Positions 1 through 39,498 of a DNA stretch of 39,498 bases are shown here, one piece after another. Under the pieces are notes generated by a model, which saw nothing but the letters and a program-made list of their open reading frames with translations, searched no databases and was not told the DNA's origin. The position numbers and the translations under genes were made by a program. The stretch lies in the NCBI GenBank assembly GCA_937936805.1, contig CALDDP010000067.1, positions 1 through 39,498 of the forward strand, given 5' to 3'. How positions within the stretch are numbered: position 1 is the stretch's first letter; each line of letters opens with the position of its first letter. Source of the stretch: an uncultured Gammaproteobacteria bacterium (GTDB taxonomy: Bacteria; Pseudomonadota; Gammaproteobacteria; GCA-001735895).

Positions 1-132
1 ATCAACTGGCTGGATGACGGCCTGGTCGAAGCCAACGGGATGTTGTTCCATATGCCGGGCCAATGGCGGGTTACCGTGAACCTCAGCTATGACGGGGTTG
101 CCCGGCAAACCCGGCTCGATTTTGAGATCTGA
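1..132 (+). CDS. C-terminal fragment of a YtkA/FixH-like protein (left-truncated)
   Basis: The reading frame is open from the first base to a TGA at 130-132 and gives 43 residues. The fragment contains NGMLFHMPGQWRVTV followed by a beta-rich tail ending in LDFEI. A MPGxW segment followed by alternating hydrophobic strands resembles the C-terminal half of small periplasmic YtkA-like/FixH-like domains, often found near cytochrome genes. The stop codon is directly followed by the ATG of the di-haem peroxidase gene, so the two are probably co-transcribed. The start and any signal peptide lie outside the window. The family call rests on a short segment and is tentative; the existence of the coding frame is well supported by the neighbour junction. 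Confidence 0.6.
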   Translation: MNWLDDGLVEANGMLFHMPGQWRVTVNLSYDGVARQTRLDFEI

Positions 133-1269
133 ATGTTTCGCGTTGTTATAAAGGTTTTGTTTTTCATCATTGTGGCCTTCCCGGCGGGCAGTGCCGGCGC
201 AGTTGAATTTAGCGCTGCCGAGCGGGAACTGATCGCGCAGCACGGTCCCTGGCCCATGCAGTTCGCGAGCGACAGCAGTAACCGGGTTTCCGGAAACGAG
301 CAGGCAATCCGGCTTGGCGAAGCGCTGTTTTTCGACCATGAACTCGGCATCGACTCGAAGTTCAGTTGCGCCAGTTGTCATGACCCCGGCAGGGCTTTCA
401 CCGACGGTCTGAAAACCTCCCAGGGCAGGGTGCGGCTGGATCGCAATACGCCGAGCCTGTTGAACCTGAAAGCCAACCGCTGGTTCGGCTGGGGTGGCGA
501 AAACGATTCCCTGTGGGCGCAAAGCATTCGCCCGATTGTGGCCGCTGACGAAATGGCCAATCATCCCGACCATGTACGGGAAATGTTATTGAGCCGGCAG
601 CGTTATCGGCAATTTTACCTGCAGGCATTCACCGCCGAAGTTGGCAGCGAGACCAGTGAACAGGTTCTGGTCAATGTCGGCAAGGCACTTGCGGCTTACC
701 AGGAATCCCTGCTGAGCCAGCGCACCGAATTCGACGATTTTCGGGATGCGTTGCTTGCCGGCGACCAGGTCTCGATGAGTCGTTATGCCGAAAGCGCGCA
801 GCGCGGGTTGAAGATATTTATCGGTGCGGGACGCTGCAATCTTTGCCACCTTGGACCTCGCTTCAGCAACGGTGAATTCGCTGATGTCGGCATAGCTTAC
901 TTTACTGCTGACGGTGTCGATGCCGGCCGCTATGGCGGCATTCGGCAGTTAAGGGCAAATCCCTATAACCTGCTCGGGAAATATAACGATGGTGACCCGC
1001 AATCAAACGCGCTGAGCAGTTCGCATGTGCGCCTGACCCAGCGTAACTGGGGTGAATTCAAGGTCCCCGGATTGCGCGCGGTGGCGGCGACTGCTCCCTA
1101 TATGCATAACGGCAGCCTGCCGACCCTGCGCGACGTGGTGCTGCACTATTCGAACCTCGACGAGGAGCGCCTGCATACCGATGGCGAGAAGATTTTGCGG
1201 CCGCTGCAGCTGAGTGATACCGAGATTGATGACCTCGTCAGTTTCTTACGGTCCCTGGGAGAAGAATAG
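133..1269 (+). CDS. MauG/CcpA-type di-haem cytochrome c peroxidase
   Basis: This is a 378-residue exported c-type cytochrome. A hydrophobic signal peptide covers about residues 1-23 and ends near SAGA-VEF. Two CxxCH haem-binding sites are visible: CASCH with C79/C82/H83 and CNLCH with C235/C238/H239, the spacing expected for the two haem domains of bacterial cytochrome c peroxidases and MauG. A later PYMHNGSLPTL segment holds M324, a candidate distal ligand of the electron-transferring haem, as in peroxidases. Family members reduce peroxide, or oxidise amine or thiol substrates, in the periplasm. The gene starts directly after the upstream stop codon and ends 2 bases before the MlrC-like gene, so it sits in the middle of an operon. 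Peroxidase versus MauG-like substrate oxidation cannot be decided here. Confidence 0.9.
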   Translation: MFRVVIKVLFFIIVAFPAGSAGAVEFSAAERELIAQHGPWPMQFASDSSNRVSGNEQAIRLGEALFFDHELGIDSKFSCASCHDPGRAFTDGLKTSQGRVRLDRNTPSLLNLKANRWFGWGGENDSLWAQSIRPIVAADEMANHPDHVREMLLSRQRYRQFYLQAFTAEVGSETSEQVLVNVGKALAAYQESLLSQRTEFDDFRDALLAGDQVSMSRYAESAQRGLKIFIGAGRCNLCHLGPRFSNGEFADVGIAYFTADGVDAGRYGGIRQLRANPYNLLGKYNDGDPQSNALSSSHVRLTQRNWGEFKVPGLRAVAATAPYMHNGSLPTLRDVVLHYSNLDEERLHTDGEKILRPLQLSDTEIDDLVSFLRSLGEE

Positions 1270-1271
1270 CC

Positions 1272-2789
1272 ATGCCTGAGCGCAAGTTGATTGCTGTCGG
1301 CGGATTCCAACACGAAACCAATACCTTTGCACCGCACCTGGCACCATTCGAGGCATTCGAGCGCGCCGACAGCTGGCCCGGGCTGACGATTGGCGAGCCG
1401 CTCATCGAAACCATGGCCGGGCTCAACATCCCGCTTTCCGGTTTCATCGAAACTGCGCTAAGGGCGGGGCATCGACTGCATCCACTGTGCTGGTGCGCTG
1501 CCGAACCGAGCAGCTTCGTGACGCGCGATGCATTTGAACGAGTCGCCGATATAATCTGCTCGGGGTTACGCGCGGGTGCGCTACCGGATGCGGTTTATCT
1601 CGATTTACACGGCGCAATGGTCACCGAACACTATGAGGACGGGGAAGGCGAATTGTTGCGCCGAGTGCGTGAAAACGTCGGCCCATCGATTCCAGTGGTG
1701 ATCAGTCTCGACCTGCATGCAAACGTCACCGAAGGTATGGTGGAAAACAGTGATGCGATGACGATTTATCGAACCTATCCGCATCTCGATATGGCGGCTA
1801 CCGGTGCCCGCGCCTGTGAGTTACTCGAGTTTTTACTCGCGGGCCACAAACTGCACAAGGCCATGCGTAAAATACCCTTCCTGTTCCCGCTCACCTCGCA
1901 ATGCACCGACTTCGAGCCCTGCCGTTCGCTCTATGGCGCGCTGGAGACGATGAGTCTGCGGCCAGGGATCAGTGACGTCGATTTCGCGACCGGGTTTCCG
2001 CCTGCCGATATCGCCGAATGTGGTGCCGCGGTGGTCGCCTATGGTGTCGACCAGGAATCGGTCGAGGCGGTGGCTGATCAGCTTTACCGGCAGGTACTCG
2101 ATGCCGAGGCGGATTTTACCTTCGAAACCTTTTCCGCTGACCAGGCGGTACAGCGCGCGATGAATAATGATTCAGACAAACCGGTGGTGCTCGCCGACGC
2201 GCAGGACAACCCGGGCGCCGGGGGTACCTCCGATACCACGGGCCTGCTCGAGGCGTTGGTTCGAAACGGCGCAAGGCAGGCCGTCATAGCCATTTTGTAC
2301 GATCCGGAAGTTGCCGCTATGGCGCATGCGGCAGGCGTCGGCGCGAACTTCGCAGCGGAACTGGGCGGCAAAAGTGGATTTCCAGGGGTGCCGTCTTACG
2401 CGGGAAAGTTTGCTGTCGAAGCGTTGGGCAACGGGCGTTTCGTGTTCACTGGTGAAATGAACCTGAATTCACATGCCGAACTCGGCGACATGGCGTTGCT
2501 GCGGGTCATCGACCACAACTCCGAGGTGCGCGTCGTCGTCGGCAGTGCGCGTGCACAATGCCTCGACCTGGCGATGATCCGCCATCTCGGCATTGAGCCG
2601 ACCGAACAGAAAATCGTCGCGGTTAAAAGCACGGTGCATTTTCGCGCTGACTACGACCCGATCGCGGCCGAAACGCTGGTGGTAATATCACCGGGCGCAA
2701 ATTACTGTGAGCTCATCGATATGGAATACAAAAACCTGCGTGCCGGTGTCAGACTGGAAACGTTGGGGCCCGAGCATCAAAATCAGTAA
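1272..2789 (+). CDS. M81 family metallopeptidase (MlrC-like)
   Basis: The 505-residue product starts with GGFQHETNTF and carries DLHGAM (around residue 116) and DLHANV (around residue 150), followed by YRTYPHLDM. These are the conserved metal-binding blocks of the MlrC/M81 family, named after microcystinase C, which hydrolyses a linearised microcystin. The C-terminal half contains the DNPGAGGTSDTT block, also typical of the family. Most MlrC homologues sit in bacteria that do not degrade microcystin and have unknown, probably amide-hydrolysing, roles. No signal peptide is seen, so a cytoplasmic location is likely. The start lies 2 bases after the peroxidase stop, with a purine-rich gagaag upstream. 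The 3' end overlaps the convergent giant gene by 7 bases. Confidence 0.88.
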   Translation: MPERKLIAVGGFQHETNTFAPHLAPFEAFERADSWPGLTIGEPLIETMAGLNIPLSGFIETALRAGHRLHPLCWCAAEPSSFVTRDAFERVADIICSGLRAGALPDAVYLDLHGAMVTEHYEDGEGELLRRVRENVGPSIPVVISLDLHANVTEGMVENSDAMTIYRTYPHLDMAATGARACELLEFLLAGHKLHKAMRKIPFLFPLTSQCTDFEPCRSLYGALETMSLRPGISDVDFATGFPPADIAECGAAVVAYGVDQESVEAVADQLYRQVLDAEADFTFETFSADQAVQRAMNNDSDKPVVLADAQDNPGAGGTSDTTGLLEALVRNGARQAVIAILYDPEVAAMAHAAGVGANFAAELGGKSGFPGVPSYAGKFAVEALGNGRFVFTGEMNLNSHAELGDMALLRVIDHNSEVRVVVGSARAQCLDLAMIRHLGIEPTEQKIVAVKSTVHFRADYDPIAAETLVVISPGANYCELIDMEYKNLRAGVRLETLGPEHQNQ

Positions 2790-5700
2790 AGACCGAATTT
2801 TTCGAGGCTGGCCTGAAAACGATCTCGCAGGGCTTTATTGATCGATAGCGATCGCACCAGGCCCTTGCCCGTGACGCTACTGTCGAGCGCCCTGATTTCG
2901 GTGGCGAGTTCTTTGGCCATGGCCTCGTCACCGCGTTCCACGAGTGCGTGGACCAGGTAAAATCGGCACAGTGGCGAGTCGGGTTCGACGTCGATTCCAC
3001 GTCGATAAGTATCGATTGCATCGTCAAGACTACCGGAAAATTGTTCGATCTGGCCCTGGATCAAGTAATACCAGTTGGGTAGTACCGGACACAGCTGCAA
3101 CATGTTCTGGTTGCGAGTGCGGGCCTGCTCAAAGTCGCCGATAAAAATATAGGCAAAAGCCGTTAATGCCTGAATCTCGGCATTACCGGGCTGCAGCTCG
3201 ATTGCTTTGCTGAAGGCGGCAAGCATCTCGTCGGTTTCGTGTTTCATGAGGTGAATCGTACCGGCAAGACTCCAGGCTTCGGAATACTCAGGCGCGAGGC
3301 TGAGAGCATGGTTGTTGGCTTTTTCGGCCTCAGCTAAAGCGTCTTCGAAAGATTCAGTGCGTCCGATATAGACTTCCTGCCAGTGGGTCCAGCCAAGTGA
3401 GACCCAGGCATAGGGATAACCGGGATCGAGCTCGATTGCCTGTTTCGCCATGTTGCGGGCTTCGAGGATATTCTTCTGGATGTAAGTGTCCTGTAAATCA
3501 ATCGCTTCAAGGGTTAACTGCCAGGCCTTGATATTGGTAGTGCCGGCCGAGCGGTGCAATGCCATTTCACCATCGTCGAGATGCACCTTCATCGCCAGTG
3601 CGATATTCATCGACATCTCGTCCTGCACCGCGAAGAGATCATCGAGATCGCGGTCATAATGCTCACTCCAGACTATTTGCTTGTTTTGTGAATCGATCAG
3701 ATCGGCGTTGACACGAATTCGATCGCCACTCTTGCGCACGCTGCCCTCGAGAATATAGCGAACCCCCTGTTGCTTCGATATATCCTCGATCGATGCATTC
3801 CGGCCTTTATATTGCATTGTCGAATGACGCGCGACGATGCGCATATGCCTGAATTTCGACAGGGTTGAAATGACATCGGTGGTAATACCGTCGCTGAAGT
3901 ACCCCTGTTCGGAGTCACCGCTCATGTTTTCGAATGGCAGCACCGCGATCGATGGCATTTCCTCGAAAGGCCCGGTGAGATCTTCGAGCAAACCAGCCTG
4001 TACCAGCTGGTCGAAGGCCACTTCGAAATCCTCGTCGTAACGGTAAGCCTGGGAGATACGCCACAGGCGTCGCCATGCGTTTTCGTCCGTCGGATAGTTC
4101 GGCATTTCACGTTTTGCCAGTTCCTGGTAACGCTTCATTTCCTTGCGTGCTTCCTCGGCTAAACCCAGTCCATTGAAGCAGGCAGCTATCGATGCGTGGA
4201 TACTGGCCGGGGGGTGAGGAATCGAACGATAGGTCTTTATCGCCTTTTCGAATTGCCCCGCACCCTGGTAAACCCCACCCGCAGACCAGCCGGCGCCGAC
4301 GCTGTGCGGATCGAGTTGCAGCGCCCGGTCGGCATAGGGGATAGCTTCGTCGATTCGGCGGGTGAAACCGAGCAGGTCTGCCTTGACCACGTAGCCCTCC
4401 GAAGCCGTTGGATTCAGTTCGATTGCCTTGTCGACATGAAACTCGCTTTGTTCGTAGTTTCTCTTGAAAAACAGATACTCTCCGAAATAGGAATGCGCCA
4501 GCGCGTTGTCGGGTTCGATTTTGATCGCGGTTTCGAGGTGATACCTGGTCAGGCTTTCTGAATTTGCCTGGTCGTCTGTCCAGCCTTCCAGAATATCGAT
4601 CCAGTTAATCATCCCCAGGTTGGTATGCGCGGTCGAATTCTCCGGGTCGATCTCGAGGCATTTCTCGATCTCCTGCCTCGCCTTGACGAAGTCGCTGGCC
4701 GTGAACTTGCCGAAATAATATAGTCCGCGCAGCAGGTAGTCGTAGCTCTGCAGGTTTTTCGCGGCTTTACGCGCCGCCGACTGTTGTAGCGTGTGGCCGA
4801 TACGGCCGCTGATGGTGCCGGCAATTGTCTGGCTCAATTCCTGTTCCAGCTCGAGGATGTCTTCGAGTTCGGCGTCGTACTGTTTACCCCATACCTGGTT
4901 ACCGGTTGCCGATTCGATCAATTGCACCGAGATCCGAACCTTGTGAGCCGATTTGCGAAAGCTGCCCTCAACCAGGTAGGTCACATTCAGTTCATCGGAA
5001 ATTTCCTCCGAAGACTTGCCGCTATTCTTGAAAGCAAAGCTCGAATTCTGTGATTTGACGGCGAGGCCATCGAACAATCCAAGGGACAGGATGATGCTCG
5101 AGGTTATACCGTCGCTGAAATACTCCTGCTCGGGATCGCCGCTCATATTCTCGAACGGCAGCACCGCAATCGAGGGCATGCTGTCGACCGTTATTTCGAG
5201 CTGATCGCATAAGCCGGCCTGCAAAAGCAGGTCGAAAAAGGTATTTGAATCTTCTATGTACTGGAAAGGCATAGCTTCGTACCAGTACTCGCGCCATTCA
5301 TGTTCATTGGCGGGAAAATTCGCCATTTGTGCCTGTGCCAGTTCGAGATAATGCTGCATTTCTGTTCTTGCTTTGTCTGTTTCATTCATACCGGCGAGCG
5401 CGGCGGCGGTTTGTGCGTGCAGGCTCGGTGACATGTGGGGAATCGAGCGAAACGCCTTTATCGCGCGCTCATACTGCCCAGTGCTTAGGTAAACTTCACC
5501 CTCAGTCCAGCCGACATAAGGATGGTATGGATCGATTTGCATGCTCATGTCGGCATATTCGAGCGCTTCTTCGTAACGCCGCATCACGCTCAGTGCGCCG
5601 CATTTCATCGTGTAGCCATCAGGCAGGGTCGGGTTTAACTCGATGGCGCGGTCGGCGTGTATCTCGGCCCGTCCGAAATCGCGTGCAAATACCAGTTGTT

Positions 5701-8700
5701 CCGACATGAAGGCGTGGGTCAGTGCATTGTCGGGCTCGAGTTCGATGGCTTTTTCGGCATAGAGTCTCATCATTCGTCTGGCTTCTTCGCGATCTGCTGT
5801 CCAGTTTTCCAGGAGCTCCATAACATAGGTTTCTCCCAGCATGGAATGCGCCTCGCCATTGTCTGGATCGCACTTGATAGACAATTGAAACTGCTTGCGC
5901 GCGATGAGATTGTCGCGGACATTGAATTTCTCGAGATGATGAAGGCCGCGCATCAGGTAATCGAAGCTCTTAAGATCCTTTTTCGGCTTTTTCAAAGACG
6001 CGTTTTTCAGTTCTTTGCCGATGCGCCCGCTTATCGTACCGGCAATATTTTTTACCATCTCTTCTTCAATGGAAAAGAGGTCTTCGAGACTACAATCAAA
6101 ACGCTTGCCCCAAAGCTGATTCCCGCTGGCAGTCTCGTCAACCTGAACCGTGATGCGTACCTTGTCGCCGAACTTGCGAATGCTTCCCTCGACTATGTAT
6201 TGAACCGCCAGTTCGCCGACAATTTCATCGATGCCTTTTGCACTGTTCTTAAAGGCAAAGCTGGTATGGCGGGATTTAACATTAAGACCACTAAAAGAGC
6301 TTAGACTTACGATGATGCTCTCCGATATTCCATCACTGAAATACTCCTGCTCTGGATCGCCCGACAGATTGCTGAAGGGTAAAACCAGGATTGATGGTAA
6401 AGCCTCGGGACCAGTGCTTTTTTGCGTAGCCGCCATTTCCTCTTCGAGTCCTGCCCGTAGCAGGTAATCGATGATGTCCTGGTTGAGCGCAGGGTTGGCG
6501 AATGGTGCATTGTCTCTATAATAATCCAGCCATTGCGGAATGGTTTTCGGCATGGATAACATGTTCTGCCGGCAAAATTGGAGAAAAGCCGTCAGGGCCT
6601 TTTGTGCATTTTCCAATCGCTCGAGCTTGATATTAGCCGCGATATTGTAGATCTGGATAAATGCGGGAGCATTTCCAGTACCTGCAATAGTGGCCAGGCA
6701 ATCTTCGTACCGGCCGCTGAAATAAAGTGATTCGGCCTGTATCCACCTGACCCAGGAGTGATATGGATCGAGACGCAAGGCAAGTTCTGCTTTTTCCAGC
6801 GCAGCTTCGGCTTTTCCCTGCAGGCTGAGGTTGACCGCCTGCATGGCGATGGCTTCGGCATCGTTAGGGTTTTTTTCCAGCGCTTGCTGCAGTTGTCGAT
6901 CGGCTTCCTCATACCGATACCGATAGGCCAGGTAATCGGCATAGGCGACCTTGACCTGGGTCAAATCGGGGGCCAGCGCAAAGGCTTTGTGGATATGCTC
7001 GTCAGCCAGCTTGCGAGCATCTTCGATATCTTCAACCCAGCGATCGATCACGTTGATATCGTGGCACCAAAAGAGCTCCGTGTGCGCGAGGGCATTATCC
7101 GGGTCAAGGGCCAGGCATTGATTCAACTTGTCAATGGCAGTTAATGTTTCCTGTGCGTTTCCCTTATTGGCATGATGCCTGCCGGCGAGCAGCAAATCGT
7201 AGGCCTGCTGATGCGCGGCGCCCTTGGTGATCGCGATGCGCTGTAAGTCCGACTCTATCTGCCCGGTGACCGTGGCGGCGATGGAGCGGCTCAGCTCCTC
7301 TTCGAGATCGAACAGGTTTTCGATTTCAGCGTCGTAGCGTTTACCCCAGACCTGGTTGTCACTTTTCGCGTCGACCAGCTGGACCGTCACCCGGATGTTT
7401 TTGTCGGTTTTACGAATACTGCCTTCTACGATGTAATCGACCTCGAGCTCTTTTGAAATTTCATCGGGGCTTTTAATCTGCTGCTTAAACGCAAAGCTCG
7501 AATTTCGCGACTTGACGTTGAGTCCCGGAAACAACGACAGGTTCAGAATAATGCTTTCGGTAATGCCGTCGCTGAAGTATTCCTGCGCGGGATCGCCGGA
7601 CAGGTTATCGAATGGCAGCACGGCGATACCATGTTCGCTTGACTGAATCCGGGCGTGGGGAGACAAAACTTCTTCGCTGAGCCCCGCCTGAATCATACAT
7701 TCAATGATATCCTGGTTGATTTGCGGATCGGCAAACGGGTAATTTTCACGTGTATATTGCAACCACTCGTCGATAGTTTGCGGCATCGCCAGCATGCTTT
7801 CCCGGCTTTCCTGCAGAAGTGACTGTAATGCCTGTCGTGCCGGGTCGATTCTGCCGAGTTTGACATTGGACGCGATTCCAAAGATCTGGATGAAACCCGG
7901 CGAGGTACGCATTTTCGTGATCGTCTTCAGGGTGGCTTCGTATTGACCGGAGATAAACTGCGATACCGCAACTTCCCACTCGGCCCAGGGATGGTAAGGA
8001 TCGAGTAAGCACGCGCGTTCGGCGAATTGCAGCGCGTCCTCGGCTTGACCCTGCATCTCGAGGTTCAACGCCATGGTCGTCAAGATAGTCGGATCGTTAG
8101 GGTTGGTTTCGAGTGCCATGTCGAGGTGTTTCGTTGCTTTTTCGAATTCACTGCAAAACACCAGGTATTGGGCATAAAATACCTGCACCGTGCAGGATTC
8201 TGGCGCCATCGCCATCGCCTTTTGGATGTGTTCCGCCGCCAGTTTGAAAGAGGTCAGGTAATCCTCAGTCCAGCGTCCGAGGTAGTCCAGTAAATGACTG
8301 ACGTAAATCCACATCAGCGCCCTCACGTTATCCGGGTCTTTTGCGAGGCACTGGTTCAGTTTCTCGATCGCGATCACCGTGTCCTGCCGATTGTAGCGTT
8401 GATTGTGATAGATACCGCTGAGCAGTAGATCATAGGATTGTTGATCCGTGGCACCCTTGGCAATCGCGATACGCTGCAGCTCGGATTCGATCTGACCGGT
8501 GACCGTGGCCGCAATCGTGCGGCTCAGATTTTCTTCCAGCGAGAACAGGTCGGAGATATCGGCGTCGTAGCGCTTGCCCCAGATCTGGTTGCCCTCGGCG
8601 GCATCGATCAGTTGCACCGTGATGCGGATGTGTTGATCAGACCTGCGGATGCTGCCCTCGACGATGTAGTCGACGTTGAGTTCGGTGGAAATCTCGCCAA

Positions 8701-9664
8701 TGCTCTTGATTTGTTGCTTGAAGGCGAAGCTGGAATTGCGCGATTTGACCTGCAGCCCCGGGAATAGCGACAGGTTGAGGATGATGCTGTCAGTTATGCC
8801 GTCGCTGAAATATTCCTGCTCGGGGTCTCCGGACAGGTTATCGAACGGCAGCACCGCGATGCTGTGATCATTTGACGCAGTCGAAGCGACAGGTGCTTTA
8901 CTGACAGCGGGAGTTGGCGTGGGCCCTGGTTTGGCTGCGCCACCCGCTATTTGATCGCGTAACTCGATCGTTGCGCTTTGGGGGTCTACATCGAGTTCGT
9001 CACGTAAAACCTGCTCACAGCGTTTGAAGGCTTGCAGCGCGTGGCTGCGGTCGCCATGTTCGAAATAGCTGCGTATCAAGATGCGCCAGCCCGACTCGCC
9101 GAGCGGGTCCTGTTTGACCAGCCGTTCGGCGGATTTGATCGCATGACTGAAATCGTGACTGAGTAGCTGGGTTTCCGCCAGGTTCGACAGTATCTCGATG
9201 AACTGGCGTTTGAAGCGGCCGCGTTCGCCGTCGAGCCATTCCTGGCAGGCCGCATCGCGAATCGAAATACCTTCGAGGAATTCACCCTGGTAGAGATCGG
9301 CCGCGGTGGTCAGGGATTCGTAACCGCCCTCGGCGGCGAGGCGTTCGAACTCGTGTACGTCAATATCGATAAGTTCGGGGATCAGGCTGACCGTGGTGCG
9401 ATCGACCTGTAGCACCATGTCGGCGACGTCACCCAGCGATTTTTTGATCGCGCTCAGGCACTGGCGCAACGAGTTACGCGCCTGCTCTTCGCCGCGGTCG
9501 CTCCACAGCAGGTTAATCAGGCGTTCACGCGGATGACGTATGCCGGGGGTCAGCGCCAGGTAGGCCAGCAGGACTTCGGCCTTGCGCATTGACAACGAAA
9601 TTCGCGTGCCTGACGGCAGCAAACATTCGAAACGGCCCAGCAATATGAGCTCCAACTTCGACAT
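2783..9664 (-). CDS. Giant SARP/BTAD-type regulator with five tandem TolB-like-TPR modules
   Basis: The 2293-residue product begins with a winged-helix domain of the SARP/OmpR type (about residues 1-100; LILLGRFECLLPSG, then RERLINLLWSDR). A bacterial transcriptional activation domain follows at about 105-245. After a Pro/Thr/Ala-rich linker (about 247-266) come five copies of one unit, each opening with (S/G)I(A/L)VLPF(D/S/E)N(L/M)SGD and then EQxYFSDGI. The opening Ile falls at residues 269, 680, 1092, 1499 and 1906. Each unit holds a TolB-amino-terminal-like domain of about 130 residues and then TPR repeats, and units 1-4 end in a QAGL/RAGL motif. No transmembrane segment or catalytic domain is visible, so it is probably a cytoplasmic transcription factor with a large scaffold or sensor. 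The start has a good Shine-Dalgarno sequence (GGGGAGG). Proteins of this general type usually carry one module. Target genes and ligand are unknown. Confidence 0.9.
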   Translation of the reverse strand: MSKLELILLGRFECLLPSGTRISLSMRKAEVLLAYLALTPGIRHPRERLINLLWSDRGEEQARNSLRQCLSAIKKSLGDVADMVLQVDRTTVSLIPELIDIDVHEFERLAAEGGYESLTTAADLYQGEFLEGISIRDAACQEWLDGERGRFKRQFIEILSNLAETQLLSHDFSHAIKSAERLVKQDPLGESGWRILIRSYFEHGDRSHALQAFKRCEQVLRDELDVDPQSATIELRDQIAGGAAKPGPTPTPAVSKAPVASTASNDHSIAVLPFDNLSGDPEQEYFSDGITDSIILNLSLFPGLQVKSRNSSFAFKQQIKSIGEISTELNVDYIVEGSIRRSDQHIRITVQLIDAAEGNQIWGKRYDADISDLFSLEENLSRTIAATVTGQIESELQRIAIAKGATDQQSYDLLLSGIYHNQRYNRQDTVIAIEKLNQCLAKDPDNVRALMWIYVSHLLDYLGRWTEDYLTSFKLAAEHIQKAMAMAPESCTVQVFYAQYLVFCSEFEKATKHLDMALETNPNDPTILTTMALNLEMQGQAEDALQFAERACLLDPYHPWAEWEVAVSQFISGQYEATLKTITKMRTSPGFIQIFGIASNVKLGRIDPARQALQSLLQESRESMLAMPQTIDEWLQYTRENYPFADPQINQDIIECMIQAGLSEEVLSPHARIQSSEHGIAVLPFDNLSGDPAQEYFSDGITESIILNLSLFPGLNVKSRNSSFAFKQQIKSPDEISKELEVDYIVEGSIRKTDKNIRVTVQLVDAKSDNQVWGKRYDAEIENLFDLEEELSRSIAATVTGQIESDLQRIAITKGAAHQQAYDLLLAGRHHANKGNAQETLTAIDKLNQCLALDPDNALAHTELFWCHDINVIDRWVEDIEDARKLADEHIHKAFALAPDLTQVKVAYADYLAYRYRYEEADRQLQQALEKNPNDAEAIAMQAVNLSLQGKAEAALEKAELALRLDPYHSWVRWIQAESLYFSGRYEDCLATIAGTGNAPAFIQIYNIAANIKLERLENAQKALTAFLQFCRQNMLSMPKTIPQWLDYYRDNAPFANPALNQDIIDYLLRAGLEEEMAATQKSTGPEALPSILVLPFSNLSGDPEQEYFSDGISESIIVSLSSFSGLNVKSRHTSFAFKNSAKGIDEIVGELAVQYIVEGSIRKFGDKVRITVQVDETASGNQLWGKRFDCSLEDLFSIEEEMVKNIAGTISGRIGKELKNASLKKPKKDLKSFDYLMRGLHHLEKFNVRDNLIARKQFQLSIKCDPDNGEAHSMLGETYVMELLENWTADREEARRMMRLYAEKAIELEPDNALTHAFMSEQLVFARDFGRAEIHADRAIELNPTLPDGYTMKCGALSVMRRYEEALEYADMSMQIDPYHPYVGWTEGEVYLSTGQYERAIKAFRSIPHMSPSLHAQTAAALAGMNETDKARTEMQHYLELAQAQMANFPANEHEWREYWYEAMPFQYIEDSNTFFDLLLQAGLCDQLEITVDSMPSIAVLPFENMSGDPEQEYFSDGITSSIILSLGLFDGLAVKSQNSSFAFKNSGKSSEEISDELNVTYLVEGSFRKSAHKVRISVQLIESATGNQVWGKQYDAELEDILELEQELSQTIAGTISGRIGHTLQQSAARKAAKNLQSYDYLLRGLYYFGKFTASDFVKARQEIEKCLEIDPENSTAHTNLGMINWIDILEGWTDDQANSESLTRYHLETAIKIEPDNALAHSYFGEYLFFKRNYEQSEFHVDKAIELNPTASEGYVVKADLLGFTRRIDEAIPYADRALQLDPHSVGAGWSAGGVYQGAGQFEKAIKTYRSIPHPPASIHASIAACFNGLGLAEEARKEMKRYQELAKREMPNYPTDENAWRRLWRISQAYRYDEDFEVAFDQLVQAGLLEDLTGPFEEMPSIAVLPFENMSGDSEQGYFSDGITTDVISTLSKFRHMRIVARHSTMQYKGRNASIEDISKQQGVRYILEGSVRKSGDRIRVNADLIDSQNKQIVWSEHYDRDLDDLFAVQDEMSMNIALAMKVHLDDGEMALHRSAGTTNIKAWQLTLEAIDLQDTYIQKNILEARNMAKQAIELDPGYPYAWVSLGWTHWQEVYIGRTESFEDALAEAEKANNHALSLAPEYSEAWSLAGTIHLMKHETDEMLAAFSKAIELQPGNAEIQALTAFAYIFIGDFEQARTRNQNMLQLCPVLPNWYYLIQGQIEQFSGSLDDAIDTYRRGIDVEPDSPLCRFYLVHALVERGDEAMAKELATEIRALDSSVTGKGLVRSLSINKALRDRFQASLEKFGLY
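2786..8866 (-). repeat. Five tandem in-frame TolB-like-TPR coding repeats of about 1.23 kb
   Basis: The repeat units lie inside the giant gene. Their approximate limits are 8866-7634 (unit 1), 7633-6398 (unit 2), 6397-5177 (unit 3), 5176-3956 (unit 4) and 3955-2786 (unit 5). The opening motifs are 411, 412, 407 and 407 residues apart. Units 1 and 2 look closest to each other: both contain YDLLL(S/A)G after the TolB-like part and end in NQDII. Units 3 and 4 form a second similar pair (SGRIG). Unit 5 is the most diverged and lacks the QAGL ending. DNA coding the opening motif is locally well conserved between units, especially the stretch coding for EYFSDGI. Confidence 0.9.
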
Positions 9665-9852
9665 CTGGCCTCCCCGGAGGCGAATTTCAGAAAATCAACT
9701 TAACAAAATGCCTTACAAATCAATGAGATATAAATTTTAATGATTTTTTAATGTTTATTTTGGGTGATTTAACGCAATTCGGCAAGGTAATTAACGGGGG
9801 CTGACGAGAATGATCACCGTCGCAACAACAAACAGATAACGAGGCACCCACA
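9665..9852. other. AT-rich divergent intergenic region between the giant regulator and a small gene
   Basis: This gap separates two divergently transcribed genes and must hold the promoter of the giant regulator on the minus strand and probably one for the small plus-strand gene. It is markedly richer in A and T than its surroundings, particularly at 9690-9775, where runs of T and A dominate. I see no pair of hexamers close enough to consensus to name a promoter. The minus-strand Shine-Dalgarno of the giant gene lies at its left edge. SARP-type regulators often bind direct repeats near -35 boxes, but I could not define such repeats with confidence. Confidence 0.5.
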
Positions 9853-10059
9853 ATGAGAAGAGTCAGAAACCACAAGGTCAACACCGCTAACCCCGCCCTT
9901 ATGTTTGCTCAAGGCATTGAAAGCATCATCCGGGACCCGCTGGTCAGCCCGTCGCAAACCGACGACCTGGAAATGACCACATTGCGTCGCCGGGCGGGCA
10001 AGAAGGATTCAAGCGGCAACCTCTTCAATAGCTTGTTACGCCAGTTCGCCAATTTCTAA
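9853..10059 (+). CDS. Small hypothetical protein, 68 aa
   Basis: An ATG frame of 68 codons starts with MRRVRNHKVN and ends with LLRQFANF. It is basic at the N-terminus and contains a short acidic stretch (QTDDLEM) in the middle. There is no signal peptide, membrane segment or recognisable domain. A weak Shine-Dalgarno (gagg) lies about nine bases upstream of the ATG, and a strong hairpin terminator begins 13 bases after the stop, which together support a real, separately transcribed small gene. It is divergent from the giant regulator, so it may be a target of that protein, but this is inference from position only. No family recognised. Confidence 0.5.
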   Translation: MRRVRNHKVNTANPALMFAQGIESIIRDPLVSPSQTDDLEMTTLRRRAGKKDSSGNLFNSLLRQFANF

Positions 10060-10072
10060 CATTACCAACAGT

Positions 10073-10109
10073 GGGCGGAGGATACTTACCTGGAAGGTAT
10101 CCTCCGTCC
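10073..10109 (+). terminator. Rho-independent-type terminator after the small gene
   Basis: Positions 10073-10085 pair with 10097-10109, giving a 13-bp stem with one G-U pair and an 11-base loop. The core is GGAGGATAC pairing with GTATCCTCC. A short TTT follows a few bases after the stem, so the U-tract is weak. Its place just after the stop at 10059 fits termination of the small gene. Confidence 0.65.
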
Positions 10110-10187
10110 CTTTGCCAATCCGGTTTGCCAGGCTTTAACTGAAACATGTATCTTATGTCTCCTTGACGATTTTCCCGGGAGGCAGTC

Positions 10188-10301
10188 GTGGGCGTATTAT
10201 CCGAATTCGATCCTAAAGAAATAGTGGCGTACGAGCGCGCGCGAGAACTGCTGGATACTGCACGGGGTCCTGCACGGCTCTGGAGGTCTGGTAGCCATTG
10301 A
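10188..10301 (+). CDS. Possible short upstream ORF / leader peptide (37 aa) before the sensor kinase
   Basis: A GTG codon at 10188 is preceded by a very good Shine-Dalgarno (GGGAGG) at five bases' spacing and opens a 37-codon frame starting VGVLSEFDPKEIVAYERARE and ending in a TGA at 10299-10301. This stops only 16 bases before the ATG of the sensor kinase, which itself has no clear Shine-Dalgarno. The ORF may be a leader peptide that couples translation to the kinase gene, or the remains of an older gene start. The peptide resembles nothing I recognise. Confidence 0.35.
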   Translation: MGVLSEFDPKEIVAYERARELLDTARGPARLWRSGSH

Positions 10302-10317
10302 TTTCAACCCGGGCGCG

Positions 10318-12711
10318 ATGCTGAAACAAATGGCGAGACAACCCGGAATTTCCCGATTGCTGGCTGCTCTCGGAATGCTGGGCCTGCTTGCGGCGTCTGT
10401 CTGGTCGAGCCCCGGCTATTCGCAAACTGAAATGACCATCGGTGTGCTCGCGTTTCGTGGCAAGCAGGACGCACTCGAGCGCTGGGGACCAACCGCGCAG
10501 TATCTTTCGCAAAGCATCAGCGATCACAGTTTTAAAATTGTTCCGTTGACGCTCGAGGGCATGCTATCCCGGGTCGAGCAGGATCGGCTGGATTTTATTC
10601 TGACCAATACCGGTAACTATGTCGTGCTCGAGAATGCCTTCGGAATTTCGCGGCTCGCTACCCTGAAGGTTCGACAATTCGCGGCGGATTTCACCCAGTT
10701 TGGTGCGGTTATTATTACCCGGCGCGGCCATCCGGATCTGAATCAGCTTGAAGATATCGCCGGACATTCGCTGATGGCGGTCAGCGAAGAGGCATTTGGC
10801 GGGTTTCAGATGGCCTGGCGCGAATTGATCGACGTGGGCATTGATCCGTTCGAAGATTTGCAATCCCTGCAATTTGCGGGGTTTCCCCAGGATGATATTG
10901 TTCACGCCGTGATTGCGGGCGAGGTCGACGCCGGAACGGTACGCAGCGGTACCATCGAACGCATGGCCGCGGATGGTTTGATTGATATCGAGCAGATCCG
11001 CGTACTCGGCTCGAGAGACAGCAAATCCTTCCCTTTTTTGCATAGCACCCGACTCTATCCCGAATGGCCGTTTGCCAAGGCGCGTAAGACATCGCAGGAA
11101 CTGGCGCAACGAGTTGCGATCGCGTTACTGCAAATGAAGCCGGACAGTGAGGCTGCCACCCTGGCATTGTCTGCCGGCTGGACGATTGCGCTGGATTATG
11201 GCCCGGTGCACGAACTGTTCCAGGAGCTCGAGATAGGTCCATACGCCTATTTAAAGAAACCGGAACTGGCGCTGGTCTGGCGGGAATACAAGGGCTGGAT
11301 AATATTCAGCCTCGCGATGGTGCTGGTGCTGGTCACCTTGCTGGTGTTGATCGGGCGGGTGAATCGGCGTATTTCGCAATCTGAATTGAAGTACCGCGAA
11401 GAAGCCAACCAGCGCAAGCAGGCCCAGGAGCTGCTCGCATCGCACAAGGAGAATCTCGAGGTCCGCGTCGAGGAGCGCACCGCCGAACTGGCCGAGGTCA
11501 ATACCTCGCTGCGCCGCAGTGAGGCCGCGCTGCGTGCCATGCATGACATCACTACCGATGCGGACAGAGGATTCGACGACAAGCTCGAGAGCCTGTTAAG
11601 CGAAGGCTGTCGGTTCTTCGGTATGGAATTTGCGATGGTTACCGGTGCCACCGAGTCGGGCGAAGGCAGCATTTGCAGGGTCGGCAGCGACGCGGAGAGC
11701 AGTTGGCAGGAGCCGATGCGGATCTGCGAACGCCTGCGTGACGAAATAAAGACCCTGCAGCAACCCGTGGCGATTGCGGATTTCAGTGCTTATTCGTTTC
11801 AGGACGGTAGCCGGGATCTTTCAGGTTCAGCGATTGGCGCCGATTATCGGGTGAACGATGAAACTGCCGGCTTTATTCTGTATAGCAGTTCGAACGCGGT
11901 ACAAAGAGTTTTCTCGGACGTCGATATCGATATTTTACAGCTGATGGCGCAATGGCTGGGCGGCGAGCTGGAAAGATCCGAGATCAACCTGCGTGCGCAG
12001 GAACACCAGGCCCACCTGGCACATGTGTCGCGTCTCAATACGATGGGTGAGATGGCGACGGGGATTGCACACGAACTTAACCAGCCCCTGACCGCGATAC
12101 TCAATTACAGCAGTGGCAGCCTCAGGTTGTTGCAGAAAAATGGTGACGACGATACTGCTTTAAAGAATGCGATCGAAAATATCGGTAACGATGCCAGGCG
12201 AGCGGCGGGAATCATCAAGCGCCTGCGTGAATTTATCAAGCGCAGTGAGCACAGGCCCGAGCGTTTTCTGCTGCGCGACTGTATCGAGCCGGCGGTGGAA
12301 TTACTGCGCCCCAGGCTGGATCAGCATCAGATTGATGTCGATGTCAGCTACGCTGCCGATGTTTCCGATGTGCTTGCAGATCGAATCCAGATCGAACAGG
12401 TACTTGTCAACCTGTTGCTAAACTCTATCGATTCGTTGCAGCATTGCGCGCAGGCATCAGGAAAGATTATGGTCAGGGTCGATAGCGGCGATAAAGGGGA
12501 TATCTCCATCGGGGTCAGCGATACGGGTAAGGGTCTCGCTGCCGATGTGGTCGATCACCTGTTTGATCCATTTTTTACCACCAAAACCGAGGGCATGGGT
12601 ATGGGCCTTTCGATCAGCCGTTCGATTATTGAATCGCACGGCGGCACCATCGAATACCTGGTCAATGAATTTCAGCAACCCACGTTTCGTTTCACGCTGC
12701 CAACGACATGA
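10318..12711 (+). CDS. Sensor histidine kinase with periplasmic PhnD-type binding domain (TtrS-like)
   Basis: The 797-residue protein starts with a hydrophobic signal segment (about residues 10-35). A PhnD-like periplasmic substrate-binding domain follows at about 38-300, with IGVLAFRGK, RLDFILTNTGNYV and GEVDAGTVRSG. One transmembrane helix lies at about 327-348, then a coiled coil to about 405 and a GAF-like region at about 410-560. The kinase core follows, with phospho-acceptor H585 in GIAHELNQPL, the N-box at N702 (NLLLNSIDSL) and DTGKGL from D735. This order matches TtrS, the tetrathionate sensor, except for the GAF-like insert. The response regulator gene overlaps its end by four bases. 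The neighbouring DsrE-like, thioredoxin-like and MBL genes suggest a sulfur compound as signal, but the ligand cannot be read from sequence. M5 at 10330 is an alternative start. Confidence 0.88.
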   Translation: MLKQMARQPGISRLLAALGMLGLLAASVWSSPGYSQTEMTIGVLAFRGKQDALERWGPTAQYLSQSISDHSFKIVPLTLEGMLSRVEQDRLDFILTNTGNYVVLENAFGISRLATLKVRQFAADFTQFGAVIITRRGHPDLNQLEDIAGHSLMAVSEEAFGGFQMAWRELIDVGIDPFEDLQSLQFAGFPQDDIVHAVIAGEVDAGTVRSGTIERMAADGLIDIEQIRVLGSRDSKSFPFLHSTRLYPEWPFAKARKTSQELAQRVAIALLQMKPDSEAATLALSAGWTIALDYGPVHELFQELEIGPYAYLKKPELALVWREYKGWIIFSLAMVLVLVTLLVLIGRVNRRISQSELKYREEANQRKQAQELLASHKENLEVRVEERTAELAEVNTSLRRSEAALRAMHDITTDADRGFDDKLESLLSEGCRFFGMEFAMVTGATESGEGSICRVGSDAESSWQEPMRICERLRDEIKTLQQPVAIADFSAYSFQDGSRDLSGSAIGADYRVNDETAGFILYSSSNAVQRVFSDVDIDILQLMAQWLGGELERSEINLRAQEHQAHLAHVSRLNTMGEMATGIAHELNQPLTAILNYSSGSLRLLQKNGDDDTALKNAIENIGNDARRAAGIIKRLREFIKRSEHRPERFLLRDCIEPAVELLRPRLDQHQIDVDVSYAADVSDVLADRIQIEQVLVNLLLNSIDSLQHCAQASGKIMVRVDSGDKGDISIGVSDTGKGLAADVVDHLFDPFFTTKTEGMGMGLSISRSIIESHGGTIEYLVNEFQQPTFRFTLPTT

Positions 12712-13349
12712 GTGCTCAGGACCAGCCCGGCAGCAACCAGCAAATGGTCTACGTTGTCGACGACGATCTCTCGGCCCGAGAGTCATTGTGCTGGTTGCTC
12801 AATACGGAGGGTATTGCTACCCGGGCTTTCGCATCGGCGGAGGCATGTCTCGAACACTGGAGTAGTGACTGGAGTGGCTGTATCACGGTGGATGTTCGCA
12901 TGCCGGGTAAAAGCGGGCTGCAACTGCAGGAAGAATTGAATTCACGCCACAACCTGCTGCCGGTGATTGTCCTTACTGGTCATGCCGACGTACCGATTGC
13001 GATCCGGGCGATGAAACTGGGTGCTTATGATTTTCTCGAGAAGCCGTACTCCGACAGCGAACTGCTGACCTGCGTTAAGAATGCACTGGAACTGGGTCGA
13101 GAAATCGATCACGCCGAGCTGGAGAGGAACCGCGCCGAAATCGCGATTGCTAACCTGACCGATCGGGAGCGTGAAGTGATGTGCCTGGTGGTAGAAGGTA
13201 ACACCAACAAGGCTGTTGCCGCCCGGCTGGGGATTTCCGAGAAAACGGTTGAGGTCCATCGCTCGCGTGTCATGGAAAAGACAGCGGCCAGCTCGCTATC
13301 GGACCTGGTGCGTATCTGCCTGATGTTAAAAGAAAAATTATCGCTTTAA
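12708..13349 (+). CDS. FixJ/TtrR-family response regulator, LuxR-type DNA-binding
   Basis: The 213-residue protein is a two-domain regulator. The receiver domain (about residues 13-130) has the acidic pocket VVDDD (D18-D20), phospho-acceptor D62 in TVDVRMPGKSG, the switch threonine in LTGH (T90) and K112 in FLEKPY. A LuxR-type helix-turn-helix follows from about residue 147, with LTDREREVMCLVVEG and ISEKTVEVHRSRVMEK. The motif pattern is that of the FixJ/TtrR group. Its ATG overlaps the kinase stop (ATGA), so the pair is translationally coupled. Phosphorylation by the upstream kinase should control binding near target promoters; the dyad at 13358-13369 just downstream is one candidate site. 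Confidence 0.92.
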   Translation: MSAQDQPGSNQQMVYVVDDDLSARESLCWLLNTEGIATRAFASAEACLEHWSSDWSGCITVDVRMPGKSGLQLQEELNSRHNLLPVIVLTGHADVPIAIRAMKLGAYDFLEKPYSDSELLTCVKNALELGREIDHAELERNRAEIAIANLTDREREVMCLVVEGNTNKAVAARLGISEKTVEVHRSRVMEKTAASSLSDLVRICLMLKEKLSL

Positions 13350-13357
13350 AGGGAGTA

Positions 13358-13378
13358 AGGGAATTCCCTAATTATAAT
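13358..13378 (+). promoter_or_regulatory. Perfect 12-bp palindrome next to a TATAAT -10 box, upstream of the DsrE-like gene
   Basis: AGGGAATTCCCT at 13358-13369 is a perfect palindrome, and a consensus TATAAT lies at 13373-13378, about 58 bases before the ATG of the DsrE-like gene. No good -35 hexamer is found at 16-18 bases, so the promoter may need an activator. The dyad would then sit close to the -35 to -10 spacer, a position that fits a repressor or MerR-like site better than a classical activator. The site is seen; its function is inferred. Confidence 0.45.
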
Positions 13379-13435
13379 TTACGGGTGGCTGGCATAAGCT
13401 GGAGCGCGTCCGAATATTCTTACTGAGGAGGAATT

Positions 13436-13921
13436 ATGAAAACGATTACAAAACTGGTTATCGGCACCTTGCTGCTTTCGAGTTACTGGATGGCGGGAAG
13501 TGCAATCGCCGGTGAATACTATGGTAAGCAGAAAGTTGTTTATCACATCAACTACGATAACCCCAAGAAGCAGTCTGGCGCGTTGCGCAATATACAGAAT
13601 CACATCAATGCTGTCGGTGCTGAAAATCTCGACCTGAAGGTTGTGCTGCACGGTAACGGGCTGGCATTGTTGCTCGAGCCTGATTCGCTCGACAAGTTGA
13701 AGAAGTTCAAGCACGCCAATGCAGACGACAAGATGACCGCCAAGGTTACCGATCTCAAGGGGCAGGGCGTGTCATTTCATGTCTGTGCAAATACCGTACG
13801 GGGTCGCAAGGTAGACGTTGAATCCGATCTCTACGATGTGTCCAAGGAGGATATAGTGCCGAGTGGCGTTGCCGAAGTAGCGAAGCTCCAGCAAGAAGGG
13901 TATGCCTACATCAAACCTTGA
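13436..13921 (+). CDS. Exported DsrE-like family protein
   Basis: The 161-residue product has an N-terminal signal peptide (about residues 1-25, ending near SAIAGEYY). The mature part matches DsrE/DsrF-like folds: a first strand KVVYHINYD, a helix with RNIQNHINAVG, a strand LDLKVVLHGNGL and the segment GVSFHVCANT with conserved C117. DsrE-fold proteins carry or bind sulfur, and periplasmic versions often sit near sulfur-oxidation genes. An excellent Shine-Dalgarno (GAGGAGGA) lies a few bases upstream of the ATG. The gene follows the two-component pair by 86 bases and has its own candidate promoter and a strong hairpin after the stop. Catalytic sulfur transfer by the single cysteine is inferred from the family. 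Confidence 0.85.
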   Translation: MKTITKLVIGTLLLSSYWMAGSAIAGEYYGKQKVVYHINYDNPKKQSGALRNIQNHINAVGAENLDLKVVLHGNGLALLLEPDSLDKLKKFKHANADDKMTAKVTDLKGQGVSFHVCANTVRGRKVDVESDLYDVSKEDIVPSGVAEVAKLQQEGYAYIKP

Positions 13922-13951
13922 TCTATGGGTCTGGCGTCAGCGTTAATCCAC

Positions 13952-13983
13952 GCCGGCAAGCTGCTCCCGGGCAGCTTGCCGGC
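13952..13983 (+). terminator. Hairpin terminator after the DsrE-like gene
   Basis: Positions 13952-13964 (GCCGGCAAGCTGC) pair perfectly with 13971-13983 across a six-base loop. This is a 13-bp GC-rich stem starting 30 bases after the DsrE-like stop. The following bases are only moderately T-rich, so termination may be partial, allowing read-through into the next two genes. Confidence 0.7.
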
Positions 13984-14020
13984 CGCTATTTGTTGCTCGA
14001 AGAAGCTCCCTTTTCAGCCG

Positions 14021-14548
14021 ATGGCTGGAAATCCAACGTCTGCCGGCGCAGCAAGAAAACTGGTTTTCGCATTGCTGCTGGCGCTTGCGCCAGCGGCGCA
14101 GGTGATGGCCGCTTCCCCGCTATTTCAAAATCTTAAAACCGGTGTATTCGAAACCCTCGATGATCATGAAACTGACAAGCAGTGGATGGTGGTCATGATA
14201 TGGGCCCACGATTGCGAGATTTGCGAGCGTGAAGTCGGTGACTATCAACAGTTTCATTTAAGCCACAGTCAGGATGACGCCAGGGTAGTCGGCATCACCA
14301 TTGACGGAGAGAGCAGGAAGAACGCTGCGCTGGGTTTCGTGAATCGACACCAACTCGCGTTCGAGAACCTGCTGGGGGAGCCGGAAACGGTAATGTCCTA
14401 CTACCAGTTGATAAGCGGAAGTCGATGGATCGGAACGCCCAGCTTTCTGATTTTTGCGCCCGGCGGTGAATTGAAGGCAGCCCAGGCAGGCGGGGTGCCG
14501 GTCGAAATCGTCGAAAATTTTATTGCCGACAACAGCGCTAATCCCTAG
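14021..14548 (+). CDS. Exported thioredoxin-fold protein with CEIC motif
   Basis: Counting from the ATG at 14021, the 175-residue product has a signal peptide (KLVFALLLALAPAAQVMA, about residues 13-31). A thioredoxin-like domain follows with MIWAHDCEICEREV (C65/C68), VVGITIDGE and the cis-proline region IGTPSFLIF. This is the layout of TlpA/ResA-type periplasmic thiol-disulfide proteins. The frame stays open upstream to 13925, but that stretch crosses the strong hairpin at 13952-13983 and encodes no plausible domain, so the start at 14021 is preferred although its Shine-Dalgarno is weak. The 3' end overlaps the MBL gene's likely start region. The neighbours suggest a role in periplasmic sulfur or thiol handling; the substrate is unknown. 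Confidence 0.82.
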   Translation: MAGNPTSAGAARKLVFALLLALAPAAQVMAASPLFQNLKTGVFETLDDHETDKQWMVVMIWAHDCEICEREVGDYQQFHLSHSQDDARVVGITIDGESRKNAALGFVNRHQLAFENLLGEPETVMSYYQLISGSRWIGTPSFLIFAPGGELKAAQAGGVPVEIVENFIADNSANP

Positions 14549-15533
14549 CCGATACTTGCGCGCGTTGGTTTACAATCCGAAAATTCTCCTGTTAGTCGCT
14601 TGCGGTCTCTGGCTGAACACAATGGTTGCATGGGCCGCCGATTATTCGCCGGTACCGGTAGATATGACGCCGATCCAGGTGTCGCCGCACGCGTATTACG
14701 TGCGCGGTGCTACCGGCATCGCTACCGATAATTATGGATTCATATCAAACGCGGCCTTCGTCGTCACCGATGAGGGAGTAGTGGTTTTCGACACCCTGGG
14801 GACGCCCGCGCTCGGGGCGGGACTACTCGCAGCGATACACGGCGTGACCGATGCGCCGATCAAAACCATATACATCAGCCATTACCACGCTGACCATATG
14901 TACGGCGCCCAGGCTTTCTCTGCAAGCGGTGCGGAAATTGTGGCTTCAGATGGCGCGAAGCTCTACCTCGAGGGAGAAGTCGCCGGCCAGCGCCTGCGGG
15001 AGCGTCGCCTGAGCCTGAGTCCATGGGTCAACGACGATACGCACATCGTCGAACCTGATCGTTACCTGCAGGGCGAAGAGCGTTTTACTCTCGGTGGTGT
15101 CAGGTTGCGTGTGCTAAATATCGGTAGCGCACATTCCGAGGGGGACCTGGTTTTGTTTGTGGAAAACGATGCGGTGCTGTTTTCGGGCGATATCGTTTTT
15201 CAGGAGCGTATCCCGTTTCTCGGCTCATCGAGTTCCGCCGAGTGGCTCGAGGTATTGAACGAGATGGAGCAGATGGACGTGGTTGCCATCGTGCCCGGTC
15301 ACGGGGCCGCGGCCGAAAGCCCGCGTGAAGTCGTGTCGCTGACCAGGGAATACCTGTCCTTCGTGCGCGCGGCAATGCAGCAGGCGGTAGCGGAATGGAT
15401 ACCGTTTGATGAGGCCTACGAGGCCACCGACTGGGGTGATTTCATCGAGTATCCGGCCTTTCTCGAAACCAATCGACGCAACGCTTATGGCATCTATCTT
15501 TCGCTGGAACAGGAATCGCTTGAATCCCGCTAG
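14523..15533 (+). CDS. Exported metallo-beta-lactamase-fold hydrolase (SoxH-like)
   Basis: The product has a signal segment (LLLVACGLWLNTMVAWA) followed by an MBL domain. The zinc motif is HYHADH (H120, H122, D124, H125 counted from 14523). Further ligands are suggested by GSAHSEGD, LFSGDIVF and VPGHG. The family resembles the exported MBL proteins called SoxH or quinoprotein-relay zinc metallohydrolases, which often occur with sulfur-oxidation or PQQ-enzyme genes. There is no ATG before the signal segment. TTG codons at 14523, 14556 and 14565 are the only candidates, and the first ATG (14622) would remove most of the signal peptide. The start given overlaps the thioredoxin-like gene by 26 bases and is uncertain. 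The reaction is unknown. Confidence 0.85.
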   Translation: MPTTALIPSRYLRALVYNPKILLLVACGLWLNTMVAWAADYSPVPVDMTPIQVSPHAYYVRGATGIATDNYGFISNAAFVVTDEGVVVFDTLGTPALGAGLLAAIHGVTDAPIKTIYISHYHADHMYGAQAFSASGAEIVASDGAKLYLEGEVAGQRLRERRLSLSPWVNDDTHIVEPDRYLQGEERFTLGGVRLRVLNIGSAHSEGDLVLFVENDAVLFSGDIVFQERIPFLGSSSSAEWLEVLNEMEQMDVVAIVPGHGAAAESPREVVSLTREYLSFVRAAMQQAVAEWIPFDEAYEATDWGDFIEYPAFLETNRRNAYGIYLSLEQESLESR

Positions 15534-15565
15534 ATCGGGATATTCGTGTCATATTCCGGCCGGGT

Positions 15566-16174
15566 TCAGACCAGCATTTCCCATACCACGGGCAGGATCG
15601 AAGCGACCAGCAACAGCGCCATGGCGATATTAAACAGTTTCAGGTGGGCTGGATCCCTGAGGAATTTCTGTAGCCCGGCGCCAAACACCAGCCACACCCC
15701 GGCACAGGGAAAGGTGATGATCATGAATGTTATACAGATGATCGTGACCTGCACGAAAAAATTGTCGTCCAGCGTGGTGTAGGCCGCCAGCGCGCTGCTG
15801 CCCATGATCCAGGCCTTGGGGTTGATCCATTGAAACGCTGCCGACTGCCAGAAGTTGATCGGTTTCGATTGCGTCACTTCACTGACACCGCCACTTGAAT
15901 TGGCGATTTTCCAGGCGAGGTACAACAGGTAAACGATGCCGATTATCCTGATGATTTCGTGCAGCACCGGGTAGAGCTGGAACAGGGTGCCGAATCCCAG
16001 TCCGATCAGCGCCAGCATCACCGGAAAACCGATACAGATACCGAGCAGGTGCGGTATACCCCTGCGCACGCCGAAATTCAGCCCGGTCGTGGTCAGCATG
16101 ACATTGTTCGGACCCGGCGTAATCGCAGCGATTACACCGAATACGACAAACGAAACGAACAGTTCCGGTTCTAT
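15566..16174 (-). CDS. LysE/RhtB-family amino-acid exporter with non-canonical start
   Basis: The first ATG (16097-16099) gives 177 residues, but this removes the family's conserved N-terminus. The same frame upstream encodes ELFVSFVVFGVIAAITPGPN directly before MLTTTGLNFG, and TPGPN is a LysE/RhtB hallmark. Between an in-frame TGA at 16205-16207 and this segment there is no ATG, GTG or TTG. An AGGAG sequence (16181-16185) lies six bases before an ATA codon at 16172-16174, so I extend the gene to there; this yields 202 residues, the usual family length. Several hydrophobic helices and WINPKAWIMG support a polytopic inner-membrane exporter of amino acids or similar metabolites. Either ATA, CTC or CTG is used as a start, or the start codon has been lost and the gene is decaying. 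Confidence 0.75.
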   Translation of the reverse strand: MEPELFVSFVVFGVIAAITPGPNNVMLTTTGLNFGVRRGIPHLLGICIGFPVMLALIGLGFGTLFQLYPVLHEIIRIIGIVYLLYLAWKIANSSGGVSEVTQSKPINFWQSAAFQWINPKAWIMGSSALAAYTTLDDNFFVQVTIICITFMIITFPCAGVWLVFGAGLQKFLRDPAHLKLFNIAMALLLVASILPVVWEMLV

Positions 16175-16422
16175 GAGGGGCTCCTGGTCGGTCTTTTCTG
16201 AAGGTCATCCAGCGGCGTGGATCCTGGCGCTCGGCGTAAATGACACGCAGGCGTGAGTAAAACTCATCCAGGTCGATGTGGCAACTGCGAATGTGACGTG
16301 TCGAACTGCGTGCAGTTAAAGGCTTCGCCGGCATAATTCACCATTGTCTGCGCAAACGCAATTCGATTTTTCGATCAAAGGGGATAAACTTCGCGATACC
16401 CTGCTTGCGCCGGAGAAGCGCC

Positions 16423-16944
16423 GTGTCCGTCAGTCATGAAATACTCGATGTCGTTGATGAAAACGATAACGTGATCGCGCGAAAAACCCGTGGCGAGATT
16501 CACGCCGCGGGATTGATGCATCGTGCTGTCCACATCCTGGTTTTCAACAGCAAGGGTGAGCTGTTCCTGCAAAAGCGCTCCATGAGCAAGGATGAGCAGC
16601 CGGGAAAGTGGGACTCTTCGGCAGCGGGACACGTCGATAGCGGGGAAGCATACCTCGATTGCGCGCAGCGTGAAATTGCCGAAGAGCTGGGAATTGTCGC
16701 TGAGCAATCGATGCAGGAACTGTTTAAGCTGCCGGCTTCGATGCTTACCGGTAACGAACATTGCATGGTGTATCGCTATACGTTCGACGGGCCGTTGGTG
16801 CTGCAAGCCGAAGAGATTGACGACGGCCGCTGGGTGTCCCATGCAACGATGGACCGCATGGTTACCGAGGAGGATCCGTGCCTGACCGAATCCATCCGCC
16901 TGATCTGGCAGGAATATCGCCATTCGAGCCACGCGAATCGGTGA
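16423..16944 (+). CDS. Nudix hydrolase (YfcD/IDI-like)
   Basis: A perfect Nudix box GX5EX7REUXEEXGU is present: it begins GHVDSGE and ends REIAEELGI. The preceding EILDVVDENDNVIARKTRGE and LMHRAVHILVFN match the YfcD and isopentenyl-diphosphate-isomerase-like branch, whose members hydrolyse an unidentified nucleoside-diphosphate-linked substrate. The frame can be extended to a TTG at 16405, but the GTG at 16423 has a Shine-Dalgarno (GGAGA) six bases upstream and is preferred, giving 173 residues. No signal peptide; cytoplasmic. It stands alone between a minus-strand exporter and the SDR gene. The substrate cannot be assigned from sequence. Confidence 0.88.
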   Translation: MSVSHEILDVVDENDNVIARKTRGEIHAAGLMHRAVHILVFNSKGELFLQKRSMSKDEQPGKWDSSAAGHVDSGEAYLDCAQREIAEELGIVAEQSMQELFKLPASMLTGNEHCMVYRYTFDGPLVLQAEEIDDGRWVSHATMDRMVTEEDPCLTESIRLIWQEYRHSSHANR

Positions 16945-17059
16945 GGAGACTTGTCAGTCAGCCGCTTTTACCGTGCGACAGTGTGCCAGATTCCGCTATA
17001 CAAATCCCCCGCCCGGCGTTCTAATAAGGTCCTTTGAAACGAAGACCTGAGAGGGAACC

Positions 17060-17764
17060 ATGTCAAAAGTTGCTTTAATAGTGGGCGCCGGTAGTGGTAA
17101 CAGCGCCTCGTTTGCGCGCGCGCTGGCGGCCCGGGACTACAAGGTAGTCCTGGCGGCAAGAAATACCGCCAAACTCGATGCCCTGTGTACGCAGATCGGT
17201 GCACACGCGATAAGTTGTGACGCTACCTCCGTGGATTCGGTCAGGGATTTGTTCGCATCGCTGGAGCAGGACGTGGGTAGCGCCGAGGTCGTTCTCTACA
17301 ATGCCAGCGCCTATACTGCCGGTTCGATTACCGTGCTTGATCCGGAGCTCGTGCTTGACTCGCTGATGCAAACTGCTTATGGCGCTTTCCTGGTTGCGCA
17401 ACAGGCTGCGATCGGCATGCAACGACTCGGCGGTGGCGCGCTATTCTTTACCGGTGCTACCGCGAGCGTCAAAGGTTTCCCGAATTTCGCGCCTTTTGCC
17501 ATGGGCAAATTTGCCCTGCGCGGCCTCGCACAAAGCCTGGCACGCGAACTCGGGCCGGAGAATATTCATGTGGCGCATTTCATCATCGACGGAGGCATCG
17601 CTTCTCCGGGCCGGGACCTGGGTGCCAGTGACGCAACCAGCAATGCGAATGACGCCGAACTCGAGCCCGACGCTATCGCGCAGACTTACATGGCCGTGTT
17701 AAACCAGCATCGGAGCGCGTGGACACACGAAATCGATTTACGCCCGTGGGTGGAAAACTTTTAA
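17060..17764 (+). CDS. Short-chain dehydrogenase/reductase-like protein with Phe in place of the catalytic Tyr
   Basis: The 234-residue product has a Rossmann start VALIVGAGSGNSASFA with a variant glycine-rich nucleotide-binding motif, then LYNASAY in place of the usual NNAG. The active-site region reads ATASVKGF and then FAPFAMGKFALRGLA. S136 and K150 align with the SDR serine and lysine, but the tyrosine position (YxxxK) is F146. The segment ARELGPENIHVAHFIIDGG is typical of one SDR subgroup, in which I recall Phe at this site. A Shine-Dalgarno (gaggg) precedes the ATG. The gene is immediately followed by the ureidoglycolate-lyase-like gene with no spacing. Redox activity is uncertain given the missing tyrosine; substrate unknown. 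Confidence 0.85.
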   Translation: MSKVALIVGAGSGNSASFARALAARDYKVVLAARNTAKLDALCTQIGAHAISCDATSVDSVRDLFASLEQDVGSAEVVLYNASAYTAGSITVLDPELVLDSLMQTAYGAFLVAQQAAIGMQRLGGGALFFTGATASVKGFPNFAPFAMGKFALRGLAQSLARELGPENIHVAHFIIDGGIASPGRDLGASDATSNANDAELEPDAIAQTYMAVLNQHRSAWTHEIDLRPWVENF

Positions 17765-18433
17765 ATGCTGCAGCCTGTCGATTACCTGTCCCCCGACGTA
17801 CCGGAGCAATTGCCATGGCATGATGTGCCCCTGGTCGTGGCCACCGATGAATCGGTCACTGACTACGGCTGCCTGGTGGAAAACCCCGAGGATTTCGAAA
17901 TCGAGATTGTGCAGTGGCCGGCACAGGGCTGGCGCCCGATCGATGCCGGTACCGGTGACGAGGGCGGCGTTGTCGAAGGTATTTTTCACAGCGAATGGAA
18001 GGGCGATTTTTTGTATGGCCGTAACGACGCGGTAAATGGTCACTACATCCTGGGTTGGGCTGATAACCCGGGAAGCGCGACCGCGGGGGCTTCGGCGACA
18101 GAGCCCGAACGGGTCCTGTTATGGCATTTGAACTACCATCCCGATGGTGGGCAAATGTTCTACCCGATGGATAACCAGCCGTTTGTGGTGCCGGTGGCGT
18201 TACCGGGTGATGATCTCGGGCTCGAGGACATTGTCGCGTTCTGGTGTGATGGCAGTCGTGGCCTGTATATCCATCCGGGTATCTGGCACGAAGGTGTTTT
18301 TCCGGCAACCGCCGCGCAGTCGTTTCGCGATCGCCAGGGCAGGGTGCACGCGCGCGTGAGTTGTAACGTCGCGCAGGAGTTCGGTGTTTTTCTAAACGTG
18401 CCCTTGCAGCCGGCTATTTCTTCACCAGGCTGA
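17765..18433 (+). CDS. Ureidoglycolate lyase-like protein (AllA/Ugl family)
   Basis: The 222-residue product ends with the family's cupin-like core: VPVALPGDDL, EDIVAFWCDGSRG and GLYIHPGIWHEGVF, then CNVAQEFGVFLNVPL. The HPGxWH block is characteristic of ureidoglycolate lyase (AllA-type), which releases glyoxylate and urea in purine and allantoin breakdown. The protein is longer than AllA at its N-terminus and is more like the diverged members found outside purine clusters. Its ATG follows the SDR stop codon directly, so the two are one operon. No other purine-degradation gene is visible nearby, so the true substrate may differ. The end overlaps the convergent thioesterase gene by 20 bases. 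Confidence 0.75.
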   Translation: MLQPVDYLSPDVPEQLPWHDVPLVVATDESVTDYGCLVENPEDFEIEIVQWPAQGWRPIDAGTGDEGGVVEGIFHSEWKGDFLYGRNDAVNGHYILGWADNPGSATAGASATEPERVLLWHLNYHPDGGQMFYPMDNQPFVVPVALPGDDLGLEDIVAFWCDGSRGLYIHPGIWHEGVFPATAAQSFRDRQGRVHARVSCNVAQEFGVFLNVPLQPAISSPG

Positions 18434-18869
18434 TCTGACGTCCGACCCAGTCGGGTAATTCTGCTACTGCGGCGGCTTTCAGCCTCGCCTGGACTTCGTC
18501 GGGCATCTCCATCGTGCGTCCCTCGCGGGTATTGTAGTGCAGTGCCATAAACTCCGCGGTGGCGCACAGTTCTCCGCTAACCAGCATTCGATGGGCAAAC
18601 CAGATTTTCTTCGCATCACTGCCGAGTATCAGGGTTTCAATCTCCATGGACGCCGGAGCGCGCACATCGTTGAGGTAACGTAAATGGGTTTCGACGGTGT
18701 AAATAGCACAACCGGTTTTATCAAAGTATTCACTACCGATACCGAAGTGGTCCTGCATGACCCAGGTGGTGTTACTGAACGGAACCAGGTAGTAGGCCTC
18801 GTTGAGGTGGCCGTAAAGATCCAGCCAGCTATCCTGCAGCGGTTCGGAATGAAGTCTTAATACCGTCAT
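18414..18869 (-). CDS. Thioesterase of the hotdog-fold (4HBT/YbgC-like) family
   Basis: From the ATG at 18867-18869 the product has 151 residues. It shows the hotdog-fold pattern with WLDLYGHLNEAYYL (Asp/His region of 4HBT-type thioesterases), THLRYLNDVRAPASMEIET and a C-terminal strand with CATAEFMALHYN. The frame is open to a TTG at 18914, but those 15 extra residues show no conservation I recognise, so the ATG was chosen. Such enzymes hydrolyse acyl-CoA thioesters in the cytoplasm. Some relatives act on betainyl-CoA in carnitine breakdown, which would fit the TmpA/gamma-butyrobetaine-hydroxylase-like gene elsewhere in the window, but this link is only suggestive. It stands alone on its strand. 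Confidence 0.78.
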   Translation of the reverse strand: MTVLRLHSEPLQDSWLDLYGHLNEAYYLVPFSNTTWVMQDHFGIGSEYFDKTGCAIYTVETHLRYLNDVRAPASMEIETLILGSDAKKIWFAHRMLVSGELCATAEFMALHYNTREGRTMEMPDEVQARLKAAAVAELPDWVGRQISLVKK

Positions 18870-18989
18870 GGCATTGTTCCCGTCGAAAAGAATGCGACGA
18901 GTATAACTGATCAAATCGATGTTGAAACTCGCGATCTGCTTCGCGATATAGTGATGTTCAGCAAGGGGATCTGATAGTAGAATCGCGCG

Positions 18990-19909
<920 letters not shown>

Positions 19910-19913
<4 letters not shown>

Positions 19914-20674
19914 TTAACTATCAGGCCATCAGGGTCATCTATAAATACGAGATGCTGCGCGCCTGGCATACCCTGCTGCAGACGATTGCATCACCGGTTA
20001 TTTCAACCTCGCTTTATTTCGTAGTATTCGGTGCTGCCATCGGCTCCCGTATCGAAGAGATTGAAGGGGTGTCTTATGCCGTGTTCATCGTTCCGGGGCT
20101 GGTCATGCTGTCGCTGTTGACGCAAAGCATTTCCAATGCGTCATTCGGGATATTCTTCCCCAAGTTTACCGGCAGTATTTACGAAGTCATGTCGGCGCCG
20201 ATATCTTTTTTCGAAATCGTGGTCGGTTATGTCGGTGCGGCGGCGTCGAAATCATTGATCCTGGGTACCATAATCCTGCTGACAGCGAACCTGTTTGTCG
20301 ATCTGAATATCGCGCACCCGTTCGTTATGGTTTTGTTCCTGGTGCTGACCTGTATTTCTTTCGCCCTGTTTGGATTCATCATCGGGCTGTGGGCGACCAA
20401 TTTCGAGAAGCTGCAATTGATTCCGATGCTGGTGATTACACCGCTGGTCTTCCTCGGTGGCAGTTTTTACTCGGTTAACATGCTGCCGCCTGCCTGGCAG
20501 ACAGTGACCCTGTTCAATCCGGTGTTGTACCTGATCAGCGGGTTCCGCTGGAGTTTCTTCGAGGTGGCCGATGTCAGTGTCGGTGTCAGCCTGGCAATGA
20601 TCTGCCTGTTTCTGCTGGTTTGCCTGGTACTGGTGTGGTGGATGTTTAAAACCGGTTATCGCTTGAAACAGTAG
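19910..20674 (+). CDS. ABC-2 type transporter permease (YadH-like)
   Basis: The 254-residue product has about six hydrophobic helices and the ABC-2 family pattern: an amphipathic N-terminus ([19 protein letters not shown]), [21 protein letters not shown] and the late signature [20 protein letters not shown] with [12 protein letters not shown]. This matches YadH and related export permeases. The ATG overlaps the stop of the ATPase gene (ATGA), so the subunits are translationally coupled. The C-terminus ends in a short basic cytoplasmic tail (KTGYRLKQ). The cargo is unknown. Confidence 0.93.
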
Positions 20675-20786
20675 TGGAGTTTAAGGCAGAGCTTGATGTT
20701 GCCTCGATCGCCGCAGATGTCTGCCGATTGACGGGTTTGCCTGAGGGCTCAGGCGGGGATATTGCTTCCAGGTCTGGAATAGAAAA

Positions 20787-20812
20787 CGGTGTGGATCGTT
20801 TGATCCACACCG
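20787..20812 (-). terminator. Terminator of the DUF1127 gene
   Basis: An 11-bp perfect stem (20787-20797 with 20802-20812, CGGTGTGGATC) closes a four-base loop. Read on the minus strand it is followed by TTTTC, and it lies 14 bases beyond the DUF1127 stop codon. There is no U-tract in the plus direction, so the ABC permease is less likely to be its user. Confidence 0.85.
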
Positions 20813-20825
20813 CTTGAGCAAATTT

Positions 20826-21071
20826 CTATTTCTGCCAGAAATATTTGCCTACTTCCTGGTTTACTTCGAAGGGATTCAGACCGATATCTTTGAGCATATG
20901 CTCGTTCATGCGCGCCAGCGAGCGTCGGTCATTCGATCGACGTACCCAGGTGCGGACGATGTCGGTTGTTTTGTTGGAGAACTCTTCGACGCGCTCGATC
21001 ACTGCAAAAGTCTTTGCCGAGATGTCCATATCGTCGATGAGGTGAAATTGTTTCGCTTTCAAAGTGCTCAT
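20826..21071 (-). CDS. DUF1127 domain-containing small protein
   Basis: The 81-residue product ends with the DUF1127 (YjiS-like) block RRSLARMNEHMLKDIGL, preceded by a helix with VRTWVRRSND. The N-terminal 45 residues are predicted helical from their charge pattern and show no signal peptide. DUF1127 proteins are short, arginine-rich and of poorly understood function, with reports for small members in phosphate and carbon metabolism and RNA interaction. The start has a clear Shine-Dalgarno (AGGAG). A -10 box (21139-21144) and a strong terminator (20787-20812) make this an independent single-gene transcription unit. Confidence 0.88.
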   Translation of the reverse strand: MSTLKAKQFHLIDDMDISAKTFAVIERVEEFSNKTTDIVRTWVRRSNDRRSLARMNEHMLKDIGLNPFEVNQEVGKYFWQK

Positions 21072-21138
21072 GGTATTGCTCCTGTAATAAGGCGGTCAGG
21101 GCTTAAAACCTGACAGCGGTGTTAAGTTAATGTCGAGT

Positions 21139-21144
21139 ATTATA
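21139..21144 (-). promoter_or_regulatory. -10 box of the DUF1127 promoter
   Basis: A consensus TATAAT reads on the minus strand at 21144-21139, placing the transcription start about 60 bases before the ATG. The -35 position at 17 bases' spacing reads CTGTTA, which is poor (three of six), so an activator or an alternative sigma factor may assist. Confidence 0.45.
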
Positions 21145-21369
21145 GGTAGCAATGGCAATAGTAACAGATTCAGTTTAATTGAAATTAAAGCATAACAGTT
21201 TTGCGTAACAGATTTGCTCTGATCCGGCTTTTGAGAAGTAGTTCACGAGAACTTTGTGCGCTGCGTCACAAGCCTTTTTCGACGGTTTACAAAAGACTTT
21301 TAATTGTTTCTGTAACCTATTGTTTTAAATCATAAAATAATCGCAATTCAGCGATCGAAAAGAATCAGA

Positions 21370-21406
21370 CTGAAAGCCCCGAAAAGTATACTTTTCGGGC
21401 TTTCAG
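21370..21406 (-). terminator. Long hairpin, likely terminator of the quinone oxidoreductase gene
   Basis: Positions 21370-21388 pair with 21389-21406 with a single bulged base, forming a stem of about 16 bp around a tight ATA-rich centre. The inner GC block (GCCC(C)G/CGGGC) is flanked by A and T runs, as in bidirectional terminators. It lies 50 bases beyond the stop of the minus-strand gene at 21456. No long U-tract follows on either strand. Confidence 0.6.
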
Positions 21407-21455
21407 CAGGGCATTTGAGCCTGATTGTAAACTGTACTGGTATGACAGTTTTTGA

Positions 21456-22430
21456 CTATATTTTCAACACCGTGGAACCGGTCGTTTCGCGGGCTTCGAG
21501 TTGACGATGCGCCTCGCTGCAATCCGCCAGCGGTATGGTTTGATTTACGCTAACCCGAACCTGGCCTCTACCAACCACGTCAAGCAGGCGGTTGGCGCCT
21601 TCGTCCAGCAGCGCCCGGGTCGAGATGTGCGTGGCGAGGGTTGGACGCGTGACATAAAGCGATCCCTTGCCCGCCAGAATGCCCGGGTTGAACGGTTCGA
21701 CCGGTCCACTCGCATTGCCGTAGGTGGCGAGCACTCCGAACGGGCGTAACGAATCCAGTGAGGCGTCGAAGGTTGCTTTACCTATTGAATCATAGGCTAC
21801 CGCGGCGCCGACACCATTGGTGAGTTCGCGAACCCGGCTGGCGATATCCTCATTACGGTAGAGAATCGTATGGTGACAGCCGTTGTCCCTGGCGAGCTGG
21901 GCTTTTTCTTCCGAGCCCACGCAACCGATAACCGTTGCGCCCAGCAGGTTAGCCCATTGACAGAGAATCAGGCCTACCCCGCCTGCGGCGGCGTAGACGA
22001 GGATACTGTCACCCGCTTTTACCGGGTAGGTGCGGAACAACAAGTAGTGCGCTGTTAGCCCTTTGAGCATCATTGCGGCGGCGGTTTCATCGCTGATCGA
22101 GTCGGGCAGGGAAACCAGTTTGCTCGCGTCGATGAGGCGGGCTTCGGCATAGGCGCCAAGGGTCATCGGATAGGCGACCCGGTCTCCGGCAGCGAGATCG
22201 TCAACGCCGTCGCCGACCTTTTCGACCACGCCGACACCCTCCATTCCCAGCACCGCAGGCAGATCGCCGACCGGGTACATTCCACTGCGGCCGTAAACGT
22301 CAATGTAGTTCAGACCACAGGCTGATTGTTGCAGACGAACCTGGCCGGGGCCGGGGTCGCCAACTTCTATATCTTCCCATTTCAGGACTTCGGGACCACC
22401 GGTGGCATGAATTCGAATTGCTTTGGTCAT
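21456..22430 (-). CDS. qor: NADPH:quinone oxidoreductase (QOR, zinc-independent MDR family)
   Basis: The 324-residue protein matches quinone oxidoreductase of the medium-chain dehydrogenase family along its full length. It opens with AIRIHATGGPEVLKWEDI and has CGLNYIDVYGRSGMYP, the GMEGVGVVEKVG block, GAYAEAR, TAHYLL and the nucleotide-binding motif VYAAAGGVGLILCQWA. The zinc ligands of alcohol dehydrogenases are absent, as expected for QOR. It reduces quinones or enones with NADPH in the cytoplasm. The C-terminus HRQLEARETTGSTVLKI is also typical. Its start (ATG at 22428-22430) has a purine-rich GAGTAA upstream. It lies 64 bases downstream of the EamA transporter gene on the same strand, so co-transcription is possible. 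Confidence 0.93.
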   Translation of the reverse strand: MTKAIRIHATGGPEVLKWEDIEVGDPGPGQVRLQQSACGLNYIDVYGRSGMYPVGDLPAVLGMEGVGVVEKVGDGVDDLAAGDRVAYPMTLGAYAEARLIDASKLVSLPDSISDETAAAMMLKGLTAHYLLFRTYPVKAGDSILVYAAAGGVGLILCQWANLLGATVIGCVGSEEKAQLARDNGCHHTILYRNEDIASRVRELTNGVGAAVAYDSIGKATFDASLDSLRPFGVLATYGNASGPVEPFNPGILAGKGSLYVTRPTLATHISTRALLDEGANRLLDVVGRGQVRVSVNQTIPLADCSEAHRQLEARETTGSTVLKI

Positions 22431-22494
22431 TTTGTATTACTCATATTTGATTCATAACGGGAAAACACGACCTTGCCCGAAACCGGTTCACGGA

Positions 22495-23367
22495 TCAAGC
22501 GGTTACCGGTTTAAAACGCAACGACAGTATTACCACCGAGATTACCAGGATAACCCCGCTGAGCTGGACATTGCTGAGGGTTTCGTTCAACACCAGTTGC
22601 GCCAGCAGGATCGATACCACCGGCTCCAGGTTCAACAAGAAGGCGGCGCGGGCGGCGGGCAGGCGCGCCAGGGCTTCAAACTGACTGAGGATGGCAACCA
22701 GGTAAAAAACTGTCGCCAGGCTTAAGGCTAGCTTTCCGGCGGACGCGGCAGGCAAGGTGAGTTTGTCAATCATCATTGGCAGTATCAGCAGTAAACCGAG
22801 TGCGTTGATCCAGAAGGTCATCAACAGGGGAGACATCGACGGCGCTACCCTGGCACCGCAGATAAAAGTGAAGGCAGCGCCACAGCTGGCCAGCGACGCA
22901 AACAGTATGCCATTTACATTGAGCGTCATTTCAGTCCCGGACAGGGTCATGTAAAGACCGATAAAAGCGGCGCAGAATAACGTAATCAATCCCGCCGACG
23001 GCTTTAGGTGGCGCGTGAAAATGGCGTACGCCAGCACCAGCAACGGGTAAAAGTAGAGAATCAATACGGCCAGGCTGACGGAAATTGTTTCCACCGCCAT
23101 CAGGTAACAGATCATCGCCCCCGACCAGACAATGCCAAGTGCTATCAGCGCGATGCGGTTGTTAGCCGCTACCCTGAAACTGTCCCGCCGGATCAGCAAT
23201 AGTAAACCGAATACAATCGTCGACACTGCAAAACGCGCCAGCATCAGGGACAGCGCGTTACCGCCGTCGCTGTAAAAGATCTTCGCCTGGGTGGTAATTG
23301 CACCGAGCCCGCATGCGGTGACCAGGGCGAAAACCATACCGCTGTTTCGTTTGGATAGATTGAACAT
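22495..23367 (-). CDS. EamA/DMT-family transporter
   Basis: From the ATG at 23365-23367 the product has 290 residues with about ten hydrophobic helices arranged as two EamA repeats. Typical segments are LYFYPLLVLAYAIF in the first half and ARLPAARAAFLLNLEPVVSI followed by ALVLNE-like LAQLVLNETL in the second. EamA proteins export amino acids or other metabolites, or import nucleotide sugars. The open frame extends further upstream to 23673, but that part lies antisense to the sulfurtransferase gene and has no membrane pattern, so it was excluded. A minus-strand TATAGT at 23377-23382 ends only nine bases before the ATG, and there is no Shine-Dalgarno. The substrate is unknown. Confidence 0.9.
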   Translation of the reverse strand: MFNLSKRNSGMVFALVTACGLGAITTQAKIFYSDGGNALSLMLARFAVSTIVFGLLLLIRRDSFRVAANNRIALIALGIVWSGAMICYLMAVETISVSLAVLILYFYPLLVLAYAIFTRHLKPSAGLITLFCAAFIGLYMTLSGTEMTLNVNGILFASLASCGAAFTFICGARVAPSMSPLLMTFWINALGLLLILPMMIDKLTLPAASAGKLALSLATVFYLVAILSQFEALARLPAARAAFLLNLEPVVSILLAQLVLNETLSNVQLSGVILVISVVILSLRFKPVTA

Positions 23368-23455
23368 AGCGCCCGCACTATAGCGGCAGAGTTTCCTGCT
23401 TGCCAGACGCAATGCAATTGGATATGTTGCCGTCCTGGTAGAACCCCGGATAAAG

Positions 23456-24316
23456 ATGATGGTGACTTTGCAACTACCCGATTCACTGGTCAGCGTTTCC
23501 TGGCTGCGGCAGCACCTCGAACACCCTGATCTGATTATTTTCGATGCCAGCTGGCATATGCCGGCTACCGGCCGTGACGGGCTCAGGGAATGGCAGCAGG
23601 AGCATATACTCGGGGCCAGGTTTTTTGATTTCGATGGCAGGATCTGTGATCCGAATTCAGATCTGCCGCACATGTTACCGCAGGCGGAACTGTTTACCCG
23701 CGAGCTTCAGTTGCTGGGTCTGAAGCAGGACAGTGTCGTCGTTGTTTATGACAGTATGGGCATGTTTTCCAGTCCGCGTGCCTGGTGGATGCTGCGTGCG
23801 ATGGGTTGCGATAATGTAGCTCTGCTCGATGGTGGTCTGGTGGCCTGGGACGAGGCTGAATACCCGATCGAAAGCCTGTCTGAAGAACCTGTATACGCGG
23901 CTGGCGATTTCATCGCCAAGGTGAACCGGAAGCTGATTGCCGATGCAGATGAAGTTTTAGCCGCACTCGACAACGCTTCGGTTTGCGTGCTGGATGTTCG
24001 ACCCGAGCCACGCTTCCTTGGCACGGCAGACGAGCCGCGTCCCGGGTTGCGCCGCGGACACATGCCCGGGGCGCTGAATCTGCCGTTTGCGGATATGTTC
24101 AAACACGGCTTGCTGAAACCCAGGGACGAACTGCGGGAAGTTATCGCCCCCTTGATTGCTGGCAGCGAACGTACTATTTACAGCTGTGGTTCCGGGGTTA
24201 CTGCCTGTATTGTCGCCTTCGCGGCAGAGTATATCGGCTATGAAAACTTCGCCATTTACGACGCTTCCTGGTGCGAGTGGGGATTGCCCGGCGAGCTGCC
24301 GGTGGTCGAGGGCTAG
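23456..24316 (+). CDS. sseA: 3-mercaptopyruvate/thiosulfate sulfurtransferase (two rhodanese domains)
   Basis: The 286-residue protein contains two rhodanese domains. The first, inactive, covers about residues 10-130 (LIIFDASWHMP, HILGARFFDFD). The second covers about 160-280 (VCVLDVRPEPRFLG, GHMPGALNLPF). The active loop reads CGSGVTA with C244, and the Gly-Ser-Gly-Val-Thr sequence after the cysteine is the mark of mercaptopyruvate sulfurtransferases rather than of thiosulfate rhodaneses. It transfers sulfur from 3-mercaptopyruvate to thiol acceptors or cyanide. The cytoplasmic location fits the lack of a signal peptide. Two adjacent ATG codons (23456 and 23459) could each start it. Its last four bases overlap the convergent HAD gene. 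Confidence 0.92.
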   Translation: MMVTLQLPDSLVSVSWLRQHLEHPDLIIFDASWHMPATGRDGLREWQQEHILGARFFDFDGRICDPNSDLPHMLPQAELFTRELQLLGLKQDSVVVVYDSMGMFSSPRAWWMLRAMGCDNVALLDGGLVAWDEAEYPIESLSEEPVYAAGDFIAKVNRKLIADADEVLAALDNASVCVLDVRPEPRFLGTADEPRPGLRRGHMPGALNLPFADMFKHGLLKPRDELREVIAPLIAGSERTIYSCGSGVTACIVAFAAEYIGYENFAIYDASWCEWGLPGELPVVEG

Positions 24317-25011
24317 ATTACTTCCGCTAGCAGGCTGATATCTTCGATGACGATATCAGCGATACTTTCGAGATCGCTGCGCGTGCTGGTACCGGTTAAA
24401 ACACCGACGCAAAGGCCGGCATTGGCGTTTCTGCCCATTTCGATATCATGCCGGTTGTCCCCGACTACGACTACGGACTCCGCGGGTAGTGCCACTTGCG
24501 CACAAAAGGCGTGCACCATGCCGGCCTCCGGTTTGACGCCGTGGCCACTATCGAAACCGGCAAGAAAATCAAACTCCTGCAGCACATCGAAAGCCTGCAA
24601 TGTGTTGATAATGCCCTGGTGACTGTCTGCCGTTGCAACGCCGAGTTTGCGGCCGGACTGTTTCAACTGTCTTAGCGTGTTGGCGAGCTGTTTTACCGGG
24701 GTCGCCTGTATGGCCCCCTGGTCACGAAATATCCGGTGAAGTTGCCTGCTGATAGTTTCAACCTGATCCGGCTTGTCAATCTGAACCGCCCAGGCGTCGG
24801 CAATCTGCTGATTGTTACCAGCCGCAAGCAGGCTGCCCCCGATAAACTTGTTCTGGCTGCGGTCAAAGCCATGCTGCGTGAGCAGTGATTCGGCAAGCCC
24901 GCTATCGCCTTCGGCAAACTCCTGCGCGGCGTAAAGATAAATGGGTAACCAGGTGCGGTTGAAATCGAGCAGGGTGCCGTCCTTGTCGAAAACAATACCC
25001 CGGTATTTCAT
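24313..25011 (-). CDS. HAD-superfamily hydrolase (phosphoglycolate-phosphatase-like)
   Basis: The 232-residue protein carries the HAD motifs in order: FDKDGTLLDF with nucleophile D9 and general acid D11, the threonine motif around LGVATADSH, a lysine in GHGVKPEAGM and the acidic motif VVGDNRHDIEMG. A helical cap of about 100 residues lies between the first two motifs, as in Gph-type phosphatases and beta-phosphoglucomutases. The start overlaps the stop of the TmpA-like oxygenase gene (ATGA), so it is coupled to the phosphonate operon. Known TmpA/TmpB chemistry needs no phosphatase, so its role may be cleanup of a phosphorylated by-product or upstream substrate processing. It does not show the motif pattern I expect of phosphonoacetaldehyde hydrolase (PhnX), but this was not aligned. 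Confidence 0.88.
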   Translation of the reverse strand: MKYRGIVFDKDGTLLDFNRTWLPIYLYAAQEFAEGDSGLAESLLTQHGFDRSQNKFIGGSLLAAGNNQQIADAWAVQIDKPDQVETISRQLHRIFRDQGAIQATPVKQLANTLRQLKQSGRKLGVATADSHQGIINTLQAFDVLQEFDFLAGFDSGHGVKPEAGMVHAFCAQVALPAESVVVVGDNRHDIEMGRNANAGLCVGVLTGTSTRSDLESIADIVIEDISLLAEVI

Positions 25012-26135
25012 GAGGCGGTTTCGAGGGTGCGTAAACTGCTATAGAGTCCGTCCAGGTCGCTGTAAGCACCCTGCAAGTGCCGGCTACCCGCTGCTGAATA
25101 GGCTTTACGTGCATGTAGTATTCGCGTGTTATCGAACAACATGAGCTCGCCAGGCTGCAGCTTGAATACGGTTTGCAATTCTTCGCGCTCGAGGATTTCG
25201 GCATAGTGGCGGTAAGCCGCGTAGAACGGCCGGATTACCGCGGGTGGCAGGTTAATCGTATCGATCGAGCGATTATTGAAGCGCACCTTGATTACCGCGC
25301 CGAGGTCGTTGGTTTCGATAAAAGGAACCCGGGAGCGTAAATCGGCTGCATCGTCACGGAAGCGAAAATTAATCCAGTGCTGGCTGAGCATGGCAAAGTG
25401 TTGCGGATCTTCGTCGCGCAGTATTCTTGCCGCCATGAAGCCATCCTGTAATATCGATTCGCCTCCGGCAGTCGACGATTCAAGGCAATGCAGTAGCTGC
25501 AGACCCGGCACAGGATCCCGATACGGATTGTCGAGATGACAGCCCAGCCCCAGGTTGGTGTAAGCGAGGTTGTTCGGCTCGACCTTGGTGCGCACTTCGA
25601 AAAACGGGCCATAATTGGTCTCGCGCACATAACCAAACTGTTCGATTACCTTCAATACCTGGCCATCCTCACAGGGCACCGCGTCGAGCAGCACAAAGCC
25701 ATAGTCGCTGACTGCCTGCAGGGCGGCGCGCCGGCTTCCGCGCTGCGCGCAGAACACATCGTAGGCGTAGCGCGGCAAGCCTTGCTGAAAGGAATCGCCA
25801 GACCAGAGAATTTTATTTATCTCGCTGCGATCATCATGCTGCTGATTCAGGCTATAGCAATTTTCATACAGCCAGTCGGGGTCGAATTCAGAGCGATGTC
25901 CGTCGGGCCTGAACTCGATGACCAGGCGACCGTCTTCGAGACTTACCCGGTCGATGCATGGGTCCTGCGGGATGTCGGTTATGTTTAACAGTCGCTGCCC
26001 ATTGTCTGGATTGCGGCTGGCGGGCATCTGGCAATGATCGCGTAACCAGATTGCCTGCAGCTGACTCTGGCTCGCGTCTTCCCAGACTATCGTCAGTTCT
26101 TCGCTATCGTGGGAGAAATGCCGGATTCGGTTCAT
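25008..26135 (-). CDS. Fe(II)/2-oxoglutarate oxygenase of the gamma-butyrobetaine hydroxylase/TmpA group
   Basis: The 375-residue protein has a DUF971-like N-terminal domain (about 1-95; IWLRDHCQMPASRNP, GQRLLNI) and a TauD/TfdA-type catalytic domain. The iron ligands are H200 and D202 (CHLDN) and H341 (RILHARKAY). Supporting blocks are NYGPFFEVRTK, NLAYTNLGLG, PGLQLLHC and GGESILQDGF. Together these mark the gamma-butyrobetaine hydroxylase family, which also includes TmpA, the hydroxylase of 2-(trimethylammonio)ethylphosphonate. The neighbouring PhnZ/TmpB-type gene, one base away, strongly favours a TmpA-like role: hydroxylating the carbon next to phosphorus. The zinc-binding cysteines usual in the N-terminal domain are mostly missing (only the C of DHC is seen). 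PhnY is the other possibility but belongs to another branch. Confidence 0.85.
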   Translation of the reverse strand: MNRIRHFSHDSEELTIVWEDASQSQLQAIWLRDHCQMPASRNPDNGQRLLNITDIPQDPCIDRVSLEDGRLVIEFRPDGHRSEFDPDWLYENCYSLNQQHDDRSEINKILWSGDSFQQGLPRYAYDVFCAQRGSRRAALQAVSDYGFVLLDAVPCEDGQVLKVIEQFGYVRETNYGPFFEVRTKVEPNNLAYTNLGLGCHLDNPYRDPVPGLQLLHCLESSTAGGESILQDGFMAARILRDEDPQHFAMLSQHWINFRFRDDAADLRSRVPFIETNDLGAVIKVRFNNRSIDTINLPPAVIRPFYAAYRHYAEILEREELQTVFKLQPGELMLFDNTRILHARKAYSAAGSRHLQGAYSDLDGLYSSLRTLETAS

Positions 26136-26136
26136 C

Positions 26137-26706
26137 TCAGCTCAGCAGAAATGAATCCAGCAAATGACGATAATCGGTTACCGGTTTGATGGTCAGACCG
26201 GCAACCTTGCCATCGTCATCGTAAAGCCGTAGTTGAACCGCGTCTTTATAATGCGGATTGGTTGTGAAACTTTCGACCTCCGCCGGGCTCATCGGACCCC
26301 CCTGTACCATGAGTGAATTCACCGATGCGTCTGACAGGCGGCCGAGGTATTCGTCGTTGGTCGCGCAAAGATATCGTTTGGCGGCGACATGCAGGCGAAT
26401 CGGTTCGGTGATCGATGGCGGGAAACAGGGTTGCAGATAACGCGCCCCGACTTCCTCGTGCGTATTGTCGATACCTTTTTCCAGGGCTTCTATCGGATGG
26501 TCGCCGACAAAATGTCCGATGTCATGCAACAGCGCCGCAATCACCAGGCTGTCGGGGGCGCCATCGGCAACGGCACAGGCGGCGCTTTGCTCCATGTGTT
26601 GTGACATGGTAACTGCTTCACCCATGTATTCCCTGGCACCGCGCTGTGCAAACAGATCAAGGATTGAATCGATAATGTTATCTGAATCGATGTGCTGTGG
26701 TTTCAT
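26137..26706 (-). CDS. HD-domain mixed-valent diiron oxygenase, phosphonate-cleaving (PhnZ/TmpB family)
   Basis: The 189-residue protein contains the features of phosphonate-degrading HD oxygenases. They are Y27 and E30 in REYMGEAV, H37 in MSQHMEQSA, the HD pair H61/D62 in ALLHDIGH, H83 in NTHEEVG, H106 and K110 in LHVAAKRYLC, and the family block VQGGPMSPAE. All match in order the residues known from PhnZ with a near-constant offset of about three, including the tyrosine/glutamate pair that gates the diiron site. Such enzymes cleave the C-P bond of a 1-hydroxyphosphonate, releasing phosphate and a carboxylate. As first gene of the operon with a TmpA-like hydroxylase, its likely product is glycine betaine (TmpB) rather than glycine (PhnZ). 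Substrate choice is inferred from the partner. Confidence 0.9.
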   Translation of the reverse strand: MKPQHIDSDNIIDSILDLFAQRGAREYMGEAVTMSQHMEQSAACAVADGAPDSLVIAALLHDIGHFVGDHPIEALEKGIDNTHEEVGARYLQPCFPPSITEPIRLHVAAKRYLCATNDEYLGRLSDASVNSLMVQGGPMSPAEVESFTTNPHYKDAVQLRLYDDDGKVAGLTIKPVTDYRHLLDSFLLS

Positions 26707-26813
26707 CTTTACTAATCCGCAGTTGCATTCGTGTCAGTGGATCCTGGAATTCGCTACATGTTAAATCAGCTTGCGTAAAAACAAAACGCGCGATTCTGAT
26801 TTGCCAGGCAGGA

Positions 26814-27236
26814 TCAGGAAGGTGGTGGATTACCGGTGCTCCAGCGCTTGAATTTTTTCCTGCAAAATTGCAGCAGTGCATCGTAATCAGGAAAGTACAG
26901 ATCGAAACCATCCTCGGCCGGGGCATCGTATTCGCAGTAATCGTTGCTGTGTGAGCGACATATCGTGGGGCGTTGCTCGTAGATATTACAGCGCCCGTCT
27001 GTAAGCAAATGTTGGCAACGAGCTTCAAACATCACAAACCAGCCGTCGTCGTCCTTGTAGGCGCCGACGCCGTCATGCGACACCTGCCATAACAAAACCT
27101 CAAAATCATACTTGGAGCGCGGTGTGTCGATTTGCTGGGTAACGTAGGTACAGCATTTTGAATTGGTGCAGAGGTCGCATTTGCTGAACTCATCGTCTTG
27201 CTGGTTTATTTCGATTTCGGGAAAGCTGTCGGTCAT
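26814..27236 (-). CDS. YkgJ-family cysteine-cluster protein
   Basis: The 140-residue protein has the YkgJ cysteine cluster: CDLCTNSKCCTYV near residues 20-32, then ARCQHLLTDGRCNIYEQRPTICRSH at about 88-112. In this family the cysteines are thought to bind a metal, zinc or an iron-sulfur cluster, but the function is not settled. Later cysteines (YCEYD, QFCRKKF) add to the count. No signal peptide is present, so the protein is cytoplasmic. It starts eight bases after the hemF stop, so it is probably the last gene of the dprA-to-hemF transcription unit. The start at 27236 has only a weak Shine-Dalgarno. Confidence 0.85.
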   Translation of the reverse strand: MTDSFPEIEINQQDDEFSKCDLCTNSKCCTYVTQQIDTPRSKYDFEVLLWQVSHDGVGAYKDDDGWFVMFEARCQHLLTDGRCNIYEQRPTICRSHSNDYCEYDAPAEDGFDLYFPDYDALLQFCRKKFKRWSTGNPPPS

Positions 27237-27244
27237 GGTTTTAT

Positions 27245-28153
27245 CTATGCCAGCCAGTCACGCGGTTTCAGATAATAGTCAGTCAACTCGGCTTCCGCAC
27301 TACCTGCTGCGGGCTGGTAATTGTAGCGCCAGTTTACTACCGGTGGTAGCGACATCAGGATCGATTCGGTGCGTCCGCCAGATTGCAGGCCAAACAGGGT
27401 GCCACGATCGTAAACCAGGTTGAATTCAACATAGCGGCCGCGACGGTACCACTGAAATTTTTTTTCCCGTTCGCCGAACGCGTCGTTTTTATGACGCTCG
27501 ACAATGGGCGTGTAGGCCGGCAGGTAGTGATCACCGACACTGCGCATAAAGGCGAACGCCTGCTCGAAATCGGGCTCATTCAAATCGTCGAAAAACAGCC
27601 CGCCGATACCTCGCGCTTCATCGCGATGCTTAAGATAAAAATAGTCATCACACCACTTCTTGTATTCTGCGTAGCGCGTCGGACCGAAGGCATCACAGGC
27701 TTGTCTGGCGACGCGATGCCAGTGCTCACAATCGCTTTTGAATCCGTAATACGGCGTCAGGTCAAAGCCACCGCCGAACCACCAGATTGGGTCTTCGCCT
27801 GGTTTCTCGGCAACAAAAAAACGCACATTGGCGTGCGATGTCGGTATGTAAGGATTGTCTGGATGGATAACCAGCGAAACGCCCATCGCCTGGAACTTCC
27901 GCCCGGCCAGTTCGGGTCGATGCGCGCTGGCCGAAGCGGGTAGCTTGCTGCCATATACCTCGGAAAAATTGATCCCGGCCTGCTCGAATACGGCGCCGCC
28001 GCGCAACACCATGCTGCGCCCACCGCCCCCGGCCTCACGTTGCCATGTGTCGACTTCGAAAACGGCATTACCGTCGATTTGCTGCAGCTCGTCGGTGATG
28101 CTGTCCTGCAAGTTCTGCAGATAGTCGTTGACCCGATCTATGTCGATTCCCAT
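27245..28153 (-). CDS. hemF: Oxygen-dependent coproporphyrinogen III oxidase
   Basis: The 302-residue product matches aerobic HemF over its full length, which is the family's normal size. Diagnostic segments are [72 protein letters not shown] and [20 protein letters not shown]. It oxidatively decarboxylates two propionates of coproporphyrinogen III to give protoporphyrinogen IX, using O2, in the cytoplasm. Its ATG overlaps the tsaC stop by one base (TGATG), so the genes are coupled. Presence of the O2-dependent form indicates life with oxygen. No odd features seen. Confidence 0.98.
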
Positions 28154-28710
28154 CAGGCACCGTTCCTTATCGTTGTTCTGTCGAGCAGGGATTTTATCTC
28201 ACTCGGCCTGTTACCGCCCGTGTCGAAGCCGCTAACGATAAAATCAAGTTCATCGCCAAATTGTTTTCGCATTTGCACGGAATTGCGCACGCACGACTTA
28301 CCGCTGCGATTGGCGCTGGTCGAGACTATGGGCGCCTGCAGGCGCGCGCATAAAAACTCGACTAAAGGGTGATTGGTGATTCTGATCGCGACCGTTGGGT
28401 AAGTGCCGCGAATCCAGCTCGGACATGCCTCGCTTGCAGGCACCAGCCAGGTGATGGGGTGATCAGTCGCCCGCTGCACCGGCTCGAGTTGCTCGCTGTC
28501 GAGTCCGACATAGTTCATGCAGTAATCGATTTTGGACGACAGCAGGATCAGGCCCTTGTCGGGGCTGCGTCGCTTGATGCGCAGTATGCGGGCAACACTG
28601 CTCGCGATCAGAGGATGGCAGCCGAATCCCCAGATGGTGTCGGTCGGATAGCCGAAAACGGCGCCCTGTGATACCGCATGTGCGAAGCGATTTAGTGCCC
28701 ACGGACTCAT
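28153..28710 (-). CDS. tsaC: Threonylcarbamoyl-AMP synthase (Sua5/YciO/YrdC family)
   Basis: The 185-residue single-domain protein shows the YrdC signature: [14 protein letters not shown] near residues 20-33, [12 protein letters not shown] at about 45-56, TWLVPAS and the late SANRSG. Its short length and lack of the Sua5 C-terminal domain mark it as TsaC rather than Sua5. It makes threonylcarbamoyl-AMP for the t6A37 modification of ANN-decoding tRNAs. It sits 12 bases downstream of topA and overlaps hemF by one base. The topA-tsaC-hemF order is common in gammaproteobacteria, which supports this call. Confidence 0.95.
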
Positions 28711-28722
28711 AACAGGCTGGTT

Positions 28723-31131
28723 TCAGCTGGCGGCGGCGGTAGCCTTTTTCCTGGCGGTTTTCTTTTTGACGGCCTTTTTCCTGGCGGCTTTCTTCGGTGC
28801 AGCCTTTTTCCTGGCAGCTGCCTTTTTGCGCTTCGATTTGGGCAGGGGTGCTTTTTCGATCAATTCCTGGCAGGTTGCCAGGTCCAGCGTTGCCGGGTCT
28901 TCGACATCCTTGGGAATACGTGCATTCTTGTTACCGTCGGTAATGTAGGGGCCGTAACGACCGCGCAGTATTACGATATCGGTACCCTCGAAAGCCTTGA
29001 TCTCCCGATTTGCATCGAACTCTTTCTTCTCCGCGACCAGCTCCAGCGCACGCTCCAGCGTCACCGTATAGGGGTCATCTCCTTCCTTGACCTTGAGCGA
29101 CACAAACTTGGAATCATACTTGATGTAAGGTCCGAAGCGACCGATGTTGGCGGAAATCTGTTCACCTTCGGGAGATACCCCGAGCTCGCGTGGCAGCTTG
29201 AATAATTCCAGTGCTTCCTCGAGCGTGATCGAGTCCATTTTCTGACCCGGCCGAAGGCCGGCAAAGCGCGGTTTATCTTCATCCTCGCGCGTGCCGATCT
29301 GGACAAAAGGACCGTAGCGCCCCATACGCACCGAGATTGGTTTACCGGTTTTTTCGTCAGTCCCGAGCTGTCTGGCCTGTATCGCCTCGTCACGACTAAC
29401 CGTTTCCATCTTGTCGTCGACCTGATGTTTGAAGGCGGTCCAGAAATTCTCCATCAGCGGTATCCAGTCTTTCTCGCCGCGGGAAATTTCATCCAGTGAA
29501 TCCTCCAGTTGAGCAGTGAAATCGTAGTCGACGTACTGCTTGAAGTGCTGGGTCAGGAAACGGGCTACCACGCGTCCGACATCGGTCGGATGGAAGCGTT
29601 TATTTTCCAGTTCGACGTATTCGCGATCGAGCAGGGTGGTGATGATCGAAGCATAGGTGGATGGTCGTCCAATGCCGTGCTCCTCGAGCGTCTTCACCAG
29701 CGAAGCCTCGCTGAAGCGCGGTGGCGGCTGGGTGAAATGCTGTTCCAGCCTGATCTCATTCAAGTTAACGATATCGCCTTCAGCCAGTGGTGGCAGGATA
29801 TTTTCCTTGTTGTCATCCTTTTTGGGTTCATCCTTGTCCTCGATGTAAACACGCATGAATCCGGGGTCGCGAATGGTGGAACCGCTTGCCCTGAAGCTGT
29901 TGTCGCTGCCGCAGGCGAGATCTACCGATACCGTGTCGAGGGTTGCGTGAATCATCTGGCAGGCTATGGTGCGTTTCCAGATCAGGCTGTAAAGGCGGAA
30001 TTCGTCGTCGCCGAGATGCTGCTTGATTTTGAACGGCTCGTTACGCGCGCTGGTCGGCCTGATCGCTTCATGTGCTTCCTGCGCATTCTTGGATTTGGTT
30101 TTATACTCGCGTGGCGTTTCCGGCAGATTGTTCTCGCCGAACTTTTCGGCGATAAATTCGCGGATTTCACCAAGCGCGTCGGTAGATAGCGATACCGAGT
30201 CGGTACGCATATATGAAATAAGTCCGACCTGGCCGGCACCGATGTCGATACCTTCGTAGAGTCGCTGCGCCGTACGCATGGTGCGTTGCGCACCAAAACC
30301 CAGTTTACGCGCGGCTTCCTGCTGCAGGGTCGACGTGGTGAAGGGCGGTGTCGGGTTGCGCGTACGCTGCTTCTTTGCAACCTTGTCGACGCGCAACTTG
30401 CCCTGCGCGGCTTCGCTCAGGCGACGATGCGCATCATTGGCCTGATCGGCATTGGTAATAGTGAACTGCTTGACTTTTTCGCCGGCCAGTAGATTGAGCT
30501 TGGCGCTGAACGGTTGTTCGTCGAAAACATTGTCTGCCTCGATACTCCAGTACTCGACAGGATTGAAAGCTTCGATCTCAAGCTCCCGCTCGACGATCAT
30601 GCGCAGGGCAGGGCTTTGTACCCGTCCGGCGGAAAGACCGCGCCGGATTTTGCGCCACAGCAGAGGCGACAGGTTAAAGCCGACCAGGTAGTCGAGTGCC
30701 CGGCGAGCCTGCTGGGCGTTGACCAGGTCCATGGTGATTTCACGCGGATTTGCGATCGCCTCAGAAACGGCCTGCCTGGTGATTTCGTAGAAAGCCACCC
30801 GGTAGGCGCGCTTGTTCTTCATTAATTTCTTTTCGTTCAGCAGTTCATACAAATGCCACGAAATAGCCTCACCCTCGCGATCCGGGTCAGTTGCCAGGTA
30901 AAGCGAGTCAGCTTTCTTGAGTTCTTTCTTAATGCTGGCGATATGTTTCTGATTACGTTCGACCGCGGTGTAATTCATTTTGAACGCGTTGTCGGTCTCG
31001 ACGGCGCCTTCCTTGGGGACAAGATCGCGCACATGGCCATAAGAGGCCAGCACCTTGAAATCCTTGCCCAGGTATTTCTCGATAGTTCTGGCTTTAGCCG
31101 GAGATTCTACGATTACTAGATGACGTGCCAT
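28723..31131 (-). CDS. topA: DNA topoisomerase I with a histone-H1-like C-terminal tail
   Basis: The 802-residue enzyme relaxes negatively supercoiled DNA. An N-terminal Toprim domain (LVIVESPAKARTIEKYLG, acidic residues in ATDPDREGEAISWHL) is followed by the type IA core. The active tyrosine is Y307 in GLISYMRTDS, and FTTSTLQQEA, EAHEAIRPT and EHGIGRPSTYA are also present. The C-terminal part has three C-terminal repeats (MGRYGPFVQIGT, IGRFGPYIKY, RGRYGPYITDG) instead of the four-cysteine zinc fingers of the E. coli enzyme. It ends in about 40 residues made of Lys/Ala repeats (RKKAAARKKAAPKKAARKK), probably a DNA-binding tail. It is preceded by smg and dprA on the same strand. Confidence 0.98.
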   Translation of the reverse strand: MARHLVIVESPAKARTIEKYLGKDFKVLASYGHVRDLVPKEGAVETDNAFKMNYTAVERNQKHIASIKKELKKADSLYLATDPDREGEAISWHLYELLNEKKLMKNKRAYRVAFYEITRQAVSEAIANPREITMDLVNAQQARRALDYLVGFNLSPLLWRKIRRGLSAGRVQSPALRMIVERELEIEAFNPVEYWSIEADNVFDEQPFSAKLNLLAGEKVKQFTITNADQANDAHRRLSEAAQGKLRVDKVAKKQRTRNPTPPFTTSTLQQEAARKLGFGAQRTMRTAQRLYEGIDIGAGQVGLISYMRTDSVSLSTDALGEIREFIAEKFGENNLPETPREYKTKSKNAQEAHEAIRPTSARNEPFKIKQHLGDDEFRLYSLIWKRTIACQMIHATLDTVSVDLACGSDNSFRASGSTIRDPGFMRVYIEDKDEPKKDDNKENILPPLAEGDIVNLNEIRLEQHFTQPPPRFSEASLVKTLEEHGIGRPSTYASIITTLLDREYVELENKRFHPTDVGRVVARFLTQHFKQYVDYDFTAQLEDSLDEISRGEKDWIPLMENFWTAFKHQVDDKMETVSRDEAIQARQLGTDEKTGKPISVRMGRYGPFVQIGTREDEDKPRFAGLRPGQKMDSITLEEALELFKLPRELGVSPEGEQISANIGRFGPYIKYDSKFVSLKVKEGDDPYTVTLERALELVAEKKEFDANREIKAFEGTDIVILRGRYGPYITDGNKNARIPKDVEDPATLDLATCQELIEKAPLPKSKRKKAAARKKAAPKKAARKKAVKKKTARKKATAAAS

Positions 31132-31175
31132 TGACCGCTACGGATTTAAAAAGATGACTGACAAATTTACGCCGC

Positions 31176-31658
31176 TCAATGAAAGACTGCGGGTTGATCG
31201 GAAAACACGATGTCTTCGTAATGCATCAATGCGTTTTCGTCCTGCTCTTCCGAGCTATTGAAAAGAACCATCATTACGACCCACTTCAATTCTTCGATAT
31301 CGACCTCGGAATTCGATTCGAGAGCCATGACTCGATTGATAACCATTTCACGCAATCTTGGTGTAAGCACGCCGGATTGCTCGAGGAATAACAGGAACCC
31401 CTGGGCATTATATGCCAGCCGCGCACTTTCTTCGCTTGCCAGTACACGGGTTGCGATAGCGGATTGATCCATTGCAGTGTCGTCCTCGACTTGCGCCAGG
31501 CCATCCAGCCATTCAAATGCCTTGTCAATTTCAAGTGGCTCGAAACCCGCTGAGCGTAAGTCGGCATCTATCCCGTCGCGGTCTTCAGGCAGGTTTTCAT
31601 CCTGGTCCGCATAGCTCGAAAATATATACATTAGAACGTCGATAACGCCTTCTTTCAT
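31176..31658 (-). CDS. smg: Smg family protein (DUF494)
   Basis: The 160-residue acidic protein starts MKEGVIDVLMYIFSSYAD and contains GFEPLEIDKAFEWLDGLA, RLAYNAQGFLLFLEQSGVLTP, REMVINRVMALES and ELKWVVMMVLFN. These are the conserved stretches of Smg (DUF494), which lies between dprA and topA in many gammaproteobacteria. No enzyme motif is visible; its function is unknown. A Shine-Dalgarno (AGAGG) stands five bases before the ATG, and it starts 11 bases after the dprA stop. The position in the conserved dprA-smg-topA order confirms the name. Confidence 0.95.
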   Translation of the reverse strand: MKEGVIDVLMYIFSSYADQDENLPEDRDGIDADLRSAGFEPLEIDKAFEWLDGLAQVEDDTAMDQSAIATRVLASEESARLAYNAQGFLLFLEQSGVLTPRLREMVINRVMALESNSEVDIEELKWVVMMVLFNSSEEQDENALMHYEDIVFSDQPAVFH

Positions 31659-31669
31659 GAATGCCTCTT

Positions 31670-32770
31670 TTAGATCCTGACGAAGCAGCCGCCGGGTGCC
31701 GATTGAATTAAATCACTAAGCTCAAGTACCAGTAGCATGGATGAAAGCTTGTCGATGGTCAAGCCGCTGCGTTGCACAAGTATGTCACATTCGACAGGAT
31801 CATAGCCGATCGCTTCGAGTAGTCGTTGATGTTCGCTATCCAGGGATTCGATTCGGCTTTCAGAGTGCTGAAATTTCTGCTCGAGCACAAAGCCGACCAG
31901 ACCGGATAAGCCGCCTACAATATCCCCTGGCGTTTCGACGAGCATGGCGCCATCCTGAATCAATTGATGGCAGCCGCGGGTCTGGGGATTATGGATCGAA
32001 CCCGGAATAGCACACACCTCTCGGCCCTGTTCGGCCGCCAGCCGGGCGGTAATCAGTGACCCGCTGCGTTTTGCCGCCTCTACCACCACGGTCGCCATCG
32101 CAAGACCGCTGATAATGCGGTTGCGCTGCGGAAAATTGGCCGGTCGTGCACGGGTTCCCAATGGAAACTCGGATACGATCAATCCGCGGTCGATAATTTC
32201 GGCGGATAATTCGCGATTAGCGGAGGGATAGATCAGGTCCAGCCCGGTCCCGGTTACGGCGATCGTCTTACCCTCGGCGTGCAGGGCGCCGCGATGTGCG
32301 GCCGCGTCGATTCCAAGTGCCATGCCACTGGTTATCACCAGTCCCCCGGCAGCGAGTTGCGCGGCGAAATCAAACGCCGTTTGCGCTCCTCCGGGAGTAC
32401 AGTTTCTACTGCCGACAATTGCCACCTGTGGCTCGGACAGCAGCGGCAGGTTTCCGCTGGCGTAGAGTAGTACAGGGTAACCTTTGGTCTGACGCAGTAA
32501 CTCCGGGTAGGCGCTGTGCTGGTAATGAACCAGGTGATTGCGGCTGGTTGCTGCCCAGGCCTGATCGCGCGCAACCTGTGGGTGTTGCCGCGCCCTGATT
32601 TTTCTTATGTTGTGGTGATCTAATCCCGCTGCCCTGAGCTCGCTGGTGCAGCTGCGGCAAACCTGTTCAGAATCTCCGTCGAAGTGATCAAGGAGAGCGG
32701 CCAATACCGCGCGTCTGTGTCCCAGGCTGTGATAAAGATGAAGAAAATCGCTGAGCAAATCCTTTTGCAT
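31670..32770 (-). CDS. dprA: DNA-processing protein DprA
   Basis: From the ATG at 32768-32770 the product has 366 residues. An N-terminal helical region (about 1-90) is followed by the Rossmann-like DprA domain, with VAIVGSRNCTPGGAQ, GGLVITSGMALGIDAAAHRGAL, TIAVTGTGLDLIYPSANREL, FPQRNRIISGL, VVVEAAKRSGSLITARLA and EVCAIPGSIHNPQTRGCHQLI. A small winged-helix-like C-terminal domain (about 295-366) follows. DprA loads RecA onto incoming single-stranded DNA in natural transformation. The start at 32770 has a strong Shine-Dalgarno (GGAGG, five bases upstream); an ATG six codons earlier has none. No competence genes other than this are visible here. Confidence 0.96.
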   Translation of the reverse strand: MQKDLLSDFLHLYHSLGHRRAVLAALLDHFDGDSEQVCRSCTSELRAAGLDHHNIRKIRARQHPQVARDQAWAATSRNHLVHYQHSAYPELLRQTKGYPVLLYASGNLPLLSEPQVAIVGSRNCTPGGAQTAFDFAAQLAAGGLVITSGMALGIDAAAHRGALHAEGKTIAVTGTGLDLIYPSANRELSAEIIDRGLIVSEFPLGTRARPANFPQRNRIISGLAMATVVVEAAKRSGSLITARLAAEQGREVCAIPGSIHNPQTRGCHQLIQDGAMLVETPGDIVGGLSGLVGFVLEQKFQHSESRIESLDSEHQRLLEAIGYDPVECDILVQRSGLTIDKLSSMLLVLELSDLIQSAPGGCFVRI

Positions 32771-32808
32771 TGTGGCCTCCAGTTCCATTTGCAGACCCGC
32801 ATACTATA

Positions 32809-32830
32809 GCACCGGGCGTTTGCCCGGTGC
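32809..32830 (-). terminator. Hairpin between the LysM gene and dprA
   Basis: A nine-base perfect stem GCACCGGGC (32809-32817) pairs with GCCCGGTGC (32822-32830) across a four-base loop. It stands 36 bases beyond the LysM-lipoprotein stop on the minus strand. The downstream bases read TATAGTATG, so the U-tract is poor; TATAGT at 32803-32808 could also be the -10 box of a dprA promoter that overlaps this hairpin. Confidence 0.65.
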
Positions 32831-32865
32831 CAGTTAGTAGACTGTTTGTTAGCGGTTGCGCGAAG

Positions 32866-34077
32866 TTACGGGGACTTGACGTAATCTTGCAGGCTGATCG
32901 GGAAATCAGCTTCCATAATCAACGCGTAACTCATTTTTTCGAACGAACGGATTACCATCGCCATGCCAATCTCTTCATCCGGCAGTTTGACGAGAAAGTT
33001 CGGGTCTTCCTCTTTCTTGTCGCGGACAACAGTTCCGTAGCGAAGAATTTTCAGTATATTGCCGCTTTCGAGGCCATCGCGATTGCCCAGGTTGATCGCA
33101 ATAGTCTGGTAGATGCCGGTTTGCGAAATTGCATCGAGCAGCGCTACGATTGCTCCGTTGACCTCGTTACGCGGTGGTCTGGGCACGAAATCACGTTCAA
33201 AGTTGGTGTTATCCATCGGGATCACGCGATCGTCACGCAGGATTTCACGATCTGACTGGGTGACTCTTACCGATGCCGGGTCGCCGCGCAGCAACAATTT
33301 GGATTCACCGACGTAAAGCGCTTCGTAGCCCAGCAGTTCATTGGTGATGGGGTCGTACAAGGGCTTGTTAGGGCGATAAATCTGGTAACGTCCACCGCCT
33401 TTGCTGGTGTCGAGCTTGCGCACATAAAGCTTGTCGTTGAGACTGTTAATCAGATGGTTATCGAGGCTGGCGAGTACATAGGCGGAATTGTTCAGCGTGT
33501 CTTCATCCATGATCATCGGACGCTCGAGCAGGTGGCGAATCGAGTCGATTGGAATCGAAGCGATGGTGGCATCGATCGGAGTAGCTCGAACCCTGGGGTT
33601 AACCTTGATCACCTTGAGGCCGTCTGCAGTTTGCGACAGTACCGAGCCGTCTTCACCACGTGACAGGACCTGGACCTTGCGCTCGCCGCCGACGTAGACA
33701 ATGGCAAGGGTATCGCCGGGATAAATCAGGTGAGGATTTTCAACCTGGGGATTCTTGAACCAGATTTCAGGCCAGAACCAGGGATCGCGTAAAAACACGG
33801 TCGAGATATCCCATAACGTATCGCCTTCTTGTACAATGTAGGTTTCGGGATACTCCTCTTCGTAAACGACAGGTTCGACAGGCTCGCTGACCTGGGCGAT
33901 CGGTTCGGGTTCGGGCTCCGGTTCAGCGATGCTAGCTTCGACAGTGTTAGTTTCGGTGGGCTGTTCAGGTTCGTAAACAACGGCGTAGGGTTCTGGCTCG
34001 GCACAGGCAGCTATCAGCAATACAGTGGAAAGCAGAATTATCCCTTTTATATGCTGTCTATTGATGAAGCTAGGCAT
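32866..34077 (-). CDS. LysM-domain lipoprotein
   Basis: Counting from the ATG at 34077, the product has 403 residues. Residues 1-25 form a lipoprotein signal with lipobox LLIAAC (C25), so it is lipid-anchored. A Pro/Glu-rich linker (EPEPEPEP) follows. A LysM peptidoglycan-binding domain covers about residues 77-125: YIVQEGDTLWDIS through ENPHLIYPGDTLAIVYVGG. The remaining roughly 270 residues form the beta-rich C-terminal part common to the LysM proteins found next to dprA in gammaproteobacteria. The frame extends to 34128, but that start is upstream of a probable -10 box, and AGGGG precedes the 34077 ATG. Such proteins link the envelope and peptidoglycan; the exact role is unknown. Confidence 0.92.
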   Translation of the reverse strand: MPSFINRQHIKGIILLSTVLLIAACAEPEPYAVVYEPEQPTETNTVEASIAEPEPEPEPIAQVSEPVEPVVYEEEYPETYIVQEGDTLWDISTVFLRDPWFWPEIWFKNPQVENPHLIYPGDTLAIVYVGGERKVQVLSRGEDGSVLSQTADGLKVIKVNPRVRATPIDATIASIPIDSIRHLLERPMIMDEDTLNNSAYVLASLDNHLINSLNDKLYVRKLDTSKGGGRYQIYRPNKPLYDPITNELLGYEALYVGESKLLLRGDPASVRVTQSDREILRDDRVIPMDNTNFERDFVPRPPRNEVNGAIVALLDAISQTGIYQTIAINLGNRDGLESGNILKILRYGTVVRDKKEEDPNFLVKLPDEEIGMAMVIRSFEKMSYALIMEADFPISLQDYVKSP

Positions 34078-34110
34078 AAAAACCCCTGAAAATGCATTAT
34101 TAATTGATGG

Positions 34111-34116
34111 ATTGTA
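34111..34116 (-). promoter_or_regulatory. Probable -10 box for the LysM lipoprotein gene
   Basis: A TACAAT reads on the minus strand at 34116-34111, with TTGTAG at the -35 position 16 bases upstream (three of six matches). The transcription start would be near 34104, 27 bases before the ATG at 34077, and after the alternative ATG at 34128. Confidence 0.4.
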
Positions 34117-34162
34117 GACTAAAAACATCCGACTACAAGTATTTTACCTGTGAAGATTCTAA

Positions 34163-34168
34163 TATAAT
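34163..34168 (+). promoter_or_regulatory. Probable -10 box for the def-fmt-rsmB operon
   Basis: A consensus TATAAT lies at 34163-34168, 47 bases before the def ATG. The surrounding region is AT-rich and the -35 position is poor (TATTTT at 17 bases' spacing). It stands in the short gap between the divergent LysM and def genes. Confidence 0.45.
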
Positions 34169-34215
34169 CATTAACTTGGAACGACTAGCTGTAACTTTTC
34201 TTGAAGTAATTCACG

Positions 34216-34722
34216 ATGGCACTATTAAATATTTTACATTTCCCCGATCCGCGTCTCAGAACCGTTGCCAAACCGGTTAGCGAATTTGACGAAAACCTTA
34301 AACAACTGGTTAGCGATATGTTCGAAACCATGTACGAAGCGCCTGGTATCGGCCTCGCAGCGACCCAGGTCGATCGGCATATCCGCCTGCTGGTGATGGA
34401 CGTTTCCGAAACGCGAAACCAGCCCAGGTGCCTGATCAATCCGGTGATTTTATCTGCCGAAGGAGAAGAGGAAATGGATGAGGGCTGCCTGTCGGTGCCG
34501 GGCTTCTATGAAAAGGTAAGACGGGCCGACCGTATCCGGGTGAGCACCCAGGATGTGGACGGCGTAAGCTCGGAATTCGAGGCCGAAGGAATCGAGGCAG
34601 TCTGTATCCAGCATGAAATGGACCATCTCGACGGCAAGCTGTTTGTCGATTACCTGTCTAATCTGAAACGTAACCGAATCCGCAGTAAGTTGGTTAAACA
34701 ACAGAAACAAAAGTCCAGCTAG
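34216..34722 (+). CDS. def: Peptide deformylase
   Basis: The 168-residue enzyme has all three deformylase motifs: GIGLAATQV (about 45-53), EGCLSVPG with zinc ligand C91, and HEMDHLDG with zinc ligands H133 and H137 and catalytic E134. The start [19 protein letters not shown] is typical. It removes the formyl group from new proteins in the cytoplasm, using iron or zinc. The def-fmt order (gap of 13 bases) is conserved across bacteria. A basic tail ([16 protein letters not shown]) ends the protein, as in many gammaproteobacterial enzymes. Confidence 0.98.
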
Positions 34723-34735
34723 CTTCCCCAAATCT

Positions 34736-35674
34736 ATGTTCAACATTATCTACGCGGGTACTCCGGAATTTGCTGTTCCGGCGCTGGCATCACTGCTGAA
34801 TAGTGAGCACCGCGTCGTAGCGGTGTATACGCAGCCTGACCGTCCGGCCGGGCGTGGTCGCAAACTGCAGCAAAGCCCGGTCAAGCGTTTTGCCCTCGAA
34901 CACAGTTTGACGGTTTGCCAGCCGGTCAATTTCAAGGCCCGCGATGCGGTAGACGAGATACGTGCATTTAATGCCGATCTGATGATCGTCGCTGCCTATG
35001 GTCTGCTCCTGCCAGCGGCGGTACTTTCCGCTCCCCGCCTGGGCTGCGTCAATATACACGCCTCCCTGTTGCCCAGATGGCGAGGTGCCTCGCCGATACA
35101 ACAGGCTATTCTGGCGGGTGACGAGTACAGTGGCGTTACGCTGATGCAGATGGATCAGGGGCTCGATACCGGACCCATGATTGCCGCTCGTCGGGTCGCT
35201 ATCGAGCCCTGCTGGACCGCTACGGAATTGCATGACGTTCTGGCATCGCTGGGTGCCGAGCTGTTGCTGGAATCGATCGATGATATCGAGTCGGCCATTC
35301 GGCAGGCCCGGGCTCAGGACGAATCAGGGGTAACTTACGCGCCCCGCCTGAGCAAGCAGCAGGCTGAAATCGACTGGCACAAGCCGGTCACCGAGTTATC
35401 GAGGGAGGTGCGCGCTTTTAACCCATGGCCGGTTAGCTATACCTGCCTGCAAGATGAAAATGTCCGCATCTGGTCGGCCCGGGTTGCTACCGATATCGAT
35501 CAAAAATTACCCGGCGAGGTAGTTGCTCACGATAACCGCGGCGTATTTGTCAGTGGCATCGACGGGGTTTTGCAAGTGACCGAGTTGCAGTTTACCGGGC
35601 GCAACCGCTGCACCGCGGCACAGGCGCTGAATGCCAGAAACCTGTGCGGATGTTTGCTCGGCAAACAAAAATGA
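34736..35674 (+). CDS. fmt: Methionyl-tRNA formyltransferase
   Basis: The 312-residue protein begins FNIIYAGTPEFAVPALASLL and contains YTQPDRPAGRGRKL, the folate-binding block VNIHASLLPRWRGASPIQQAIL and GVTLMQMDQGLDTGPM. This is the N-terminal formyltransferase domain, followed by a C-terminal OB-like domain (about 206-312; REVRAFNPWP). It formylates Met-tRNA of the initiator from 10-formyl-tetrahydrofolate, the partner reaction of deformylase. It lies between def and rsmB. Its stop codon overlaps the rsmB ATG. The Shine-Dalgarno before 34736 is weak. Confidence 0.97.
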   Translation: MFNIIYAGTPEFAVPALASLLNSEHRVVAVYTQPDRPAGRGRKLQQSPVKRFALEHSLTVCQPVNFKARDAVDEIRAFNADLMIVAAYGLLLPAAVLSAPRLGCVNIHASLLPRWRGASPIQQAILAGDEYSGVTLMQMDQGLDTGPMIAARRVAIEPCWTATELHDVLASLGAELLLESIDDIESAIRQARAQDESGVTYAPRLSKQQAEIDWHKPVTELSREVRAFNPWPVSYTCLQDENVRIWSARVATDIDQKLPGEVVAHDNRGVFVSGIDGVLQVTELQFTGRNRCTAAQALNARNLCGCLLGKQK

Positions 35675-36978
35675 ACTCCTCCAATCCTCGCTGGATCGCC
35701 TTACAGGTAATGTTGCAGGTCGTTGACCGGGGTCGATCGCTGGACGATATATTTGCTGACAGCTGGTATCAGTCGCTAACTGCGAGCAAACGCGATCTGG
35801 GGTTAAGCCGTGAACTCGTTTTCGGTCTATGTCGTTGGTACTACGCGTTGTCGGCATTACTCGCCAGGCGACTGCAAAAACCGCTACGTGAACGCGATCG
35901 CGATATTGAAATCATACTTTTACTGGGACTCTATCAACTACTGGTCATGAAAACCGGGGCTCATGCGGCGGTAAACGAAACCGTGAAACTGACCGGATCA
36001 GGTAAAAAGACCTGGGCGCGTGGACTGGTGAATGCGGTGTTGCGCGCCGTTGTCAGGGAGGAGGCAAGTCTGGATAGCAACGCACAGGCGCAGGCCTACC
36101 CGGACTGGATGCTGGCACGAATTCACCGTGACTGGGGTGAACAGGCAGAGCAGTTGTTAACAGAGGGGAACCAGCGGCCTCCCATGACCCTGCGGGTCGA
36201 TACCCGGCGGGCGAAGCTCGATGATGTGATCGATGCGCTAAGGGCGGATGGCGCAGATGCTCGCAAACATGAAATGGTGGCAACGGCGCTCGAACTGGCA
36301 TCACCATGCGATGTAACTCGACTGACTGGTTTTGAGCAGGGAATTCTCAGTGTGCAGGATGCCGCTGCGCAACTCGCAGCGGGTCTACTGGTATGTGCAG
36401 CAGGCGCGCGCGTGCTCGATGCCTGTGCCGCGCCGGGAGGCAAGACGGCGCATTTGCTGCAGACTTATGATGATATCGAGCTGGATGCGCTTGATAGCAG
36501 CGAAACCCGACTCGAACGGTTGCGGCAAAATCTGCTGCGTATCGATAAATCAGCTAGAATTCTGACAGGAGATGCGGCCGACCCGGACAGTTGGTTCGAT
36601 GGTAACCACTACGACTGTATTCTAGCTGATGTGCCGTGCTCGGCGAGCGGAGTAATACGCCGTCACCCGGACATCAAACTTTTGCGCCGCGAAAGCGATA
36701 TAATGCCGACACTCGCGCAGCAGCGAAAAATTCTGGATGCCTTGTGGCGTCTGTTGAAGCCTGGAGGGAGAATGCTGTATAGCACCTGTTCGATTTTCAA
36801 GGATGAGAATGAGGTCCAGATTGCCAAGTTCCTCGATCGCCACCCTGATGGTAGCGAGGTGACGCTGCACGAGGTCCCCTGGGGCGAGCCTTGTCCGCAC
36901 GGGCGCCAGGTTCTGACCGGGCGGGATAACATGGACGGTTTCTACTATGCGCTGTTAACAAAATCAGGTCATGCATGA
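35671..36978 (+). CDS. rsmB: 16S rRNA (cytosine-967-C5)-methyltransferase
   Basis: Counting from the ATG at 35671, the product has 435 residues. An N-terminal NusB-like RNA-binding domain (about 5-145; LLGLYQLLVMKTGAHAAVNETV) is followed by the SAM methyltransferase domain. DACAAPGGKTAHLL binds SAM, DVPCSASGVIRRHPDIK holds one conserved cysteine, and YSTCSIFKDENE holds the other (catalytic). RsmB methylates C967 of 16S rRNA. The frame extends to 35644, but the ATG at 35671 overlaps the fmt stop as ATGA, the normal coupled start. It overlaps the next gene by four bases. Confidence 0.97.
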   Translation: MNSSNPRWIALQVMLQVVDRGRSLDDIFADSWYQSLTASKRDLGLSRELVFGLCRWYYALSALLARRLQKPLRERDRDIEIILLLGLYQLLVMKTGAHAAVNETVKLTGSGKKTWARGLVNAVLRAVVREEASLDSNAQAQAYPDWMLARIHRDWGEQAEQLLTEGNQRPPMTLRVDTRRAKLDDVIDALRADGADARKHEMVATALELASPCDVTRLTGFEQGILSVQDAAAQLAAGLLVCAAGARVLDACAAPGGKTAHLLQTYDDIELDALDSSETRLERLRQNLLRIDKSARILTGDAADPDSWFDGNHYDCILADVPCSASGVIRRHPDIKLLRRESDIMPTLAQQRKILDALWRLLKPGGRMLYSTCSIFKDENEVQIAKFLDRHPDGSEVTLHEVPWGEPCPHGRQVLTGRDNMDGFYYALLTKSGHA

Positions 36979-37571
36979 CCACTATCACTACACATAGCCG
37001 TCCGCGTCCTGTTCTGCTAGCCCTGCTATTGGCGATGTTGATGGTCGTGACCGCCTCACCGGCCGAGGAGGACAGTCCATTCGTTGTCAAGAGTGCGAAG
37101 TTTAATCTGGATGAGACCATGTTGATGCTTGATCTCGTAATCGATAGTCAGATCCCGGATTTCATTTCGCTAGCAATCGACCAGGGATTTGCGGTGCCGC
37201 TGATGTTCGAAGTTGAAATCCGCGCCGAAAAAGCTTACTGGTTTGATGACAAGGTGGTGTCGTTGAAACAACAGTACATGCTGCACTACCAGCCTATGCT
37301 GGATTCATTCGTGGTGCTCGACGTGAATACCAGGGAACGGCATTATTTCGATCAGCGCAAAGCGGCGGTACAGTTTATCGAATTGGTTTACAATTACCCG
37401 ATGCTGGATATCAACAACCTGGCAGCCGATAAGAATTACTACGCACGTGTGCGCTTTGGTATCGATTCCGATGAGTTGCCGCTGCCGCTGCAGTCGAGCT
37501 GGTTTTGGGATAGTGACTGGGATTTGCAGAGCGATTGGTATGAAGTGGAAATCAGGCGTCCCGCATCATGA
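36975..37571 (+). CDS. DUF4390 domain protein
   Basis: The 198-residue product has an N-terminal signal peptide (about residues 10-29; LLALLLAMLMVVTASPA) and a mature part rich in beta strands. Matching family segments are AKFNLDETMLMLDLVIDSQIP, QGFAVPLMFEVEIRAEKAYWFD, QQYMLHYQPMLDSFVVLDVNT and NYYARVRFGIDSDELPLPLQ. This is the DUF4390 family, found between rsmB and the NtrY-like kinase gene in many proteobacteria. No enzymatic motif is visible; it is likely periplasmic or membrane-attached. It overlaps rsmB by four bases and the kinase gene by four bases, so all three are coupled. Confidence 0.92.
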   Translation: MTTITTHSRPRPVLLALLLAMLMVVTASPAEEDSPFVVKSAKFNLDETMLMLDLVIDSQIPDFISLAIDQGFAVPLMFEVEIRAEKAYWFDDKVVSLKQQYMLHYQPMLDSFVVLDVNTRERHYFDQRKAAVQFIELVYNYPMLDINNLAADKNYYARVRFGIDSDELPLPLQSSWFWDSDWDLQSDWYEVEIRRPAS

Positions 37572-39498
37572 ATAGCACATTTCGCAATACAGTTTCCATA
37601 GTGGTGCTGGTTCTGCTGTTGATGGGATCGCTTTATATGATTAGCGACGCCACTTCTCACTCGGCTACCTTTGGCAAGTACTACAACTGGCTCGTGTTTT
37701 TTAACGCGCTCGGCCTGGTTGCCCTGCTTGGCCTGATTATTTTTAACGTATACAAACTAATCGTACAGTATCGCCTGAAAACGATCGGTTCACGCTTGAC
37801 CGCGCGCATGATCGGAGTGTTCGTCCTGTTGACTATCATTCCGGTGAGCGTGGTTTATTACTTCTCGCTGAGTTTTTTACATCGCGGTATCGACAGCTGG
37901 TTTGATGTCGGCGTCGAGACCGCGCTGGAAGACTCCCTGCAGCTGGGGCGCAGCTCGATGGATCTACGCAAACGCGACGCCTTGCAGAAGACCCGCAGTA
38001 TGTCGAGCGAAATAGTTGAAATCGACGATGATATGCTGGTTGTCTATCTTGACCGCATACGCGAGCAGTATGCTGCTAACGAAGTAACACTTTACGATCA
38101 TCTCAACACAATTATTGCTTCCAGCAGCATCGATTCCACCGAGTTACCGCAAGTTTTGCCGCTGAGCGAAATCGGAGATCTCGATCAGAATAGCCCCTAT
38201 CTTAGACTGGTCGATGACCCGGTATACGGGCTCGCAATACAGATTGTGATTCTGGTGCCAAGTCTGGATGCCACCGAGCCGGCTAAAACGCTGCAGGCAC
38301 AGTATCCTTTTACTGATCGGCTCAACGAACTTACGGTTGGGGTACAGGAAGCGCATAACCGCTACAAGGAGCTTGCGATTCTGCGTGACCCGTTGAAAAC
38401 AAGTTTCACCCTGACGTTATCAATCATATGGCTGTTGAGTGTGTTGTTGGCTATCTGGCTGGCATTTATTGCCGCACGTAAACTGGTGGCGCCGATCAAT
38501 GACCTGGTGGAAGGGACCAAGGCGGTAGCAGCCGGCGATTACGAAAAACAGTTAACCCTGTCGGGCAACGATGAACTCGGGTTTCTGCTGCGCTCTTTCA
38601 ATACCATGACGCGCAAGATTTCGCGCAGCCGCGCTATTGCTGATCAAAGCCAGCGCATGGAAGCGCTGCAGAGAAACTACCTGGAATCGGTAATGGAGCA
38701 TATTACCTCCGGTGTACTGACGATCGATGAGACCGGGTTTATTATTAGCGGTAACCCGGCAGCCTGCCTGATATTTGATATCGAAGATTACTTTTTCAGC
38801 GAACAATACATCAGCGATGTAGTTGCTCATCACCCGATGATGGAACCATTTTTCGATACCGTGCAATCACATGTAAACAATGAAGATGAATGGCAGGAAG
38901 AAATTGTAATATTTGTCCAGGGCGGCAAGAAAGTGCTGCGAGTTCGTGGCACCGCGTTGCTATCACAATCCAAAGAACGCAAGGAGCAGGTCATCGTGGT
39001 CGATGATCTAACCGAATTGATCAAGGCGCAAAAAGATTCTGCCTGGAGTGAAATGGCCCGTCGGCTTGCGCACGAGATCAAAAACCCGTTAACCCCGATT
39101 CAACTGTCGGCGGAACGTCTGCAGCGCAAGTTAAGTGGAGAGGTTAGTGAAGAAAATCAATCGATGCTGGATCGCTATACGCATACTATCGTGCAGCAGG
39201 TCCAGGCGATGAAGCTAATGGTCAACGCCTTTACCGAGTACGCCCGGTCACCGATGAAAAAGCCGCAGCTGGTTGACATGAATGCGATGCTCGAAGAAAT
39301 TGCAGTGCTTTATCATGAAGATAATGCCGACATCGTCATAGACCTGGAACTCGATAAATCGATGCCGCAGATTGAGGCCGACGATGTACGTTTGCGGCAA
39401 CTGGTGCACAATCTGATCAAGAACAGCCTGGAAACGCTAGAGGGTGAGGGGTGGATAAGGCTCAGGACCAGCTGCAGTGTTAAATCGGGCCGCGACTG
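37568..39498 (+). CDS. ntrY: NtrY-like sensor histidine kinase (right-truncated)
   Basis: The frame runs open from the ATG at 37568 (ATGA overlap with the DUF4390 stop) to the window edge, giving 643 complete codons without a stop. Two hydrophobic helices near the N-terminus (about 8-28 and 40-62) are followed by a third at about 76-98. An extracytoplasmic region and another helix pair at about 275-305 then lead into a HAMP domain (about 306-355; RKLVAPINDLVEGTKAVAAG). A PAS domain covers about 370-480. The kinase core has H502 in RRLAHEIKNPLTPIQLSAERL-type sequence and the start of an ATPase domain (HNLIKNSLETL). This is the NtrY layout, and NtrX should follow outside the window. It probably senses redox or envelope state. 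The name follows gene order and domains. Confidence 0.92.
   Translation, partial: MNSTFRNTVSIVVLVLLLMGSLYMISDATSHSATFGKYYNWLVFFNALGLVALLGLIIFNVYKLIVQYRLKTIGSRLTARMIGVFVLLTIIPVSVVYYFSLSFLHRGIDSWFDVGVETALEDSLQLGRSSMDLRKRDALQKTRSMSSEIVEIDDDMLVVYLDRIREQYAANEVTLYDHLNTIIASSSIDSTELPQVLPLSEIGDLDQNSPYLRLVDDPVYGLAIQIVILVPSLDATEPAKTLQAQYPFTDRLNELTVGVQEAHNRYKELAILRDPLKTSFTLTLSIIWLLSVLLAIWLAFIAARKLVAPINDLVEGTKAVAAGDYEKQLTLSGNDELGFLLRSFNTMTRKISRSRAIADQSQRMEALQRNYLESVMEHITSGVLTIDETGFIISGNPAACLIFDIEDYFFSEQYISDVVAHHPMMEPFFDTVQSHVNNEDEWQEEIVIFVQGGKKVLRVRGTALLSQSKERKEQVIVVDDLTELIKAQKDSAWSEMARRLAHEIKNPLTPIQLSAERLQRKLSGEVSEENQSMLDRYTHTIVQQVQAMKLMVNAFTEYARSPMKKPQLVDMNAMLEEIAVLYHEDNADIVIDLELDKSMPQIEADDVRLRQLVHNLIKNSLETLEGEGWIRLRTSCSVKSGRD

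Follow-up and report, generated by a model that had tools for sequence, protein, structure and literature searches.

Sensing of thiosulfate and tetrathionate is known from respiratory reductases and has been put to use in gut biosensors. In the case of TtrSR, described in Salmonella, Shewanella baltica and Vibrio parahaemolyticus, a PhnD-type sensor kinase is coupled to a FixJ-like regulator, and the TtrR box of Vibrio (GTGG-N4-CCAC, validated by EMSA) lies just before the -35 element (PMC11293645). The thiosulfate sensor ThsSR of Shewanella halifaxensis also combines a PhnD-type kinase with a FixJ-like regulator, whose operator is TGTGG-TTTA-CCACA, and controls the promoter of phsA, a thiosulfate reductase gene (PMC5408782). 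Both TtrR and ThsR act as activators from such boxes (PMC11293645, PMC5408782). Among DsrE-family proteins, the DsrE3A of Metallosphaera cuprina (DsrE3A/TusA) reacts with tetrathionate to form a Cys-S-thiosulfonate (PMC4175335).

The window analyzed here is a stretch of 39,498 nucleotides from an uncultured Gammaproteobacteria bacterium (contig CALDDP010000067.1), in which a related kinase-regulator pair is followed by the genes of three exported proteins (Table 1). The five open reading frames of the original prediction were all recovered with the same coordinates, strand and order, and domain searches agreed with the names given to them. The pair shares with TtrSR the PhnD-type sensor kinase, the FixJ-like regulator and a GG-N4-CC operator core, but there is no adjacent ttrBCA, the predicted output is DsrE, the predicted operator is AGGG-N4-CCCT (the TtrR box itself is not matched), this copy of the kinase bears a GAF-like segment, and the scores fall well under the curated TtrS and TtrR cut-offs. 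Whereas ThsSR drives a reductase, a periplasmic DsrE with thioredoxin-like and metallo-beta-lactamase (MBL) genes is found here. This DsrE has the family fold and the conserved cysteine in common with DsrE3A and DsrEFH, but carries a signal peptide, has MTH1491 as its nearest fold and coexists in the host with a separate true dsrE within dsrB-E-H-C. The last two proteins resemble TlpA/ResA-like thioredoxins and SoxH-related MBLs in fold and predicted periplasmic location, with scores below all the curated cut-offs. Neither the sensor type nor the operator geometry is new; the open-licence literature searched gave no description of the DsrE output, of sox-linked relatives that share the dyad or of the alternative regulators, any of which may have been described elsewhere. 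The reading that we regard as fairly probable is that of a TtrSR/ThsSR-like pair in which a sulfur oxyanion, thiosulfate or a polythionate being the likeliest, would bind the PhnD domain and switch on the periplasmic DsrE, and by read-through the thioredoxin-like and MBL genes. It rests on the order and domains of the genes, on their inheritance as a unit and the empty sites, on a dyad unique to the DsrE promoter with the geometry of the proven TtrR and ThsR operators, on repeated linkage of related sensors to DsrE and to sox genes, and on the sulfur-oxidation genes of the host. Sensing of thiosulfate and tetrathionate would thereby extend to sulfur oxidisers, where related PhnD sensors, with an operator that can be computed, lie ahead of sox operons and of the DsrE gene.

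Table 1. Features of the sensor-DsrE locus (positions within the window).
Feature	Position	Strand	Remarks
Sensor histidine kinase	10318..12711	+	Domain searches; order PhnD-type domain, TM, GAF-like segment, HisKA, HATPase_c; orthologues about 62-71% identical in genus
PhnD-type periplasmic domain of kinase	10438-11166	+	aa 41-283
GAF-like segment of kinase	11575-11976	+	aa 420-553
HisKA of kinase	12043-12240	+	
HATPase_c of kinase	12379-12705	+	
FixJ/TtrR-type response regulator	12708..13349	+	Receiver + LuxR-type HTH; orthologues 65-81% identical
Predicted regulator operator, dyad TAAGGGAATTCCCTAA	13356..13371	+	GGG-N4-CCC core 13359-13368
Predicted extended -10 element TGGCATAAG	13390..13398	+	Same spacing in 14/14 genus loci and L076
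Exported DsrE-family protein	13436..13921	+	Single invariant cysteine Cys117, motif VCANT
Exported AhpC/TSA-TlpA-like thioredoxin-fold protein	13925..14548	+	CEIC; AhpC-TSA 45 bits
Terminator-like hairpin after DsrE	13953..13982	+	13-bp stem, -25.6 kcal/mol, poor U tract
Exported MBL-fold hydrolase, SoxH-related	14523..15533	+	HYHADH; Lactamase_B 90 bits

The kinase had been described as most like TtrS and endowed with a PhnD-type domain, which is borne out by a PF12974 (phosphonate-binding) match of 3e-36 in the domain search, by the joint presence of the PhnD-type periplasmic domain, HisKA and HATPase_c as in TtrS, and by the TtrS equivalog NF040750 as its top NCBIfam match, although with 322.7 bits it stays below the cut-off of 750. 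The regulator, whose start overlaps the kinase stop, similarly shows the superfamily domains Response_reg and GerE expected from its assignment to the FixJ/TtrR type, with scores under the cut-offs for both FixJ (NF006900; 217.3 bits, cut-off 255) and TtrR (NF040749; 150.9 bits, cut-off 290). The nearest families of the MBL are the SoxH-related TIGR04559 and TIGR04558, also missed (171.4 and 166.3 bits for cut-offs of 280 and 300). Since the curated equivalog cut-offs of the TtrS, TtrR, FixJ and SoxH-related families are all missed, the kinase, the regulator and the MBL are, by their profile scores, relatives of the TtrS, TtrR/FixJ and SoxH-related families and not members. As for the GAF claim, the term GAF-like is fair (GAF_3 gives 22.0 bits, under the cut-off of 27), but the segment is no novelty of this locus: several genus orthologues lack it (kinases of about 604-651 aa vs about 790-800), a similar segment also occurs on one-component PhnD proteins of the same family, and the comparison identifies it as an indel among orthologues.

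Besides this genome, 11 others of the genus carry sensor orthologues, with PhnD domains 66-74% identical, and around them kinase, regulator and DsrE are constant as far as the contigs reach. One locus (L024) has no thioredoxin-like gene, and no MBL match was obtained in L017, L024 and L026. By gene content, the conserved core is the kinase, the FixJ/TtrR-type regulator and the periplasmic DsrE, the thioredoxin-like and MBL genes being frequent but dispensable; the proposed co-occurrence therefore holds for the core, which also recurs in other gamma- and alphaproteobacteria, but not for a fixed five-gene unit. Within the genus, the core is either there or missing as a whole between identical flanking genes: three genomes (G005, G013 and G029) show an empty site, with the same TPR gene and LysE-type exporter and no module in between. 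When contig-end loci with a partly visible regulator or kinase are scored as present, 14 cases have both kinase/regulator and DsrE, 15 have neither, and two have DsrE without a visible kinase/regulator, one because of a contig end and one by true loss. The latter is the congener G030 (locus L057), where DsrE stands alone, kinase and regulator are lost and the dyad is gone. SoxB is widespread in the genus whether DsrE is present or not, so that their co-occurrence is weak (p = 0.015). Some copies are irregular, as the DsrE gene is interrupted in congener G024 (L025:7065-7429), possibly through an assembly error, and carries an in-frame TAG in G020; G001, G009 and G023 have a second regulator-DsrE locus on another contig (L044, L051, L054), which would be a paralogue or else stem from a second strain in the bin.

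The dyad lies in the gap between regulator and DsrE and reads AGGG-AATT-CCCT, which is the N4 geometry of the TtrR box with other outer bases. Its centre is 29.5 bp upstream of the CATAAG of TGGCATAAG, and every one of the 14 genus loci, as well as L076 of another lineage, has an element like TGGCATAAG at 29 bp from the centre of the dyad; provided that CATAAG is the -10, this spacing would place the dyad near -41. Zero-mismatch copies of RGGGWWTTCCCTNATTA number 13 across 19 whole genomes and all lie before DsrE; 10 of the 11 genomes with the sensor have the exact dyad, and the eight without the sensor all lack it (p = 1e-4). A local regulon with one predicted genomic site is thus what these sequences support. 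Neither the extra exact dyads of G001, G009 and G023, which belong to second copies of the same locus, nor the one-mismatch dyads of G005, G013, G015 and G021:C39, in or by unrelated genes, were retained as further targets. Outside the genus, a dyad precedes DsrE in four of the six loci with an adjacent PhnD sensor vs three of the 55 others (p = 9e-4); L131 and L121 have the sensor, and no dyad was found in them. More generally, GGG-N4-CCC occurs up to 350 bp after the regulator in 15 of 28 PhnD-linked cases, for 3.1 expected (p about 2e-9) under shuffle controls that preserve base composition only. Such dyads after related PhnD-linked regulators occur in unrelated families and stand before sox operons (L036, L191 and L194), an orphan binding protein or DsrE.

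The host genome contains aprBA (with a complete AprA), a dsrB-dsrE-dsrH-dsrC stretch and, where a contig ends, an N-terminal fragment of soxB, so that the system belongs to a sulfur oxidiser, whose true cytoplasmic dsrE is a gene other than the exported DsrE. A search for FccB gave no match in this genome, nor did the controls. The absence of Sox genes noted originally is correct for the window but not for the genome, and no tetrathionate reductase genes were seen among the adjacent genes, either here or at orthologous loci. Likewise, a stand-alone system is supported in the sense of a local, single-site predicted regulon, with the dyad solely at DsrE, but not metabolically, given the sox, dsr and apr genes of the host.

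Searching 84,980 species genomes with an alignment of DsrE yielded 373 relatives, many of them with titles of sulfur-oxidiser groups such as Thiotrichaceae, Sedimenticola, Thiodiazotropha and Cocleimonas. The expected association with sulfur is strengthened by relatives that lie beside aprBA, sat or fccB, and by sister sensors directly upstream of sox operons, whose SoxB and SoxY are above the curated cut-offs where tested. A PhnD sensor adjoins DsrE in L076, L097, L121, L130 and L131 (the latter with fccB also upstream), and in L106 as a PhnD-LuxR one-component protein. Among loci picked by their DsrE, so that linkage rates are conditional, 55 of the 61 non-genus relatives with usable upstream sequence have no adjacent PhnD sensor, which indicates that DsrE does not need control by one. 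Mapping the DsrE label onto a tree built from 66 PhnD domains takes five changes, and well supported branches make four of these unavoidable, so that linkage of DsrE with PhnD sensors arose repeatedly, about four or five times. The sensors next to sox genes (L036, L191, L194, L197 and L190) form a supported clade (99/89), and no literature linking PhnD sensors to sox operons was found. Other sampled PhnD sensors precede an orphan SBP_bac_11 protein.

The exported DsrE is the most conserved protein of the module in the genus (80-91% identity vs about 62-71% for the kinase). It matches the DsrE/DsrF-like PF02635 with 51.4 bits, above the Pfam gathering score of 22.7, and Cys117 is within C-x-N-T in 75 of 75 relatives. 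The predicted structure is a DsrE fold (pLDDT 90.8), its top matches including MTH1491, YchN and the DsrE Swol_2425, with MTH1491 as the nearest solved fold (TM 0.90 by target length); the myoglobin matches of the PDB search were discarded as chance. The exported protein had no NCBIfam match, to the DsrE of DsrEFH (TIGR03012) included, and no dsrFH neighbours; the true dsrE is on another contig. The Cys-S-thiosulfonate formed by the DsrE3A of Metallosphaera with tetrathionate (PMC4175335) suggests that the exported DsrE may be a periplasmic thiosulfonate or sulfane carrier; a role for exported DsrE of this kind was not found in the literature searched. More tentatively, and with somewhat more doubt than belief, the whole family of 373 relatives could be an unrecognised periplasmic sulfane/thiosulfonate carrier of sulfur-oxidising proteobacteria, placed under an envelope sensing of its own by what may be three unrelated arrangements: PhnD kinase plus FixJ-type regulator, PhnD-LuxR one-component protein, and ECF factor plus a DsrE-ended putative anti-sigma factor.

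Under the preferred reading, a small sulfur oxyanion would bind the PhnD-type domain in the periplasm and alter the phosphorylation of the regulator by the kinase, and the phosphorylated regulator would bind the dyad centred near -41 and activate DsrE. Read-through past DsrE would then supply the thioredoxin-like protein and the MBL hydrolase. In the periplasm, DsrE would carry or buffer sulfane sulfur or thiosulfonate on Cys117, the CxxC protein would re-reduce it, and the MBL may hydrolyse a thioester or sulfur adduct. As ligand, thiosulfate is favoured over tetrathionate, though not decided, since the sister sensors stand before sox operons.

The same switch might instead respond to phosphonate, phosphite or another small anion, with DsrE as a stress protein whose role concerns thiols. 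PhnD domains of other proteins bind phosphonate or phosphite, PF12974 takes its name from phosphonate binding, and the sole match of the sensor domain in a PDB sequence search was the phosphite-binding PtxB (E=0.005). Such a ligand is nevertheless unlikely in view of the sister sensors directly before sox operons, of TtrS as the top curated match of the kinase, and of the apr, sat and fcc genes beside the DsrE family. As the entire region is syntenic in the genus, kinase-regulator and DsrE might also be neighbours by descent only, with the true targets of the regulator elsewhere; the unit-wise presence or absence with intact flanks, the exact dyad solely at DsrE and a linkage that arose several times in other lineages make this very improbable.

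On the other hand, the regulator could act as a repressor, or the dyad could serve a repressor overlapping the conserved ATTATAATT, as most genus loci have a TATAAT-like stretch 9 bp downstream of the centre of the dyad. A position search for TATAAT gave clear peaks in the genus only, at 9 and about 29 bp, the promoter element being degenerate outside it. However, L064, L066 and L076 lack the TATAAT-like stretch at 9 bp and retain the element 29 bp away, and boxes of this kind serve TtrR and ThsR for activation, so that repression appears quite unlikely. From the spacing of dyad and promoter and the behaviour of TtrR and ThsR, we infer that the regulator would activate at the predicted operator.

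At the locus itself, the strong hairpin between DsrE and the last two genes suggests that DsrE probably has its own main transcript; relatives show a hairpin at the equivalent place, often with a T run. The true start of the thioredoxin-like gene is probably ATG 14021, the frame from 13925 being over-extended, since relatives have their start where its residue 33 lies, and the 96 bp ahead of that contain the hairpin. The TTG start of the MBL overlaps the preceding gene and is uncertain. The roles given above to both proteins are guesses from fold.

Several other arrangements were observed. One-component membrane regulators in L030-L035 and L106 consist of a PhnD domain, TM, a GAF-like segment in some cases and a LuxR-type HTH, are kinase-less and adjoin an orphan SBP_bac_11 gene or DsrE, several of them with a GGG-N4-CCC dyad. 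In L132:5013-6313, an ECF sigma factor is paired with a putative anti-sigma factor, probably periplasmic in its C-terminal part, which is DsrE-like with the conserved Cys; similar pairs occur in L070, L072-L075, L084, L085, L088, L089, L094, L101, L104, L126 and L134. For DsrE with anti-sigma factors, no relevant description was found in the literature searched. These pairs are divergent from thioredoxin-DsrE-DsrE2-porin-DUF302 genes, with aprBA adjacent in several and sat in L072 and L096. Elsewhere in the window, positions 2783-9664 encode a protein of 2293 aa in which a BTAD domain is combined with a TolB_N/FlgO-like plus TPR module in about five tandem copies, a number that seems to differ among relatives.
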